Shown: piece by piece, positions 1 through 64,000 of the stretch
Layout: every line of letters begins with the position of its first letter
Numbering within the stretch: position 1 is the stretch's first letter
Origin: Bacillus sp. FJAT-45350
GTDB lineage: Bacteria > Bacillota > Bacilli > Bacillales > NISU01
Reading direction: 5' to 3'
Assembly: GCF_002335805.1 (NCBI RefSeq)
Contig: NZ_NISU01000001.1
Span: 1,372,079 to 1,436,078, forward strand
DNA: 64,000 nt
Notes under the pieces: model-generated
The model's database searches: none
Seen by the model: only the letters and a program-made list of their open reading frames with translations
Told to the model about the DNA's origin: nothing
Program-made: the position numbers and the translations under genes

Positions 1-1445
1 CAATTGCTGAAACAATGAAAAATCCTGCAATGATCGCAATGGTTGGTCCAGGATACGGATTGGATGATTATACTGAAGGACCAATGATGGCACATCAAAT
101 GTTATTATTCACTGCAATTGTAGTAGCGATTATGAGTATTTTACTCGTTACACGACATACTCGAGAAGAGGAGGAAGAAGGTCGAGTAGAATTAGTTAGA
201 TCTCTCCCGGTCGGTCGACTTGCAAATATAAGTGCAACAATAATTGTTTTATTCTCTATCAATACGCTATTAGCTATAATGATTGGATTTGGTCTTTTTA
301 GTTTACAGTTAGAAAGCATGGATTTAGCTGGCTCCCTATTATATGGAGCAGCATTAGGAGCTACAGGTTTTTTCTTTACATCTATTACTTCGCTATTTGC
401 ACAACTATCGGAAAACTCTAGAGGTACGATTGGTTTTTCATTTGCAGTATTGGGAGGAGCCTATCTGATTCGAGCTGTTGGTGATGTTAGTAATGAAGCT
501 TTATCTTGGCTTTCTCCATTAGGGTGGATTGTTAAATCAGAGGTATATGTCAATAATTACTGGTGGCCTATCATATTAACAATAGTTTTTTCCATAATAC
601 TAGCGGGTATTGCTCTTAAATTAAACGAAATACGTGATGTAGGATCAGGGTTTTTAGCAGCTAAACCAGGGAAAAAGTATGCCTCACCTCTTTTACAAAG
701 TCCTATCGGGTTAGCCTTTCGATTACAACGTACAAGTATCATATCTTGGGCAATAGGTATGTTTGTGTTAGGTCTGACGTATGGTTCGGTATTGGGAGAT
801 TTAGAATCCTTTTTTGCAAATAATGAAATGCTACAAAACATGTTAACTCCTGTAGAAGGGTATTCATTAACGGAACAATTTTTGACTATGTTGATGGCAG
901 TTATATCAATGATGTGTACTGTCCCTGCTTTGTTGTTTATGCTAAAGCTTCGCTCAGAGGAGAAAAAGAACCGTACTGAAAACTTGTTAACTAGAGCAGT
1001 ATCAAGAAATAAATTAATAGGGAGTTATTTATTCCTTTCTGTTTCATTTGGTTTTGTCATGTTATTTCTTGCTTTACTTGGATTGTGGTCAGCAGGATCA
1101 CTAGTGATGGAAGAGGCTATTTCTTTCACAGTTATATTTAAAGCAGCAATGATTTATTTACCAGCTATTTGGATTATGACTGGCATAACTGTATTACTTA
1201 TTGGTGTTTTTCCTAAACTTATTAATATTAGTTGGCTTTATTTAGGATATTCATTTTTGGTTGTCTATTTAGGGGGCTTACTAGACTTTCCTGATTGGTT
1301 AGGAATGTTATCGCCATTTGGACATGTACCTCAGTATCCAGTGGAAGAGATTTCGATAGTTAAGCTGTTCATCATAACTTCTATTGCGATAGCACTATGT
1401 ATCGTTGGATTTACTAGCTATAAAAATCGTGACCTTGAAGGGTAA
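1..1445 (+). CDS. ABC-2 type permease, 5'-truncated by window edge
   Basis: Membrane subunit of an ABC exporter, probably the family annotated as exporters of polyketide antibiotics (COG3559-like). The frame is already open at the first base, so the true start lies upstream; the Met at 15 is internal. About 480 residues are visible, with around ten hydrophobic segments arranged as two similar halves, each with a loop rich in charged residues (the EEEEEGRVELVRSLPVGR stretch in the first half, RSEEKKNRTENLLTRAVSR in the second). Such permeases work with an ABC ATPase encoded next door, which would be to the left and is not seen here. Substrate cannot be inferred. Confidence 0.8.
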   Translation, partial: IAETMKNPAMIAMVGPGYGLDDYTEGPMMAHQMLLFTAIVVAIMSILLVTRHTREEEEEGRVELVRSLPVGRLANISATIIVLFSINTLLAIMIGFGLFSLQLESMDLAGSLLYGAALGATGFFFTSITSLFAQLSENSRGTIGFSFAVLGGAYLIRAVGDVSNEALSWLSPLGWIVKSEVYVNNYWWPIILTIVFSIILAGIALKLNEIRDVGSGFLAAKPGKKYASPLLQSPIGLAFRLQRTSIISWAIGMFVLGLTYGSVLGDLESFFANNEMLQNMLTPVEGYSLTEQFLTMLMAVISMMCTVPALLFMLKLRSEEKKNRTENLLTRAVSRNKLIGSYLFLSVSFGFVMLFLALLGLWSAGSLVMEEAISFTVIFKAAMIYLPAIWIMTGITVLLIGVFPKLINISWLYLGYSFLVVYLGGLLDFPDWLGMLSPFGHVPQYPVEEISIVKLFIITSIAIALCIVGFTSYKNRDLEG

Positions 1446-1473
1446 ATCAAGATAGGTCTCAGGATAAGTAATA

Positions 1474-1519
1474 GCCCATTGAAAAAAAGCATGCAATTCG
1501 CTTTTTCAGTGGGCTTTTG
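1474..1519. terminator. Intrinsic terminator, probably bidirectional
   Basis: A stem with GCCCATTGAAAAA on one side and TTTTTCAGTGGGC on the other, followed by TTTT, lies between the permease and the convergent VOC gene. The stem core recurs at other terminators in the window. Confidence 0.75.
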
Positions 1520-1586
1520 GTATTGCTTAGCGTAAATATAGGTAGTTCAATGTGGATAAATGAAAGCAAATTCCTCTTTGCGGATT

Positions 1587-2006
1587 TTATTCTTCAGTAT
1601 TGAGATTCAACTGCCATATGACGCCAAACTTATCAGTGACTTGCCCATAGCATTTACTCCAAAATGTCTCTTGAAGCTCCATGCCAACGTTTCCGCCTTC
1701 TTTAATTTTATCGAAATAAGATTGAATATCTTCTTTGTTTTTACTTACCACCGCAAGACTTATATTGTTTCCCGTAACAAATGGAGTCCCTGGGAATGTA
1801 TCAGAAAACATAACGGTACTTCCATTTATCGTTAGTCGTGCGTGCATGATTAAATTCTTGGCTTCTTCTGGTAAAGGGTATTCAGGATTCGGTGGAGAAT
1901 CTCCAAATATCATAATTTGTGGTACTTCTGTTTTGAAAACATCTGAATAAAATTCTACTGCTTCACGGCAATTCCCATTAAAAGTAAGGTACACATCAAT
2001 AGCCAT
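1587..2006 (-). CDS. VOC/PhnB-like (glyoxalase-fold) protein
   Basis: A 139-residue single-domain protein of the vicinal oxygen chelate superfamily, closest in pattern to PhnB/YjdN-type proteins. Visible family features are the opening YLTFNGNCREAVEFYSDVF, the MHARLTINGSTVMFSDTFPG segment and the C-terminal KFGVIWQLN. These proteins are cytosolic and usually dimeric. Catalytic activity is often unproven and many members lack the metal ligands of true glyoxalases. It is monocistronic, convergent with the permease, and shares the terminator at 1474-1519. The specific function is not assignable. Confidence 0.8.
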   Translation of the reverse strand: MAIDVYLTFNGNCREAVEFYSDVFKTEVPQIMIFGDSPPNPEYPLPEEAKNLIMHARLTINGSTVMFSDTFPGTPFVTGNNISLAVVSKNKEDIQSYFDKIKEGGNVGMELQETFWSKCYGQVTDKFGVIWQLNLNTEE

Positions 2007-2169
2007 AAAAAAATATCATTAAAAAATGATTTATCACAAGTTTATCCAAAATGTTTCATAAACAAAAGTTTTTACTTATACCATCATTCATTTTTAATAA
2101 TTTGACTATACTTATTAAACTGAATTGAGGTGGCCTTACTCGAAAAAACTTATAAAGTCATACGAAAAA

Positions 2170-2194
2170 GGCAAGTACAGAAATTGTACTTGCC
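2170..2194 (-). terminator. Terminator on the minus strand
   Basis: Stem GGCAAGTAC / GTACTTGCC with a 7-base loop, followed on the minus strand by TTTTT. It sits 22 bases past the stop of the small minus-strand ORF at 2217-2354 and has no other obvious gene to serve. Confidence 0.65.
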
Positions 2195-2216
2195 AACAAC
2201 AATGTGAAACAGATAC

Positions 2217-2354
2217 TTATTGAATAGCTAAGGCTCCACTCATAGAATGTATTCTTAATTTATTGTTTATCGTAGAAGTGATTTTTTTTATTAAGAAGAC
2301 GATTCTCATTATCCTAAAAAACAAGGCTGGAAATAAGTGAAGTACTATGCTCAA
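2217..2354 (-). CDS. Candidate 45-residue small protein
   Basis: An ORF absent from ordinary length cut-offs. It has a TTG start, a strong ribosome site (GGAGGG, six bases before the start) and a terminator just after the stop. The predicted product is basic and hydrophobic in its first half (SIVLHLFPALFFRIMRIVFL), then polar, ending in SGALAIQ, so it may associate with the membrane. There is no cysteine and no family I recognise. Upstream is the perfect palindrome at 2407-2423. The combination of SD, ORF and terminator in the right order supports a real gene, but coding constraint cannot be judged from one sequence. Confidence 0.4.
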   Translation of the reverse strand: MSIVLHLFPALFFRIMRIVFLIKKITSTINNKLRIHSMSGALAIQ

Positions 2355-2406
2355 AGGAATCCCTCCACATTGAAGTATAGTGCTTATTAAAAACACTATT
2401 ACTATT

Positions 2407-2423
2407 GTTTACAAAATGTAAAC
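2407..2423. promoter_or_regulatory. Perfect palindrome, possible operator
   Basis: GTTTACAAAATGTAAAC is a 7-3-7 perfect inverted repeat between the minus-strand small ORF and the plus-strand DUF3231 gene. On the minus strand it follows a TATAAT hexamer closely, where a repressor would block transcription. The regulator is unknown. Confidence 0.4.
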
Positions 2424-2519
2424 TAATTATAGCTATTTTTAAAAAGTTTTATATAGATAGTTTATGTATTGTCTTTTCCTATTTGGGACATATTATTTTA
2501 GATGTTAGGAGGTTTCCTT

Positions 2520-3524
2520 ATGGAAGATAAATCAAGTATACGTTTAACCGCTGCTGAAATGTCTACATTGTGGACACAGTATATTAACGATACACTAGCA
2601 ACTTGTATGAATACATATTTTTTAGAAAAAGTAGAGGACGAGGAAGTACGTCCAATCATTGAATATACATTAAATGAAGCTAAAGAAAATCTGTCTCTCA
2701 TGAAAGAGATATTTACAAAAGATAACTTCCCTATCCCAATAGGATTTACAGAGCAAGACGTTAATCCCGAAGCTCCGAAGCTTTTCTCTGATACATTCAT
2801 GCTTGTGTATTTACGACATATGTCTATCCTCGCTTTGGCAGCAAGTAGTGCAGCACTAGGACTAGTAACACGTCCTGATGTAGTGACCTTCCACAAACGG
2901 GTACTGTCCAAATCGATAAAGCTACAAGACTTGACCCGTGACTTGTTGCTGAAACAAGGGACATATATAAAACCACCTTATATCTCTGTACCAGACCAAG
3001 TTGATTTTGTGGAAAGACAGCAATTTTTAGCTGGATTTTTAGGTAAAAAGCGTCAGATCTCTTCAATAGAAGTAACTCACCTTTATTTAAATGTACAAGG
3101 GAATGCGATTGGAAAAGCACTTATATCTGGATTTGCGCAGATTGCTCAAACACCTGAAGTTAAGGAATATATGGTAAGAGGGATGGATATAGCCCATAAA
3201 CATATTAAGAGTTTTAGTAATTTTTTAATAGAAGAAGACTTACCAGCCCCAATGACTTGGGATTCAGCAATATTAGATTCGACTTCTAAAATTTTTTCAG
3301 ATAAACTCCTTATGTTTCATATTTCCGCTATGAACGCTTCTGGAATTGGTAACTATGGTATGGCGTTAGCTGCTAGTCCAAGAAGAGATTTAGGATTGAA
3401 ATATGCGTCATTAATTCCCGAGATATCGTTGTATGCTGAAGATGGAGCTAATCTTATGATTAAATATGGATGGTTAGAAGAACCGCCACAAGCAGATGAT
3501 CGAGATGAATTAATAAAGAAGTAA
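2520..3524 (+). CDS. DUF3231 protein, two tandem domains
   Basis: A 334-residue protein made of two DUF3231 repeats of about 165 residues each, a helical family found in Bacillales and thought to have a ferritin-like fold. The repeats show matching pieces such as LWTQYINDTLATCMNTYFL in the first and THLYLNVQGNAIGKALISG in the second, each followed by an amphipathic helix and a conserved PxPMTWD/IPIGFTEQD-type turn. An ATG at 2502 also fits the frame, but AGGAGG at 2507-2512 lies inside it, so ATG 2520 is the start. Function is unknown; relatives are common near sporulation genes. A single-domain paralogue lies at 23894-24439, also next to a KinB-like kinase. Confidence 0.8.
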   Translation: MEDKSSIRLTAAEMSTLWTQYINDTLATCMNTYFLEKVEDEEVRPIIEYTLNEAKENLSLMKEIFTKDNFPIPIGFTEQDVNPEAPKLFSDTFMLVYLRHMSILALAASSAALGLVTRPDVVTFHKRVLSKSIKLQDLTRDLLLKQGTYIKPPYISVPDQVDFVERQQFLAGFLGKKRQISSIEVTHLYLNVQGNAIGKALISGFAQIAQTPEVKEYMVRGMDIAHKHIKSFSNFLIEEDLPAPMTWDSAILDSTSKIFSDKLLMFHISAMNASGIGNYGMALAASPRRDLGLKYASLIPEISLYAEDGANLMIKYGWLEEPPQADDRDELIKK

Positions 3525-3543
3525 AGCAATAAATAACCAGTAG

Positions 3544-3572
3544 GAAGCAACTCTATTTTTTGCAGTTGCTTC
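3544..3572 (+). terminator. Weak terminator hairpin
   Basis: Stem GAAGCAACT / AGTTGCTTC follows the DUF3231 stop. The downstream T-tract is poor. Confidence 0.4.
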
Positions 3573-3654
3573 TATTAAATTCCATAAATAAAAATATGCG
3601 ACCTCGTTACTTCAGTGAAGTTAAGGTTTGTAAGTTTAAAACTATTGATTAAAT

Positions 3655-3678
3655 ACCGATAGGGGTAGTAATATAATA
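3655..3678 (+). promoter_or_regulatory. Promoter with candidate CstR/CsoR-type operator
   Basis: TACCGATAGGGGTA (3655-3668) carries the TACC...GGTA inverted half-sites typical of CsoR/CstR-family operators and sits just before a TATAAT -10 hexamer (3673-3678), within the promoter spacer. The gene behind it is a rhodanese. CstR-type repressors are known to control sulfur-transfer genes, so the pairing makes sense. The repressor gene is not in the window. Confidence 0.45.
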
Positions 3679-3708
3679 AGTTATATTCTCATGAAGGAGG
3701 ACAAAGCA

Positions 3709-4101
3709 TTGATTAAGAAGTATTGGCAAGTCATTATACCTATTCTCTTAATAGTTGGTTATTTAGGATATCAATTTACGCTAACAACAGGAATTGCACA
3801 AATTAGTACAGAAGAATTAGCAACTCTGTTAGATGAAAAGCAAGATGAAGAAATTTTCTTTGTAGACGTTCGTGAAGTTAATGAATTTAATGACGGACAT
3901 ATACAGGGTATGGTTAATGTTCCTCTTAGCCAGTTAGAACAAACTCATCATCAAATACCTACGAACCAACAAGTAGTCATCTTCTGTAGAAGTGGAAATA
4001 GAAGTCTTCAAGCTGCTAATCTACTAAAAGATTTAGGATATACCAATCTAACCAATGTTAAAGGTGGCATATTAGCTTGGGAAGGGCATGTTATAAAGTG
4101 A
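3709..4101 (+). CDS. Membrane-anchored rhodanese-like protein
   Basis: A 130-residue protein with one N-terminal membrane helix (roughly residues 6-24, IIPILLIVGYLGYQF) followed by a single rhodanese domain. The active-site loop is CRSGNRS, with the cysteine that would carry a persulfide; FVDVREVNEF and LPxGILAWEG-like ends (VKGGILAWEG) complete the fold. An upstream in-frame ATG at 3691 overlaps the ribosome site AAGGAGG (3694-3700), so the TTG at 3709 is the likely start. The domain probably faces outside the membrane. The role is probably sulfane sulfur transfer or detoxification, consistent with the operator at 3655. Confidence 0.8.
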   Translation: MIKKYWQVIIPILLIVGYLGYQFTLTTGIAQISTEELATLLDEKQDEEIFFVDVREVNEFNDGHIQGMVNVPLSQLEQTHHQIPTNQQVVIFCRSGNRSLQAANLLKDLGYTNLTNVKGGILAWEGHVIK

Positions 4102-4107
4102 TAGAAT

Positions 4108-4150
4108 GTAAGTATCTCAAAAGGAGGCAGTCTCTTTTTGAGATACTTAC
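4108..4150. terminator. Long inverted repeat after rhodanese gene
   Basis: A 15-base perfect stem (GTAAGTATCTCAAAA and its complement) directly after the stop. There is no long T-run beyond it, but T-rich sequence lies in the stem, so it may act as a terminator or RNA 3' stabiliser. Confidence 0.5.
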
Positions 4151-4278
4151 TATGTAATATCATCTACTCCATTATTATATTTTCCAACTATTATGAATTA
4201 TCTCTTTTAATCCGCATGTAAAAATTTAATGTTACTATAGTAATGTAATGTTTATAGCTTTTGTAGGATGTGGATGTA

Positions 4279-5559
4279 ATGGATGGATTTAAAGATGAAT
4301 TGGCGATTTTTCTTTTAAATATTTCATTTGTTGGAACGTTATTCTTTATTTATTATAAATATATTGAAGAGAAATATACACAAAATTATAGTTCTGTTTT
4401 TATTACGTTTGTATCGGGTATTTCAATTATTTTGTGTATGATTTTTACGATTAATCCTATCGAAGGTTTTATCTTTGATATGAGACATATACCTTTTATT
4501 ATAGGTGCATTATATGGTGGACGGACTGTTGGATTTATTTTATTAGTCATTTTACTAAGCTTTCGCATTTACATAGGTGGAGTTGGTATTTGGTTTACAG
4601 CCTTAGAGTTTTTCTTTATCTATAGTTTTCTATGGTTTTGTATCCCACGTTTTCAAAAATTAACAAACCTGCGACAGAAAATCAAATTGGCAACGAATAT
4701 TTCATTAATTACTCCAATCATGTTTATCATTGTAGTAGCAGTCTATAATTTAAATTTAACACCACCTTTATTAATAATACTTATCTTTTTACATACTGTA
4801 CCAGTATTTGGGGTCATTTTCTTCATTAGATTTATTGAAAAAGTACGTGAAGAAAACCTGCTTTTAAAAGAAGTAAAAGAATTAGAAAAAATGAAAATTG
4901 TGAGTGAAATAGCAGCTAGTATTTCACACGAGGTTAGAAATCCATTGACGGTTACAAGCGGGTTTCTTCAGCTTTTAAAGGACCCAGATATACCTCCAGA
5001 AAAAAGAAGTGAATATGTTGATTATTCACTAAAAGAGCTAAAACGTGCTGAAATCATTATTAATGATTATCTCACATTTGCAAAACCTTCATTAGACAAT
5101 ATCCAACTATTACATATTGAAGATGAGATTGAATATGTAATTAACATCGTGAATCCATATGCAGTGATGAATAACGTAGAGATACTCTTTGAAAAAAATT
5201 CAAATGTTGTGATAGCTGGAGAAAGACAAAAGCTTCATCAGTGTTTGATAAATTTAATGAAAAATGGAATTGAAGCGATGCCCGAAGGTGGTAGGTTAGA
5301 TATAGAATTAATACTCAATGAAAAAACTCGGCAGGCAACCATTTCAATTTCAGATAGTGGTGTTGGCATGGACCAGGAACAACTTGAGCGTTTAGGTACG
5401 CCATATTACACGACAAAAGGTTCTAAAGGGACCGGTCTTGGTACGATGGTTGTTTATAGTATCGTTAAGGTTATGCGAGGTCATATTGAAGTGGAAAGTG
5501 AAAAAAATAAAGGTACGCGGTTTGTGATTACGTTACCTTGTCCTGAAATCCAAAATTAA
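4279..5559 (+). CDS. KinB-like sporulation sensor histidine kinase
   Basis: A 426-residue kinase with the layout and length of Bacillus KinB: about six N-terminal membrane helices (to about residue 188), a short coiled linker, then HisKA and HATPase domains. The phospho-accepting histidine is in SISHEVRNPL (H217), followed by N-box NLMKNGIEAMP, G1 SDSGVGM and G2 KGTGLG. KinB-type kinases feed the Spo0F-Spo0B-Spo0A phosphorelay in known Bacillus; that role here is inferred. GTG 4270 and ATG 4279 are both possible starts; ATG 4279 is better spaced from AGGA at 4265. A decayed paralogue lies at 24646-25699. TTACTATAGTAA, a palindrome, lies at 4232-4243. Confidence 0.8.
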   Translation: MDGFKDELAIFLLNISFVGTLFFIYYKYIEEKYTQNYSSVFITFVSGISIILCMIFTINPIEGFIFDMRHIPFIIGALYGGRTVGFILLVILLSFRIYIGGVGIWFTALEFFFIYSFLWFCIPRFQKLTNLRQKIKLATNISLITPIMFIIVVAVYNLNLTPPLLIILIFLHTVPVFGVIFFIRFIEKVREENLLLKEVKELEKMKIVSEIAASISHEVRNPLTVTSGFLQLLKDPDIPPEKRSEYVDYSLKELKRAEIIINDYLTFAKPSLDNIQLLHIEDEIEYVINIVNPYAVMNNVEILFEKNSNVVIAGERQKLHQCLINLMKNGIEAMPEGGRLDIELILNEKTRQATISISDSGVGMDQEQLERLGTPYYTTKGSKGTGLGTMVVYSIVKVMRGHIEVESEKNKGTRFVITLPCPEIQN

Positions 5560-5661
5560 TGACTGTACTACAATCTGGAAAATCTCCTTATCGTGAGTAA
5601 TCAATGTGTTATTGCGCAAAATAGTAACTCATCGGGATAATCATTAAGGAGGTTTTTCAAC

Positions 5662-5874
5662 ATGCCTAAAGTAGAAGTGTCATGTTCAATCGCAAACTGT
5701 TCATTTTATGGTGAAGGAAACGTATGCACTGCTGAAAAAATTATGGTCGAGATTGATAACCATGCAAATTATAATACAGAAATGTCATCAGAGCTAACTG
5801 AAAAAAATCACATTGATAAAGTAAATTCTTCAGCAGAAACATGCTGTAAAACATTTAAACCGAAAAATAAATAG
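5662..5874 (+). CDS. DUF1540 cysteine-rich protein
   Basis: A 70-residue protein of the DUF1540 family. It opens with VEVSCSIANCSFYGEGNVC, the typical cysteine spacing, and ends with a second Cys cluster (ETCCKTF), suggesting a metal or zinc-ribbon-like site. It starts at an ATG with a strong AAGGAGG ribosome site and is followed by its own terminator at 5887. The function is unknown; such proteins are common in spore formers. Confidence 0.8.
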   Translation: MPKVEVSCSIANCSFYGEGNVCTAEKIMVEIDNHANYNTEMSSELTEKNHIDKVNSSAETCCKTFKPKNK

Positions 5875-5886
5875 CTTTTCGAGTGA

Positions 5887-5914
5887 GGAGTTGTCGATGA
5901 GACAGCTCCTTTTT
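5887..5914 (+). terminator. Terminator of the DUF1540 gene
   Basis: Stem GGAGTTGTC / GACAGCTCC with loop GATGA and a TTTTT tail. Confidence 0.8.
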
Positions 5915-6241
5915 ACTTGGAATTTAGAAATTTTACGAGAACATGATGTAAAAGGGACGTTTTACTTAACTGGTCATGAAATTGAAAATTATTTTAAAGA
6001 GGCGATACAAATTGTAGAGGAAGGACATGAAATTGGAAATCATTCCTATTCACACACTCGTATGGTGTTTAAATCTCCATCGTTCATTAAAGACGAGATT
6101 GAACCTGGATCTATCATTCTATTGCATGTCATGTTTGAAAGCAGACGAGAATCACTAAATTCCGTCAGTCCAATGATAACAACACTACAAGAGCAAGGAT
6201 ATAGGTTTACAACTGTTTCAGAGTTATTGGGGTATAAATAA
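5912..6241 (+). pseudogene. Broken polysaccharide deacetylase (NodB domain)
   Basis: The reading frame encodes recognisable NodB pieces: ILREHDVKGTFYLTGHEIEN, then EEGHEIGNHSYSHTRM (the metal-binding HxxxH region), and finally the C-terminal part PGSIILLHVM with EQGYRFTTVSELL. The N-terminus with the catalytic TFDDGP motif is missing, and the middle of the domain (roughly 80 residues between KDEIE and PGSII) is deleted in frame. The apparent start lies inside the terminator of the preceding gene, with no ribosome site of its own. The product cannot be an active deacetylase. Confidence 0.8.
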
Positions 6242-6293
6242 TAACAAGATTATTCAAAAAGATTAGACACGTTTAACTACACTTTAGTGCTTT

Positions 6294-6330
6294 AGACTGT
6301 CTCAATTTCATTTATATGTTGAGACAGTCT
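6294..6330. terminator. Terminator between convergent genes
   Basis: Twelve-base stem AGACTGTCTCAA / TTGAGACAGTCT with T-rich flanks on both sides. Confidence 0.7.
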
Positions 6331-6340
6331 TCAGTTGTTT

Positions 6341-7312
6341 TTAATCCCAATCATAAAAACAGTAAAAGGTTCCAAAAGTTTTCTTCGCCTCATACATTGC
6401 TATGTCTGCTTTATGAATTAATTCTTCAGAAGTCCTTCCGTGTCGACAAGAACAGGAGATACCAATACTAAATGTTGTTATATATTTTGTGTTAAGGGAG
6501 GGTATCTGGAATCCTGAAGTAAATGATTCAATAATGTTGGTCACAATCGTGTAAATCTCCTCTTTATCTTCAGTTGATAATAATACAACGAACTCATCTC
6601 CTGCTAATCTCGCAGTAAAATGGGATGGGACTGCTTGTGTTATTCGTTGCGAAATCTCTAATAACAATTCATCTCCGGCAATATGTCCGTACGTATCATT
6701 TATTATTTTAAAATCATCAATATCAAATAGCATCAAAGTTACATCATCTTCGTTTTTCAATCGTTCTTCTAATGTCTTTAATAAGTAGCGACGGTTTGGG
6801 ATTGAGGTGAGGGGGTCGTAATAAGCCATTTCTAATGCATTTCGTCTAATTGTTACATCTGTTTGAATGCCTACGAAATAAAGAAGTTCGCCGTAATCAT
6901 CAAAAATAGGACGAATTTTTAGCTCATTCCAAAATGGGGTTCCATCTTTTTTATAGTTTAATAGTTCCGTTGTAATAGGCTCTTTATTTTTTATCGCGAT
7001 TCTAATATCTTCCATTGCTTGGCTGTCCGTATCTTTACCACGTAGAAACCTACAATTTTTTCCTATTACTTCTTCACGTGTATATTTTGTTAATTTCGTA
7101 AAACCAGGATTCATGTATATGACCGGATTGTCCACTTGATTAGGGTCAGTAATAATCATACCTTCATCAAACTGTTCAATAATATGCTGAAGCTTTCTGT
7201 ATTCATTTCGTAATTGGTCCAGTTGAAAATCAAAAGTATGATTACTTATCATTTTTCTCTTTGATTGATTTGCATTGGTAGGCAAACCTGTGCTTTTTGA
7301 AAACTTCTCCAT
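6341..7312 (-). CDS. LOV-GGDEF protein (blue-light diguanylate cyclase candidate)
   Basis: A 323-residue protein with a PAS domain (about 45-155) that is specifically a LOV flavin-binding domain, then a GGDEF domain (about 165-323). The LOV signature is GKNCRFLRG, with the photoadduct-forming cysteine at residue 87; the FMN-contact segment NYKKDGTPFWNEL and the end GIQTDVT are also present. It strongly resembles the LOV domain of B. subtilis YtvA, but the effector differs. The cyclase loop is AGDEF (237-241) in place of GGDEF, a variant seen in active enzymes. No RxxD inhibitory site precedes it. ATG 7312 is preferred over GTG 7321, which overlaps the AGAGGTGA ribosome site. Predicted role: light- or redox-linked c-di-GMP synthesis. 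Confidence 0.85.
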   Translation of the reverse strand: MEKFSKSTGLPTNANQSKRKMISNHTFDFQLDQLRNEYRKLQHIIEQFDEGMIITDPNQVDNPVIYMNPGFTKLTKYTREEVIGKNCRFLRGKDTDSQAMEDIRIAIKNKEPITTELLNYKKDGTPFWNELKIRPIFDDYGELLYFVGIQTDVTIRRNALEMAYYDPLTSIPNRRYLLKTLEERLKNEDDVTLMLFDIDDFKIINDTYGHIAGDELLLEISQRITQAVPSHFTARLAGDEFVVLLSTEDKEEIYTIVTNIIESFTSGFQIPSLNTKYITTFSIGISCSCRHGRTSEELIHKADIAMYEAKKTFGTFYCFYDWD

Positions 7313-7472
7313 AGTAATCACCTCTTGAACATTTGAATTAGGACTTTATTAGTATATTAATACGTTATAAAGCTCGGGAGTATCACACATTACTTTTATT
7401 TTATACAAATAGTTATATTGTTGACACTCCCTATTCAGTATGTAATAACAACTAATTTTGTATCTTGTCACA

Positions 7473-8198
7473 TCACCATTCAAAGAAATATTTTAACGAT
7501 AGGGTAATAGCTGTATAGGAAATAACTCCAAAAGCGAAGGTACCGAAATGAGCTTCTTCATCAGGGGGTAGCTCGTATTTCAGTACATTCAAGATCATTG
7601 CCCCTGAAATAAATGCAAAAATTATCGATTCAGCCAGTGGTGTCAAATTTACAGTCATTCCCATAAGCCAACCACCAATAATTCCAAGAGCAAGTACATA
7701 TCTTCCGATGCTATTATAAATATCTGCATACTCTCTCCATAAATCATGGGCAACTGCAACGAAATGAAGACCAACAGCTATGCCATAAAAAACAGCCTGA
7801 ACACCAGCAACATCATGAGAAATAATTGTATAGGCAACGAGCATATTGTATACACCAAAAAACAGGATTTGTAGCCAGAAGAGGGTTCTTGCTTTACCAG
7901 TTTTATTCTTTGCCTGTGCCTTACGAACAACTTTTTGAATCCCATAAAATATTAAAACACCTAATAAACCAATAAAATATAACTCAGATTCCATCGTAAA
8001 TAAATTTCTATGCTCCTTCACTAGTGTTTGCTCTTTGTGAAGGGAGGGCAGGACATAAACGAATACGTACGATACTGCCAAACCACCAGAAAATGAGAAC
8101 CATTTTAACCTCTGAATTCTATCTGATGGGATTAACGTATTTGCAAATAAATGAATTAGTATAAAAGCAAAGCCCATAATTAAGGCATCGTAAGACAT
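7473..8198 (-). CDS. Polytopic membrane protein, ZIP-like layout
   Basis: A 241-residue integral membrane protein with seven or so hydrophobic segments. The fourth to seventh contain polar membrane residues (VGLHFVAVAHDLW, ISGAMILNVLKYELP) reminiscent of ZIP metal transporters, but the exact HNxPEG signature is absent, so metal transport is only a suggestion. It starts at ATG 8198 with AAGGAG upstream. It stands alone, with the same orientation as the LOV-GGDEF gene 160 bases further on. Function not known. Confidence 0.65.
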   Translation of the reverse strand: MSYDALIMGFAFILIHLFANTLIPSDRIQRLKWFSFSGGLAVSYVFVYVLPSLHKEQTLVKEHRNLFTMESELYFIGLLGVLIFYGIQKVVRKAQAKNKTGKARTLFWLQILFFGVYNMLVAYTIISHDVAGVQAVFYGIAVGLHFVAVAHDLWREYADIYNSIGRYVLALGIIGGWLMGMTVNLTPLAESIIFAFISGAMILNVLKYELPPDEEAHFGTFAFGVISYTAITLSLKYFFEW

Positions 8199-8449
8199 AG
8201 CAAATCTCCTTACTATCTAAATTCCTTTTTAGAATATCCAAACCTACAAAAAACATGAAATACTTGCCAAAGCATAAATAATAATACTTCTATTTGAAGT
8301 TACTGATTCCTTTAGTTTGTTGGATATTTTGTAATGTAATTTATTGGATAGGGAAATGTGGAAGGTAAATAATTTTTAATTTAATGGAAAACAATTTAAA
8401 ATGGAATGATATAGCAATGTAATAATTTTAATATTTGGAGGACTTCGAA

Positions 8450-9574
8450 TTGAACAATAAATATGAATCACTATTCGAAACAGTTACACTTGGCAACGGA
8501 ACGAAATTAAAAAATCGTTTGATAATGGCTCCAATGACTCATTTCTCATCAAATCCTGATGGTACAGTGTCAGATGATGAGCTGAATTATTATGCTCGTC
8601 GCTCTAGTGGCGTAGGTATGGTAATTACAGCATGTATTTATGTTTCAGAAAATGGTAAAGGATTTAAAAATGAATTTGCTGGTAACAGTGATGAAATGGT
8701 ACCTGGCTTAACTAAGTTAGCTTCAACAATAAAAGAACAAGGTGCCAAAGCTGTATTACAAATTTTTCATGGTGGGCGTATGTGTCCTCCTGAATTAGTA
8801 CCGAATGGAGACATCGTCAGTGCTAGTGCCGTAGCAGCTGAGCAACCGAATGCCGTTACACCACGTGCATTATCAGAAGAAGAAATACAGTCTATTATCA
8901 AGGATTTTGGTGATACGACTCGTCGTGCAATTGAGGCTGGTTTTGATGGTGTTGAAATTCACGGCGCAAATGGATATTTAATTCAACAATTTTTCTCACC
9001 TCATTCGAACTGTCGCGAAGATGAGTGGGGAGGCAGTGTAGAAAAACGAATGAAATTCCCTCTTGCGATAGTTGATGAAGTAAAGCGTGTAGTTACTGAA
9101 CATGCTAAAGAACCATTTATCGTGGGTTATCGCTTCTCACCTGAAGAACCAGAGACACCTGGTATTACAATGGGAGATACATTAGAGCTAGTTGACGTAT
9201 TAGCAAGTAAGGAAATAGACTATCTTCATGTTTCTTTAATGGACTTCTGGTCTACTGCAAAACGAGGAGTAGAAGGTGAGCTGTCCCGTATGGAATTAAT
9301 TAAAGAAAAGGTTAATGAGCGTGTACCAGTTATGGGAGGGGGCTCAATTCAAACAGCTGACGATGCACTTAAAGCACAACAAACAGGTATCCCGTTACTT
9401 GCATTAGGAAGAGAGCTAATAATTGACCCCGATTGGGTTCAGAAAATAGAAGAAGGAAAAGAAGCTGATATTGTTACTGAACTCAACCTTACTGAACAAG
9501 AGCGTCTAGTTGTACCAGATGGTTTATGGAATGTAATCGTGAATACACCAGGATGGTTTCCAGGGGTAAAGTAA
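8450..9574 (+). CDS. Old Yellow Enzyme family NADH-dependent flavin oxidoreductase
   Basis: A 374-residue FMN-dependent TIM-barrel ene-reductase, similar in length and pattern to B. subtilis YqiG. Visible motifs: RLIMAPMTHFSSNPDG near the N-terminus, LQIFHGGRM, the substrate-binding HGANGYLIQQFFSP with its conserved His-Asn pair, and the phosphate-binding end MGGGSIQT with ALGRELIIDPDW. It probably reduces activated alkenes or quinone-like electrophiles in the cytosol. TTG 8435 overlaps GGAGG (8437-8441), so TTG 8450 is the start. It is monocistronic with a strong terminator after it. Confidence 0.85.
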   Translation: MNNKYESLFETVTLGNGTKLKNRLIMAPMTHFSSNPDGTVSDDELNYYARRSSGVGMVITACIYVSENGKGFKNEFAGNSDEMVPGLTKLASTIKEQGAKAVLQIFHGGRMCPPELVPNGDIVSASAVAAEQPNAVTPRALSEEEIQSIIKDFGDTTRRAIEAGFDGVEIHGANGYLIQQFFSPHSNCREDEWGGSVEKRMKFPLAIVDEVKRVVTEHAKEPFIVGYRFSPEEPETPGITMGDTLELVDVLASKEIDYLHVSLMDFWSTAKRGVEGELSRMELIKEKVNERVPVMGGGSIQTADDALKAQQTGIPLLALGRELIIDPDWVQKIEEGKEADIVTELNLTEQERLVVPDGLWNVIVNTPGWFPGVK

Positions 9575-9604
9575 AAGGTTTTAATATAAATCATTACAGA
9601 TTTG

Positions 9605-9656
9605 AACTGCTCTCTATTGTTAGCTTCTTTTAACAATGGAAGGGCAGTTTTTCTGT
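9605..9656 (+). terminator. Terminator of the OYE gene
   Basis: A long imperfect stem beginning AACTGCTC and closing GGGCAGTT, then TTTTCTGTT. Confidence 0.7.
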
Positions 9657-9738
9657 TCATTAAAACTTCGTCATAATGAATCAAATGAAAATCACTCCGT
9701 CACAGATTATACAAACATCTGTAACAAAACTGTTTCTT

Positions 9739-9756
9739 TTGTGAATAAATTCACAA
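9739..9756. promoter_or_regulatory. Rex operator upstream of cydA
   Basis: TTGTGAATAAATTCACAA exactly fits the Rex consensus TTGTGAA-N4-TTCACAA. It lies 66 bases before cydA. Rex is known to repress cyd operons in Bacillus when NADH is low. The exact promoter hexamers are not clear; TATAGT at 9780-9785 and TATACT at 9769-9774 are candidate -10 boxes. Confidence 0.85.
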
Positions 9757-9821
9757 TGTAATAAGGTATATACTGTGAGTATAGTATTTATGTTAAAAAT
9801 GCGAGTTGTGAGGTGGAGAAT

Positions 9822-11159
9822 ATGGATTCAGTTGAATTTAGCCGCTATTTAACAATGTTGACGCTCTCGGTACATGTGATTTTTGCAACAGTTGGTGTTG
9901 GGGTACCACTTTTTATCATGCTAGCACACTGGCTTGGTTTAAAAAAAAATGATCCTCATTATTTATTAATGGCAAAACGTTGGGCTCGTGGTTATGTCAT
10001 TAGTGTAGCTGTTGGGGTAGTAACTGGTACTGCCATTGCCCTGCAACTAGCATTATTATGGCCACGGTTTATGGAGTTTGCCGGTCAGCTAGTAGCATTA
10101 CCGTTATTTATGGAAACATTTGCCTTTTTCTTTGAAGCTATCTTTCTAGGAATTTATTTATATACGTGGAATCGATTTAAAAATCCGAAACATCATTTTT
10201 ATTTACTAGCTCCAGTAGTAATTGGTGGAGCAATGTCAGCACTATTTATCACATCAGTAAATGCGTTCATGAACACACCACAGGGCTTTGTCCTATTAAA
10301 TGGTGAATTAACAAATATTCAACCATTACTAGCAATGTTCAACCCTGCGATGCCGACGAAGGTAGCGCATGTGTTAACGTCTGCCTATATGACATCTGCC
10401 TTTGTGCTTGCTTCGATTGCAGCTTTCCATATGATGCGTGGGAACCGTCACGAGTATCACCGAAAAGCATTGTCTTTAACAATGAAAGTTGGATTTATCT
10501 TCTGTATTGCGACTGCTCTTGTTGGTGACTTATCAGGTAAATTCCTAGCAGAATACCAACCTGAAAAACTAGCAGCTGCAGAGTGGCATTTTGAAACAGA
10601 AGGGGAAGCACCACTTGTACTTTTTGGAATATTAACAGAAACGAATGAAGTCAAATATGGAATCAAAATACCTTATGCACTAAGTTTCCTAGTTCATAAC
10701 AACTTTTCTGGAGTCGTAACAGGCTTAAATGATATTCCAGAAGAATATCATCCACCATATATCGTCCATTATTTCTTTGACATTATGGTATCGATTGGGA
10801 TTGGGCTTACAGTATTGTCGATGATTTACCTGTTAGCACTTAAATTTAAGTGGAAGTTTATAAAAACGAAAATGTTCCGTTATTCACTAGTAGCTTCTGG
10901 ACCATTAGCAATGCTAGCGATACAAGCTGGATGGTGGTTTACAGAGCTAGGTCGTCAACCTTGGATTATGAGAGGGTTCATGACGACAGCAGAAGGTGCG
11001 ACAGATTCTCCTTATGTTTGGGTCATGTTTATTGCCTTTGCTGTACTTTATTTCATCTTACTGGCTGGTACTGCCATTGTGTTAACTCGTATGTTTAAAA
11101 ATAATCCAGTAGAAAAAGAGTTAGAGAAGAGCGCTGAACAAGGGAGGGATGCTGTATGA
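9822..11159 (+). CDS. cydA: Cytochrome bd quinol oxidase subunit I
   Basis: A 445-residue subunit carrying the haems of cytochrome bd and the quinol site. The N-terminal helix has the haem b595 ligand (H18 in LTLSVHVIFA). KVAHVLTSAYMTSAF holds the second conserved histidine, and the GRQPW motif (WFTELGRQPWIMRG) is intact. Length and the short Q-loop region resemble the shorter bd subunits (YthA-like) rather than the long E. coli type. ATG 9822 is chosen over GTG 9813, which is part of the GAGGTGGAG ribosome site. First gene of the cyd operon; overlaps cydB by four bases. Rex control is expected. Confidence 0.95.
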   Translation: MDSVEFSRYLTMLTLSVHVIFATVGVGVPLFIMLAHWLGLKKNDPHYLLMAKRWARGYVISVAVGVVTGTAIALQLALLWPRFMEFAGQLVALPLFMETFAFFFEAIFLGIYLYTWNRFKNPKHHFYLLAPVVIGGAMSALFITSVNAFMNTPQGFVLLNGELTNIQPLLAMFNPAMPTKVAHVLTSAYMTSAFVLASIAAFHMMRGNRHEYHRKALSLTMKVGFIFCIATALVGDLSGKFLAEYQPEKLAAAEWHFETEGEAPLVLFGILTETNEVKYGIKIPYALSFLVHNNFSGVVTGLNDIPEEYHPPYIVHYFFDIMVSIGIGLTVLSMIYLLALKFKWKFIKTKMFRYSLVASGPLAMLAIQAGWWFTELGRQPWIMRGFMTTAEGATDSPYVWVMFIAFAVLYFILLAGTAIVLTRMFKNNPVEKELEKSAEQGRDAV

Positions 11160-12172
11160 CAATCGAAATTCTAGGAATCTCAGTATTATGGCTATTCCTA
11201 TTCGGATATGTTATTGTCGCTTCCATTGACTTTGGGGCTGGTTTTTTCAATGCTTCTACGATTGTGACAAGAAAACATCATATCGTTAACTCTGTTATTC
11301 AGCGTTATTTATCTCCAGTTTGGGAGATTACGAATGTTTTCCTTGTTTTCTTTTTCATTGGGATGATTGGATTTTTCCCACAAACAGCCTATTATTTCGG
11401 GACAGTGCTGTTAATACCGATTAGTATCTCAATTATTTTACTAGCGTTGCGGGGAAGCTATTATGCTTTCAGTACGTACGGAACGAAAGGGCATTTCGGA
11501 TATACGTTGATGTATGGTGTGACAGGGGTACTCATTCCTGCTTCATTAACAACAGCATTAATCGTTTCACAAGGTGGTTTCATTCGTGAAATGCCTTCTG
11601 GAAGAATTGACTTAGACTATGTAGCATTGTTCACTAGTCCATTTGCGTGGTCAATAGTAGTACTAAGTTTAGTGAGTGTCTTGTTTATCTCAGCAAGCTT
11701 TTTAGCGTATTATTCATCTGTCGCTGAGGACTGGAAAGCACTTAAATTATTTAAGAAATACACATGGATTTGGAGTTTTCCTACCATAATCACAGCCGTA
11801 GGAATCATCATTGAAATGAAATGGCATAACCCTTCTCACTTTGAAGGTTTGGTATCACTTTGGTGGCTATTCGCATTATCGTTTGTATCTTTTCTAGTAA
11901 GCTTATGGTTCTTGAAAAAAGGACAGTACGGATGGTCATTTATTTATGTAGTCTTGCAGTTCGCGATTGCCTTTTACGCTTACGGAGTATCACGATATCC
12001 GTATTTACTGTATCCGTATTTGACGATTTATGATGGCTTTACGAATGAAACAATGGCGTATGCATTAATCGCTGTATTTATTTTAGGTCTAATGTTACTC
12101 ATCCCTTCTTTGTATCTCGTTTTCAAGCTGTTTATTATGAATAAGCCTTATATAAAAAAAGGAAAAGTGTGA
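11156..12172 (+). CDS. cydB: Cytochrome bd quinol oxidase subunit II
   Basis: A 338-residue membrane subunit with eight to nine helices, pairing with CydA. The family start is clear (ISVLWLFLFGYVIVASIDFG, where the polar DFGAG turn follows helix 1). ATG overlaps the cydA stop (ATGA), so the two are translationally coupled. It carries no haem in known complexes but is needed for assembly and proton uptake. Confidence 0.93.
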   Translation: MTIEILGISVLWLFLFGYVIVASIDFGAGFFNASTIVTRKHHIVNSVIQRYLSPVWEITNVFLVFFFIGMIGFFPQTAYYFGTVLLIPISISIILLALRGSYYAFSTYGTKGHFGYTLMYGVTGVLIPASLTTALIVSQGGFIREMPSGRIDLDYVALFTSPFAWSIVVLSLVSVLFISASFLAYYSSVAEDWKALKLFKKYTWIWSFPTIITAVGIIIEMKWHNPSHFEGLVSLWWLFALSFVSFLVSLWFLKKGQYGWSFIYVVLQFAIAFYAYGVSRYPYLLYPYLTIYDGFTNETMAYALIAVFILGLMLLIPSLYLVFKLFIMNKPYIKKGKV

Positions 12173-12185
12173 GGAGGACGTAACG

Positions 12186-12287
12186 ATGCATAATTTCTTA
12201 TTATTCTATGCACCACTCCTAATTGTCTTGGTGGCGGTGGTTGTTTCTTTTATCGTCGCAACAAAAAGCACGAAGTTTGAGGAGTAA
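12186..12287 (+). CDS. cydS: CydS-like small third subunit of cytochrome bd
   Basis: A 33-residue single-helix protein in the gap between cydB and cydD, too short for common gene calling. It starts with ATG 12186, 13 bases after the cydB stop, with GAGGACG as ribosome site. The sequence begins MHNFLLFYAPLLIVLVAVVV and ends in a charged tail (KSTKFEE). The 33-residue length and FLxxYAP start match CydS of the Geobacillus bd oxidase, which packs next to haem b558. The stop is three bases before cydD. Confidence 0.85.
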   Translation: MHNFLLFYAPLLIVLVAVVVSFIVATKSTKFEE

Positions 12288-12290
12288 TAA

Positions 12291-14012
12291 ATGAAAACAC
12301 TACAGAAGCTAGCACGTGCACAGAAGGGATGTTATTATGCGCTTTATGGCATGGCAGTAGCTTTCGGTCTTGTCGTTATTTCACAAGCTTATTTGATTGT
12401 TTCCATTGTAGACGATCTATTTCTTGGCAAATATGCTTTTCAGCAAGTAGTACCACTATTAATCGGATTATTATTCGTGCTGCTTTTACGCGCTCTTTTA
12501 TCATATGGAACTGGAATGATTGGGGTAAAAATGGCGTCCGTAGTCAAAGCTGATTACCGGAAGAAGCTCTTAAAGGCCTATTCCTGTCAGTCGGTTCTTA
12601 CCTCTTATAAGGAGCAGTCAGGTAAAAAAGTAAGTGTTATGTTAGATGCAGTTGACGAGCTTGATAGTTTCTATAGTAAGTACATTCCACAAAGAATTGT
12701 TTCATCGATTGTCTCTGTCATGATATTGATTGTTGTCTTTTCACAACATCTCTATTCTGGGTTGATTATCCTTGTGACAGCACCATTTATACCGATTTTT
12801 ATGATTATAATCGGAAAAGCGACTCAGCAAAAATCCGAGGAGAAGCTCGATAGTTTATCATCTTTTTCAGGCAGGTTTTTAGATACACTACAAGGACTAG
12901 TTAGCTTGAAATTATACGGACGTTCTGGTCATTACAAAAATGTGATTGAATCTAGTAGTCTGAATTTCAGAGATTCAACGATGAAAATATTGAAGATAGC
13001 ATTTACTTCTTCATTAATGTTGGAATTCATTTCGATGCTTAGTATTGGCCTTGTTGCATTGGAGCTTGGACTTCGACTTGTTGTATTTGACCAAGTTAGC
13101 TTTTTTACAGCCTTTTTTATCCTGTTACTAGTTCCTGAATTCTTTCATCTGTTAAAAGAGTTAGGAAGTGCCTTTCATGCTGGTCGTAGTAGTACAGGAG
13201 CAGCCTCTAAATTAGAAGAAGCACTTGATAAAGATACAAAAGTTGTATCGTGGGGGAATGAGTCATTAAAAACTAGCCCTCTAAAACTCGAGTTAAAAGA
13301 TGTGAACTATAGCTATGAAAATACAAATTTCTCATTAACAAATGTAAATGCTAGTCTTCCAACTGTTAGTCAAGTTGCGATCGTCGGGAAGAGTGGAGCT
13401 GGTAAAACTACATTACTTCATCTAATTGCTGGTCTATTAAAGCAATCCTACGGTAATATTTTGGTGAATGGTCGTAATCGTTCAGATTACAACGAGAAGG
13501 ATTGGTTTAACAACGTTAGTTATATTACTCAGCATCCGTATTTGTTTTCTGGTTCGATCGCTGAGAACATCTCACTCGGACTTGATGTATCAAGACAAGA
13601 CATCCTAATTGCAGCAAAAAAAGCCAAACTGATAGAGCTAATTGATTCTTTACCGAATGGGTTAGAAACAATAATCGGTGAAGATGGGAGAGGACTATCT
13701 GGTGGTGAAAAACAACGAATCGCCTTAGCACGTGCCTTTTTAAAGGAGCCATCAATCATCCTATTTGATGAACCAACATCGGGACTTGATTTAGTGACCG
13801 AAAGAGTGCTTCATCAGTCTATTAAAGAATTATCTACTTCTTCAATAGTTGTGACTGTTGCACATAGGTTACAAACGGTGAAGCAAGCGAATCATATCCT
13901 ACTTCTTGAAAATGGAAAAATTATAGCTCAAGGAACACATGAGCAGTTAAGCAACTCGGAACATGCTTATCGTCAGTTATTTTCTAGAGAAAGGGGAGGA
14001 GAAGAGCAATGA
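12291..14012 (+). CDS. cydD: Thiol reductant ABC exporter, CydD-type half
   Basis: A 573-residue fused membrane-ATPase half-transporter. About six helices occupy residues 1-290. The nucleotide-binding domain has Walker A GKSGAGKTT, signature LSGGEKQRIALARAF and Walker B ILFDEPTSGLD with the H-loop histidine in VVTVAHRLQ. CydDC exports cysteine/glutathione and is needed to assemble cytochrome bd. In B. subtilis nomenclature the first ABC gene of this operon is called cydC, so the symbol depends on convention. ATG 12291 follows a GAGGAG site; the stop overlaps the next start (ATGA). Confidence 0.9.
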   Translation: MKTLQKLARAQKGCYYALYGMAVAFGLVVISQAYLIVSIVDDLFLGKYAFQQVVPLLIGLLFVLLLRALLSYGTGMIGVKMASVVKADYRKKLLKAYSCQSVLTSYKEQSGKKVSVMLDAVDELDSFYSKYIPQRIVSSIVSVMILIVVFSQHLYSGLIILVTAPFIPIFMIIIGKATQQKSEEKLDSLSSFSGRFLDTLQGLVSLKLYGRSGHYKNVIESSSLNFRDSTMKILKIAFTSSLMLEFISMLSIGLVALELGLRLVVFDQVSFFTAFFILLLVPEFFHLLKELGSAFHAGRSSTGAASKLEEALDKDTKVVSWGNESLKTSPLKLELKDVNYSYENTNFSLTNVNASLPTVSQVAIVGKSGAGKTTLLHLIAGLLKQSYGNILVNGRNRSDYNEKDWFNNVSYITQHPYLFSGSIAENISLGLDVSRQDILIAAKKAKLIELIDSLPNGLETIIGEDGRGLSGGEKQRIALARAFLKEPSIILFDEPTSGLDLVTERVLHQSIKELSTSSIVVTVAHRLQTVKQANHILLLENGKIIAQGTHEQLSNSEHAYRQLFSRERGGEEQ

Positions 14013-15724
14013 AGGAACTCATCCAAATCGTTCGCGTAATGATTAACAAAAGAAGAGATATGGTCTTGTCAATTGTTTTCTGCTATTTAGCAGGAATAAC
14101 AGCAGTCGGTCTATTTGCAGCGAACGGTTACTTAATTTCTCAAGCTGCTCTTCAGCCTCCATTATATATATTAATTGGGATGGTCGCTGTAGTAAAAATA
14201 GGTAGTATCATTCGTGCTGGTAGCCGATACGGTGAACGTTATTATTCACACCGAGCGACCTTCACAATGCTCAGTGATTTACGTGTATTCTTTTTTGAAA
14301 AACTAGAAAAAATGTCACCTAGTACTATTCAGCAGTATAGAAGTGGTGATTTACTTGCTCGAATCGTAGGGGATGTCGAAAGCTTACAGAACTTTTTCCT
14401 TCGAGTGTTGTATCCACCAATCATAATGGTGACAGTGTTTCTAAGTACGATTCTATTCATCTCTTTCTATACCATAGAGGTTGTCTTGTTACTGACAATT
14501 GGTTTACTTCTAACTGGACTCATCATTCCAGCGTGGTTTGCAAAAAGACAAAGAGCAGTATCTACTAACATTATTGAGGAAAGAGCAAACCTGTCTACAG
14601 AGATTACAGAGTGGTTCCAAGGATTTCGAGAATTGAAAATTCATCAACTGGTTAACAAGAAAGAAGAGCAATTAGTTCGAGCTTCAAATGCTTATATTTC
14701 TGAGCAAGAAAGGGCGAGTAAGCAGGCAACAGTAAACCACACTGTAAACCTCGGGACTTCCTTTCTCATTTTTTGGTCGGTCATAGCCGTTAGTGGATAT
14801 TTGGTAGCAACTGGTCAACTAGATGGACTATTCTTAGCAATGATTGTAATGATAAGCCTTACATTATTTGATCACTCTACACCGATGGCGACATTGCCTA
14901 TCTATTATGAAGAAAGTGAAAGAGCGGCAAAACGACTTCATTCAGTGGCAATGGGACAGAAAGAACCGGAACAGAAGAAAAAAACTGTATTATCAGAAGA
15001 TTTTTCATCAATTACGTTTGATAATGTAAGCCTCACTTTTTCAGGAGAACATAGGGAAGCAGTTAAAGGAGTTACATTTAATTTACCAGCTGGTAGTAAG
15101 ACAGCAATCGTTGGGCCAAGTGGTTCTGGTAAATCTACAATACTGAAGCTACTCTTGAACTTGTACCCACCTACTAGTGGAGAAGTATTGTTAGGTGGAA
15201 TTGCTGTTAGTGACGTAGAACATGAGCAACTATGGGCCAAAACAAAGGTCGTCTTACAAGAAAATCATTATTTTGCAGGCACAATAAAGGATAACTTACT
15301 ATTATCAAATGACTCACTAACTGATGCTGAACTTGAAGAACTGCTAGCGGAGGCTCAGCTTTCACATTTCACTCTATCTGATCAAGTAATGGAGAAAGGG
15401 GAAAATCTTTCTGGCGGAGAAAAGCAAAGACTTACGATAGCTCGTGCAGTCGCAAAAAAAGGCTCGTTGTGGTTACTTGATGAGCCTACATCTTCACTAG
15501 ATACTTGGACTGAGCAACGAGTATATGATCTTCTTTTCAGTCGTGGGGAAGACGATACAATGGTAATAATCAGTCATCGCCTATCTGGTCTTGAGAAGAT
15601 GGATCAAATTATCGTCATGGATCAAGGGAGTATCATCGAGCAGGGAACATTTTCAGAGCTAATGGAGAAGAATGGCTATTTTTATCAGTTGAAGCAAATA
15701 GAAGACTCTTATTTGGAGAATTAG
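14009..15724 (+). CDS. cydC: Thiol reductant ABC exporter, CydC-type half
   Basis: A 571-residue partner of the preceding half-transporter. The membrane domain shows the family marker SRYGERYYSHRATF. The ATPase domain carries Walker [10 protein letters not shown], signature LSGGEKQRLTIARAV and Walker B LLDEPTSSLD. It begins inside the last codons of cydD, giving coupled translation, and ends the cyd operon; a terminator follows at 15811. Named cydD in the B. subtilis scheme. Confidence 0.9.
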   Translation: MKELIQIVRVMINKRRDMVLSIVFCYLAGITAVGLFAANGYLISQAALQPPLYILIGMVAVVKIGSIIRAGSRYGERYYSHRATFTMLSDLRVFFFEKLEKMSPSTIQQYRSGDLLARIVGDVESLQNFFLRVLYPPIIMVTVFLSTILFISFYTIEVVLLLTIGLLLTGLIIPAWFAKRQRAVSTNIIEERANLSTEITEWFQGFRELKIHQLVNKKEEQLVRASNAYISEQERASKQATVNHTVNLGTSFLIFWSVIAVSGYLVATGQLDGLFLAMIVMISLTLFDHSTPMATLPIYYEESERAAKRLHSVAMGQKEPEQKKKTVLSEDFSSITFDNVSLTFSGEHREAVKGVTFNLPAGSKTAIVGPSGSGKSTILKLLLNLYPPTSGEVLLGGIAVSDVEHEQLWAKTKVVLQENHYFAGTIKDNLLLSNDSLTDAELEELLAEAQLSHFTLSDQVMEKGENLSGGEKQRLTIARAVAKKGSLWLLDEPTSSLDTWTEQRVYDLLFSRGEDDTMVIISHRLSGLEKMDQIIVMDQGSIIEQGTFSELMEKNGYFYQLKQIEDSYLEN

Positions 15725-15810
15725 ATTATCGTAATTATGATGATTTTTATCAAAATGTAAGTATATTCAAAATACCCTAAAGAAATCGAATTTGACAAAG
15801 AAAAATTAAT

Positions 15811-15845
15811 AACCACTTAGACTTACTAAGCTCTAAGTGGTTTTC
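15811..15845. terminator. Terminator of the cyd operon
   Basis: Stem AACCACTTAG / CTAAGTGGTT followed by TTCTC, just before the convergent YbjQ-family gene. Confidence 0.75.
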
Positions 15846-15854
15846 TCATTAACT

Positions 15855-16175
15855 CTATTCATCTTCAATCAATACAGCTGTCCCGTATACTAATACTTCT
15901 GATGAACCATCCATAATCGAAGAAGTTGTATAGCGGACATTAACTATTGCGTTAGCTCCAAGCTTTTCCGCTTCTTTTATCATTTCACTTTCCGCAAATT
16001 CTCTTGATTCGATAAACATTTCTTCATATTCTGTCATCCTACCACCAACAAGATTTCGTAATCCACCGATGATGTCCTTACCAAGATGCTTTGCCTGTAC
16101 AGTGTTTCCTTTGACGACTCCTAGAGCCTTCACAATTCTTTGCCCTGGTACCGTTTCAGTATTTACAATTAACAT
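15855..16175 (-). CDS. YbjQ/UPF0145 family protein
   Basis: A 106-residue cytosolic protein of the YbjQ (UPF0145) family, which forms pentamers and was once called heavy-metal binding. Typical segments are TVPGQRIVKALGVVKGNTV, the central GGLRNLVGGRMTEYEEM and the end ANAIVNVRYTTSSIMDG. ATG 16175 is preceded by GGGGGAA on the minus strand; an upstream in-frame start at 16214 has no such site. The role is uncertain. Confidence 0.85.
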   Translation of the reverse strand: MLIVNTETVPGQRIVKALGVVKGNTVQAKHLGKDIIGGLRNLVGGRMTEYEEMFIESREFAESEMIKEAEKLGANAIVNVRYTTSSIMDGSSEVLVYGTAVLIEDE

Positions 16176-16371
16176 GTAAAATTCCCCCAATCTTTCACTA
16201 TCATAACATACCAATTCTTATGTAATTCAGAACTTTGAATTATCTTCACAATTTCACAAAAAATAAAGCTACCAACAACTAAGAACAATTTTTTAAAAGA
16301 ATTTGAGCTACATAAATTATGTGAAATATTCAAATAATACCCTTGACATTTCAAGAAAGAAGGTACAGCTA

Positions 16372-17232
16372 TTGGAAAACGAAATGAATTATGGAAAAGA
16401 TTATAAAGTTATTCCTGCTACTTCAGTAGCAAGTGGAATGAGCTTGGAGTTAGTCCCAGATATTACTTGTCATACAATTCAAATCGTAAACATTAGTTTA
16501 GTTGGAAATCCTGACGAGAAAGACTTTGTATTGGTAGATGCAGGGATGCCCGGCTCAGCTAACGAAATTATTTCAGTTACTGAAGAGAGGTTCGGCACTA
16601 AAAGTCGTCCCAAGGCTATTATTTTAACTCATGGGCATTTCGATCATGTTGGGGCAATCCTGGAGTTAGTTAAGCATTGGGATGTTCCGGTGTACGCACA
16701 TGAGCTTGAGATGCCATTTTTAACTGGAAAAATGAAATATCCTGAACCTGACCCTTCAGTAGAAGGTGGAATGGTAGCTAAAATGTCTCCAATGTTTCCA
16801 AATGACCCTATTAACCTTGGTTACCATATTAGGCCACTTCCTGCTGATGGTACTGTACCTCATATGACAGGATTCCGTTGGATTCATACACCAGGACATA
16901 CTCCTGGTCATGTATCATTTTTTAGAGACCGGGATCGTGCATTAATTGTCGGTGATGCTTTTGTTACTGTAAAACAAGAATATCTCTACAAAGTATTAAC
17001 TCAAGAACAGGAGATTAGTGGTCCTCCAAGATATTTAACCCCTGATTGGGTTGCTGCACGTGAGTCAGTTAGAAGGTTAGCTGAATTAAACCCTTCAATT
17101 GCTGTTACAGGACATGGTTTACCGATGGCAGGGCAAGAGTTAACAACGAACTTAGATAAATTAGTAAATAATTTTGATGAAATTGCCATTCCTGACTACG
17201 GTAAGTATGTTGACCAGAAGTTAAAACATTAA
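16372..17232 (+). CDS. MBL-fold metallo-hydrolase
   Basis: A 286-residue metallo-beta-lactamase-fold enzyme. The metal site is THGHFDHVG (HxHxDH), with the further ligands in HTPGHTPGHVSF, GDAF and the C-terminal TGHG. It belongs to the general hydrolase group often annotated as YflN-like or glyoxalase II-like; substrate unknown. The frame is open upstream, but GAAAGAAGG at 16355-16363 places the start at TTG 16372 (ATG 16384 is the alternative). It is monocistronic. Confidence 0.8.
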   Translation: MENEMNYGKDYKVIPATSVASGMSLELVPDITCHTIQIVNISLVGNPDEKDFVLVDAGMPGSANEIISVTEERFGTKSRPKAIILTHGHFDHVGAILELVKHWDVPVYAHELEMPFLTGKMKYPEPDPSVEGGMVAKMSPMFPNDPINLGYHIRPLPADGTVPHMTGFRWIHTPGHTPGHVSFFRDRDRALIVGDAFVTVKQEYLYKVLTQEQEISGPPRYLTPDWVAARESVRRLAELNPSIAVTGHGLPMAGQELTTNLDKLVNNFDEIAIPDYGKYVDQKLKH

Positions 17233-17251
17233 ATTAATTAGAACCAGTTAA

Positions 17252-17277
17252 GGCGACTGTAAAGTTTTCAGTCGTCT
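17252..17277 (+). terminator. Weak hairpin after MBL gene
   Basis: Eight-base stem GGCGACTG / CAGTCGTC without a convincing T-tract. Confidence 0.35.
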
Positions 17278-17386
17278 ATCATGCATAGTTACTGAAAATT
17301 TGTCTTACTTCCTTTTTAAATTATTTGCATGAGCCTGGTAAAAGTTTGTAAAACTAATCTCAATTACTAATGGGGTGAGAAAATAA

Positions 17387-18088
17387 ATGACGGTATTAGA
17401 AATCTTTATCAGAACAACAGTTAGCTTTGTTATCCTGTATATACTGTGTCGTTTACTAAATAAAAAGCTCATTGCACAAATGACATTCTTTGATTTTGTA
17501 GCTGGTATTACAATTGGGTCCATTGTAGCAAGTTCCATGCTTATGAATGATATCCCTATATTAATAGGGATGACTGGATTAATTCTATTTTGTTTCTATA
17601 CCTTTCTTAGTAGCATTGGGGCATTAAAAAGTTTTAGGGGAAGAAAAATTTTAGAGGATGAAACAACCTACCTTATAAAAGATGGACAAGTCCTTGAGAA
17701 AGGACTTAAGAAAGTAAGAATGACCATGGATGGACTTACCACCAATTTGAGAAAAAAGGGATTTTTTTATATTGACCAAGTTGAAACCGCAATTATGGAA
17801 ACAGACGGTACTGTATCAGTACTTGCCAAACCTCCATATTTAAGGGCCATGCAAAAAGACGTTTTTAATGTCCAAATGAGCCGAGGAATAGCACAGGCTT
17901 TTATCATTGATGGAAAAGTACTACAAGAAAGCCTAAAAATGCTCGATAAAGATATGGACTGGGTAAATCAAACACTTCAAAATTTTAATATTTCTAAGGT
18001 GGATGACGTCTTCTTTGCCCAAATAGATCAACTAGGCAACATCTATATTGATAAGCGAGAAGATATTCTTACAAGTCGATTTGATTAA
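17387..18088 (+). CDS. DUF421 membrane protein (YetF/YdfR-like)
   Basis: A 233-residue protein with three N-terminal helices (to about residue 75) and a DUF421 cytosolic domain. The conserved start RTTVSFVILYILCRLLNKK, the DFVAGITIGSIVAS helix and the C-terminal DVFFAQIDQLGNIYIDKRED are characteristic. In Bacillus several DUF421 paralogues are sporulation-linked or stress-linked, but no activity is established. It starts at ATG with GGGGTGAG upstream. A long inverted repeat follows. Confidence 0.85.
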   Translation: MTVLEIFIRTTVSFVILYILCRLLNKKLIAQMTFFDFVAGITIGSIVASSMLMNDIPILIGMTGLILFCFYTFLSSIGALKSFRGRKILEDETTYLIKDGQVLEKGLKKVRMTMDGLTTNLRKKGFFYIDQVETAIMETDGTVSVLAKPPYLRAMQKDVFNVQMSRGIAQAFIIDGKVLQESLKMLDKDMDWVNQTLQNFNISKVDDVFFAQIDQLGNIYIDKREDILTSRFD

Positions 18089-18129
18089 TCGTACATATCA
18101 ATTTAATTTAAGTTAAGTTTTAAAGAATT

Positions 18130-18176
18130 ACGTTAAAAGAGTGTCTCCAATAAACTTTGGAAACACTCTTTTAACG
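18130..18176 (+). terminator. Inverted repeat after DUF421 gene
   Basis: Fifteen-base perfect stem ACGTTAAAAGAGTGT with its complement. T-rich sequence is within the right arm. Confidence 0.6.
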
Positions 18177-18201
18177 TATAACCCCACCTACGCTAAATAA
18201 C

Positions 18202-18234
18202 AAAAATAGCCCCTGTGATAAAACAGGAGCTATT
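18202..18234 (-). terminator. Terminator of the Asn-rich gene
   Basis: Stem AATAGC...CCTG / CAGG...GCTATT followed on the minus strand by a T-run, 16 bases past the stop of the gene at 18250. Confidence 0.75.
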
Positions 18235-18249
18235 AAGCGGTGTTAAGTA

Positions 18250-18432
18250 TTAATTGTTGTTGTTATTATTGTTATTGTTGTTGCGATTATTGTTGTTTAA
18301 GTTTACTGCTTCATTCTCACTAGCAAATTCAACGTTTGCATTTTCTACGTTTAATTCTTGATTGTTATTGTTATTGTTGTTGTTGTTGTTGTTGTTGTTA
18401 CGATTACGGTTGTTTCTGTTATTGTTAGCCAT
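18250..18432 (-). CDS. Asn-rich small protein with EFASE motif (candidate gamma-type SASP)
   Basis: A 60-residue protein that is over half asparagine, with a run of 13 Asn near the N-terminus and another of 10 at the end. Between them lies VENANVEFASENEAV. EFASE is the germination-protease (GPR) recognition core found in gamma-type small acid-soluble spore proteins (SspE has TEFASET). SspE proteins are Gln/Asn-rich storage proteins of similar low complexity, so this looks like a divergent member with poly-Asn replacing Gln-rich segments. ATG 18432 has a strong AGGAGGTG site. Upstream, TGAAAA and AATATTA 18 bases apart are a weak sigma-G-like pair. Trinucleotide repeats encode the Asn runs, so length may vary between strains. 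Confidence 0.6.
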   Translation of the reverse strand: MANNNRNNRNRNNNNNNNNNNNNNQELNVENANVEFASENEAVNLNNNNRNNNNNNNNNN

Positions 18433-18625
18433 TGTTTTCACCTCCTAGAAAGTAGAATATCCCATTTATCAAATTAATATTAAAAATAAAAACAGTATAT
18501 TTTCACTTAATGTGTTTATTGTTATCGATGTATAAATATACATACGTGATTCAAAATACTATCAATATAAATTATCTTTGTCTTAAATTGTTATAATTTT
18601 TGAGAGGTGTATCATCATAAAACCA

Positions 18626-18847
18626 ATGGCATTAACCTTGTTACTAGATAAAATATTTTTCACCCCACAAATTCCTCAATTGGCAGAAATGGAACCAGTG
18701 ACATGGTGGAAAGGTCTAATTGCAGGAGTGCTATATGGAGGAATTATTGAAGAAATAGGTGTACGTCTTTTTATCATGACTTTAATTATATGGGTACATG
18801 TCCTTTTGTATGTGATTTTGTATAACATTTTCAACTTAATAAATTGA
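18626..18847 (+). pseudogene. Fragment of a CPBP (Abi) intramembrane protease
   Basis: A 73-codon open stretch whose only recognisable part is GGIIEEIGVRLFIMT, the EExxxR active-site motif of CPBP family proteases. The normal protein has around 200 residues or more with several further helices and later His motifs; these are missing. No good ribosome site precedes the first ATG. A terminator directly follows. Confidence 0.65.
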
Positions 18848-18883
18848 AAGTGAGGACATTGATTCCAGGCTATTCAAAGTTCT

Positions 18884-18931
18884 AGGGTTTGTCACAAAAG
18901 GTTGTTCTACCTTTTGGACAAACCCTTTTTA
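18884..18931 (+). terminator. Terminator hairpin
   Basis: Stem AGGGTTTGTC / GACAAACCCT with an inner paired ACAAAAGG/CCTTTTG part, then TTTTT. Confidence 0.8.
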
Positions 18932-18942
18932 GGTTAAATCGA

Positions 18943-19060
18943 TTCATTTTCAACAGTACCTAAAGTTTGCAAAGCTGGTTCAAAGAGTGAATCAGGAATT
19001 CTCCCCATCATATTCCCTTTTATTCGGGTGTACATGCGGTTTTTCTTGTAATTAAAATAG
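18943..19060 (+). pseudogene. Decayed 3' end of a gamma-carbonic-anhydrase-like gene
   Basis: This gene-free stretch aligns by eye with the last ~120 bases of the intact gene at 26886-27554. Shared blocks include TCAACAGTACC, GGTTCAAAGAGTGAATCAGG and TGTACATGCGGTTT, in the same order. The copy has a deletion of about ten bases, in-frame stops and no 5' part. It is the remnant of a second copy. The rest of 18932-19148 holds nothing else recognisable. Confidence 0.75.
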
Positions 19061-19148
19061 ACGATTAACTAGAATAGGAAGATAGTGTAGCAATGAGAAT
19101 TACTCCTTAATATATATATCTTACACACTAAAAAAGGAGTGATTTAAT

Positions 19149-19670
19149 TTGGCTAAACTTTCTCCACCGTGGATTACATTATGGAATGAAATAAAGTATT
19201 CCATCGGTAAAGATAATGAGGTAAGTGTTTTACCTATAGATACAGTAAAACAGCCTTATGTGATAAAAGTCATTACCGCTAATGAAGAAAAAGGGAGAGC
19301 TCTAGCTACGATACTAACACAGGTTCATCAACTAGGTAACATACAAATTCTAGTTGTTGTTGAAAATGGCAACGGGTTATCTTATGAAGGACTACCACTG
19401 TATGCCCATGATGAAATTCCTTCTATTATAAGAAAAGCGCTAAAAAGTAATCAATGGTTTGTTGACGTTATTGTTAAGCAAGTTGCGCCATACCCTAATG
19501 CTCCCACCGTTTTCTATCCGGTTTTTAAGAAAAGTGTAATTCAATTTTTTAATGATGATCTGACGGATGTATACAACAACTACAATAATGTAGTGGCTGA
19601 TGTTTTCTCGAAGGTTTTAATAGATGCAATCAGTGGTATTTCGATTAATTGCTCTACTAGTAATAGCTAA
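19149..19670 (+). CDS. Conserved hypothetical protein
   Basis: A 173-residue soluble protein I do not recognise by family name. It starts at TTG with AAAGGAGTGAT upstream and opens AKLSPPWITLWNEIKYSIG. The middle (VIKVITANEEKGRALATIL, IQILVVVENGNGLSY) looks like an alternating beta-alpha fold. The C-terminus ends in a polar, serine-rich tail. There is no signal peptide or membrane helix. It is monocistronic with its own terminator. The function is unknown. Confidence 0.7.
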   Translation: MAKLSPPWITLWNEIKYSIGKDNEVSVLPIDTVKQPYVIKVITANEEKGRALATILTQVHQLGNIQILVVVENGNGLSYEGLPLYAHDEIPSIIRKALKSNQWFVDVIVKQVAPYPNAPTVFYPVFKKSVIQFFNDDLTDVYNNYNNVVADVFSKVLIDAISGISINCSTSNS

Positions 19671-19677
19671 AAAGTAC

Positions 19678-19727
19678 AAGGTGTCTTAAATGAAGTACAG
19701 AAATCCCTTCTTTGTGACACCTTTTTT
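19678..19727 (+). terminator. Terminator
   Basis: Stem AAGGTGTC / GACACCTT around a long loop, then a T-run. Confidence 0.75.
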
Positions 19728-19794
19728 AGTTTAGCAGACACTGGTTACCTGTGTGAAAAATGTAAGTTACATATATATTTAACTGGATGTTCAA

Positions 19795-19836
19795 AAAGGG
19801 TACTAAAAAGTGATTTTCACTTTTTAGTACCCTTTA
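19795..19836 (-). terminator. Strong terminator of the GMC operon
   Basis: Nearly perfect stem (AAAGGGTACTAAAAAGTGA on the left arm) with a 3-base loop; T-run on the minus strand, 45 bases past the GMC stop. Confidence 0.8.
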
Positions 19837-19880
19837 AGTAAAGGTTGTAATTCACCTTTTTTAACAACTCTACTCCTCAA

Positions 19881-21578
19881 TTAAAAGTACTTTTTTGCCA
19901 GCATCTCAGCGGTTTTCGTTGCCAGTGCTTGTGTCGTTAATGTTGGATTGACACCACCGATCGAATTAAAATGAACACTATTATCAGCAATATAAAGACC
20001 CTTCACTTGATATGCTTCACATGACGAATCCACAACATAGCCCATTCGCATCGTACTTTCTAAATGGATGTAGAGATTTGGTGGTAAATCACTTCGGATA
20101 ATCTTTCTAGCTCCAGCTTTTTGTAACATCTCTGAAGCGATGTGGGTCAACTGTTCTCGTTTTTCTTCGTCAGCTTTACTTGGTCTATAGATGACTCTAG
20201 GAATATAACCATGCTCATCTTTAATAGCAGGATCTAATTCTACTCTATTTTGATACTGTACTTCATCTTCCGTAATAACTAATAAGGAGAGTGTGTTTCG
20301 GTAATCTTTCATACCTTCTAATAAATCATTCCCAATAACTCTTCCTCTCTTATCAGCGATAGGATCAATTTGGCGGCTGAGTTCACTATAACCTGCTTGA
20401 CTAAAGCCAAATAAAAACTCGGCAGATAAGCCAGGACTATTACCGAGGTTTTCTATCATACCGAGTCCCGGATAGTCGAGTCGTGCTCCAGATGTGTGAC
20501 CGACAAAAGGATTGATAGAGGAGCTCCCTAGAATCTGTTGCAGTACATGTTCATCAAATATACCAGTTACAGCATCCATATAATGATTCGTCAAACCTCT
20601 ACCGACCCAGGGATTGTAAGGTAAGTCAGAATTTAACCAAAGACGAGGTGTTTCAATACATCCAGCAGCCATAATGACCACTTTTGCATATAACTCTTCA
20701 ATTTCTCCGGTCCACGTATCTCGAAACCGCACTCCTTTTGCAATTTGATCACCTTCAGGCGTCATTTCAGTTAAAACTTTTGTTGCAAAGGCGTTTGGGC
20801 GAAATGTAACATTCCCAGTTTTCATGGCAAGCGGTACATAGCTTACGTTTGTAGAACGTTTTGCCATTCTTTCAACGGTTGGCCCATAAGGACAACCATG
20901 TTCACAATGTCCACTGAGCGTACACCCCTCCATATGGCTTAATTCTTCTAATGAATAGCTAGGATCCATGAGATGTTCATTAGGAGGTAATATTGCATTT
21001 GGTTGAGGTCTGAAGCCAACACTCATCACGTCTAAAGTAGGTAATAGTGAAAAGCCTGCTTTTTCTGCACCATAATAAAAAAGTTCTTCTTTAGCTGTTG
21101 TAGGTGCAAATTCAACAGGAAGCGTTTCTTCAACTTTTTGATAATAAGGGATTAATTCCTCATAGCTAATCGGCCATTCTTCAATAGAATGTGGGTAGGC
21201 TCTAGGACAGTTCCCATAATAATGAAGCGTTGTACCGCCAACACCTGCATTTTGCCAGAGCAAGGCTTGATCTGGTATGTTTCGGTGCCAAGGGGAACGT
21301 CTTCGATCAGCTGGACCCCAACGAAACTTCCCAGAAACAAGGTCATTCATATCATTTTCTAGTCGTGTTAACTGTTTTTTATATAGTGAAGCGTCTAAGT
21401 CACTGGGATTAGCGCTTACCTTTGCCCCGTGTTGAGAATTAGGTTCTGGCCACTGTTTGTTTCCGTACCATGGACCAGCTTCAAGTACTGTCACCTTTAG
21501 CCCTAATTCTCCAAGTTCCTTTGCTGCAACCGCACCACCGCCACCTGCACCAATAATAAGTACATCTGGATTCTTCAT
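19881..21578 (-). CDS. GMC family oxidoreductase (gluconate 2-dehydrogenase large-subunit type)
   Basis: A 565-residue flavoenzyme. The FAD-binding GxGxxG is in VLIIGAGGGGAVAAKELGE, and the C-terminal GMC motif SIGGVNPTLTTQALA and YIADNSVHFN are intact. A cysteine-rich segment (MEGCTLSGHCEHGCPYG) typical of the sugar dehydrogenase subgroup is present. It oxidises a sugar, alcohol or similar substrate; the identity is unknown. ATG 21578 overlaps the stop of the preceding subunit by one base (TGATG), with AGGAGGTG upstream, so the pair is coupled. No cytochrome subunit is nearby, so the electron acceptor is unclear. Confidence 0.85.
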   Translation of the reverse strand: MKNPDVLIIGAGGGGAVAAKELGELGLKVTVLEAGPWYGNKQWPEPNSQHGAKVSANPSDLDASLYKKQLTRLENDMNDLVSGKFRWGPADRRRSPWHRNIPDQALLWQNAGVGGTTLHYYGNCPRAYPHSIEEWPISYEELIPYYQKVEETLPVEFAPTTAKEELFYYGAEKAGFSLLPTLDVMSVGFRPQPNAILPPNEHLMDPSYSLEELSHMEGCTLSGHCEHGCPYGPTVERMAKRSTNVSYVPLAMKTGNVTFRPNAFATKVLTEMTPEGDQIAKGVRFRDTWTGEIEELYAKVVIMAAGCIETPRLWLNSDLPYNPWVGRGLTNHYMDAVTGIFDEHVLQQILGSSSINPFVGHTSGARLDYPGLGMIENLGNSPGLSAEFLFGFSQAGYSELSRQIDPIADKRGRVIGNDLLEGMKDYRNTLSLLVITEDEVQYQNRVELDPAIKDEHGYIPRVIYRPSKADEEKREQLTHIASEMLQKAGARKIIRSDLPPNLYIHLESTMRMGYVVDSSCEAYQVKGLYIADNSVHFNSIGGVNPTLTTQALATKTAEMLAKKYF

Positions 21579-22180
21579 CACACACCTCCTGTTCTATTCA
21601 TTTTTAATAGAAATCCACGAAAATCTCGATAACCGTATGAGGGACCAGGGTAACCAACCTCACTCCAACTAACAGGAAAATGTTCTAGTTTTCTATTTTG
21701 GGGAGGATACAGTCTAGTAGTACCATAGGCTGACCACTCAGAATAGTAAGCAAACATTGCAAATCGATTGAGAGCATCTATTATATGTTTTACAAGACCT
21801 CCATCGTTATAGTATGGATTTGGAAGTAAGAACAAATCTACATCAAGGTTCTCTAATAGAGCCAAGGTATGAATTCGATCTTCACGAGAAAGAGAAGCGT
21901 AAAGACCAACGTTTAATTGATTCGTGTTTATTAAACGGGCTGCCCCTATATCAAGCATTTGCGCGGTAGGTAGTGCAAGTGGTACACGGCAACGATACAG
22001 TTGTTGTTGAATTGAAATGTAGTGTTCTAACGAATAAATGATATATTCCGCAACTAACTCAGCATGATTGTATTGTACTGATGATGAATAATCAGTTTGC
22101 AATGTAGTTGGGATTATAGCGTCAGCAAGAGCACGGAAAGTTATTCGTGTATAGTCTTGTTCAACTGGAGGAATTAACAT
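21578..22180 (-). CDS. Gluconate 2-dehydrogenase subunit 3-like protein
   Basis: A 200-residue protein upstream of and coupled to the GMC oxidoreductase. The pairing, the ALADAIIPT-type N-terminal piece and a helical body ending in GFLLKMNRTGGV fit the small gluconate dehydrogenase subunit family. No Tat signal is seen, unlike many relatives, so export is uncertain. ATG 22180 has a GAGGTGAAAT site. Confidence 0.7.
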   Translation of the reverse strand: MLIPPVEQDYTRITFRALADAIIPTTLQTDYSSSVQYNHAELVAEYIIYSLEHYISIQQQLYRCRVPLALPTAQMLDIGAARLINTNQLNVGLYASLSREDRIHTLALLENLDVDLFLLPNPYYNDGGLVKHIIDALNRFAMFAYYSEWSAYGTTRLYPPQNRKLEHFPVSWSEVGYPGPSYGYRDFRGFLLKMNRTGGV

Positions 22181-22329
22181 ATTTCACCTCGTTCCAAACA
22201 TTTCCTGTCACCATTATCTTATTTTTTCCAATTCTAGTTTATGATTAGTAATAAAAGTAAGGAGTTTGGTTGGAGTTGATATTATCAAAAAGGATGAGAT
22301 ACTAAAATAAAGGAAAAGGGGGGTGTCGA

Positions 22330-22521
22330 GTGACGAAGCATTCTACTATAGGAAAAATAATATTTTGGCTTGGATTTCTTTTTTTTATGTTGGGAATTGG
22401 ATTTAACGAGAGGGTCGAAATTATAACAAATGCACCTGACTTGTACACGTCACTTTCTACACCAGCAATTATAGTTGGTGTAGTGTTATTAGTTCTATCA
22501 AATTATTTCAAAAGTCATTAA
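22330..22521 (+). CDS. Small two-helix membrane protein
   Basis: A 63-residue protein with two hydrophobic segments (KIIFWLGFLFFMLGIGF and TPAIIVGVVLLVLS) separated by a short polar loop. GTG start at 22330 with a GGGGGTG-type ribosome site. It is divergent from the GMC operon. No family recognised. Confidence 0.6.
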   Translation: MTKHSTIGKIIFWLGFLFFMLGIGFNERVEIITNAPDLYTSLSTPAIIVGVVLLVLSNYFKSH

Positions 22522-22547
22522 TAATATACAAGAAGTAGGATGCTTTT

Positions 22548-22703
22548 TTACCGATTGAGATTGTGTATGAAAGATTTCCTTTGCTTACGAGTACCCCTTG
22601 ATTTCATTAGTTGTTCATTTATTTGATCTAATGCAATGTTTTTGACGGGATAGTTTGTGCTGGAATGCTTTTTGTAGAAATCGTATAAAAAACGAGCAAT
22701 TCC
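22548..22703 (-). pseudogene. Remnant of an unidentified gene (3' end)
   Basis: The minus strand stays open for about 52 codons ending in TAA at 22548 and reads as plausible protein (RFLYDFYKKHSS, ALDQINEQLMKSRGTRKQRK). It lacks a start or ribosome site, and a stop lies directly upstream in frame. This looks like the tail of a lost gene; family unknown. The remainder of the 22522-22891 gap holds only the terminator at 22847. Confidence 0.35.
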
Positions 22704-22846
22704 TTATTGTGCAATTCTACGCTTTTTTAAGCTTCATTAACCCAACTGATTGAAATGCTACGAGCTCATGAATTTCCAACGTTTCATGCCATGCTAAGTA
22801 CCTCGGTGTTCACATATGCTTTTTCTCCAATTATAGATAACCTCCT

Positions 22847-22882
22847 AAAAAGCACCCTGTTTCCATTGACAAGGTGCTTTTC
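22847..22882 (-). terminator. Terminator of the Mn catalase gene
   Basis: Stem AAAAGCACC / GGTGCTTTT with a T-run on the minus strand, ten bases past the stop. Confidence 0.8.
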
Positions 22883-22891
22883 TAATCGTGC

Positions 22892-23740
22892 CTATGCGAA
22901 ATTCGGTGGTATATTTGGACCTCTTCCAACCATTGTATTATGCATGTAAGGAGGTGCTGGCTTAAGTTTCGGTTTAGGAGCAAAAGGATAAGGTTCTTTA
23001 ATATATTGGAATTGCCCAAGAGAGTCCATACTAGGACCACTTGCCCAACGCCCAGTACTAGCCTCATCACCAACAGAGAAGCTAAAATACGAATATGCAA
23101 CTTCTTGTTTTTCTAACTCGCGAGGAAAAGTGCTGGGTACGACAATATTTTCTTTTGCTTCTAACTCACAAATAGCAGCCTTCCACATATTTTGATGCAT
23201 TGTATCTCGTGCGATTAGGAAAGAAAGCATATCCTTTACACCAGGATCATTTGTCATTTCATAAAGGCGAACAGCTTGAAGTCTACCTTGTGATTCTGCA
23301 TTTAAATTTGCACGGAAATCTGAAAGTAGGTTTCCACTCGCAATAATATAATCAGCTGTCCAACGGTTACCATTACTATCAGCTGGAAGTGCCCCTAGGC
23401 CTGAAACAATTGCATGTTGGGGGTTCATCCCCCCAAGTATTGCTGCAATGACAGGATCCTTTGCTGCTTCCTCAAGGTCACCCACAGGTGCACCTTCTAA
23501 TAAACGTGCAATCATCGTTGCAAGCATTTCAATATGAGCTAGCTCTTCCGTACCTGTATCCATTAGTAAATCCTTATACTTTTCTTCTCCGCGAAAACTC
23601 CAACCTTGAAATAAGTATTGTAGGGCAACTGATATTTCACCAAATTGTCCACCTAATACTTCTTGAAGCTGTCTAGCAAACAAAGGATCAGGCCTACTAG
23701 GTTTTGCATGGTATTGTAATTCTTTTACATGATAAAACAT
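22892..23740 (-). CDS. Manganese (non-haem) catalase
   Basis: A 282-residue di-manganese catalase of ferritin-like fold, family of CotJC/YdbD. Metal-ligand motifs are visible: the Glu in GGQFGEISVALQY, ELAHIEM (ExxH), the Glu near NAESQGRLQAVRLYE and the ARDTMHQ His. It degrades hydrogen peroxide; in Bacillus several members are spore-associated. The C-terminus is proline-rich. ATG 23740 is chosen over GTG 23749, which lies within the AGGAGGTG site. Between it and the next gene upstream is a terminator, so it is separately transcribed. Confidence 0.9.
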   Translation of the reverse strand: MFYHVKELQYHAKPSRPDPLFARQLQEVLGGQFGEISVALQYLFQGWSFRGEEKYKDLLMDTGTEELAHIEMLATMIARLLEGAPVGDLEEAAKDPVIAAILGGMNPQHAIVSGLGALPADSNGNRWTADYIIASGNLLSDFRANLNAESQGRLQAVRLYEMTNDPGVKDMLSFLIARDTMHQNMWKAAICELEAKENIVVPSTFPRELEKQEVAYSYFSFSVGDEASTGRWASGPSMDSLGQFQYIKEPYPFAPKPKLKPAPPYMHNTMVGRGPNIPPNFA

Positions 23741-23824
23741 AGAAAACACCTCCTATAGAAGATATTTCATTTGGAGGTTGTTCTATAACTATATAGTTGA
23801 ACTTTATAACAAACAAGAAAAAAG

Positions 23825-23861
23825 CCCATTGAAAGAGTGAAATTCACTTTTTCAATGGACA
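23825..23861 (-). terminator. Terminator of the second DUF3231 gene
   Basis: Stem GCCCATTGAAAGAGTGA with complement, then a T-run on the minus strand. The same core sequence occurs in the hairpin at 1474. Confidence 0.75.
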
Positions 23862-23893
23862 CGAGTACTTTTACTGTTCCCTAAGATGTCTTG

Positions 23894-24439
23894 TTAGCAT
23901 TCTTCGCCTTTATTATGATTTAATGGAGGAGGAATTAACCAGCCTTTTTCTTTATTTAGACGAAGTACTTTAGCTCCAAGTGCAGCCTTTTGCAGATGGA
24001 ATTGTCCAAACATCATAGCAACGTCCTCTCGAATCGATTGACCAATAATCTGGCTACAAGAAACTAATCCAGCAGCAATATCCATTGATAAACAAGATGC
24101 AATAGCCGGATCTTGAAAACGTGCTCCTGTTGGGATATCTTCAAGACAAGCCTTTGGAGGTTCCGGTGGAGTTGGTGGTAAGCCGATTCCATTTTCCTTT
24201 AATAATGTCTCAATTTGTTTGATTTCTTGTTGCCCACCCTGAATTGCTTCTTCTAATAATTTTTTTAAATCATCATCACCAGCATGATTAAGCTTAGTTT
24301 GATATGCTGCCACCATACCTTTAGCAGTTAAAAGGTATGACCACGTACCAAATACTTCACCATAATGCAACGGTTCATTTGTTGGATTCCCACTTAAAAT
24401 ACCCATAACAGCACCCCTTATCGTTTTTGTAAGTTCCAT
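23894..24439 (-). CDS. DUF3231 protein, single domain
   Basis: A 181-residue single-domain relative of the protein at 2520-3524. Characteristic segments are HYGEVFGTWSYLLTAKGMV, the LPPTPPEPP linker, MDIAAGLVSCSQIIGQSIRED and MMFGQFHLQKAALGAKVLRL, ending in a PPPLNHNKG tail. A helical ferritin-like fold is expected; no activity is known. ATG 24439 follows AAGGAG. It lies next to Mn catalase, also ferritin-like, and near a decayed KinB-like kinase. Confidence 0.85.
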   Translation of the reverse strand: MELTKTIRGAVMGILSGNPTNEPLHYGEVFGTWSYLLTAKGMVAAYQTKLNHAGDDDLKKLLEEAIQGGQQEIKQIETLLKENGIGLPPTPPEPPKACLEDIPTGARFQDPAIASCLSMDIAAGLVSCSQIIGQSIREDVAMMFGQFHLQKAALGAKVLRLNKEKGWLIPPPLNHNKGEEC

Positions 24440-24645
24440 AAGCAACTCCTTATTGAATCAGACAACAAGTAAAGTATTTGTACTGCTGCGTAGGAATATT
24501 CGAAGGCTCAAAAATAAATGCTATATGCTATTTAACAAAAAATATTTTTTGTAAATACTTCCTTTAGATGTATTATTTTTTAAAATTTTGAGTTATTATT
24601 AACTCAAAAAATTATTTTTTTTATATAGAAGGGAATCTAAAAGAG

Positions 24646-25699
24646 ATGCCAAATTACATTGACATTTTATTATTAAATGTGTTGTTCCTCTTATTTTCTT
24701 AATATTTATTCCACACTTAATTAATACAAATTCTAGAAGTTTATCAGCCAGGCAACGGTATTGGTCATTAATAATGTGCTGTGTAGGTGCAATAATTGTC
24801 TGCATGTCCTATCCTATCCACCTCAATGACGATATAATAATGGACTTGCGCTCAATTCCTATTATTGTTGGAGGGTTGTATCTAAGGCCTTTAGCAGGTG
24901 CAATTTTACTTATTATATCAGTTTTGTATCGTTTCATATTATTTGGTTTTGGGGTAGGGTTTTTAACGAGCATCTTAGTTAGTGTCGTCACAGTTATTGC
25001 ACTGATTTTTGTTCAAGTAAAATTTAGAACTGGAACTACAAAAGCAAAACTGAGGTCCGAAATCCATTAACTGTTGTTAAGGGATTTTTGCAAGTATTAA
25101 AACAAAACGATATACCAGCAGATAAAAGGGAAGAGTATATTAATATTTCTCTACAAGAGATAGACCGAGCTAATGACATTATCGGGAATTATCTTACATT
25201 TGCAAAACCCGCACCAGAACGGGTTATTGTAATGGACATTAAGCATGAATTGAACCGGGCGATTAATATTATTATGCCGATGGCTAACATGAATTGTGTT
25301 GAAATTCAAACGACACTTAACTCGTATTATATAAAAGGAGAATCACAGCTATTACAACAGTGCCTATTGAACATCACAAAAAATTGTATCGAAGCAATGC
25401 CTGAAGGAGGAAATCTTTCCATAAGTACAAATAAGGAAGGGTCAGGTAAGCTTGTGATTAAGGTAAAAGATACTGGAAAAGGAATGACTGATGAACAACT
25501 TGCAAGGATAGGTGAGCCTTATTTTACAACAAAAGGTAGAGAAGGTACTGGTCTTGGAATGATGGCTGCAATACAAATCATCTCAATTTTGAATGGTACA
25601 CTCGAAGTAAAAAGTGTAGTAAATAAAGGTACAGAGTTTACGTTATATTTTCCTTTAATAAATTCTTCACTTAACGAAGTAGCAATTACACAAGACTAA
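24646..25699 (+). pseudogene. Decayed KinB-like histidine kinase
   Basis: Translation in shifting frames recovers a kinase related to the intact one at 4279-5559. MPNYIDILLLNVLFLLFS starts at 24646 and hits a stop. A second open piece (24774-25070) encodes membrane helices including DLRSIPIIVGGLYLRPLAGA. The third (25088-25699) carries the HATPase domain with YLTFAKP, NITKNCIEAMPEGG and KGREGTGLG. Just before it the sequence reads TEVRNPLTVVKGFLQVL: the linker and the phospho-accepting His of the SISHEVRNP motif are deleted. With stops, a frameshift and no phosphorylation site it cannot work as a kinase. Confidence 0.85.
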
Positions 25700-25723
25700 A
25701 CGAACATGTTTGGAGGACTCATA

Positions 25724-25845
25724 ATGATAATTTATCAGGCCACGATGGAACAGATGTCCTTAAAGTGTCTTTCTTAATAGCATTGTTTGGAATAGTAGCT
25801 GGTGCAGTTGTATTACCATTGCAATTATATTTAAATAATACATGA
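25724..25845 (+). pseudogene. Small membrane protein with an early frameshift
   Basis: A good ribosome site (GGAGG) precedes ATG 25724, but the frame from that ATG stops after 15 codons. The alternative frame from the third codon on reads NLSGHDGTDVLKVSF, then a clear membrane helix (LIALFGIVAGAVVLPLQLYL) and stops at 25845, next to the ribosome site of the following gene. The length (122 bases) is not a multiple of three. Either a recent frameshift or a sequencing error in a gene of about 40 codons. Confidence 0.4.
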
Positions 25846-25860
25846 AAGGAGTTAGCTGAA

Positions 25861-26721
25861 TTGGTTAAAAATATAAGGATGCTAAACAGTGATGACTATC
25901 CATACCTAGAAGCAATGGATACTGGATTAGAAGACGATTATGTAGAACGTATATTTGATAGATTAACTTCAGAAAAAGATCATCACCGCTTGTTTGGATT
26001 ATTTCTTGATAATCAAATGGTCAGTATGGGAGGATACTCAATCTTTGCAGGACGTTATGCGATGTTAGGTAGATTACGAAGCGATCGAAGGTTTAGAGGT
26101 AATAATTTGGGCACAGAACTGATATCTTACATTATGAACGAAGCATTAAAGCTGAATGGCATTCAGTGGGTCGGTGCAAATACACAAGAAAGTAACAATC
26201 CCGCACGTCGTGTCGTTGATAAGCTTGGTTTAAAGCCTTATGTCATGTTACATGGTGCGATTACAAAGGATACATCTGCACTTGTATCAGGTGCAAAGCA
26301 ATGGAGCCCGGTCGTTTCAAGCGAACGAAAGTTGTTTTGGATTAGAGAAGTCTTTCTTAAACCGAATGCAGTTTTCCCTTATGAATGCTATTATTCATTC
26401 CCGGCATCTGATGAATTATTTCAAAGACATGTTATAGAGAAATGGTCCTTTTATGAAAATGAAGACCAGACGAGAGTACTTATAACCAAGTACGACCAAA
26501 AAGGCGATCATTATCTACATGTAGTTTATCCTTGGAGCGATATCGCGTCACAAAAAGGGTTGTGGGAAACGATATCTGATGATTACGATAAGTTAAAGCA
26601 ACAAACAGAAGGGGATACATACATATGGATGGATTTAACGAAGGAGGATGCGGAATCACTCCCAGTAGGACACAAATTTGAACTACCATCTCCTTGGATA
26701 TTATATGGAAGAGAAGTATAA
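25861..26721 (+). CDS. GNAT family N-acetyltransferase
   Basis: A 286-residue protein with an N-terminal GNAT domain (about 1-150). The acetyl-CoA binding loop is in RLRSDRRFRGNNLGTELISY, which fits the R/QxxGxG/A pattern as RGNNLG; the motif B region NNPARRVVDKLGLK is typical. The C-terminal ~130 residues are a separate domain of unknown role. The TTG start has a GAAAGGAG site. The substrate is unknown. A terminator follows at once. Confidence 0.85.
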   Translation: MVKNIRMLNSDDYPYLEAMDTGLEDDYVERIFDRLTSEKDHHRLFGLFLDNQMVSMGGYSIFAGRYAMLGRLRSDRRFRGNNLGTELISYIMNEALKLNGIQWVGANTQESNNPARRVVDKLGLKPYVMLHGAITKDTSALVSGAKQWSPVVSSERKLFWIREVFLKPNAVFPYECYYSFPASDELFQRHVIEKWSFYENEDQTRVLITKYDQKGDHYLHVVYPWSDIASQKGLWETISDDYDKLKQQTEGDTYIWMDLTKEDAESLPVGHKFELPSPWILYGREV

Positions 26722-26750
26722 CCTCCTCAGATAGTTGAGGAGGTTTATTT
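26720..26750 (+). terminator. Terminator of the GNAT gene
   Basis: Stem AACCTCCTCA / TGAGGAGGTT overlapping the stop codon, then TTATTT. Confidence 0.8.
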
Positions 26751-26885
26751 GAATTCTTCTGTAATCTTATAAAGTCATTTCTTTGGAACGTCACAATGTG
26801 ATTTCTATGATTCTTAATACATATGGAAGATATAACTTGAATAAAGTGGATCATACTAAAATCGTTCTGAAGGGAAGTCGACATT

Positions 26886-27554
26886 TTGTGGAATCATCCA
26901 ATTAACCATACCGGTCCGTTTAATACGTATAGCTACTTTGTAGGTTTTAATCCTCCAACTTCATTTAATCCATATAGTAAATTCCCGATGATAGATCAAT
27001 CCGTATTTTTAAGTCCTTTTACTTATATTGTTGGGGATGTCATGATCCAGAAAAATGTTTATATTGCACCTTTTGTTAGTATAAGAGCAGATGAAGGAAC
27101 TCCATTTTTTATTGGAAGTGATTGTAATTTACAAGATGGTGTAATCTTACATGGATTAAAAAATGAATGTGTGGTCGTGAACAATGAAGAATATTCGATT
27201 TTTATTGGCCGTAATGTTTCTTGTGCACATAGTTCTCTAATTCATGGACCGTGTTTAATTGAAAACGATGTATTTATTGGGTTTCAAGCAACAGTATTTA
27301 ATGCTTGGATCGGTGAAGGAAGCTTTATATCGTCTGGTGCAGTTATAACGAATGGGGTACAACTTAAACCAAAAAGTTTTGTACCACCTGGTGCAAGTAT
27401 TGATACACAAGAACAAGCGGATTCTCTATCAACAGTACCAAAAGATAAAGAAGAGTTCGCAAAACAGGTTCAAAGAGTGAATCAGGAATTCCCTCCATCC
27501 TATTCCTTGTTATTTGGTAAAACAAAGTGTACATGCGGTTTGTCCTGTAACTAA
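26886..27554 (+). CDS. Gamma-class carbonic anhydrase-like left-handed beta-helix protein
   Basis: A 222-residue hexapeptide-repeat protein. The three zinc-ligand positions of gamma carbonic anhydrases are kept: VILHG, and a pair five residues apart in CAHSSLIHGP; the Arg/Asp pair is in SIRADEG. This supports Zn binding and perhaps CO2 hydration, although many family members are inactive. The C-terminus is unusual, ending with a Cys cluster (KCTCGLSCN). TTG 26886 follows GAAGGGAAG. A decayed copy of its 3' end lies at 18943-19060. Confidence 0.8.
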   Translation: MWNHPINHTGPFNTYSYFVGFNPPTSFNPYSKFPMIDQSVFLSPFTYIVGDVMIQKNVYIAPFVSIRADEGTPFFIGSDCNLQDGVILHGLKNECVVVNNEEYSIFIGRNVSCAHSSLIHGPCLIENDVFIGFQATVFNAWIGEGSFISSGAVITNGVQLKPKSFVPPGASIDTQEQADSLSTVPKDKEEFAKQVQRVNQEFPPSYSLLFGKTKCTCGLSCN

Positions 27555-27774
27555 AAAAAAGATGATTAATTTCTAAAAAGTATAAAGACATAGATGTTCT
27601 TTTATTACAAATTGTTGGTCAGGAAAATATAGTTGCACAAGTACATTAACAGGTATTTTGTCATATAACCACTAGTTTAGTCGAAGCACTTTATTTTTAG
27701 GTTAAAAGTTTGCATAATGATTAAGGGAAAAGACAAACTGATTAGTCGTTCATTTAAGGAGTGGAAACTGTAGT

Positions 27775-27900
27775 ATGTCAGAGCTTAATAATTTATTTTT
27801 AATTGAGTGTTATCAAAGAGCAATTAAAATAGACAAAATAGATAAACATTTTATTTCATTGCTCAAAAAGGAACTAGAAAGAAGAAATATAAATATATAA
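27775..27900 (+). CDS. sda: Sda-like sporulation kinase inhibitor
   Basis: A 41-residue protein below usual gene-calling length. It aligns over its length with Bacillus Sda, the antikinase that blocks KinA autophosphorylation when DNA replication is disturbed. Shared pattern: an N-terminal LSxxLLIExY-like helix (LNNLFLIECYQRA), then a second helix FISLLKKELERRNI matching Sda FIELIENEIKRRSL. ATG 27775 has AAGGAG at a rather long 13-base spacing. A terminator follows. Its neighbour is the KinB-like pseudogene, and an intact KinB-like kinase lies at 4279. Confidence 0.8.
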   Translation: MSELNNLFLIECYQRAIKIDKIDKHFISLLKKELERRNINI

Positions 27901-27919
27901 ACGTAGTTTGAAAGTTGTG

Positions 27920-27950
27920 ATGTCTCAGCTATTTGCTGGGGCATTTTTTT
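27920..27950 (+). terminator. Terminator of sda
   Basis: Stem TGTCTCAGC / GCTGGGGCA (with G-U pairs) and seven T. Confidence 0.8.
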
Positions 27951-28009
27951 ATGGCTTAGCAGGAAATTAAAAAACACTTAAGCTGTGGATAAGGGTGAAG
28001 CTTATTCAA

Positions 28010-28074
28010 AGAAGGGCAATGGCTCCGCACATTGCTTTAAACAAAAGACCGCTTTGCCTTTTTTGTTCCTTAAT
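28010..28074. repeat. Dispersed intergenic repeat, copy A
   Basis: Contains GAAGGGCAATGGC, CTCCGCACATTGC, AAACAAAAGACCGCTTTGC and TTTTGTTC. The last three blocks recur, in order, at 44966-45017; the first recurs at 42371. The left half can fold through GGCAATG / CATTGC. The rest of the 27951-28289 gap holds only the inverted repeat at 28137. Confidence 0.6.
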
Positions 28075-28136
28075 GCACTATTCTTATAGCGACTAGAAAA
28101 CGACAATAAGAAATAGTATTCAAAAGATTAAGGCTT

Positions 28137-28172
28137 CAGGCAAAATACTTGCATAAACAAGTATTTTGCCTG
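28137..28172. repeat. Perfect 15-base inverted repeat
   Basis: CAGGCAAAATACTTG and its complement around a 6-base loop, 118 bases before the MFS gene. No T-run follows, so it is not an ordinary terminator; it may be an operator or attenuator-like structure. Confidence 0.5.
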
Positions 28173-28289
28173 TAAGATTAAAAAGGTGTTACATCAGGGG
28201 TATTAGTGAAAGATGTCGCGACAATTAAACTTGTTTATATTAGAGTGAATTAAAATAGTGAAAAATAATATATAGAGAGTAGGGGGATT

Positions 28290-29477
28290 ATGAATAAAGT
28301 CTTATTAAAAATGGCGATTCTTTCCGTTTCGTTATTAACAGTAATGGCTGGAGCGGCAATATCGCCAGCATTAGGAGACATTGCCCTTGCTTTCCCAGAT
28401 GTCAATGAAACTACCATAAAATTAATTTTAACGTTACCTTCAGTCATGATTATCCCCTTTATCTTTGTTTCTAGTAAGCTAACAAGCCGTTTTTCAAAAA
28501 AACATATTTTGTTTGCAGGAATGCTTTTTTACTTAGTTGGTGGTCTAGGGGGAGGCTTTGTATCTAGTATTGAACTCCTTTTATTTTGTCGTGCCATTTT
28601 AGGTATCGGTGTTGGATTGATGATGCCGATTTCAACCTCATTAGTGGCAGATTTTTTTGATGGAGAAGAGAGAACTACGACAATGGGTCAAGTAAGTGCT
28701 GCGAATAATCTAGGTGGAGTAGCTTTGTTCTTAATGTCAGGAGTGTTAGCAGCAATAAGTTGGAGAATGGCGTTCAGCGTATATACGTTAGTTATTGTTG
28801 CTGCTTTAATTGTGTTTTTCTTTCTACCAAACAAAAAGCCAGATTTTCATAGTACGAGTAATCCGTCGGCACCACTCCCGAAAAAGTTATATGCTTATGG
28901 TGCGGCGATGTTTTTAATTGTATTAGCATTTTATTCAATTCCAGCCAATATGGCTTTGTATATCCAACAAGAAGGAATTGGAAGCTCTAAAAACGCAGGA
29001 GCAGTTATTTCTGTAGCAACAGCAGCGGGATTTTTTGCTGGATTATTATTAGGTAGGGTAAAGAGATTATTGCAAACGTATTTTATTGCATTCCAATTAA
29101 TGTTAATGGGACTCGGCTTTTTAATTACTGCAATGACTAATAATCTTGTTTTTATTGGTGTAGGTGTTGGGTTTATGGGCTTTGGATTTGGGTCAATTCT
29201 ACCAATTGTATTTGACCAAGTGTCACGCCAAGTACCAAGAACACAAACAGTTCAAGCGATGGCGATTGTGACAAGTATGCTGTTTTTCGGACAATTTTCT
29301 TCTCCTATCTTTCTCGATGGTATTGGTTTGTTATTCTCCAATGATTCTATTCGCTTCATGTATATGTTTCTATCTGTCGGTATTTTTATTGTAGCTAGTA
29401 TCTTTTTCGTAATCGCATTCAAAACAGCACTCACTCAAAAGAAAGTTTATGAAGAAGTAGAAAATACGACATTATGA
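28290..29477 (+). CDS. MFS transporter
   Basis: A 395-residue secondary transporter with 12 predicted helices. The loop between helices 2 and 3 has a family-like basic motif (SSKLTSRFSKKHILF), and helix 4 to 5 holds the GIGVGLMMPISTSLVADFF pattern of drug/proton antiporters. It is likely an efflux pump; substrate unknown. ATG follows GAGAGTAGGGGG. No linked regulator on this side is adjacent; the GntR gene lies 400 bases downstream. Confidence 0.85.
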   Translation: MNKVLLKMAILSVSLLTVMAGAAISPALGDIALAFPDVNETTIKLILTLPSVMIIPFIFVSSKLTSRFSKKHILFAGMLFYLVGGLGGGFVSSIELLLFCRAILGIGVGLMMPISTSLVADFFDGEERTTTMGQVSAANNLGGVALFLMSGVLAAISWRMAFSVYTLVIVAALIVFFFLPNKKPDFHSTSNPSAPLPKKLYAYGAAMFLIVLAFYSIPANMALYIQQEGIGSSKNAGAVISVATAAGFFAGLLLGRVKRLLQTYFIAFQLMLMGLGFLITAMTNNLVFIGVGVGFMGFGFGSILPIVFDQVSRQVPRTQTVQAMAIVTSMLFFGQFSSPIFLDGIGLLFSNDSIRFMYMFLSVGIFIVASIFFVIAFKTALTQKKVYEEVENTTL

Positions 29478-29544
29478 TTTATGTATTGGTGCAATTTCCT
29501 AAGTGAAATTGTGCCTTTTTGATTTGCATTAACATTTTATTACA

Positions 29545-29625
29545 CTATCGGAACTGGGTGCTTAAATTATTACGGATAACGTACTTGCGGGCGGTAGTGT
29601 AGCAGATGAAACGGTTAAACTCTAG
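29545..29625 (+). pseudogene. Fragment of a YrrM-like O-methyltransferase
   Basis: Within the gene-free 29478-29878 stretch, one frame reads LSELGA-stop-IITDNVLAGGSVADETVKL-stop. This matches the IIxDNVLxGGxVAD motif of class I O-methyltransferases (YrrM type). Only about 26 codons remain. Nothing else is recognisable in this gap. Confidence 0.55.
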
Positions 29626-29878
29626 ACAATACACTGATTTAATGAAAAAATTTAATTAGTCAAAGCTCTTAGTAATTATTTCCACAGGGCATTTAATCCA
29701 ATTTTACGGGCTTTCCAAAGTGCATATAGTGAATATTTGGAATATAATGATAAATAATTGCTTGTGCTCATAAAAAGTTGAGCTATAATTAAAAAATGGA
29801 ATATGTAGTAAAGAGATTAATAGGAAATAATATCTTTTTTAAAATTATTATCTAAAAAAATAATTGGAGGACGAGCCG

Positions 29879-30538
29879 ATGGATAATTTTATAAAATCTG
29901 AACCGCTTCATCTTCAAGCGTATACTATCATTAAATCCTCCATATTAAATGGAGAATTCCCGAATGGAGAACGGGTGGTTGAGTCTAAGTTAGCAACCAA
30001 ATTTGGAGTGAGTAGAGGACCGATTAGGGAAGCGATTCGGATGTTGATTCAGGATGGGCTTCTCATTCAAAATGATGGAAGTATCCAAGTGTTTCAACCA
30101 ACTACTCAAGATATTGTAGACATTCTACAATGTCGAAAAGGATTAGAAGCCATAGGGGTAAGGTTAGCTACGAAAAAGTTCTCTGCTAATGAACTTAAGA
30201 AACTATCGAAATGTATCGAAAAAACTAATCAAGCATACAAACGAAATGACTTTAAAGAATTAGGGTTATTAGACCAACAATTTCACGAACTAATCATTCA
30301 AGGATCAAGAAATAAACAACTAATTCAACTGATGGAGGTCATTAAGTCAAAGGTTATCTACATTCGCAATACGATCGTACCGAATGAGTATATTCAATCG
30401 ATTGCTGATGAACATGAACGGATTTACCAGGCGATCCTTGAAGGGGATGAAGAAAAGGCAGAAAGAGAAATGAACTACCATATCCGAAAAGGAACTGAAA
30501 ATATGGTGAAAGTATTACTTGCTAATAAGAGTGGTTAA
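29879..30538 (+). CDS. GntR family regulator, FCD subgroup
   Basis: A 219-residue transcription factor. The N-terminal winged helix (about 8-75) shows GERVVESKLATKFGVSRGPI and REAIRMLIQDGLL. The FCD ligand domain follows, with metal-type positions in DQQFHELIIQGS and DEHERIYQAILEGD. FadR/FCD regulators bind carboxylic acids and usually control the neighbouring catabolic gene, here the TauD-like dioxygenase at 30723. ATG 29879 is chosen because TTG 29864 overlaps TTGGAGGAC. Confidence 0.9.
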   Translation: MDNFIKSEPLHLQAYTIIKSSILNGEFPNGERVVESKLATKFGVSRGPIREAIRMLIQDGLLIQNDGSIQVFQPTTQDIVDILQCRKGLEAIGVRLATKKFSANELKKLSKCIEKTNQAYKRNDFKELGLLDQQFHELIIQGSRNKQLIQLMEVIKSKVIYIRNTIVPNEYIQSIADEHERIYQAILEGDEEKAEREMNYHIRKGTENMVKVLLANKSG

Positions 30539-30606
30539 TAGACTTGATTACATCAAACCTCGGATGGAGCAACACGATATTAGGTTTGATTATATTTTGA
30601 TTGTTG

Positions 30607-30646
30607 ACTGTTAACAGTTGACATTATATCTCAATCTATGTTAAAT
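30607..30646 (+). promoter_or_regulatory. Promoter of the dioxygenase gene with palindromic operator
   Basis: ACTGTTAACAGT (30607-30618) is a perfect palindrome that abuts TTGACA (30618-30623), which is 17 bases before TTAAAT (30641-30646). The position fits a repressor or activator site for the adjacent GntR/FCD protein. Confidence 0.5.
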
Positions 30647-30722
30647 TCTGAATATATTAATTATTTAGGTTTGTTTGATTTTTATAGATAAATAAATTCA
30701 TTATTTAAGAGGAGGAAGAATT

Positions 30723-31712
30723 ATGGGAGTAATGTTAAAGGGGAAAGTTCAAGGAGCATCAGCATGGAAAGGAAAGGAACTTTTAAAGGACGATTCATGG
30801 ATTTATTTCTGGTCTGAAGAAGCGATTGCTTCTCTTGAAAGCGCTTTAAAAAATGTAGAACAAAAAGGATTACAAGCACCGGATTTTACGAAAGAGGATT
30901 TCCCGATTCCAGATCTTGCGGATGAAATCGCTTACTTTGTCGATGAATTAGAAAATGGAAGAGGATTCCTATTGCTTCGTGGATTACCGGTTGAAAATTA
31001 TACAGAAGAACAAGCAAGCATCATTTATTATGGTATCGGGCTACATATGGGTATACCTGTTTCTCAAAACATTAAAGGGGACCTATTAGGTCATGTAAGG
31101 AATATTGGGGCAATTGATACTTCAAATGTTCGTGTGTACGAAACGAATGAAACTCTACCTTATCACGCAGATTTATCTGATGTCGTTGGTTTACTTTCTC
31201 TTCGTAAAGCGAAGTCAGGTGGCTTAAGCAGTCTAGCAAGTGCGATGACGCTCTATAATGAAATTCAAGAAAGATATCCAGAACACCTAGGAATTCTTTA
31301 CCGCTACTTCCTAATGGAACATCTTGGTGATGGTGAACCTGCTTTTACACCAATCTTTAGCTACCATGATGGTAAATTAAGCGCTCGCTATTTACGTAAG
31401 TATATCGAGATTGCACAAGAAATTGCAGGACATCCGTTATCGAAAATTGAAGTGGAAGCTCTTGATATTATAGACTCGATTCTTCATGATAAGGATATTC
31501 GTATCGATATGATGCTTGAACCAGGTGATATTCAATTCGCGAATAATTATACGGTATTCCATTCTCGTACACAGTTTGAAGATCACGAGGACCTAGAACT
31601 AAGACGTCATTTATTACGATTATGGTTAAAAATGCCTAACGCAAGAGAACTCGCTCCTGACTTCCCAGGTCGAAATGGAATTGCGAAACGTGAAGAAGCA
31701 GCTGGAGTGTAA
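30723..31712 (+). CDS. TauD/TfdA-like Fe(II)/2-oxoglutarate dioxygenase
   Basis: A 329-residue oxygenase. The iron triad is visible as HxD in LPYHADLSDV and the distal His in NNYTVFHSRT. The 2-oxoglutarate-binding Arg is in RRHLLRLWL. It acts in the cytosol on an unknown small substrate; family members hydroxylate taurine, gamma-butyrobetaine, carnitine-like or aromatic acids. ATG 30723 has a GAGGAGGAAG site. The gene stands alone behind a palindromic promoter and next to a GntR/FCD regulator. Confidence 0.85.
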   Translation: MGVMLKGKVQGASAWKGKELLKDDSWIYFWSEEAIASLESALKNVEQKGLQAPDFTKEDFPIPDLADEIAYFVDELENGRGFLLLRGLPVENYTEEQASIIYYGIGLHMGIPVSQNIKGDLLGHVRNIGAIDTSNVRVYETNETLPYHADLSDVVGLLSLRKAKSGGLSSLASAMTLYNEIQERYPEHLGILYRYFLMEHLGDGEPAFTPIFSYHDGKLSARYLRKYIEIAQEIAGHPLSKIEVEALDIIDSILHDKDIRIDMMLEPGDIQFANNYTVFHSRTQFEDHEDLELRRHLLRLWLKMPNARELAPDFPGRNGIAKREEAAGV

Positions 31713-31769
31713 TAGCTGAACATATGAAATAAAAAAGCATAATATGAGATGACTTCTGAATTTATAAAG

Positions 31770-31805
31770 ACCGCTGAAAAAGTGTGATTATCAGCGGCCT
31801 TTTAT
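31770..31805 (+). terminator. Terminator of the dioxygenase gene
   Basis: Stem ending CCGCTGA / TCAGCGG around AAAAGTGTGATTA, then TTTTATTT. Shares the TGAAAAAGTG core with other hairpins in the window. Confidence 0.8.
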
Positions 31806-31982
31806 TTATAAAGAGTCATCTTTTTTGTATAGTTTACTATTTTGCGCTAATTACTTTTCTACTAACTTGTATGAAAGTATTTCATGGTGGCAATCTACAT
31901 AGAATAGTTTCCACTAGAAAAACAAACATCCATTCGCTAAAATAGAGAGAGTATGTTTTATGAAATGGCTGAGGTGAAGAAG

Positions 31983-34265
31983 ATGCAGTTCCGAAAGAGT
32001 CTACCAGAACTGATTAAAGATATTAAAAATGATGAACTAATTAGTAGAAATATTGTTCACTGGCATGAAATAGAACCGGTAGAAGGGAAAACGTCTCCTT
32101 TTCCGATTGAATTAGATGAAAGAATTGGCTTTGCGTTAAAAAAGCGTAGTATCGAGGAACTTTATACACATCAAGCAACCGCGTTTGAAACGGCAAAACG
32201 AGGTGAGAGTTTTGTTGCGGTTACACCAACTGCTTCTGGGAAAACACTCTGCTATAATTTACCTGTTCTTCAGGAGATAGTTGAGAATGAAGAAAGTCGG
32301 GCATTGTATCTTTTTCCAACAAAAGCATTGGCTCAAGACCAAAAAAGCGAAATTAATGAATTTATTGAAGAGATAGGACTCGATGTAAAGTGTTTTACAT
32401 ATGATGGGGACACAGCTCCAAACATTCGTCAAGCTGTTCGAAAAGCTGGTCATGTCGTTATTACAAATCCTGATATGCTGCATTCTGCGATATTGCCTCA
32501 TCATACAAAATGGGTTGCTTTTTTTGAAAATCTTAAATACATCGTAATTGACGAGCTCCATATTTATAGAGGCGTTTTTGGAAGTCATGTCGCGAATGTG
32601 ATTAGGCGTCTAAAGAGAATTGCCAACTATTATGGTAGTAATCCTGTCTTTATATGTACCTCAGCGACGATAGAGAACCCGAGAGAGCTTGCACAAGAGT
32701 TAACGGGTAATGAGATGACATTAATAGATAACAATGGTGCTCCACGAGGGCGGAAGCATTTCGTTTTTTATAATCCACCAATTGTAAATGAACCTTTGAA
32801 TATTCGAAAAGGTGCTACTTCAGAAGTTAATCGATTAGCAAAACGGTTTCTTAAGGAGAAGGTTCAAACGATTGTGTTTGCAAAAAGTAGAGTAAGAGTT
32901 GAGATTATACTTAGTCATCTACAGTCCTTAACGAAAAGGGAAATTGGAAAGAAAACAATCCGTGCGTACCGAGGTGGATATTTACCGAAGCAACGGAGAG
33001 AGATTGAAAGGGGATTACGAAACGGGGAGATTATTGGAGTAGTTAGTACAAATGCGTTAGAGCTTGGTGTAGATATCGGTCAACTTCAAGTGTGTATTAT
33101 GACTGGCTATCCTGGAACAATTGCCAGTGCTTGGCAACAGGCGGGCCGAGCAGGGAGAAGACAGGATGAGTCGATGATTATTATGGTCGCGAACTCGACT
33201 CCAATTGATCAATATGTTATTCAAAATCCTGATTATTTCTTTAACAAAACTCCTGAATCAGCACGAATTAATCCTGACAACTTAGTAATTTTAGTCGATC
33301 ATTTAAAGTGTGCTGCTTATGAGCTACCATTCAATCAAGGTGATCCCTTTGGTGGTATTGAGGTTGATGAGATTTTAGAGTTTTTAACTGAGGAAAATGT
33401 TTTGTATCAGAAAGGGCGTAAGTGGTTTTGGATGAATGATGCATTCCCAGCTCATAACATAAGTCTCCGTTCGGCTTCTCAGGAAAATGTAATTATTATC
33501 GACCAATCTGATATTGCCAACGTAATGGTTATTGGTGAAATGGATCGGTTTAGTGCGATGACACTACTTCACGATGAAGCAATTTATTTACATCAAGGTG
33601 TTCAATACCAAGTGGAAAAGCTAGATTGGGAAGAAAAGAAAGCCTTTGTCCGAGAAGTAGACGTCGAATACTTTACTGATGCTAATCTGGCTGTTCGGTT
33701 AAAAGTCTTAGAGGAAGATAAACATAAGGAGAGAGCTCGTTCAACGATTACGTATGGTGATGTAATGGTGAATGCGATGGCAACAATTTTCAAGAAAATA
33801 AAGCTATCTACGTTTGAGAATATTGGTTCAGGTCCTATTTCTCTTCCAGAGGAAGAACTCCATACAAATGGAATGTGGATTTCCTTTTCGGCGGATGTAC
33901 TAGAGGAGTTTGGGAAGGATCCTTTGGAACAAGCGTTAATCGGTTTTGCAAATGTATTAAATCATGTCGCTCCTGTCTTTGTCATGTGTGATCGAAGTGA
34001 CTTACATGTCGTGCCACAAATTAAAGCTGATCATTCTGAGTTACCGACAATTTTCCTTTATGACCGCTATCCCGGTGGTGTAGGTCTATCTGAACAAGTT
34101 TTTAAAAATAGTGAAGAGATTGTAAAAGAAGTAGGGAACCTGCTAGATCGTTGCCGATGTGTAGATGGGTGCCCTTCCTGTGTTGGTTCAACTGATGAAG
34201 TAGGCAAGAATGTAAAAATCATGGTAAAAAAACTACTGTCGATAACAACGAAAGAAGGAGATTGA
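31983..34265 (+). CDS. mrfA: MrfA (YprA) DEAD/DEAH-box DNA repair helicase
   Basis: A 760-residue helicase, colinear with B. subtilis YprA/MrfA. Domain 1 has the Q-motif-like YTHQATAFE, Walker A TPTASGKT, DELH-type motif II (VIDELHIYRGVFGS) and CTSATI. Domain 2 has VSTNALELGVDIG and QQAGRAGRR. The C-terminal MZB domain (DUF1998) ends with four cysteines (CRCVDGCPSCVG), a zinc site. MrfAB carries out a mitomycin-C-specific excision repair pathway independent of UvrABC. Upstream in-frame ATGs at 31953 lie before the GAGGTGAAGAAG site, so ATG 31983 is the start. It is nearly contiguous with mrfB. Confidence 0.93.
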   Translation: MQFRKSLPELIKDIKNDELISRNIVHWHEIEPVEGKTSPFPIELDERIGFALKKRSIEELYTHQATAFETAKRGESFVAVTPTASGKTLCYNLPVLQEIVENEESRALYLFPTKALAQDQKSEINEFIEEIGLDVKCFTYDGDTAPNIRQAVRKAGHVVITNPDMLHSAILPHHTKWVAFFENLKYIVIDELHIYRGVFGSHVANVIRRLKRIANYYGSNPVFICTSATIENPRELAQELTGNEMTLIDNNGAPRGRKHFVFYNPPIVNEPLNIRKGATSEVNRLAKRFLKEKVQTIVFAKSRVRVEIILSHLQSLTKREIGKKTIRAYRGGYLPKQRREIERGLRNGEIIGVVSTNALELGVDIGQLQVCIMTGYPGTIASAWQQAGRAGRRQDESMIIMVANSTPIDQYVIQNPDYFFNKTPESARINPDNLVILVDHLKCAAYELPFNQGDPFGGIEVDEILEFLTEENVLYQKGRKWFWMNDAFPAHNISLRSASQENVIIIDQSDIANVMVIGEMDRFSAMTLLHDEAIYLHQGVQYQVEKLDWEEKKAFVREVDVEYFTDANLAVRLKVLEEDKHKERARSTITYGDVMVNAMATIFKKIKLSTFENIGSGPISLPEEELHTNGMWISFSADVLEEFGKDPLEQALIGFANVLNHVAPVFVMCDRSDLHVVPQIKADHSELPTIFLYDRYPGGVGLSEQVFKNSEEIVKEVGNLLDRCRCVDGCPSCVGSTDEVGKNVKIMVKKLLSITTKEGD

Positions 34266-34266
34266 T

Positions 34267-35520
34267 GTGTCTCTTAAGGCGAAACTATCTCGGATGAAAA
34301 AACACCTTGGCTCAGAAACAACTGAAAAAGAGGTCAAACCATACGTAATAGAAACTCCATCGCTAGACGTTCCTTTTCTATCAAAATGGGAGGAGCTAGA
34401 CGCAAAGCCTTTTTTTCTAGAAGATAATTACTCAATAATCCGGGAAAAAAGCTACCCGATTGACCATGTTCATGGAAAGTATGCCTTTTCAGAGCTACAT
34501 TCAATTCAAGAGAAATGGCAGAAGTTGAAGGCAAGCCACCCTTTATCGTCGTCTGATATTTCGGTTTCCGAAATGGTCTTTTTTGATACGGAAACAACAG
34601 GACTAAGTGGAGGCGCAGGAAACTATATATTTTTACTAGGCTATGCAAAAGTGTTAGAGAACGAGGTTATTGTTAAACAGCATTTCCTTCCTAACCCTGG
34701 TGCAGAGGTCCCTTTATATTATGGCTTTTTAACAGATATAGGAGAGTCTATTAATCTGCTAACTTCATTTAACGGAAAATCATTTGATTGGCCTCAAGTT
34801 AAAACTAGACACACGTTTGTAAGAAATGAAGTACCGAACTTACCTAAATTTGCTCATTTTGATTTATTGCATGGTTCGAGACGACTATGGAAGGAGATTC
34901 TTCCATCTTGTAAGCTTTCAGTCGTTGAAAATGAAGTCATTTCATTTAAGCGTGAAAATGATACCCCGGGCTATTTAGCTCCAATGCTTTATTTTGATTT
35001 TTTAAGTGAGCAAAATCCAGAGTATGTTGAGGGGGTAATTCAGCATAATGAGTGGGATGTACTATCGCTTATTAGCTTATATGTTCATATTTCATCTTGT
35101 ATATTAGAAATGAACTCTAATTTGACGACGATTGAACAGTTTGAGATAGGTCGGTGGTTCGAACAGGTGGGGGAGATAGCTCTTGCCAAAAGATACTATC
35201 TACAAGTGAGTAACCAGTTAGGTACTAAGCAAGTACCAGCGTTAATGCAGTTAGGGGTCTTATCAAAAAAAGAACAGCAATATGATGATGCCATCCGTTA
35301 CTTTGAAATGGTCATTGATATAAAGGATTATGGAATAGAAGCACTTATTGAGCTTTCGAAAATATATGAGCATCAGAAAAAGGATTATGAAAAAGCTCTT
35401 TATTATGCGTACCTTGCCTCTGAAGTCTTTGAGTCAAAAGCAATCATTGTGAAAAAGCTTGATAAAGAGGAAGAGACATTACAAAAAAGAATTGAGAGAT
35501 TGGAAAGAAAATCGAAATAA
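34267..35520 (+). CDS. mrfB: MrfB (YprB) exonuclease
   Basis: A 417-residue partner of MrfA. The RNase H-like DEDD nuclease core is visible as FFDTETTGLSGG, SFNGKSFDWP and HNEWDVLSL, which hold the acidic metal ligands. A C-terminal TPR-like helical region (about 290-400, e.g. AIRYFEMVIDIKDYG) follows, as in B. subtilis YprB. GTG 34267 begins one base after the mrfA stop with a GAAGGAG site, so the two are coupled. Confidence 0.9.
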   Translation: MSLKAKLSRMKKHLGSETTEKEVKPYVIETPSLDVPFLSKWEELDAKPFFLEDNYSIIREKSYPIDHVHGKYAFSELHSIQEKWQKLKASHPLSSSDISVSEMVFFDTETTGLSGGAGNYIFLLGYAKVLENEVIVKQHFLPNPGAEVPLYYGFLTDIGESINLLTSFNGKSFDWPQVKTRHTFVRNEVPNLPKFAHFDLLHGSRRLWKEILPSCKLSVVENEVISFKRENDTPGYLAPMLYFDFLSEQNPEYVEGVIQHNEWDVLSLISLYVHISSCILEMNSNLTTIEQFEIGRWFEQVGEIALAKRYYLQVSNQLGTKQVPALMQLGVLSKKEQQYDDAIRYFEMVIDIKDYGIEALIELSKIYEHQKKDYEKALYYAYLASEVFESKAIIVKKLDKEEETLQKRIERLERKSK

Positions 35521-35529
35521 CCAATACAT

Positions 35530-35573
35530 AGAGGGCAAAGAAAAGTAGTCTCACCTTTTTTGTTTGCCCTCTA
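35530..35573. terminator. Terminator between mrfB and ferredoxin genes
   Basis: Stem AGAGGGCAAA / TTTGCCCTCT with an internal T-run; serves converging transcripts. Confidence 0.7.
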
Positions 35574-35600
35574 ACATAATGATAATTGATTGGTTAAGTA

Positions 35601-35921
35601 TTATTCCTCAGGACGAGGGCCAGCGTCTTTGCCAGTTTCTTTAACTGTCATCAGTGGCTTTACAGTAGCGTCCCCTTGAACTTTTACCTGACAGGAAAGT
35701 CGAAGGTCTTCAGTTACACCCTTTGCTGTAAAAGCATCTTTTTCAATACTAGTATGCTCTCCAAAATCACCATCGATTACTTCAACACGACAGGTTGTAC
35801 ATTTCGCTTTCCCACCACAGCGATGTAGGATATCAACTCCATTATCCTCAAGAACATTAACAAGCTTTTGTCCTTCTTTTACATCAAATTCACCATAACC
35901 CGGTACTGTTAATTTCGCCAT
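35601..35921 (-). CDS. [2Fe-2S] plant-type ferredoxin
   Basis: A 106-residue ferredoxin. The cluster ligands are in HRCGGKAKCTTCRVEV (C-x4-C... C-x2-C spacing) with the fourth Cys in LRLSCQVKV. The C-terminus has a short charged extension. It carries electrons to unknown partners; it is the only gene of its unit. ATG 35921 follows GGAGGGGATA. Confidence 0.9.
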   Translation of the reverse strand: MAKLTVPGYGEFDVKEGQKLVNVLEDNGVDILHRCGGKAKCTTCRVEVIDGDFGEHTSIEKDAFTAKGVTEDLRLSCQVKVQGDATVKPLMTVKETGKDAGPRPEE

Positions 35922-36076
35922 ATTATCCCCTCCTATTTTAGACTATGTTACCCATTAAACTAAGATGATAAACAGAAAATACTTAATGATTTATTCCCCG
36001 AGGAAGCGCAAAAAGAACGATGATTCGAGCGAAGATTCTGATAACTTTGTCATATGTATAAAATTTAGTTGGGTTT

Positions 36077-36083
36077 TGTCGAA
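36077..36083 (+). promoter_or_regulatory. Spo0A-box-like heptamer
   Basis: TGTCGAA, flanked as TTTTGTCGAAAG, lies in the large gap (35922-36445) between the divergent ferredoxin and chemoreceptor genes. One copy only, so evidence is weak. Confidence 0.3.
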
Positions 36084-36219
36084 AGTAGGTGTAAGGAGCT
36101 AATAAAAATTAGATAAAGTCCTTTTATAAAAGAAAATCTATCAATATTCCGTCAATAGTAGTGAAAATAATTAAACTATCGGAGAAAATGTTTCATTTAA
36201 AACTTTTATTTGGTAATAT

Positions 36220-36273
36220 TATAATAGATAAATATTCACAACATTTTTAATTATTGAAATGTAAGCGTTATAT
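36220..36273 (+). promoter_or_regulatory. Promoter with cre-like site
   Basis: TTAAAA at 36197 is 17 bases before TATAAT (36220-36225). TGTAAGCGTTATAT (36260-36273) matches the cre consensus except at the last two bases, and its core ATGTAAGCGTTAT recurs at 54173-54185. Confidence 0.4.
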
Positions 36274-36291
36274 TATAAGGGAGGGTGTTAT

Positions 36292-36423
36292 ATTACAAAT
36301 CAACATATGAATAAAATGAGCGCTCGTTCAGTCTCGGAAGAGTTTACAGAAATTATAATGGCTTCGTCATTAAAGAGGGTAATAAAAGGAAGATTCTCTT
36401 TTCTTTGCCTTCTGACATCGTAG
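36292..36423 (+). CDS. Candidate small ORF upstream of chemoreceptor
   Basis: AGGGAGGGTG (36278-36287) is a strong ribosome site. The first ATG in frame (36307) is too far from it, but ATT 36292 is five bases away, recalling the rare ATT start of infC. The 38-43 codon product (MNKMSARSVSEEFTEIIMAS and a basic, then hydrophobic tail) has no family I know. It stops at 36423, 22 bases before the chemoreceptor start. It may be a leader peptide or simply chance. Confidence 0.3.
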   Translation: MTNQHMNKMSARSVSEEFTEIIMASSLKRVIKGRFSFLCLLTS

Positions 36424-36445
36424 TATATATTTGGGGGGAATATTG

Positions 36446-38419
36446 ATGAAGAGTTTGCGTTATAAGTTATTAATTGTTGTATTACCAGTTTTATTTATCG
36501 CACTAGTGTCAGTTGCCTTTATTAATCACAACAAAGCAAAAGAGTTCCTTGAAGTTGAATTTAATGAAAAAACAGAAGTAAGCCTTGAAAAGGCGCGCAA
36601 TGATATTAATAATTTCTTTGTTCAGAAAATTAAAGAAGTTGAAATGATGGGTAACACAGACATTATTTTGAATCTAGATATCGAGGAAATAGTCCCATAT
36701 ATGCAACGTGAGAATGAACGTTTACAAGACTTTGAAATGTTTCTTGTAGCAGGCCTTGATGGAATCGCTACTTCTCATGCAGGTACAGAAGCTAATGTTC
36801 TAGACCGTAATTATTTCTCTGATGTTTTGGAGATAAAACAAACTGTTCTATCCGAACCTATAATCTCTAGAGCAACTGAAGAAATGGTAGTAGCAATTGC
36901 AACACCAATTTTAAATAATGGTGATGTTGAAGGGGTATTGATAGCAACGGTTCCAATTGAAGAAATTGTTCAACTTGTTTCTGAGTTTCGTATTGGAAAC
37001 GAAGGGTACGCATTTCTAGTAGATGATAATGGAATTGTTATCGCACATCCAAATCGTGAGTTAATAATGGATGTTAGTTTATTAGAAAGCTCAAACAGTG
37101 ACATACAAACGATTGTAGCTAGTTCGTTAAATAATGAAACAGGTTCGACTACATATAATGACAATACAATTAACAGTTTTGCTTATTATACAATGATACC
37201 ATCTACATCATGGGGTTTAGTAATTTCTGCACCTGTAGCTGAAGTTACTGGAAATTTATCATACTTAGCAATGTTGTCTTTTGTTACAGCTGCTATTGTG
37301 TTAGGTTTTAGTGTAATTGTCGTGATTATTTTTGCTAGACGTCTAATTGCCCCAATTCAACACTTAAGTGACCTAACATCAAAAGTAGCATCTGGGGACT
37401 TAACCGTACAAGCTTCCGCGTCAAACTCGAATGATGAGGTTGGTGTCCTAAGTAAAAACTTCGATCGAATGATTTTTCGGATTCAAGAGTTGTTAGGGAA
37501 AATCGATTCTGTATCGGCAACGGTAAAAGAGTCTTCAGATACGTTACTATTGACTAGTAAAGAAACGAAAGAAGCATCAGAGCAAGTAGCTATAACAATT
37601 TCTGAGCTTGCTTCTGGTACTACGGATATTGCTGATTCAGTTACGAATGCAACCGATCGTATGAATACGATGATTGGAACTGTTCAACAAATATCTACTT
37701 ATACGAATGAGGTCGTAGATACTTCAACAAATAGCAAAGTTTCTGCTAAAAAGGGTCTAGACGCTGCGCAATCAGCGTTAGAGAAGATGGAAGAAGTAAG
37801 ACAAACGGTACAGGATACGACACAGACGATTATGAATCTCGACCAGCAATCCAAAGAGATTGGAAACATCATTCAGATGATTACTAATATCGCCGAACAA
37901 ACAAACTTACTTGCATTGAATGCTTCAATAGAAGCAGCAAGAGCTGGAGATCACGGCAGAGGCTTTGCCGTAGTTGCTGATGAAGTGCGAAAGTTAGCAA
38001 CTGAAACGAGTGAATCAGCAGATAAAATATCAAATCTCATTAACGACACCCAATTAGAAAGTCAGCGTGCTGTTACTTCAATAAAAAAGGGAGCTAAGGT
38101 AGTGGAAGAAGGTACATTAACAGTCCACTCAGCAAGTGATGCCTTTACTGAAATTGCCTTATATATAGATGAAGTATTAGAAAAAAATAAATCAATTTAC
38201 CAATCAGTACGTGAACTAGAGGAAGTTGGTTCTGAAATAGGATCTACAATGGAAAGTATTTCTGCAGTGACACAAGAAGCATCGGCGGGTGCTGAAGAAG
38301 TAAGTGCAACAACTGAACAACAATCCGCAGCAGCAAATCAGATTGCTTATGATGCTGAGTCACTTGCTGAATTAGCAGAACAATTGAGAGAAGTAATGTC
38401 AGTATTCAAAACAAAATAA
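36446..38419 (+). CDS. Methyl-accepting chemotaxis protein with dCache sensor
   Basis: A 657-residue transmembrane chemoreceptor. Helix 1 (about 8-28), an extracellular double-Cache domain (about 30-270, with YFSDVLEIKQT and FRIGNEGYAFLVDDNG), helix 2 (about 275-300), HAMP (about 300-355) and a long cytoplasmic coiled coil. The signalling hairpin is ITNIAEQTNLLALNASIEAA, the CheA/CheW contact site. dCache domains bind amino acids and related small molecules. TTG 36431 overlaps the GGGGGGAA ribosome site, so ATG 36446 is the start. Confidence 0.92.
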   Translation: MKSLRYKLLIVVLPVLFIALVSVAFINHNKAKEFLEVEFNEKTEVSLEKARNDINNFFVQKIKEVEMMGNTDIILNLDIEEIVPYMQRENERLQDFEMFLVAGLDGIATSHAGTEANVLDRNYFSDVLEIKQTVLSEPIISRATEEMVVAIATPILNNGDVEGVLIATVPIEEIVQLVSEFRIGNEGYAFLVDDNGIVIAHPNRELIMDVSLLESSNSDIQTIVASSLNNETGSTTYNDNTINSFAYYTMIPSTSWGLVISAPVAEVTGNLSYLAMLSFVTAAIVLGFSVIVVIIFARRLIAPIQHLSDLTSKVASGDLTVQASASNSNDEVGVLSKNFDRMIFRIQELLGKIDSVSATVKESSDTLLLTSKETKEASEQVAITISELASGTTDIADSVTNATDRMNTMIGTVQQISTYTNEVVDTSTNSKVSAKKGLDAAQSALEKMEEVRQTVQDTTQTIMNLDQQSKEIGNIIQMITNIAEQTNLLALNASIEAARAGDHGRGFAVVADEVRKLATETSESADKISNLINDTQLESQRAVTSIKKGAKVVEEGTLTVHSASDAFTEIALYIDEVLEKNKSIYQSVRELEEVGSEIGSTMESISAVTQEASAGAEEVSATTEQQSAAANQIAYDAESLAELAEQLREVMSVFKTK

Positions 38420-38468
38420 TGTTTTTGAGAGAATGAGTCAGAGCACTTAACGAAGTGAGTTGATTCAA

Positions 38469-38514
38469 GGCTGCTGAAAAAGTGTAAAATCACACTTTTC
38501 CAGCAGCCTTTTTG
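38469..38514 (+). terminator. Terminator of the chemoreceptor gene
   Basis: Stem GGCTGCTG...AAAAGTGT / CACACTTTT...CAGCAGCC, then TTTTT. Another member of the recurring TGAAAAAGTG hairpin family. Confidence 0.85.
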
Positions 38515-38580
38515 AGTAATTAGTGAAGCCGTTGCATCTTTTAAAGCTTGCTATGAGTGATTTTCTCAAAACAAGCTCAC

Positions 38581-38614
38581 AACGTGCGGAGCCATTACCG
38601 CTTCACTGAATCCA
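38581..38614. repeat. Dispersed intergenic repeat, copy C
   Basis: AACGTGCGGAGCCATTACCG followed by CTTCACTGAATC is almost the same as 61556-61587. Both lie shortly after a TGAAAxAGTG hairpin. The rest of 38515-38771 has no recognisable feature. Confidence 0.55.
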
Positions 38615-38771
38615 CTATATTTGAAAATATTTAATTATAGTAAATAAAATCATTGTCGGATGATGTAAAAAGAAGTAAAATAGCGTTTGGAAGTTAAATA
38701 AAAGAAACATACATGTAAGTACAATTAATGATAGTAAAAGAATTCGATTTTATATAATGGAGAGATGGAAA

Positions 38772-38855
38772 ATGATTCGCTATATGGTTGTGTTATTTTT
38801 TGTGATGATTGGTTTAACCTTTTTTATAATGTCTGGTATCAGTGAATCCATATAA
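38772..38855 (+). CDS. Candidate 27-residue membrane peptide
   Basis: ATG 38772 with GGAGAG upstream encodes MIRYMVVLFFVMIGLTFFIM and a short polar end (SGISESI). It is one hydrophobic helix. A perfect hairpin follows the stop at 38877, a plausible terminator. It lies directly upstream of cotD. Family unknown; similar very small membrane peptides occur in spore formers. Confidence 0.45.
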   Translation: MIRYMVVLFFVMIGLTFFIMSGISESI

Positions 38856-38876
38856 TTAATACAAAAAATAGGTGAA

Positions 38877-38900
38877 AACCCTAGTACATGTACTAGGGTT
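38877..38900 (+). terminator. Palindromic hairpin upstream of cotD
   Basis: AACCCTAGTACA and its complement form a perfect palindrome followed by ATTT. It may terminate the small upstream gene and overlaps the cotD -35 element. Confidence 0.55.
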
Positions 38901-38913
38901 ATTTCATACGTTA
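38886..38913 (+). promoter_or_regulatory. Sigma-K promoter of cotD
   Basis: AC (38886-38887), a 17-base spacer and CATACGTTA (38905-38913) match the sigma-K consensus AC-N17-CATANNNTA exactly. cotD is a known sigma-K gene in B. subtilis. Confidence 0.75.
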
Positions 38914-38946
38914 TTAGTGTACCAAATATTAAAGGAGGAATTAATT

Positions 38947-39372
38947 ATGCATCATTGTCACAAACCACAAATGCATCATAGCCACCAACCAGTAGCGAGA
39001 CCAACATCTCAGGTTATGCCTGCGGTCGTACACCCAACACAACACCAACAGGTTCAAAAATGCTGTGAATATATTGTTCCAGAAGTACACCCAAGTCACA
39101 CTGACTATATTACTCAACACCACTATAAGCACGTTCACAGCTTCCCGCAAACGTACTCTCAACAGCAATTTGTAACGAACCAACAATTCGTTCAACCACC
39201 AACTCCACCAAGACCAGTTCCAGGCCCAGGTATGGGACCAGGCGCAGCAGGTATGGGACCAGGTATGGTAGCAGGTGCAGGAATGGGTCCAGGTATGGCT
39301 CCAGGTATGGCTCCAGGTATGGGAGCACCAGGCGCATGGGGTGCAGCTGGTAGATCACGTCGTTTTTGGTAA
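38947..39372 (+). CDS. cotD: Spore coat protein CotD
   Basis: A 141-residue coat protein made in the mother cell. The N-terminus is rich in His (MHHCHKPQMHHSHQPVARPT), followed by the CotD core (CCEYIVPEVHPSHTDYITQ, HHYKHVHSFPQTYS). The C-terminus is a Gly/Pro/Met repeat region of about 45 residues (units like GPGMGPG and APGMAPG) ending in RSRRFW, longer than the B. subtilis protein. An open frame extends upstream, but ATG 38947 has an ideal AAAGGAGGAA site. It is preceded by a sigma-K promoter. Confidence 0.92.
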   Translation: MHHCHKPQMHHSHQPVARPTSQVMPAVVHPTQHQQVQKCCEYIVPEVHPSHTDYITQHHYKHVHSFPQTYSQQQFVTNQQFVQPPTPPRPVPGPGMGPGAAGMGPGMVAGAGMGPGMAPGMAPGMGAPGAWGAAGRSRRFW

Positions 39373-39373
39373 T

Positions 39374-39420
39374 TATATGTAGAAAGCGGGCTGCCATTGC
39401 AGCTCGCTTTCTACATATTA
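39374..39420. terminator. Terminator of cotD
   Basis: Long stem TATGTAGAAAGCG / CGCTTTCTACATA with a GC-rich centre. Confidence 0.75.
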
Positions 39421-39475
39421 TAATACAGATGTGATAGGATAGAAGATATCTCTCTATGTAAAATGAGGTGACATA

Positions 39476-40039
39476 GTGATAAAAGTAGTTGCTGTATCTG
39501 GTTATAAAGGTCATGAATTAGGTATTTTTAATCAAAAACATGAAGGTATTCGGTATATAAAAAAGGCAATTAGACAACGTATCATCTCATTAATTGATGA
39601 AGGATTAGAATGGGTTATTATTAGTGGACAACTTGGTGTTGAGCTATGGGCAGCAGAAACTGTATATGATCTGCAAACAGATTACCCAAACCTTAAAGTA
39701 GCAGTGCTTACCCCTTTCTTAAATCAAGAAAAAAATTGGAATGAAGAGACACAGGAATATTATCAGCATATACTAGGACAAGCAGATTTTGTAGAAAGTA
39801 TATCAAAAAAAGAATATGAAAACCCTACGCAATTACGGATGAAAAATGAATATATTATACAAAAAAGTGATGGACTTCTTCTATTATATGATGAAGAAAA
39901 AGAAGGTTCCCCATTATTTTATCTAAAACCAGCTAAAAAGAGGCAAGCACAAGAGAACTATATAATCGTTATGATTACACCGTATGATTTAGAATTAATA
40001 GTTGAAGAAGAAAGAGAAGCTCAACAGGACTTTTGGTAA
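39476..40039 (+). CDS. ypsA: YpsA, SLOG-family protein (DUF1273)
   Basis: A 187-residue protein, founder-type member of the YpsA/SLOG Rossmann-like family that is predicted to bind nucleotide-derived ligands. Characteristic pieces: VAVSGYKGHELGIFNQKH, WVIISGQLGVELWAAE and LLLLYDEEKEGSPLFYL. In B. subtilis overproduction disturbs cell division and links it to GpsB, its neighbour here. GTG 39476 follows GAGGTG. Confidence 0.92.
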   Translation: MIKVVAVSGYKGHELGIFNQKHEGIRYIKKAIRQRIISLIDEGLEWVIISGQLGVELWAAETVYDLQTDYPNLKVAVLTPFLNQEKNWNEETQEYYQHILGQADFVESISKKEYENPTQLRMKNEYIIQKSDGLLLLYDEEKEGSPLFYLKPAKKRQAQENYIIVMITPYDLELIVEEEREAQQDFW

Positions 40040-40111
40040 TTGACAATCATTGATTCTTTTGAAAGAATAAGAGAAAGTCTGTATATTCGTTAGATAATAG
40101 AGGTGTTTAAT

Positions 40112-40423
40112 ATGAATAGCCAAGTTCGATTAAAAACAAAAGACATATTAGAAAAAGAATTTAAAACAGCATTAAAAGGATACAATCAAGAAGAAGTAGA
40201 TAAATTTTTAGATCTAATCATACAAGATTATGAGATGTTCGAAAAAATAGTTGAACAACTTGAGTATCAAAATCAACAATTACAAAAGGATATGAAAAAG
40301 TTATCAGAAAAAACAACCCGTCAAAGTCCAGCTCCTATTGCTGCAGGTAATACTAATTATGATATTTTACAACGTTTATCAAATTTAGAGAAAAAGGTGT
40401 TTGGTAGTAAGCTGTATGAGTAA
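40112..40423 (+). CDS. gpsB: Cell division regulator GpsB
   Basis: A 103-residue DivIVA-like protein. The N-terminal lipid/PBP-binding coiled coil has [19 protein letters not shown] and [14 protein letters not shown], with the coiled coil reaching about residue 68; the C-terminal part ([17 protein letters not shown]) forms the trimerising helix. It shuttles PBP1 between side wall and septum. ATG 40112 is used because GTG 40103 belongs to the AGAGGTG site. Confidence 0.95.
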
Positions 40424-40438
40424 GGAGTTACATAAATC

Positions 40439-41236
40439 GTGATAATTTCTGCTATACAAATGAAGTCTGAGCAAGGAAATATTTTAGCCAATTATGAAAA
40501 AATGGAGTCTATGGTGCGAGAAGCTGCATCTAACGGAGCCCAAATAATTTCATTACCTGAACTATGGAGCTCAGGCTATCATTTAACAAAGGAAGAATTT
40601 TTTCGTTTTTCGGAAAGTAAGGATGGACCGACTACCTCATTAGGTATGAAGTTAGCAAAGGAGTTAAGTGTTGTATTAATCATTCCTTTTCCTGAACTGG
40701 ATAATTCCAAACATAAAGTATATATTTCGTGTGCCGTAATCGATGCAAATGGAGAGGTAACTGGCATTCATCGAAAGGCATTCCTTTGGGGAAATGAACG
40801 TGAACGGTTTTCACCTGGACCGTTCTCTTTTTCTGTTTATAACACATCCGTTGCGCGAATTGGCGTGTTAATTTGCTATGATATTGAGTTTCCAGAACCA
40901 GCACGATTATTAAGCTTGGCTGGTGCGGAACTAATTGTCTGTCCATCAGTATGGAGTATAGAGGCAGAACAAAGGTGGCAGATCCAGTTACCAGCTCGAG
41001 CTTTAGATAATACCTGTTTTGTAATGGGAACAAATACGGTCGGTGAGGGTGCTTGTGGGCGCAGTATGATTGTTGACCCTTCAGGTAAGATTCTAACGGA
41101 AGGATCTGTAACCGAAGAAATGATTGTAACATCACAAATAGAATTTGATAAGATAGAAGAAATCCGTCAAAGAATACCTTATTTAAAAGATTTACCAATT
41201 GAATTAATTCCTCGTGGAGCAAATATACTAGAATAA
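40439..41236 (+). CDS. Carbon-nitrogen hydrolase (nitrilase superfamily)
   Basis: A 265-residue amidase-type enzyme. The Glu-Lys-Cys triad is visible in SLPELWSSGY, HRKAFLW and VLICYDIEFPE. The size and motifs fit omega-amidase or related carbon-nitrogen hydrolases; substrate unknown. GTG 40439 lies 15 bases after the gpsB stop, with AAGGAG a little far (12 bases), suggesting an operon with gpsB. Confidence 0.88.
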   Translation: MIISAIQMKSEQGNILANYEKMESMVREAASNGAQIISLPELWSSGYHLTKEEFFRFSESKDGPTTSLGMKLAKELSVVLIIPFPELDNSKHKVYISCAVIDANGEVTGIHRKAFLWGNERERFSPGPFSFSVYNTSVARIGVLICYDIEFPEPARLLSLAGAELIVCPSVWSIEAEQRWQIQLPARALDNTCFVMGTNTVGEGACGRSMIVDPSGKILTEGSVTEEMIVTSQIEFDKIEEIRQRIPYLKDLPIELIPRGANILE

Positions 41237-41431
41237 TAGGTATATTTGCTTTTTTAGGTAGAAAATAGTGTATTTATTAGTTTTTACTAGCTATTACTCT
41301 TAAATCATAAACTAGAGTGATTTTTTAGAATATTTCTTTTTATGTTATAATTTACCTTAATGGAGCATAGATACATACATAGATTTATAGTCTACTATAA
41401 GCTCTATAAAAAAATTAGGGGGTATTACACA

Positions 41432-42280
41432 ATGAAAAAAGGTTTATTTTTTCTGTTCCTAGCATTCATGCTGATGGTAATGGCTGCTTGTGGATCGACA
41501 GAAGATGCTTCAGGTGGAGATACTGAAGAAGCTCCAGTAGAGGACACGACAGAAGAAGCACAAGAAGAAGATGGTGATGCAACATCTGATGCTGATTTAG
41601 AAACATATCAAGTTGTTACAGATAACAACTACAGACCATTTGAGTTCCTTGACGAGAGTGGTGAACTTGTAGGTTTTGATATCGATTTAATGAATGCAAT
41701 TGCTGATGAGGCTGGTTTCGTCGTTGAGTTTGAACAAATGGAATTTGCAGGTATCGTAGCTGCGATTGCATCAGAGCGTTTTGACGCAGCGATTGCTGGT
41801 ATGACAATTACTGAAGAAAGAAAAGAATCAATTGATTTCTCAATTCCTTATTACGATGCTGGTTTAATTCTAGCTGTTCAATATGATAATGAAGACATAA
41901 CGTCAATTGACGATATTACTGCTGACCATTCTGTAGCAACGAGAACTGGTTCGACTAGTGAGAACTTCTTATCTGAAAACACAGACGCTTCAATTGAAGC
42001 ATTCCCAGAAATTACAGAAGCATACCAAAACACAATTCAAGGACGTTCAGACGCTGTATTGTATGACTTACCAAACGTACTTTACTATGCAGAAACTGCA
42101 TCTGAAGGTCAATTAAAAATTGTAGGTGAGCTTTTAGCAGGGGAGCAATATGGTATTGCATTTCCACAGGGTTCTGAATTAAAAGCAAAAGTTGACGCTG
42201 CATTAGAAACGTTAATGGAAGATGGTACTTATGGTGATATCTACGAAAAATGGTTTGGTTCAAGACCAGAAGGAATGTAA
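41432..42280 (+). CDS. Amino-acid ABC transporter substrate-binding lipoprotein
   Basis: A 282-residue lipoprotein. The signal peptide ends with the lipobox VMAACG, so the Cys becomes lipidated and anchors the protein outside the membrane. An acidic linker of about 30 residues (many Glu/Asp/Thr) follows, then a solute-binding domain of family 3 (NNYRPFEFLDESGELVGFDI, GMTITEERKESIDFSIPYY). Ligand is probably a polar amino acid. ATG 41432 has AGGGGGT upstream. TATAAT at 41345 with TTTAGA 16 bases before is a likely promoter. Its permease and ATPase genes follow. Confidence 0.93.
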   Translation: MKKGLFFLFLAFMLMVMAACGSTEDASGGDTEEAPVEDTTEEAQEEDGDATSDADLETYQVVTDNNYRPFEFLDESGELVGFDIDLMNAIADEAGFVVEFEQMEFAGIVAAIASERFDAAIAGMTITEERKESIDFSIPYYDAGLILAVQYDNEDITSIDDITADHSVATRTGSTSENFLSENTDASIEAFPEITEAYQNTIQGRSDAVLYDLPNVLYYAETASEGQLKIVGELLAGEQYGIAFPQGSELKAKVDAALETLMEDGTYGDIYEKWFGSRPEGM

Positions 42281-42307
42281 GTCCTAAGTAACTAATATGT
42301 ATAGAAA

Positions 42308-42346
42308 AGAAGCGTGACAAATTAATTGTTGTCACGCTTTTCTTCT
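42308..42346 (+). terminator. Hairpin between binding-protein and permease genes
   Basis: Stem AAGCGTGACAA / TTGTCACGCTT with T-rich end. A partial terminator here would raise the amount of binding protein relative to permease. Confidence 0.75.
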
Positions 42347-42370
42347 AAAGATTACGAAGAAATATTTCAG

Positions 42371-42424
42371 AGAAGGGCAATGGCCTAGTATTGCTTTTAT
42401 GGGAAGGCGCATAGCGTTTTTCTT
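42371..42424. repeat. Dispersed intergenic repeat, variant
   Basis: AGAAGGGCAATGGC is identical to the left end of copy A at 28010. The remainder (TATTGC, GGCGCATAGCG, TTTTTC) is a shortened or altered form. It lies just before the permease ribosome site. Confidence 0.45.
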
Positions 42425-42446
42425 AGAGAAAAAGAGGTGAAAGAGA

Positions 42447-43106
42447 ATGTTAGAGAATTTTATTAGTCCCCATTTCACTAATGTCATTCCCTTTTTATTA
42501 CAAGGGTTAAAGTTGACATTACTTATTACATTTGTCGGTGTTGCATTAGGGTTTGTTATCGGTGTATTCGCTGGTTTTGGGAGATTATCTAAGAATAAAT
42601 TAATTTACGCCATATCAACAGTTTATGTTGAAGTAATACGTGGTACACCAATTCTTGTTCAAGTATTGTTCCTATACTTTGGTGTTTCAGATCTGTTTGG
42701 TGTGAACCTTGATAAAGTAACAGCATCAATTATTGCGATTGCTTTAAACGCAGGTGCATACATTGCTGAAATTGTGCGTGGTGCAGTACACTCTGTTGAA
42801 AAAGGACAATCAGAAGCAGGACGTTCATTAGGGTTAACTAAGATTCAAACAATGCGTTATATTATTTGGCCACAAGCATTTAAACGTATGATTCCTCCAT
42901 TAGGTAATCAATTTATCATCAGTTTAAAGGATACATCGCTATTTTCCGTCATTGCTGTTCATGAAGTCTTGTACCAAGGTCGTATGTATTCTAGTAACAC
43001 ATTTACGTACTTTGAACCGTATATGATGGTCGGTATAATGTATTTAATGATTACAATACCAGCTATGATAATATTGCGTCGTATTGAACGGAGGTTAGAT
43101 GTTTAA
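42447..43106 (+). CDS. Amino-acid ABC transporter permease (HisM/GlnP family)
   Basis: A 219-residue inner-membrane subunit with five helices. The family EAA loop is present ([20 protein letters not shown]), as is the N-terminal [15 protein letters not shown]. It starts at ATG 42447 with AGAGGTGAAAGAG and overlaps the ATPase gene by one base (TAATG). Confidence 0.93.
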
Positions 43107-43828
43107 TGATAAAAGTAAATGATTTACGTAAGTCATTTGGTGATACTGAAGTATTAAAGGGAATTACAACTGAAATTCATGAAAAAGAAGTAGTCTGTGT
43201 TATAGGACCTTCAGGCTCAGGAAAAAGTACTTTTTTACGTTGCTTGAACTTACTTGAAGAAGTGACAAGTGGACAAATCATTGTTGACGATTCCGATTTG
43301 ACAGATCCAAAAACAAATATAAACGATGTTCGCTCAAGAGTAGGAATGGTGTTCCAGCATTTTAATCTATTTCCTCATATGACAGTCCTTCAAAATGTGA
43401 CATTAGCACCGATGAAAGTTAAAGAAATGAAAAATGAAGAAGCAGAAAAAGTGGCGTTGCAGTTATTGGACAAGGTAGGATTGGCTGATAAGGCAAACGT
43501 ATACCCAGGTAGTCTATCAGGTGGTCAAAAACAACGGGTAGCGATAGCAAGAGCGCTTGCTATGAATCCTAAGATTATGTTGTTTGATGAGCCAACATCT
43601 GCCTTAGATCCTGAGCTAGTTGGAGAAGTTCTTAGTGTTATGAAGGACCTTGCAGAAGAGGGGATGACGATGGTTGTTGTTACTCATGAGATGGGGTTTG
43701 CTAAGGAAGTTAGTGATAGAGTCTTTTTCATTGATGAAGGGATTTTTATGGAAGAAGCTCCCCCAGAACAATTTTTCGAAAATCCGACGCACCCACGCTT
43801 AAAAGGGTTCTTAAGTAAGATCCTATAA
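43106..43828 (+). CDS. Amino-acid ABC transporter ATP-binding protein (GlnQ type)
   Basis: A 240-residue ATPase. Walker [10 protein letters not shown], signature [15 protein letters not shown], Walker [14 protein letters not shown] and switch histidine in [10 protein letters not shown]. It energises the transporter made by the two preceding genes. A terminator follows. Confidence 0.94.
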
Positions 43829-43856
43829 AAAAATCAGATTCTATGATACTATAATA

Positions 43857-43896
43857 ACGGAGCAAGCTTATGTGAAGCTTAGCTTCGTTTTTCTTC
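43857..43896 (+). terminator. Terminator of the amino-acid transporter operon
   Basis: Stem ACGGAGC-AAGCTT / AAGCTT-AGCTTCGT, then TTTTTC. Confidence 0.8.
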
Positions 43897-43929
43897 TGTT
43901 TATACACCCTTTTATCGGAGGTGTTTTTA

Positions 43930-44334
43930 ATGATTGAAATTTCTATAGATGGTGCAAGCGCAGGTAATCCTGGTCCATCTGGGGCAGGAATTTTCATAAA
44001 TTATAAAAATGGGCAAGTTGACAGACATTCAATTCCACTTGGGGAAATGTCTAATCACGAGGCTGAATTTTTGGCACTAATACATGCACTCGATATTTGC
44101 ATTGAAAAAGGAATTACTTCTGTTTCTTTTCGTACGGATTCTAAATTGCTAGATGACGCTATAGAAAAGCAATATGTAAAAAAGTCACTTTATCAGCCGC
44201 TATTAGAGCAAGTGTTAGAGCGTATAAAAAAGTTCGATATGTTCTTTATGAAATGGATTCCTAGTAATCAAAATAAAAATGCAGATGAGCTATCACGCCA
44301 GGCAATTCGCAAAAATGACAATACCAATGATTAA
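43930..44334 (+). CDS. RNase HI-like protein (reverse-transcriptase-like RNase H)
   Basis: A 134-residue single-domain RNase H-fold protein. Putative metal ligands are kept: SIDGASAGNPG, NHEAEF, FRTDSK and NADELS. It belongs to the ribonuclease HI group of Bacillus (YpeP/YpdQ-like), where activity can be weak. ATG 43930 follows GGAGGTG, which rules out GTG 43921 as start. It lies right before rnpB. Confidence 0.88.
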   Translation: MIEISIDGASAGNPGPSGAGIFINYKNGQVDRHSIPLGEMSNHEAEFLALIHALDICIEKGITSVSFRTDSKLLDDAIEKQYVKKSLYQPLLEQVLERIKKFDMFFMKWIPSNQNKNADELSRQAIRKNDNTND

Positions 44335-44337
44335 CAG

Positions 44338-44369
44338 TTGAAATATGATAGAAAACAGTGTAATATAAT
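44338..44369 (+). promoter_or_regulatory. Promoter of rnpB
   Basis: TTGAAA (44338-44343) and TATAAT (44364-44369), spacing 20; an overlapping TAATAT gives spacing 17. Located about 20 bases before the RNA 5' end. Confidence 0.55.
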
Positions 44370-44388
44370 AGTTGTCTCATTGATGAGA

Positions 44389-44798
44389 ACCGATAGCGTT
44401 CAGGTAATCGCTGCATCTTTAGGATGTAGAGGAAAGTCCATGCTCGCACGACCTGAGATGGTCGTAGTGTTCGTGCCTAGCCAATCAATAAGCTAGGGTA
44501 ATCTGGTTTCGACTGGATTAACGGCGAGGTAAGCACCTAAGTCCAATAGGATATGGTGTGATGCTTCTGAAAGTGCCACAGTGACGTAGTCCGTGAGGAA
44601 ACGAGCGGAGTGGAACGGGTAAACCCCTCGAGCGAGAAACCCAAAATATGGTAGGGGCATCCTCTTCATGGAAATGAACTGAGAAGAGGGCCAGGCGAAG
44701 TTACTTCGTCTGTAGACAGATGATTACCACCGGAGTACGAGGCTCATCACCGTTTGCAGTACTAAGGTACAAAACATGGCTTATCGAACGCTATAGGG
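44389..44798 (+). ncRNA. rnpB: RNase P RNA, class B
   Basis: The catalytic RNA of RNase P, which matures tRNA 5' ends. Conserved core blocks are AGGAAAGTCCATGCTCGCAC, GTAGTGTTCGTGCCTAG, GAAAGTGCCACAGTGACG, TAAACCCCTCGAGCGAGAAA, AGACAGATGATTACCACC and CAAAACATGGCTTATCGAAC. The ends pair as helix P1 (CCGATAGCGTTC with GAACGCTATAGG). The layout matches the Bacillus type B RNA. Both ends are set by the P1 pairing, so they may be off by a few bases. Confidence 0.97.
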
Positions 44799-44807
44799 AT
44801 GATAAAA

Positions 44808-44838
44808 ATCGCCACTTGATTGGCGATATTTTTATTTT
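44808..44838 (+). terminator. Terminator of rnpB
   Basis: Stem ATCGCCA / TGGCGAT with T-rich tail. Confidence 0.8.
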
Positions 44839-44859
44839 GAATACTTGCCATAGGATTAT

Positions 44860-44885
44860 ACCTCTCATTGCAGAGGTTTTTTTGG
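44860..44885 (+). terminator. Second terminator after rnpB
   Basis: Stem ACCTCT / AGAGGT and a run of eight T, 20 bases after the first. Confidence 0.65.
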
Positions 44886-44965
44886 TTTTAGGAAACTATA
44901 AAATACATATTTGTGGATAATCATAGATGAGCAATGACCACGCACACTACACGCTTAACACAAGT

Positions 44966-45017
44966 AGTGACTCCGCACATTGCATCAAACAATACCGCTT
45001 TTGCGGTTTTGTTCTTA
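44966..45017. repeat. Dispersed intergenic repeat, copy B
   Basis: CTCCGCACATTGC, ATCAAAC, ACCGCTTTTGCGGTTTTGTTCT follows the order of copy A (28010-28074) with few changes; its ACCGC/GCGGT hairpin is intact. No other recognisable feature lies between the rnpB terminators and ypsC (44886-45243). Confidence 0.6.
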
Positions 45018-45243
45018 CTTAAGAATCCTTAATCTACGTCAATGGTATACGTGAAATCATAGTTGTTAAAAACCGAATCTTCAGAAATAGGGACAACCCT
45101 TTTCATTCAATGTATTTATCTATATAATTGACAGAGGTATTTTATTCCTAAAGGAAGTCTCACAAATAAAAAGAATGTCAATAATACTAACAAAAGTTAT
45201 TATATTATGTAGTATTTATTTCTAAATTCAAGGAGTTTTTTAT

Positions 45244-46383
45244 ATGGGAAAAGTTACACTAATTGCAACAGCAACAATGGGACTTGAATCACTTGTAGCA
45301 CGTGAGGTAAAGGACCTTGGTTATGAAGATGTTCAAGTTGAAAATGGTAAGGTTACATATACCGCAGACGAAGCTGGGATTTGTCGTTCTAATTTATGGT
45401 TACGTACATCTGATCGAATTAAGTTGAAAGTTGGAGAATTCAAAGCTTTTACATTCGAAGAGCTTTTTGAAAAAACAAAAGCATTACCTTGGGCAGATTT
45501 AATCCCAGCTAATGCAGAGTTTCCTGTCATTGGACGCTCGGTAAAATCAAAATTATTCAGTGTTTCTGATTGCCAAGCTATTGTAAAAAAAGCGGTAGTA
45601 GAAAGTATGAAGAAAAAGCATAAAACCGACTGGTTCAAAGAAGATGGACCTCTTTGTAGAATTGAAGTTGCCTTACTTAAAGATGTTGCGACTTTAACTA
45701 TTGACACTAGTGGAATAGGATTACATAAGCGTGGGTATCGTTATTTACATAGCCAAGCTCCAATTAAAGAAACGTTAGCATCAGCAATGATTATGCTTAC
45801 AAATTGGAGACCAGAAATGCCGTTTATTGATCCATTCTGTGGTTCAGGAACACTTCCAATTGAAGCTGCTTTAATTGGACAAAATATCGCACCAGGCTTT
45901 AACCGTGATTTCGCTTCTGAGGATTGGCCATGGATCAGTAAAGACGTATGGGATAAAGCGCGTCAAGAGGTTGAAGATGTAGCAAATTATGATCAAAAGT
46001 TAACGATATTTGGTTCGGATATCGATCATAAGATGGTTGAGTTAGCAGAAAATAATGCAATGGAAGCTGGCTTTGGCGACATGCTGAAGTTTAAGCAAAT
46101 GCAAGTAACAGATTTACGAACGAAGCTAGAATACGGTACTTTAATCGGAAATCCTCCATACGGAGAACGACTTGGGGAAAGAGATGAAGTTGAGCATATG
46201 TACCGTAATATGGGGAAACTATTTAGAGAAGAATTACCAACGTGGTCTGTATATATGCTAACGTCACACGAAGGCTTTGAAGAGCTATACGGAAAACCAG
46301 CTTCAAAAAGACGCAAGTTATACAACGGAAATATTAAGACACAATATTATCAATATTTTGGACCAAGACCGCCAAAGAACTAA
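45244..46383 (+). CDS. ypsC: YpsC, 23S rRNA guanine-N2 methyltransferase (RlmL-type)
   Basis: A 379-residue THUMP-domain rRNA methyltransferase. N-terminal THUMP (about 40-155), then a Rossmann methyltransferase domain with FIDPFCGSGTLPIEAAL as SAM site and NPPYGERLG as catalytic NPPY motif. It modifies a guanine in 23S rRNA (equivalent of the E. coli RlmL site) by homology. ATG 45244 has AAGGAG. Position after rnpB is the same as in B. subtilis. Confidence 0.92.
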   Translation: MGKVTLIATATMGLESLVAREVKDLGYEDVQVENGKVTYTADEAGICRSNLWLRTSDRIKLKVGEFKAFTFEELFEKTKALPWADLIPANAEFPVIGRSVKSKLFSVSDCQAIVKKAVVESMKKKHKTDWFKEDGPLCRIEVALLKDVATLTIDTSGIGLHKRGYRYLHSQAPIKETLASAMIMLTNWRPEMPFIDPFCGSGTLPIEAALIGQNIAPGFNRDFASEDWPWISKDVWDKARQEVEDVANYDQKLTIFGSDIDHKMVELAENNAMEAGFGDMLKFKQMQVTDLRTKLEYGTLIGNPPYGERLGERDEVEHMYRNMGKLFREELPTWSVYMLTSHEGFEELYGKPASKRRKLYNGNIKTQYYQYFGPRPPKN

Positions 46384-46405
46384 TCAGAGAAATTAACGAT
46401 ACGAG

Positions 46406-46440
46406 ACACATCCTTTCAATTATCTAAGGATGTGTTTTTG
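46406..46440 (+). terminator. Terminator of ypsC
   Basis: Stem ACACATCCTT / AAGGATGTGT, then TTTTG. Confidence 0.8.
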
Positions 46441-46561
46441 TTTTTATACACTCAAGGTATAATAGTTTCAATAATATTATTATGTTAACTAAATAATATG
46501 GATAAGATCCAGATATTTTTCATATGCTAGTACTGTTACTAATGAAAGGTGGTATGGATAA

Positions 46562-46810
46562 ATGTCTGAGCCATATAATGATTTAAAACAAGTAGAAATG
46601 GCAATAAAGTCTGCCCAACGCATGGTAGGACAAGCTACTATGAGCATGGATGAAGACCAATTACAAGCAGCAACTGATGCACTTAACCAAGCAAAACAGC
46701 AATATCAACACGCCCTAAGTCATAAGACAGGGGTTGATGAGCAATTCTTTGAGTTCTCTTCTGAACTGATTGAACGAATCGATCATCAATTAACGGAAGC
46801 AAAGGATTAA
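46562..46810 (+). CDS. DUF2564 family protein
   Basis: An 82-residue helical protein with the DUF2564 pattern (NDLKQVEMAIKSAQRMVGQA, ATMSMDEDQLQAATDAL, KTGVDEQFF). It is mostly alpha-helical and acidic. No known function. ATG 46562 follows AAAGGTGG. A terminator hairpin follows at 46815. Confidence 0.75.
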   Translation: MSEPYNDLKQVEMAIKSAQRMVGQATMSMDEDQLQAATDALNQAKQQYQHALSHKTGVDEQFFEFSSELIERIDHQLTEAKD

Positions 46811-46814
46811 TAAT

Positions 46815-46841
46815 TATCCAAAAGAATTAGTTTCTTTTGGA
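46815..46841 (+). terminator. Terminator of the DUF2564 gene
   Basis: Stem ATCCAAAAGAA / TTCTTTTGGAT overlapping a T-rich arm. Confidence 0.65.
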
Positions 46842-46844
46842 TCT

Positions 46845-46913
46845 AAAGCAATGAGTATTACGGCTGTTTTTTCCGTACATTCATGACGGAAAGTACAGTC
46901 TAATGCCATTGCT
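46845..46913. repeat. Nested inverted repeat
   Basis: Outer arms AAGCAATG / CATTGCTT and an inner TTTCCGT / ACGGAAA pair make a nested stem structure. The outer arms resemble the GGCAATG/CATTGC arms of the dispersed repeat family. Confidence 0.45.
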
Positions 46914-47025
46914 TATTTTGTTATTTACCACTTCTGTAGCTATTATTAGCATACATAAGCCAAGCACTGTATAATATGTAGTTACATGTACATAATTATT
47001 TCATATTGAATTGGGGGAACTTTCA

Positions 47026-48540
47026 TTGACTGGTAGTAAACAAATTGAACAGGATTTTCTTCAGTACGTGAAGAAAATGGAGAACTATAATGAAGCTACA
47101 TCTTTATTGTTTTGGGATGCTCGTACAGGTGCACCTAAAAAAGGTGGAGACCAACGCTCTGAGGTAATTGGTACCCTATCAACAGAAATTTTCAAAATGT
47201 CTGTCTCAGATGAAATGAAACAATTTCTAACTCAGCTACAAGACCAAGCTATTCAAGGTGAGCTCTCAGAAATCACAAAGAAGACGGTAGAAGAATGCAA
47301 AAAAAACTATGATCGAAATAATAAAATACCAGAAGCAGAATATAAAGAATTTGTTATTTTAAAAGCAAAGACAGAAACAGCATGGGAAGAGGCAAAAGAA
47401 GCTTCAGACTTTGCGATGTTCCAGCCATATTTAGAAAAAATCGTAGCTACAACAAAGCGTTTCATCGATTATTGGGGCTATGAAGATAACAAATACAATA
47501 CATTATTAGATGATTATGAGCCGGGAATTACAGTCGATATTTTAGATGATGTATTTGGAAAATTAAGAGATCAGTTAATTCCGCTTGTTAAAGGAGTTAC
47601 TGAATCAAACCATAAGCCGAATACAAAATTTTTATTTGAACATTTTCCTAAAGAAAAACAACGTTCGTTTAGTTTAGATATTTTAAAGCAAATGAACTAT
47701 GACTTTGATGCAGGACGTTTAGATACCACAATGCATCCATTTGCTATTAGCTTAAATCCAGGGGATGTTCGTGTAACAACAAAGTATGATGAGAAAGACT
47801 TCCGTACGGCTGTGTTCGGAACAATTCATGAAGGTGGTCATGCTTTATATGAGCAAAATATTTCGAAGGATTTGATTGGAACACCTCTATGTGACGGGAC
47901 TTCAATGGGAATTCATGAATCTCAATCACTTTTCTGGGAGAACTTTGTTGGACGTCATGAATCATTCTGGAAGTGTAATTATGACCTACTTAAGAATCAC
48001 TCAAATGGACAGTTTGATGATGTGAGTCAGGAAAATTTTTACCGTGCCATTAATGAAGCCAAGCCATCGTTAATTCGAATTGAAGCCGATGAGATGACGT
48101 ACGCTCTTCATATTATAATGCGTTATGAAATTGAAAAAGCTTTAATTAATGATGAAATTGAAGTGAAAGACTTACCCGCTATTTGGAATGATAAGATGGA
48201 GGAATATTTAGGGGTTCGTCCATCTAATGATGGAGAAGGTGTACTTCAGGATGTTCACTGGTCCTTTGGGGCATTTGGCTACTTCCCTTCATATGCATTA
48301 GGCTATATTTACGCAGCGCAAATCAAGAATGCGATGGACAAAGATATTTCTAATTACAGTGACTTACTTGAAAAAGGAGAACTGATACCTATTAAAGAAT
48401 GGCTTACTGAAAAGGTCCATCAATATGGGAAAATGAAAAAGCCAATTGAAATATTAGAAGATACAACGGGTGAAGGAATTAATCCTGAGTATTTGGTGAA
48501 GTATTTAGAGGAAAAATATAAGAAGCTTTACCAGTTTTAA
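47026..48540 (+). CDS. ypwA: Metallocarboxypeptidase, family M32
   Basis: A 504-residue cytosolic carboxypeptidase (YpwA/Taq type). The zinc site is HEGGH (GTIHEGGHALYEQ) with the third ligand in GIHESQSLFWENFVGRH. The conserved DVRVTTKYDEKDF and the C-terminal SFGAFGYFPSYALGY are intact. TTG 47011 overlaps the TTGGGGGAA ribosome site; TTG 47026 is the start. Family members trim C-terminal residues from peptides. Confidence 0.93.
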   Translation: MTGSKQIEQDFLQYVKKMENYNEATSLLFWDARTGAPKKGGDQRSEVIGTLSTEIFKMSVSDEMKQFLTQLQDQAIQGELSEITKKTVEECKKNYDRNNKIPEAEYKEFVILKAKTETAWEEAKEASDFAMFQPYLEKIVATTKRFIDYWGYEDNKYNTLLDDYEPGITVDILDDVFGKLRDQLIPLVKGVTESNHKPNTKFLFEHFPKEKQRSFSLDILKQMNYDFDAGRLDTTMHPFAISLNPGDVRVTTKYDEKDFRTAVFGTIHEGGHALYEQNISKDLIGTPLCDGTSMGIHESQSLFWENFVGRHESFWKCNYDLLKNHSNGQFDDVSQENFYRAINEAKPSLIRIEADEMTYALHIIMRYEIEKALINDEIEVKDLPAIWNDKMEEYLGVRPSNDGEGVLQDVHWSFGAFGYFPSYALGYIYAAQIKNAMDKDISNYSDLLEKGELIPIKEWLTEKVHQYGKMKKPIEILEDTTGEGINPEYLVKYLEEKYKKLYQF

Positions 48541-48550
48541 GAGCTTGTTA

Positions 48551-48586
48551 GGTCGGAATTTCATTAAATTCCGACCATTTTTTTAT
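48551..48586 (+). terminator. Terminator of the M32 gene
   Basis: Stem GGTCGGAATTT / AAATTCCGACC, then ATTTTTTTA. Confidence 0.85.
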
Positions 48587-48611
48587 GTTAAAATAAATAT
48601 GAGGTGAAAAG

Positions 48612-48944
48612 ATGGATTGGTATATTTACGTACTTTTATTTTTAGCAGTGGCTTATTATTTAACGGTGTATATTCGGTTAAAATATATGATCGTTGGACA
48701 TGCCTTATTAGTTCGACATGGTTTTAAGCGAGTGTCTATTTCAATTGATGAAATTACAGCAGTAGAGCTAGCATCGAATGAAGAAATTCAGCAAGGGATA
48801 ATCATAATAGGATTGCCACTTAAGAAAAATGAAAAATTAATTATCCGAACAAATGAAAATGTATATATGCTAGCTGGAAAGAACATTTCTTCTTTAGCAG
48901 GAAAGTTAAAGGAACAAAATAAACGTATAAGAATGAAAATGTAA
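48612..48944 (+). CDS. Small membrane-anchored protein with PH-like domain
   Basis: A 110-residue protein with one or two N-terminal helices (MDWYIYVLLFLAVAYYLTVY) and a basic beta-rich domain (ISIDEITAVELA, IIIGLPLKKNEKLIIRTNEN). The pattern resembles small bacterial PH-like proteins (SunI/YdbS type), but this is a weak match. ATG with GAGGTGAAAAG upstream. No known function. Confidence 0.5.
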   Translation: MDWYIYVLLFLAVAYYLTVYIRLKYMIVGHALLVRHGFKRVSISIDEITAVELASNEEIQQGIIIIGLPLKKNEKLIIRTNENVYMLAGKNISSLAGKLKEQNKRIRMKM

Positions 48945-49077
48945 CCTTTTTTATTTTTGCTAGGAAATAAGTAATCCTACTAAATTAAAATTAAATACTA
49001 TTTTGAGTTGCTAGGGAAAACAAACTAGTGATTAATAGTAGAGAACGTTTGATTCATATGAAATCCCGGATAATTTT

Positions 49078-49108
49078 AAGCTGAAAGGCATAAATTTCAG
49101 CTTTTTCT
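49078..49108 (+). terminator. Terminator
   Basis: Stem AAGCTGAAA / TTTCAGCTT, then TTTCTTT. Confidence 0.75.
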
Positions 49109-49195
49109 TTACTTAGAAGATAATTAGTTCGTATCTTGTGACTGCTTCTCTATTTTCTTATGATGGTAGTAAGAAAAAAGGAGGAGCAGCCTTTC

Positions 49196-49891
49196 ATGAA
49201 TACCTTAGATATTTTACCCTATTACGAGAAAGAGTGTACTTGTCCCGTATGTAGCGGTGCTTTTACAACTAGAAAAATTAGAAGTCGTTTTGCACGTGTG
49301 GTGAAGACTGATTCGGACTTTGCTCCTGTCTATGAAGATAAATATAATCCAATCTATTATCGCGTGAATGTTTGTCCTCATTGCGGTTATTCTTATAATG
49401 ATCATTTTAATGACCGGTTAACAGCAAGAGATAAAGAAATTATTCAAGTGAAAATTTCTGATGGGTGGAACAATGTTGATTATGGTCATGAACGGACTTC
49501 AGATCATGCTATTGCAACACATAAGCTTGCACTGTTATCGGGAACGTTGACTAGTGAGAAATCACTTGTGATCGGTGGTATATGTTTACGCTTAGGATGG
49601 TTATACAGGGAAATCAATAATCAAAATCAAGAAAGGCGATTTTTGAATCATGCTCTATCTGAATATAAAAAAGCTCAAAATAGTTTTGAGATTTTTGAAT
49701 CAACTATGTCAGAAATTCGTTTAAAGTATTTAATAGGGGAATTGCACCGAAGACTTCATGATGATGAAGCAGCTATACATTATTTTACAGGTGTTTTAAA
49801 GCATAGAGACCTTTCGAGCGAACGAGATGTTATGACATTAGCAGAGTTACAGATGAGAGAATTAACTAAGGAAAGTAAAATAGCATTGTAG
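49196..49891 (+). CDS. DUF2225 family protein
   Basis: A 231-residue protein with an N-terminal zinc-ribbon-like part: CTCPVCSGAFTTRKIRSR and VNVCPHCGYSYNDHF give two CxxC pairs. A helical, TPR-like C-terminal region follows (SLVIGGICLRLGWLYREINN, AAIHYFTGVLKHRD). No function is known; DUF2225 proteins are conserved in Bacillus. An open frame extends to 49160, but GGAGGAG at 49180-49186 sets ATG 49196 as start. Confidence 0.85.
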   Translation: MNTLDILPYYEKECTCPVCSGAFTTRKIRSRFARVVKTDSDFAPVYEDKYNPIYYRVNVCPHCGYSYNDHFNDRLTARDKEIIQVKISDGWNNVDYGHERTSDHAIATHKLALLSGTLTSEKSLVIGGICLRLGWLYREINNQNQERRFLNHALSEYKKAQNSFEIFESTMSEIRLKYLIGELHRRLHDDEAAIHYFTGVLKHRDLSSERDVMTLAELQMRELTKESKIAL

Positions 49892-49895
49892 GAGG

Positions 49896-49922
49896 ACCCA
49901 CTATTTTCAGTGGGTTTTTTAT
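49896..49922 (+). terminator. Terminator of the DUF2225 gene
   Basis: Stem ACCCACT / AGTGGGT with a T-run. Confidence 0.8.
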
Positions 49923-50083
49923 TTTCGAATAATCTAATAAAATAGCGTAAACACCATAATTATAGTGGTAAATATCACTTTATAGATTTATAATATTTTA
50001 TATACAAAATAAATCAATTATTTGATTCATTATAAAAATTCAGTATGTTTCTTGTATATATAATTAAAATAGGAGGAAAATGA

Positions 50084-51268
50084 ATGAAATGTTCTGTAAT
50101 AGATGTTACCAACGAAGGGGTCTTGGAACAACTAAGATTTTTAGATTTAACTAGCGAAGATTTGCTTGTTGTGAAAAGAATGCAACCATTTATTACGAAG
50201 CATATTGACCTACTAGTAGATTCCTTTTATCAAGTTATTATTCAAGTTGAAGAATTAAAAGAAATTATCGGTACTCATAGTTCAATGGAAAGGCTAGAAA
50301 CTACGTTGAAGGTACACTTAATTGAATTATTTAACGGAAAAATTGATGAGCAATTTATTAATAAAAGATTAAAAGTTGCAGAAATTCATTTTAGTATAGG
50401 ATTAAAGCCTAGATGGTATATGGGCGCCTTTCATAACTTACAAAATAAGTTATTTAGATTAATCGAAGAACAAATCACTGACCCAAAAGAAAACACACTT
50501 TACATAAATGTTGCAACTAAAATTCTTAATTTAGAACAACAGCTAGTATTAGAAGCATATGAAAAAGAAAGTAAGGACTATCATACAAGACAAAATGAAT
50601 TGTTAATAAAAGCTGAAAAATTATCGGTAGTTGGTCAGCTTGCAGCGGGATTTGCTCATGAAATTCGAAATCCATTGACAACTCTTAAAGGCTTTACACA
50701 ATATTTTAAAGCGGAAGCAAAAGAAAAGCACTTACCTATTTATGATTTACTACTTTCGGAATTAGATAGACTGGAATCGATCACGAATGAATTTATGATC
50801 GTCGCAAAGCCACAAAAAAATAATTACAAAGATGCTGATGTTAAACAAATATTAGTGCAAGTCTTATCTCTCTTAAACCCACAAGCTTTAATGAATAATA
50901 TACAATTTATCATACAAACAGAAAAAGAAATTCCTATTATTAGCTGCAATGAAAATCAACTAAAACAAGTTTTCATAAATCTATTAAAGAACGCCATGGA
51001 AGCAATGCCAGATGGTGGCGATATACTATTACAAATGGAAACTTGTGAAAAGAAAGTGATTCTAATTAAAGTGATAGATAGTGGGATAGGTATTTCAAAA
51101 GAATGTATCAGTAAAATAGGAGAACCGTTCTACTCATTAAAAGAAAAAGGCACAGGACTTGGATTGATGGTTACTTATAAAATAATTGAAGCTCATAATG
51201 GAAAAGTAGAGTTCTTTAGTCAACCTAATAAAGGAACTACAGTTACTATAACTCTTCCATTTCTATAG
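50084..51268 (+). CDS. Globin-coupled histidine kinase
   Basis: A 394-residue soluble kinase. The N-terminus (about 1-165) is a protoglobin-type sensor with the HemAT-like motif AEIHFSIGLKPRWYMGAF, where H102 is the likely haem ligand. HisKA has GQLAAGFAHEIRNPL (H192 phospho-accepting), and HATPase has NLLKNAMEAMPDGG, DSGIGI and KGTGLGL. The kinase core resembles sporulation kinases (KinA/KinB group). Predicted: an oxygen- or NO-sensing input, perhaps to Spo0F, since no response regulator gene is adjacent. ATG 50084 has AGGAGGAAAATGA. Confidence 0.88.
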   Translation: MKCSVIDVTNEGVLEQLRFLDLTSEDLLVVKRMQPFITKHIDLLVDSFYQVIIQVEELKEIIGTHSSMERLETTLKVHLIELFNGKIDEQFINKRLKVAEIHFSIGLKPRWYMGAFHNLQNKLFRLIEEQITDPKENTLYINVATKILNLEQQLVLEAYEKESKDYHTRQNELLIKAEKLSVVGQLAAGFAHEIRNPLTTLKGFTQYFKAEAKEKHLPIYDLLLSELDRLESITNEFMIVAKPQKNNYKDADVKQILVQVLSLLNPQALMNNIQFIIQTEKEIPIISCNENQLKQVFINLLKNAMEAMPDGGDILLQMETCEKKVILIKVIDSGIGISKECISKIGEPFYSLKEKGTGLGLMVTYKIIEAHNGKVEFFSQPNKGTTVTITLPFL

Positions 51269-51290
51269 ACACATTCTAAAATGTAAAAAG

Positions 51291-51312
51291 GGTGAACATA
51301 AAATTGTTCACC
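51291..51312. terminator. Hairpin between convergent genes
   Basis: Stem GGTGAACA / TGTTCACC. Confidence 0.55.
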
Positions 51313-51321
51313 ATATAAATA

Positions 51322-52407
51322 TTATGTTAACTCGAGAGCTTCTATGGCTAGTTTCTTTGCGTCCTTTTTCACATGTGAGTAAATTTGTGTAGTCGCAACC
51401 GATTCATGACCTAGTAAACTTTGAACTGTTAGTACATCAATTCCTCTATGAACAAGTTCCGTCGCAAAACTATGTCTTAATTTATGAGCACTTATATTTT
51501 TATAGCTTAAAAAGGGAAGATAGGTTTTCGCACGCTCGATATGACGTTGAATCATTTTTTGAATCGCACTCACTGTTACTTGCTCAGTATATTGATTTTT
51601 CTTGAAATCATAGCCGACAAATAATGATTGCTCATATGATGTAGGGCGGTGTTGCTTAGGTAGGGATGTCATGTATTGATTAATAATCTTCAATGTTCCC
51701 TCATTTAATGGAATTGTTCGTTGCTTATTTCCTTTACCAATAACGGATAGCTCTCTTTCTTTTGTGTTAAAGTCTTTTACTTTGATTTGACAAAGCTCTG
51801 AAATACGAAGTCCCGTCATAATCATTGTGTGAATGATCGCCCCGTCTCTTTCTTTTAAAAGAGTATGATACTTTATTTGCCTCTTTGACATACCTTTGTC
51901 AGAAAGAATAATAGAAAACAGCTCCTCGTATTCATCACGATTTAAATAGATAGGATCTTTCCGTATGACTTTTGGTCGTTCCACATCATTTACTGGATTC
52001 AAGGTTGTGTACTTTTGTTGTTTAAGAAAATCGAAAAGAGACTTTAATGCTGATAGTTTTCGATTAATTGATTTCCCATTATTCTTTGCATGTAATGAAA
52101 GGAATTGTATATAGTCTTCTATCATTTCACGATCAATATCTATAAAATCCTCTAACGTAATATCCTTTATTTGAAAGTCTTCACCAGTCACTTCATGAAC
52201 ATAATCAAAAAAACTTTTAAAGTCATATATGTAACGTTGCAACGTAGTCATAGAATAGCCAAGTGCCATTCTACTAATTACATACTCTTGGATGAAGGGA
52301 GGCATTTTCTCAACGTAGCGAAATTCAGCAAGGGCAGATCTCGTTGTATGACCTAATCTATGGCTGTTTTCCTTTTGCGAGTTTTTTAGCTTTTTTAAGA
52401 CCGACAT
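51322..52407 (-). CDS. xerS: Tyrosine recombinase, XerS-like
   Basis: A 361-residue tyrosine recombinase. An N-terminal SAM-like core-binding domain (about 30-140) is followed by the catalytic domain with all residues: TGLRISEL (Arg), GKGNKQRTIPL (Lys), HKLRHSFATELV (His and Arg), LLGHESVATTQIYSH (His and Tyr nucleophile). The length and the extended N-terminus fit XerS, the single-protein chromosome-dimer recombinase of streptococci, also annotated in Bacillus. MSVLKK at 52407 follows AAAGGAG and is taken as start. A palindromic site lies 34 bases upstream. Confidence 0.85.
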   Translation of the reverse strand: MSVLKKLKNSQKENSHRLGHTTRSALAEFRYVEKMPPFIQEYVISRMALGYSMTTLQRYIYDFKSFFDYVHEVTGEDFQIKDITLEDFIDIDREMIEDYIQFLSLHAKNNGKSINRKLSALKSLFDFLKQQKYTTLNPVNDVERPKVIRKDPIYLNRDEYEELFSIILSDKGMSKRQIKYHTLLKERDGAIIHTMIMTGLRISELCQIKVKDFNTKERELSVIGKGNKQRTIPLNEGTLKIINQYMTSLPKQHRPTSYEQSLFVGYDFKKNQYTEQVTVSAIQKMIQRHIERAKTYLPFLSYKNISAHKLRHSFATELVHRGIDVLTVQSLLGHESVATTQIYSHVKKDAKKLAIEALELT

Positions 52408-52440
52408 AGGCAGAACTCCTTTCAGTTTCATTATATCACG

Positions 52441-52466
52441 TTCTGTGAAATATATGTTTCACAGAA
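52441..52466. promoter_or_regulatory. Candidate recombination or operator site (10-6-10 palindrome)
   Basis: TTCTGTGAAA and TTTCACAGAA, perfect inverted arms, flank the 6-base centre TATATG. This is the geometry of a tyrosine recombinase core site. A third copy of one arm, TTTCATAGAAG, lies at 52494-52504. The site also covers the upstream region of the recombinase gene, so autoregulation is possible. difSL of streptococci lies next to xerS in a comparable position. Confidence 0.5.
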
Positions 52467-52713
52467 GGTAAAATATCTTTATTAGTATGTAAGTTTCATA
52501 GAAGTGTATTACTAGAGCTTGAATTATAAAAATGTTGAAAAACAAGTTACGGGCACAGCTTTAAAGTAGAAAAACATATTTAGCAGTTTAATTTAAAGTA
52601 GTTTTAACATACTGTATATAAGAGGCAGTTTAGTGGATTGGTGATAACAAGCAGAAACTATGTCTACAATGTGATATTATAAATAAAAGAAGTAGGCGTA
52701 AGGAGGAATTATT

Positions 52714-52929
52714 ATGGCTGTGAGAAGAGAAGATTTGTATAAAATCATTGACAAAGTTTCAGAAAAAAATTTAGAGAAGGTAAAAGAAATCCTTGAAACC
52801 TTAACTAAATATGAAGAGGAATTTGATGAAGTTGAACCAACTAAGGATGAAAAAAAAGCAATTGAAGAGGCAATATATGGGGAATTTCATTCTTTTGAAG
52901 ATGTTTTTAAAGATGACTTAGATGTTTGA
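52714..52929 (+). CDS. Type II antitoxin
   Basis: A 71-residue acidic, helical protein (AVRREDLYKIIDKVSEKNLE, then KYEEEFDEVEPTKDEKKAIE). Its stop lies inside the toxin start with an 8-base overlap, as usual for TA pairs. It has a GGAGGAATTATT site. The N-terminal helix-helix would be the DNA-binding/autoregulatory part and the acidic tail the toxin-binding part; no exact family is clear. Confidence 0.75.
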   Translation: MAVRREDLYKIIDKVSEKNLEKVKEILETLTKYEEEFDEVEPTKDEKKAIEEAIYGEFHSFEDVFKDDLDV

Positions 52930-53185
52930 AATTAAAGTTTCAAATAAAGCCAGGAAGTTTATTCAAAAGCAAGATACTCCTACAAGGAAAAGAATAAAAA
53001 ATGCTTTAGTGCACTTAGCAGAAGACCCCTATAACCGAAAAGAAAATGACATCAAAAAGATGAAAGGGTACACCGATACATTTAGACTCAGAGTTGGCGA
53101 TATAAGAATGATTTATAAGATAGAAGATGAAAAAGTAATATTATACGTATTAAACATTGATTTCCGAGGTGACATCTATAAATGA
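52922..53185 (+). CDS. RelE/ParE-type toxin
   Basis: An 87-residue basic protein with the RelE fold pattern: IKVSNKARKFIQKQD, LAEDPYNRKENDIKKMKG, TDTFRLRVGDIRMIYKIED and a final strand VILYVLNIDFRGDIYK. RelE-type toxins cut ribosome-bound mRNA. Basic residues in the FRLRVGDIRMIY strand are retained. Overlaps the antitoxin gene. Confidence 0.88.
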   Translation: MFEIKVSNKARKFIQKQDTPTRKRIKNALVHLAEDPYNRKENDIKKMKGYTDTFRLRVGDIRMIYKIEDEKVILYVLNIDFRGDIYK

Positions 53186-53195
53186 ATACAAGGAT

Positions 53196-53229
53196 AAAAG
53201 GTTAGGAGGGAGTATTCTTAACCTTTTTT
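53196..53229 (+). terminator. Terminator of the TA operon
   Basis: Stem AAAAGGTTA / TAACCTTTT, then T-run. Confidence 0.8.
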
Positions 53230-53354
53230 TAATTATATTGTTAATTTTAATTTTCTCTCCCAAAACCGACCCGTTGAAAAACAAGTCTCATTTCTTTATT
53301 TTTACCTTGTAATAGGAGATAATCTTTAGCAACTAATAAAAGGAGCTGATTTAA

Positions 53355-54104
53355 ATGAATGAAACTATCGAGATGCTTTTAAAGCATAAATCGATTCGAA
53401 AATTCGAAGAACGTTCACTGACAGAAGAGCAAATACATACAATCGTTCAAAGTGCACAAGCTGCTTCTACTTCAAGTTATATTCAAGCGTATTCGATCAT
53501 TGGTGTGAAAGATGTTGCGAAAAAGGAAGAGTTGGCAGAGCTTGCTGGGAATCAAAATTATGTAGCATCAAGCGGTCATTTCTTTATCTTTTGTGCGGAT
53601 CTTCATCGACATGAAATTATTGGTGATATGAAGGGAACAGATTTGAAAGAATCATTAGATAGTACAGAGAAATTTATGGTTGCTGTCATTGATGCAGCAC
53701 TTGCTGCGCAAAATGCAACTGTAGCAGCAGAGTCATTAGGCCTTGGCATTTGCTATATAGGTGGAATTCGTAATCACGTGCAAGAGGTTAGTGAGCTATT
53801 AAATCTTCCTCATCGTGTGATCCCATTATTTGGACTAACTGTCGGTTATCCAGCTCAAGACCCAGGTGTAAAACCACGTTTACCACTGGAGCATATTTAT
53901 TATGAAGATGAATACCCACAGGAACAAACTCTATATAAACAGCAATTAAATGAATATGATAAAGTAGTTTCAGCTTACTACCATGAGAGAACAGGTGGAA
54001 AGCGCGCTAATACATGGTCCGAGCAAATGTCACAAATGCTAGCTGAACCGAAGCGAATGTTTATGAAGGATTTCGTAGAGAAAAAAGGGTTTTCAAAAAA
54101 ATAA
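53355..54104 (+). CDS. NfrA-like FMN-dependent nitro/NADPH oxidoreductase
   Basis: A 249-residue flavoprotein of the nitroreductase superfamily, NfrA1/YcnD group. Markers are HKSIRKFEERSLTEEQIHTI, SSYIQAYSIIGV, LGLGICYIGGIRN and LFGLTVGYPAQDPGVKPRLP. These enzymes reduce FMN and nitroaromatics with NADPH and take part in stress responses. ATG 53355 has AAAGGAG. Monocistronic. Confidence 0.88.
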   Translation: MNETIEMLLKHKSIRKFEERSLTEEQIHTIVQSAQAASTSSYIQAYSIIGVKDVAKKEELAELAGNQNYVASSGHFFIFCADLHRHEIIGDMKGTDLKESLDSTEKFMVAVIDAALAAQNATVAAESLGLGICYIGGIRNHVQEVSELLNLPHRVIPLFGLTVGYPAQDPGVKPRLPLEHIYYEDEYPQEQTLYKQQLNEYDKVVSAYYHERTGGKRANTWSEQMSQMLAEPKRMFMKDFVEKKGFSKK

Positions 54105-54173
54105 GAGTTAGGTACTATTATTGAAATATGTTTTTTGGAGCAAAACATATAACACTTACACTATATAACGTGA

Positions 54174-54187
54174 TGTAAGCGTTATCA
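54174..54187. promoter_or_regulatory. cre site (CcpA)
   Basis: TGTAAGCGTTATCA fits the cre consensus TGWAANCGNTNWCA at every position. It sits in the 468-base gap between the nitroreductase and permease genes. Confidence 0.6.
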
Positions 54188-54256
54188 TTAATTTGAGAGA
54201 GGTATTCTAGTAAAATAGATAAGAAAAGTATTGATTGATATTTTGGAGTTTATTCG

Positions 54257-54288
54257 AGCAGAGGGACGTATTTTCTCTCTGCTTTTTT
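54257..54288 (+). terminator. Terminator hairpin in the intergenic gap
   Basis: Stem GCAGAGG / CTCTCTGC (imperfect) followed by TTTTTT. It could end the nitroreductase transcript or a short untranslated RNA from about 54200; nothing else is recognised in this gap. Confidence 0.65.
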
Positions 54289-54467
54289 GTTCTTTTTATA
54301 CAATAAAGCCTGTAGCTACTGGATTCCTTTTTCGCTTTTAGTAGTAATTCCCTTTATATCCTTAGAATGATGCAAAAACGACAAACTTCTTATTAAATTC
54401 GACTATATTCTCTGTTTTTCTAAATATTTTATATTTGCAGAAAGTTCTATATTTTAATATAATGAAA

Positions 54468-54486
54468 ACGTTTACTATAACTAGAT
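54468..54486 (+). promoter_or_regulatory. -10 hexamer with overlapping cre
   Basis: TATAAT (54468-54473) is directly followed by TGAAAACGTTTACT (54473-54486), a cre with one mismatch. CcpA binding here would block initiation of the permease-usp transcript. Confidence 0.6.
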
Positions 54487-54572
54487 TAGAGATAAAAGTG
54501 ATATATCTATTTGTAGTATTTACAAGATGGAAAAGTGTAAGTAGGAGAATAATTTGGAGGAGGGAGAATGTT

Positions 54573-55949
54573 ATGAAAAAAGAAAGAGAACACGGTGGTA
54601 TCCAACCAGGTATTAAGTGGGGACCATTTACAATGAGAATTCCTGGGGTGCATGTTGGGTTATACCCAAGCCAACATCTACAAGGAGGGCTCTTGCTATT
54701 AGCAGCAGGGGGAGCAACAGCCCCATTGTTAATGCAATATTTTGATGTATCATTTGAAATTGCATGGACAGTGATGTTAGTTTTATTCTTTTGGGTAATC
54801 GCACAGAATGTGTTGTTTGGGGATGTGTATGCGGGTGGAGCAATTACTGCTGCATTACCATTAACGATTGTATATTTAAATGGCTACAGTGTTGGGACTG
54901 AATCTATTCAAGCGATGATTGCAGTCACGATCGTTGTAACTTTATTGTTCTTGTTCTTTGGGGTAACCAAATTAGGAGAAAAATTCAATAATACGGTTCC
55001 TGCCCCTTTAAAAGCAGGTATTATCATGGGTGCCGCTATCGCTGCATTTCAATCTGAAATAAACCGAGTGGAGCAAATGCCGATTACACTAGTGACAGCA
55101 TGGATTATCGTCATGGTGTTAATGTATTCAATTCCATTTGCGAAACTTCCGAATACGAAAACAAAAGTTTTTATAGGTGCAAACGCATTAGTATTGACAT
55201 TTGTTATTGCTGGTATTGTTGGTTTTATAGTAGGTGAGATTAGCTTCTCGCTTGAGTGGGGTATTTTTATTCCACCATTTGCTGAAACATTAGGAGCGCT
55301 TGCACCTTGGTCTGTTGGACTACCTTCGTGGAGTATGATCGTTGCAGCTATTCCGTTAGGTGTAATGATTTATATTCTAGCATTTGGTGATATTTTAGTA
55401 GCCGATACATTATTAAAAGGTGCAACTAAAAAGAGACCTGATGAAGAAGTGGAACTAAATACGACTCGCAGTCACTATGTTTTAGCAATTCGTAACTTTG
55501 TTCAGTTACTAACTGCTGGTCCACTTATTACGTTACATGGTCCAATTTGGACTGGTGCTCAAGTATTTTTAGCTGAGCGATATAAACAAGGAAAAGAAGT
55601 TATGGATTCAATTCATACAGGGACAATTAACTTTTATATTGCTGCAATTCCTTTAGGGATTTTATTACCAATCATCACACTGATTATGCCACTACTTCCC
55701 GTTGCCTTATCAGTTACGATGTTATTAACTGGTTTTGCTTGTGCGTATGTTGCAATGGAAATGGTAAAAGACAATATTTCAAGAGGGCTAGTGATTGCGA
55801 TTGGTATGTTAACGGCCATGATGGGACCCGCGTGGGGAATCGGTGCAGGTATTGTTTTATACTTACTATTAATCGGTAAGAGTTCAAATAAAGATGAAAG
55901 CTTTAGTGAAGAAAGCGCAAATACAGAGTCTGAACATAAGGTTGGATAA
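54573..55949 (+). CDS. Putative NCS2/SulP-superfamily permease
   Basis: A 458-residue membrane protein with 12 or more helices. The N-terminal amphipathic [21 protein letters not shown] and a half-helix region near [20 protein letters not shown] suggest a relative of uracil-xanthine (NCS2) or SulP permeases. The match is partial and the substrate is unknown. The frame is open from 54435, but ATG 54573 has a GGAGGAGGGAG site. It is the first gene of a pair with usp, and two cre sites lie upstream. Confidence 0.6.
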
Positions 55950-55988
55950 TAAAAAGTATAAATTAGGTTAGTTGAGGGGGAGTAGAAG

Positions 55989-56441
55989 ATGAGTTTTAAA
56001 AAGGTCTTAGTAGCAATCGACGGCTCTAATAACGGCTATCGAACTCTACAAAAAGCAATTGAGCACGTACAGGATGTTTCAGGAGAATTAACTCTTGTTC
56101 ATATCGCCAAATCTCATGACCAAGCTGCACCAATTATGTTGGGACATTCGACAGCTGTTGAATACAATCTAAGAGAAAAGATGCAGGAAGCAGAGCAAGA
56201 GCAAGGAAAAGAAGTGCTAAACATAGCAGTAGAAGATGTTAAAAAAGCAGGTCTTACTTGTGAAACTGTTCTATTAGAAGGTGATGCAGCTAGAGAATTA
56301 ACAAAATATGCTGAAAACGAACGTTTCGATATGATAATGATCGGGAGCCGTGGTCTAGGAACATTTAAAGAACTGATGCTAGGCAGCGTCAGTCATAAAG
56401 TTTCACAGATTTCTACTATTCCAGTATTAATAGTTAAATAA
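55989..56441 (+). CDS. Universal stress protein (UspA family)
   Basis: A 150-residue Usp domain. It begins FKKVLVAIDGSNNGYRTLQK, and the nucleotide-binding motif GSRGLGTFKELMLGSVS near residue 120 fits the G-2x-G-9x-GS pattern of ATP-binding Usp proteins. It lies 39 bases after the permease gene, with GAGGGGGAG as ribosome site. Such proteins are stress-induced dimers; its pairing suggests regulation of, or co-expression with, the permease. Confidence 0.9.
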   Translation: MSFKKVLVAIDGSNNGYRTLQKAIEHVQDVSGELTLVHIAKSHDQAAPIMLGHSTAVEYNLREKMQEAEQEQGKEVLNIAVEDVKKAGLTCETVLLEGDAARELTKYAENERFDMIMIGSRGLGTFKELMLGSVSHKVSQISTIPVLIVK

Positions 56442-56447
56442 GATATG

Positions 56448-56485
56448 AAAAGAAGTTCACACTAGTTTGTGAGCTTCTTTTCTTT
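56448..56485 (+). terminator. Terminator of the permease-usp operon
   Basis: Stem AAAAGAAGTTCACAC / TTGTGAGCTTCTTTT. Confidence 0.75.
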
Positions 56486-56583
56486 TCAGTCGGCTCGTAT
56501 ACCCTTTAATCTTGTAAGATACATTAGTGATGATATAGTCTGTTTTTTTACTTTTCTGGATTCTACTTATAGTAGAATTCAAT

Positions 56584-56659
56584 TATTTTAAGAAAATTTT
56601 ATGAATAATAAATTTTCAATATTAAATATTGTTGAAAATTGTGATAATATTAGTATAAT
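56584..56659 (+). promoter_or_regulatory. Promoter with CodY-like box
   Basis: TATTTTAAGAAAATT (56584-56598) differs from the CodY consensus AATTTTCWGAAAATT at two positions. TTGAAA (56632-56637) is 16 bases before TATAAT (56654-56659). The leader to the aminotransferase start is about 180 bases; no T-box sequence is present in it. Confidence 0.5.
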
Positions 56660-56848
56660 TCTTATAATAAGAGTTTAAGTAGAGTTAGAAGACAGTTTTA
56701 TAGCTTTGGATATAATATTTTAATTGTGTAACGATTAATTTATGTACTCTTTTATGAAGGTTCATATGGTCGATGCCCTTTTGAATACTCTCTAAACAAA
56801 GAATAGTAAATAGAAGAAATTTAACTTTAGTACACGGAGGAACAAACA

Positions 56849-57919
56849 ATGTCAAATCCAACAATTGAAATTCAGCTAAGTGAACAGAAGAAAACAAAAC
56901 CACAACCGGAAGAGTTGGTGTTTGGTAAATTTTTTAGTGATCATATGTTTATGATGGATTATACAGAAGGTACAGGATGGCATGATCCAAAAATTGTACC
57001 CTATCAACCAATTTCGATGGATCCTTCAGCAATGATTTTACATTACGGACAGTCTGTATTTGAAGGTTTAAAGGCCTACTTATCAAATGATAATGAAGTA
57101 TTACTATTCAGACCAGAAAAAAACTTCGAAAGATTAAATCGTTCGAATGAGCGTTTATGCATTCCAGAGGTAGATGAAGAATTTGTACTTGAGGGACTTA
57201 AAGAACTTTTGAAAGTTGATAAAGAGTGGATTCCAACTGCGGAAGGAACTTCTTTATATATACGTCCTTTTATTTTTTCAACTGAACATAATTTAGGCGT
57301 TGCTCCTTCAAAGAACTATAAGTTTATGATTATTTTGTCACCAGTAGGTGCTTATTATAAAGAAGGAATTAACCCTGTTAAGATAGCTGTTGAGCATGAA
57401 TATGTTCGTGCTATTCGTGGTGGAACAGGCAATGCGAAAACTGGCGGAAACTATGCTGGTAGTTTAAAAGCACAAGTAAACTCAGCTCAGCAAGGCTACT
57501 CTCAAGTTTTATGGTTAGATGGGAAAGAGAAAAAGTATATTGAAGAAGTAGGAAGCATGAACGTATTTTTCAAAATTAAGGGTGAAGTTGTTACTCCTGC
57601 TATTAATGGTAGTATTTTAGAGGGGATTACAAGAGATTCAATCCTTCAGCTGTTAAAACATTGGAACATTCCTGTTTCGGAACGTAGAATTTCATTTGAT
57701 GAAGTGTACGAGGCGTATCGAAATGGTGAATTAGAAGAGGCATTTGGTACTGGTACAGCTGCTGTTATTTCTCCAATTGGTGAATTTGCTTATAATGGTG
57801 AGAAGCTAATCATTAATGACGGAGTAACAGGTGATTTATCAAAGAAATTATATGATACATTAACTGGTATTCAAAAGGGACTAATTGAAGATCCATTTGG
57901 CTGGCGTGTAACATTATAA
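56849..57919 (+). CDS. Branched-chain amino acid aminotransferase
   Basis: A 356-residue PLP enzyme of fold class IV (IlvE/YbgE group). Visible parts: ILHYGQSVFEGLKAYL, the family loop RPFIFSTEHNLGVAPS, the lysine segment TGGNYAGSLKAQ, EEVGSMNVFFK and the C-terminal EAFGTGTAAVISPIG. It interconverts branched-chain keto acids and amino acids with glutamate. ATG 56849 has ACACGGAGGAAC. The CodY-like box upstream matches known CodY control of ybgE in Bacillus. Confidence 0.92.
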   Translation: MSNPTIEIQLSEQKKTKPQPEELVFGKFFSDHMFMMDYTEGTGWHDPKIVPYQPISMDPSAMILHYGQSVFEGLKAYLSNDNEVLLFRPEKNFERLNRSNERLCIPEVDEEFVLEGLKELLKVDKEWIPTAEGTSLYIRPFIFSTEHNLGVAPSKNYKFMIILSPVGAYYKEGINPVKIAVEHEYVRAIRGGTGNAKTGGNYAGSLKAQVNSAQQGYSQVLWLDGKEKKYIEEVGSMNVFFKIKGEVVTPAINGSILEGITRDSILQLLKHWNIPVSERRISFDEVYEAYRNGELEEAFGTGTAAVISPIGEFAYNGEKLIINDGVTGDLSKKLYDTLTGIQKGLIEDPFGWRVTL

Positions 57920-57950
57920 TCTGCAAATAATAATACTAAGTCCAAATTTG

Positions 57951-57995
57951 AGGCCACTGATTAGAACGGAAATCACCGTTTTTCAGTGGCCTTCT
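57951..57995 (+). terminator. Terminator
   Basis: Stem AGGCCACTGA / TCAGTGGCCT with an inner AACGG/CCGTT stem, then TTCTT. Confidence 0.75.
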
Positions 57996-58192
57996 TACTA
58001 GATTCAATATTATCATGTGCTTTATCAAATATATTTTACTTAAACTAGTAAAAAAATAGTAACTTTCACACATATAGTTGTCCGACTCTGAATATATTTT
58101 GAAGGTAGATTTAGTTTTACATATACAGCTCAGCAAAAAAAAAGCAGGATATACACTTTTAAAAATCTAGTAAACTATAGGGGGATTTAATT

Positions 58193-59374
58193 ATGAGAGA
58201 AGTTGTTATTGTAAGTGCGGCGCGTACACCGGTTGGTGCATTTGGAGGGTCACTATCATCGCTATCAGCAGTAGATTTAGGAGTAGTAGCAGCGAAGGAA
58301 GCAATTAAGCGTGCTTCTATTCCAGCTGATATTATTGATGAAGTATTAGTAGGGAATATTCTATCAGCTGGTTTAGGACAAAATATAGCAAGACAAGTAT
58401 CAATTCATTCTGGTTTACCAGAAACAACACCTGCTACAACGATAAACAAGCTATGTGGATCAGGGTTACGTACTGTAAGCATGGGAGCTCAGTTTATTGC
58501 GTTAGGTGATGCAGATGTAATTTTAGCAGGTGGGACAGAAAGCATGAGTAATGCTCCGTATATATTACCTAATGCTCGTACAGGGTACCGTATGGGACAT
58601 GGGGATATTGTAGATACAATGATTCATGACGGTTTAACAGATGCTTTCAACAATATTCATATGGGAGTCACTGCAGAGAATATTGCTGAGCAATGGGAGC
58701 TGACAAGAGAAGAACAGGATGCTTTTGCACTCGAAAGTCAGCACCGAGCTGAGAGAGCACAAAAAGAAGGGCGTTTCCGTGATGAAATTGCTTCAGTTGA
58801 GATACCTCAGCGAAGAGGAGAGCCAATTGTAGTAGATACGGATGAACATCCTAAGCATGGACTTACAATTGATAAACTTGCAAAGCTACGTCCTGCATTT
58901 AAGAAGGATGGCACTGTAACCGCTGGAAACGCGTCTGGAATTAATGACGGTGCTGCGATGGTTGTCTTAATGGCAAAAGAAAAAGCTGAAGAGTTAGGCT
59001 TAACTCCGCTAGCAACAATTAAGTCTTACGCAAATGCAGCTTTAGATCCTAAAATTATGGGTTATGGACCAGTACCAGCTACGAAAAAAGCATTAGAGAA
59101 AGCAGGCATGAACGTTGCTGACCTTGATTTAATTGAAGCAAATGAAGCCTTTGCTGCACAATCACTAGCAGTTGTAAAAGACTTAGAGTTAAACCCTGAT
59201 AAGGTGAATGTAAATGGAGGGGCAATTGCTTTAGGCCATCCAGTAGGAGCTTCTGGAACAAGAATCCTAACAACGTTATTGTATGAAATGGAAAAACGTA
59301 ATGCGAAAACAGGTCTAGCAACATTATGCATTGGCGGCGGACAAGGTACGTCACTAATTGTTGAACGTGGATAA
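58193..59374 (+). CDS. Acetyl-CoA acetyltransferase (thiolase)
   Basis: A 393-residue biosynthetic-type thiolase. Catalytic residues: C88 (NKLCGSGLR), H349 (LGHPVGASG) and C379 (LCIGGGQG). The start [18 protein letters not shown] and the NGGAIALG motif are typical. It condenses two acetyl-CoA into acetoacetyl-CoA or cleaves it. ATG 58193 has AGGGGG. It is followed, after a terminator and a 400-base gap, by an SDR reductase, so the two may function together though they are separately transcribed. Confidence 0.93.
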
Positions 59375-59424
59375 GGCGTAACAACTAAATTTTAAAAAAG
59401 CGCAAACACTAAGCTTATTACCAT

Positions 59425-59468
59425 AGGCCATTAAAAGACGGAAAATTCCCGTTTTTTAATGGCCTATA
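59425..59468 (+). terminator. Terminator of the thiolase gene
   Basis: Stem AGGCCATTAAAA / TTTTAATGGCCT with inner GACGG/CCGTT, then ATATTT. No gene is visible in 59470-59740; the repeat at 59748 follows. Confidence 0.7.
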
Positions 59469-59747
59469 TTTATTTTTTATAAAATTTTTATAATGGTGTT
59501 TAGGACAATCTTTGTATTGGGAATAACGATACTACTTCTTCTTACTATTTACCAAATGAGGTATGGTAAAATGAATCTAACTTAAATAAATCGGACTTAC
59601 ACACATTCATACCGAATAGGATATATTTGTAATGTAGTATTGAATGGCAATTCATTTGATGTGTGGTGGGTAGCTCCTTCTTGTTGTTCAGTTTGGAATG
59701 ATATTTTGTGAATTTATTGGTTATATGCAGATGGAAGTATGTTGAGT

Positions 59748-59796
59748 GACCGCTTAGCGTTTTCAAAAACAAAAGACCGCTTTGCGGTTTTTGATC
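59748..59796. repeat. Dispersed intergenic repeat, variant
   Basis: GACCGCTTAGCGTTTTC and ACAAAAGACCGCTTTGCGGT followed by TTTTG. The second block is the same as in copies A and B. It is just before the SDR ribosome site. Confidence 0.55.
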
Positions 59797-59813
59797 TCAG
59801 GAGGGGATTAACG

Positions 59814-60554
59814 ATGAGATTACAAGATAAAGTTGCAATAATTACTGGTGGCGGACGTGGAATCGGTGAGGCAACAGCAAAGAAATTTTCACAAGAAGGA
59901 GCTAGGGTTGCTGTAGCTGATTTAAATGATGAAGATATCAAACGTACGGTGGACGAGATAAATGAATCAGGAGGTAACGCGATTGGATTTAATGTGAATG
60001 TAACAAAGCGTGAACAGGTAAAAAGCTTACTCGATAACGTTTCTGAAAAGTTTGGGAAAATTGACATTGTTGTCAATAATGCAGGTATAACAGCAGACGC
60101 CCAGTTACTCAAGATGACAGACGAGCAATGGGACCGAGTCATTGATGTTAATTTAAAAGGAGTTTTCATTGTTGGTCAAGAAGCTGCTACTTACATGAAG
60201 GAACAAAATGGAGGGGTCATTCTTAATGCATCTAGTGTCGTTGGACAATATGGAAACTTTGGTCAAACAAACTATTCAGCGACGAAATTCGGTGTAATCG
60301 GTATGACAAAAACATGGGCGAAGGAATTAGGACGCTTTGGTATTCGCGTTAATGCAGTCGCGCCAGGCTTTGTATTGACACCTATGACAGAGAAAATGCC
60401 AGAAAAGATTCTTTCTATGATGAAAGATCAATCACCACTGAAGGACCTAGCATCTTCAGAGGATATTGCAAATGGCTATGCTTTCTTAGCATCTGATGAA
60501 GCACGATTTATAACAGGTACTGTTTTAAATATTGACGGCGGTGTCGTTATTTAA
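59814..60554 (+). CDS. SDR family 3-oxoacyl reductase (FabG/PhaB-like)
   Basis: A 246-residue short-chain dehydrogenase. NAD(P)-binding TGGGRGIGEA, NNAG, catalytic Ser in LNASSVVGQYG and YxxxK (YSATK) are present. It reduces 3-oxoacyl-ACP or acetoacetyl-CoA with NADPH. The preceding thiolase makes acetoacetyl-CoA the more interesting option (PhaA/PhaB pair), but no PHA synthase is in the window. The frame is open from 59739; ATG 59814 has CAGGAGGGG. Confidence 0.9.
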   Translation: MRLQDKVAIITGGGRGIGEATAKKFSQEGARVAVADLNDEDIKRTVDEINESGGNAIGFNVNVTKREQVKSLLDNVSEKFGKIDIVVNNAGITADAQLLKMTDEQWDRVIDVNLKGVFIVGQEAATYMKEQNGGVILNASSVVGQYGNFGQTNYSATKFGVIGMTKTWAKELGRFGIRVNAVAPGFVLTPMTEKMPEKILSMMKDQSPLKDLASSEDIANGYAFLASDEARFITGTVLNIDGGVVI

Positions 60555-60598
60555 CGCTAAGTGTGTGCTCAGTCTTATTAATATCGTGAAAGTAGTAA

Positions 60599-60625
60599 AG
60601 CCCACTATCCAGATTAGTGGGCTAC
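60599..60625. terminator. Terminator between SDR and VanW genes
   Basis: Stem AGCCCACT / AGTGGGCT between converging genes, at the end of the VanW frame. Confidence 0.7.
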
Positions 60626-61477
60626 TTATGGTGTATCTTTATTAATTTCATCAGACGATTCAATTAATATCATTAAAGCTCCTCCATGAGCTTTTGCACG
60701 AATAAGGATGGGCTGATTATACGTATTCTTAAACATAAAGTCAGAACCGTACCAACTAACATTGGCATCACGTCCAGGGGGCACATAGGGTACAGGTTTA
60801 CTGTGTGAATGACGTTGAACTATTTGTAGCCCTGCCTTATCGGCAGCATTATATAGCGTCGAGGATACTTGACAAATCCCACCACCAAAATCTTGATAAA
60901 TCTTCCCTTTAATAATGATCGGAGCTGGGAGATACCCCTTTTCTTTCGTTCGTTTACCAACGACTTCGTTAAAAGAAAACACTTCGCCAGGAAACACAAC
61001 GTGATTGTTAATCGCCTCTGTTGCGAGCGAAATATTTTGTGCTCGAGCTTTTTTTCTTGAATTAAAATATGTAGTAAATTGGCCAATTCGCTTTACTCGT
61101 ATTCTTGAAAGTAATTCACTATCTACACGGGGATAATTTCCAACGATTGGCACGTCAATAGTAGCAGGACCCTTTTTAAAAAAACTACGATAAAACTGTT
61201 CTCGAAACCTTTTTTCGTCAAGTTTATGTCCGGCTTCTTCTGCAACAATGCCACCATTTTCATTAATGGTAGCGTTAATTGGCTCTTTATATATTTGTTC
61301 ATTTATTTGACTCATCAGTTGTTCTAAATTTTCATGTTCAGGTAGCTCTTTTCCTAGAACGGATTCAAAATTAGATCGATCTATCTCCATTAATTTCTCA
61401 CCGTCAAAAACGATAGAAATGCCTATAGATTGGGAAAAAATTTGTGTGAAAAGCAAAAGGATACTAACGATTTTCAT
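60626..61477 (-). CDS. VanW family protein
   Basis: A 283-residue secreted or membrane-linked protein. It has an N-terminal signal-like helix (about 3-20), a linker domain of roughly 100 residues and a C-terminal VanW domain (about 135-270). The domain shows GQFTTYFNSRKKARAQNISL, the VVFPGEVFSFNEVVG segment, FGGGICQVSSTLYNAA and RHSHSKPVPYVPPGRDA. VanW proteins are presumed to act on cell envelope components; the activity is not settled. ATG 61477 has AAAGGGGGAT. Confidence 0.88.
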   Translation of the reverse strand: MKIVSILLLFTQIFSQSIGISIVFDGEKLMEIDRSNFESVLGKELPEHENLEQLMSQINEQIYKEPINATINENGGIVAEEAGHKLDEKRFREQFYRSFFKKGPATIDVPIVGNYPRVDSELLSRIRVKRIGQFTTYFNSRKKARAQNISLATEAINNHVVFPGEVFSFNEVVGKRTKEKGYLPAPIIIKGKIYQDFGGGICQVSSTLYNAADKAGLQIVQRHSHSKPVPYVPPGRDANVSWYGSDFMFKNTYNQPILIRAKAHGGALMILIESSDEINKDTP

Positions 61478-61502
61478 GGTGGTAATCCCCCTTTCTAAGA
61501 GT

Positions 61503-61541
61503 CGACTGAAATAGTGTGGTTTTCACTTTTTCAATCCACTT
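61503..61541. terminator. Hairpin of the TGAAAAAGTG family
   Basis: GACTGAAATAGTG with TTTTCACTTTTTCAATC forms an imperfect stem; it precedes the repeat at 61556. Divergent genes lie on either side, so a terminator role is not clear. Confidence 0.4.
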
Positions 61542-61555
61542 AAAGTAATGCGTGC

Positions 61556-61587
61556 AACGTGCGAAGCCAATACCGCTTCTTGAATCA
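61556..61587. repeat. Dispersed intergenic repeat, copy D
   Basis: AACGTGCGAAGCCAATACCG, CTTCTTGAATCA; nearly identical to 38581-38614. The rest of 61588-61843 has no recognisable feature. Confidence 0.55.
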
Positions 61588-61843
61588 TCTAATTCGTACT
61601 TTTTCAGTGTCTTGCTTTCTATTAGTATGACTTGAAGTAAGCTTTTTCATGTGAATAAGGGAAATTCGATATGAAATTAGCTGGAAATCTTGTAATTAAG
61701 TTGTAGCAAGGGTAGGTATTATTTAGAAGAAAGTTCAATTTCATGCAGGAATTTCACATTTCATTTAGAAAATGTATAGGGAAATACTAATTGAGTACAA
61801 AATGACAGTAAGATATAAATTCAGGATAATTGGAGGAACTTAC

Positions 61844-62263
61844 ATGGCAATTGAAAATCCAACACGAGAAGAAATTGGTGAAATTTTAAAGAAAAGCAAA
61901 CGTATTGCAGTCGTTGGCTTATCAGCGAATCCAGAGCGGACCTCTTATATGGTATCAGAAGCGATGCAAAATGCTGGCTATGATATTATCCCAGTAAATC
62001 CAACAGCGGATGAAATTCTTGGGGTTAAGTCAGTTAAATCATTAAATGATATTGAAGGTCACGTAGACATTGTGAATGTTTTCAGACGAAGTGAGCACTT
62101 AAATGATGTGGCAAAAGAAGTTGTCGCAATGAAAAATAAACCAGATGTATATTGGGCTCAGTTAGGACTTGAAAACGAAGAAGCGTATGATTTGCTACAG
62201 GAACATGGGGTAACGTCAATTATGGATCGTTGTATAAAAGTGGAGCAAGCACTTACAAAATAA
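61844..62263 (+). CDS. yneT: CoA-binding protein YneT
   Basis: A 139-residue Rossmann-fold CoA-binding protein. RIAVVGLSANPERTSYMV is the nucleotide-binding start; YDIIPVNPTADEILGVKS and VDIVNVFRRSEHL follow. In Bacillus it lies directly upstream of parE, as here. The biochemical role is not established. ATG 61844 has TGGAGGAAC; an open frame upstream from 61772 has no such site. Confidence 0.9.
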   Translation: MAIENPTREEIGEILKKSKRIAVVGLSANPERTSYMVSEAMQNAGYDIIPVNPTADEILGVKSVKSLNDIEGHVDIVNVFRRSEHLNDVAKEVVAMKNKPDVYWAQLGLENEEAYDLLQEHGVTSIMDRCIKVEQALTK

Positions 62264-62267
62264 CGGT

Positions 62268-62310
62268 TAGAAAAGTCCCTTACATCATCCAAATGTTAGG
62301 GACTTTTCAG
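62268..62310 (+). terminator. Terminator of yneT
   Basis: Stem AAAAGTCCCT / AGGGACTTTT, T-rich end. Confidence 0.8.
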
Positions 62311-62411
62311 TTCTTAAGACACAAAAAACTAGAATAATGGTTGCTAAACCAAAATATAAAGATACAATGAATAAAAGAATGTACGTATGATATTTGGTGA
62401 GTTACTTTCTG

Positions 62412-62457
62412 CTATAGCACAAAACGATACAGAAACATATGTTCTTTTGTGCTATAG
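62412..62457. promoter_or_regulatory. Inverted repeat enclosing a LexA-like box upstream of parE
   Basis: Arms CTATAGCACAAAA / TTTTGTGCTATAG flank a 20-base centre. Inside, GAAACATATGTTCT (62432-62445) matches the Bacillus LexA consensus CGAAC-N4-GTTCG at most positions, with one half-site GTTC intact. A TATAGT -10-like hexamer lies in the right arm. parEC is listed among LexA-bound operons in B. subtilis, as I recall. Confidence 0.5.
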
Positions 62458-62478
62458 TAGAATGAACTGTACGTGTGA

Positions 62479-64000
<1,522 letters not shown>

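Follow-up and report, generated by a model that had tools for sequence, protein, structure and literature searches.

The question raised by this locus of Bacillus sp. FJAT-45350 is whether a tyrosine recombinase gene and the palindrome just upstream of it form one working system and, if so, what this system would do for the chromosome. According to earlier descriptions, a few lineages have replaced XerCD by a dimer-resolution system with a single recombinase. The sequence-only reading had taken the locus for either a compact chromosome-dimer resolution locus like xerS-difSL or a small mobile or stabilised island, with a toxin-antitoxin pair behind it. Our analysis leads to a somewhat different answer, to which we give a probability of roughly 0.55: here a single recombinase, of a new Xer clade, and its site form a module that in this genome is likely the dimer-resolution machinery. 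The features in the window, by which we mean the whole 64-kb stretch of DNA that was analysed, are as follows.

51291..51312, minus strand: terminator-like hairpin 3' of the recombinase gene, with a T-rich tail after it
51322..52407, minus strand: Xer-family tyrosine recombinase gene (PF00589, start alignment, catalytic residues, tree)
52416..52422, minus strand: ribosome-binding site AAAGGAG as read on this strand, 8 nt before the start at 52407 (from sequence)
52441..52466, no strand: palindromic core site, proposed to be dif-like; arms 52441-52450 and 52457-52466, centre 52451-52456
52494..52503, minus strand: extra exact half-site TTTCATAGAA in right-arm orientation, 37 bp away, in this genome only
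52714..52929, plus strand: putative antitoxin ORF of 71 aa (no family match; position)
52922..53185, plus strand: ParE/RelE-superfamily toxin of 87 aa (PF05016, 35.1 bits, cut-off 23)

The longest open reading frame of the recombinase runs over 51322-52431 on the minus strand (369 aa). The real start is probably the ATG at 52405-52407, which gives a protein of 361 aa, and the longer frame up to 52431 is less likely, because the alignment of orthologues and the ribosome-binding site both point to 52407. The protein matches the Pfam family PF00589 with 121 bits, its frame is intact and all six catalytic residues are present (R201, K225, H308, R311, H334 and Y343), which bears out the early claim of a tyrosine recombinase with a complete active site; these six are also invariant in the alignment of 17 intact members of the family. 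The AlphaFold model is of moderate quality (pTM 0.55), and as a prediction it confirms the tyrosine-recombinase fold and nothing beyond. On its downstream side the recombinase gene directly adjoins a convergent gene for a globin-coupled histidine kinase (50084-51268), in which a protoglobin sensor domain is fused to HisKA and HATPase domains.

The palindrome, TTCTGTGAAA-TATATG-TTTCACAGAA, is a perfect 10-6-10 inverted repeat, as had already been seen in the letters, with a gap of 33 bp to the start codon of the recombinase (52407). There are four perfect 10-6-10 repeats in the 64-kb window, so the palindrome alone is not rare, and its significance comes from conservation beside orthologues and not from chance rarity. 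We searched 397 genomes of the order Bacillales for the recombinase family (E up to 1e-70) and scanned the same genomes with the 28-bp site pattern GTTCYRTGAAA-N6-TTTCAYRGAAC, allowing at most one mismatch. The recombinase clade was found in 14 of the 397 genomes, and the site in exactly those 14 and in none other, always as one copy directly upstream of the recombinase gene; thus the conservation that the sequence-only reading had asked to be checked holds in every carrier. In 13 of the 14 genomes, 49-70 bp separate the centre of the site from the gene match downstream of it; the distance is larger in G009, where the gene match is shortened. In that complete genome (contig 1:1349679-1350798) the recombinase gene seems to be frameshifted near a T run and the site is intact; this would be a pseudogene of recent origin or else an error of sequencing. 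Among the nearest whole-genome relatives, five have orthologues at 47-61% identity, and in these five the palindrome is directly upstream of the orthologue and nowhere else at full match. A contig scan with the single recombinase sequence gave no match, and with the alignment it gave five matches in named genomes (Alkalihalophilus, Shouchella, Halalkalibacter and Alkalihalobacillus), which carry the site too, some of them duplicating the 14 genomes.

In the alignment of the 14 orthologue upstream regions there are 18 invariant columns, every one of them inside the site. The arms are nearly invariant, of equal length (10-11 bp) around a 6-bp centre in all orthologues, and often asymmetric in one sense, with CCATG on the far side and CTGTG on the gene side, and the centre varies by subclade (CATATA, TATCAA, TCAACA, TAACTA, TATGTA, TAATCA, TAAACA). 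Fixed arms with a drifting centre would fit a homotypic recombinase core site; the case for reading the palindrome as a core site is strong, and recombination would be expected at it, to judge from the sequence comparison. Exact TTCYRTGAAA half-sites occur three times in the 64 kb, all inside 63 bp. The third half-site that had been noticed early is indeed there with the exact sequence at 52494-52503, but it is not conserved among the orthologues; it is possibly an accessory binding site. There is overlap between the palindrome and the promoter region of the recombinase gene: several orthologues have TATAAT-like hexamers right next to the site, and in this genome such hexamers are found between the site and the gene.

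Regarding the identity of the enzyme, the Xer types named in reviews and predictions are XerCD/dif, XerS/difSL, XerH/difH, XerA and XerL (PMC5357621, PMC9765430, PMC3025954). The recombinase fails the curated XerS model NF003462 (182.8 bits, cut-off 267) and fails both TIGR02224 and TIGR02225, for XerC or XerD (195.5 and 197.7 bits, cut-offs 335 and 330). In the maximum-likelihood tree its family is a group of its own, apart from XerS (100/99), XerC and XerD; the family branch has support of 91/94 and was recovered as a single group in each of the 200 bootstrap trees counted. Members of the family are 54% identical to each other on average, and their mean identity falls to 26% with XerS and 29% with XerC/D. 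XerS identity was rejected on the score below the NF003462 cut-off, on the separate clade and on a site which has neither an 11-bp centre nor unequal arms. What survives of the early comparison is a single Xer with an adjacent site, together with the architecture and position of a compact xerS-difSL-like locus (one adjacent site, near the terminus, in 14 of 397 genomes), whereas the name XerS does not.

Single-recombinase systems typically have dif adjoining the recombinase gene (PMC5357621), and the present module shows an adjacent single-copy site in 14 of 14 genomes, placed near the terminus. The XerS/difSL system of streptococci and lactococci is alike in its single Xer of ~356-361 aa, in the site beside the gene, in the terminus position and in the TTC..GAA half-sites, but our recombinase falls in a separate clade at about 26% identity and under the XerS model cut-off; moreover, difSL measures 31 bp, its arms being unequal and its centre 11 bp (PMC5357621), whereas in the site of the new clade the arms are equal and the centre is 6 bp. 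The XerC/XerD (CodV/RipX) system with its dif shares the enzyme superfamily, the 11-6-11 site plan and the terminus location, but has two enzymes instead of one, an unrelated site sequence and about 29% identity, and it coexists with the new-clade recombinase in the relatives tested. XerH/difH of Helicobacter and Campylobacter is alike in having a single recombinase of similar length with an adjacent site and in detectable sequence and fold similarity, but belongs to another phylum, has another site and, in sequence, matches less well than E. coli XerD does. XerL/dif of Legionellales is alike by description, with a single recombinase, a near-terminus location and dif sites of long uninterrupted inverted arms of 10 and 12 bp, but in L. 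pneumophila xerL is >400 kb from dif (PMC9765430). In the open-access literature we found neither this recombinase clade described nor, for Bacillales, a module of a single recombinase next to dif, which is not proof of novelty. Elsewhere in this genome (L004 1471-2445; contig 1, about 675.9 kb) there is a 324-aa Xer-like protein with the FVSFDF and AIQKMI motifs common to the new family, apparently, by eye, without several catalytic residues; it is possibly a catalytically dead paralogue retained for another function.

The toxin was rightly recognised as RelE-type, the 87-aa protein being of the ParE/RelE superfamily. Its ORF overlaps by 8 bp with the 71-aa ORF, which we take from its position to be the antitoxin, and the two have the features of a ParE/RelE type II pair. 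The pair is absent from all 17 other recombinase loci compared, and on this ground it was rejected as a part of the module.

The position relative to the replication terminus, another check that had been proposed, came out near the terminus in 14 of 14 genomes, judged by dif or GC skew. In the genome studied here the skew, sampled in stretches, is positive to about 1.442 Mb and then negative; at position 1.4245 Mb (contig 1), the site is about 18 kb from the switch. In the relatives, with genomes of 3.4-5.2 Mb, a classical Firmicutes dif lies 9.5-88 kb from the site (13/13), and transcription of the recombinase gene points away from dif in every one of the 13. The distances between site and dif are:

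G086, 9.5 kb; G002, 14 kb; G116, 19 kb; G328, 24 kb
G009 and G054, 26 kb; G183, 38 kb; G044, 42 kb; G266, 50 kb
G024 and G067, about 51 kb; G287, 85 kb; G144, 88 kb

The usual neighbours are an rlmK-like methyltransferase gene, a small ORF and an M32 carboxypeptidase gene, a neighbourhood common, at least partly, to this genome and 11 of the 17 other loci; families f10, f25 and f29, as well as Shouchella shacheensis, have other genes right next to the recombinase. Since the neighbourhood is kept in those 11 loci, the synteny passed down around parEC and the terminus explains part of the position, and the near-terminus location could be inherited with parEC instead of selected for function.

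What sets this genome apart is its state of the classical system. Each of the five relatives tested has two full-length XerC/XerD-type genes. Here XerD is present (2074274) but XerC was not found, the second-best match in the genome being an unrelated integrase, and at the trmFO-hslV locus, where the relative G009 has xerC, the gene is missing and about 330 bp are left. As for the normal dif that was to be checked along with codV/ripX, a 26-base pattern that found dif in 13 of 13 relatives found none in this genome with up to 3 mismatches, and relaxed dif scoring across the 198 kb that surround the terminus gave noise-level matches only. The genome is 99.96% complete, as a draft of 15 contigs in which a dif of divergent sequence may persist. 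In addition, a true XerS gene (400.8 bits with the XerS model) is located at contig 1:1440867-1441961 (locus L002 1480-2577, minus strand), 17 kb from the recombinase and 4.8 kb past the window end, at the GC-skew switch, with parC and gerP-like genes as neighbours. In the tree it groups with a plasmid XerS of Alkalihalophilus pseudofirmus, to which it is closest, and upstream of it no difSL-like site is recognisable. On plasmid pBpOF4-01 (L158 1365-1398) two XerS genes stand tail to tail, and about 70 bp upstream of one of them there is a long palindrome, TTTATTACGTAAAA-TGTTGT-TTTTACGTAATAAA, which is likely a plasmid multimer-resolution site.

We infer that two protomers of the enzyme would bind the one adjacent chromosomal site, at its 10-11 bp arms, that sister copies of the site would meet near the terminus, and that a tetramer would then swap strands across the 6-bp centre, by which a dimer could be resolved. 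Given the overlap of site and promoter region, binding there would probably also repress the recombinase gene as a by-product. In most carriers the module would act as a second system beside XerCD/dif, and in this organism, since xerC and a recognisable dif are gone, the module, alone or with the true XerS, likely resolves dimers. The dimer-resolution function is moderately supported, and several points weigh against it: a second system would be redundant in relatives which have dif and, in the five tested, both XerC and XerD; the patchy family seems broken in G009 and so would be dispensable there; and the true XerS at the skew switch could be the main system in this genome.

The palindrome could instead be mainly an autoregulatory operator, bound by the recombinase or by an unrelated repressor, with the recombination substrate elsewhere or gone. 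Its overlap with the promoter region, the TATAAT-like hexamers near it and the single site per genome are what an operator would show as well; the invariant catalytic residues, the core-site geometry of a 6-bp centre between two arms of 10-11 bp, and the frequent asymmetry of the arms in one sense argue for a core site, and no other genomic match that could serve as a real substrate was found, so we hold this alternative to be unlikely. Tyrosine recombinases are often integrases, and the clade is patchy with a toxin-antitoxin pair adjacent in this genome, which would suit a domesticated integrase or mobile-element relic having the palindrome as its attachment site. Against this, there is no second site and hence no element bounded by sites, the neighbourhood is kept at least partly in 11 of the 17 relatives' loci, the toxin-antitoxin pair is missing at the 17 other loci, no orthologue was found among viral contigs, and none of the plasmid and phage matches listed exceeds about 33% identity to the recombinase; the phage search counts one record at 60-80% identity, outside the best matches listed. 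This relic is largely refuted and very improbable, and the mobile or stabilised island that had been suggested was likewise rejected on the single site, the shared synteny and the lack of mobile orthologues among the matches listed.

It is also conceivable, and in our estimate quite unlikely, that the module is a standing system used in trans (as an IMEX-type integration host or in plasmid cointegration) or at a special stage such as sporulation, and not for routine dimer resolution. Its coexistence with XerCD/dif in relatives would agree with such a use, as would the plasmid XerS in Alkalihalophilus pseudofirmus, which has a similar adjacent palindrome of unrelated sequence; however, no phage or plasmid with both site and enzyme was found, and the five viral contigs that match the site pattern show no related recombinase and were treated as chance matches.

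The reading as a single-recombinase Xer module extends, more tentatively and at somewhat less than even odds, to the whole family: an undescribed Bacillales Xer clade may be a self-contained recombinase/site system of the terminus beside XerCD/dif, which in at least one lineage took over dimer resolution after the loss of XerC and dif. The carrier studied here is an alkaliphile-type Bacillales bacterium, and the clade with its own palindromic site was previously undescribed in the open-access literature searched. Its half-sites and enzymes would make an orthogonal tool for recombination, comparable to Cre/lox and of non-pathogenic alkaliphile origin. A single-recombinase module beside the terminus, with XerCD/dif kept in its carriers and one genome without xerC and dif, would show the replacement of one Xer system by another.
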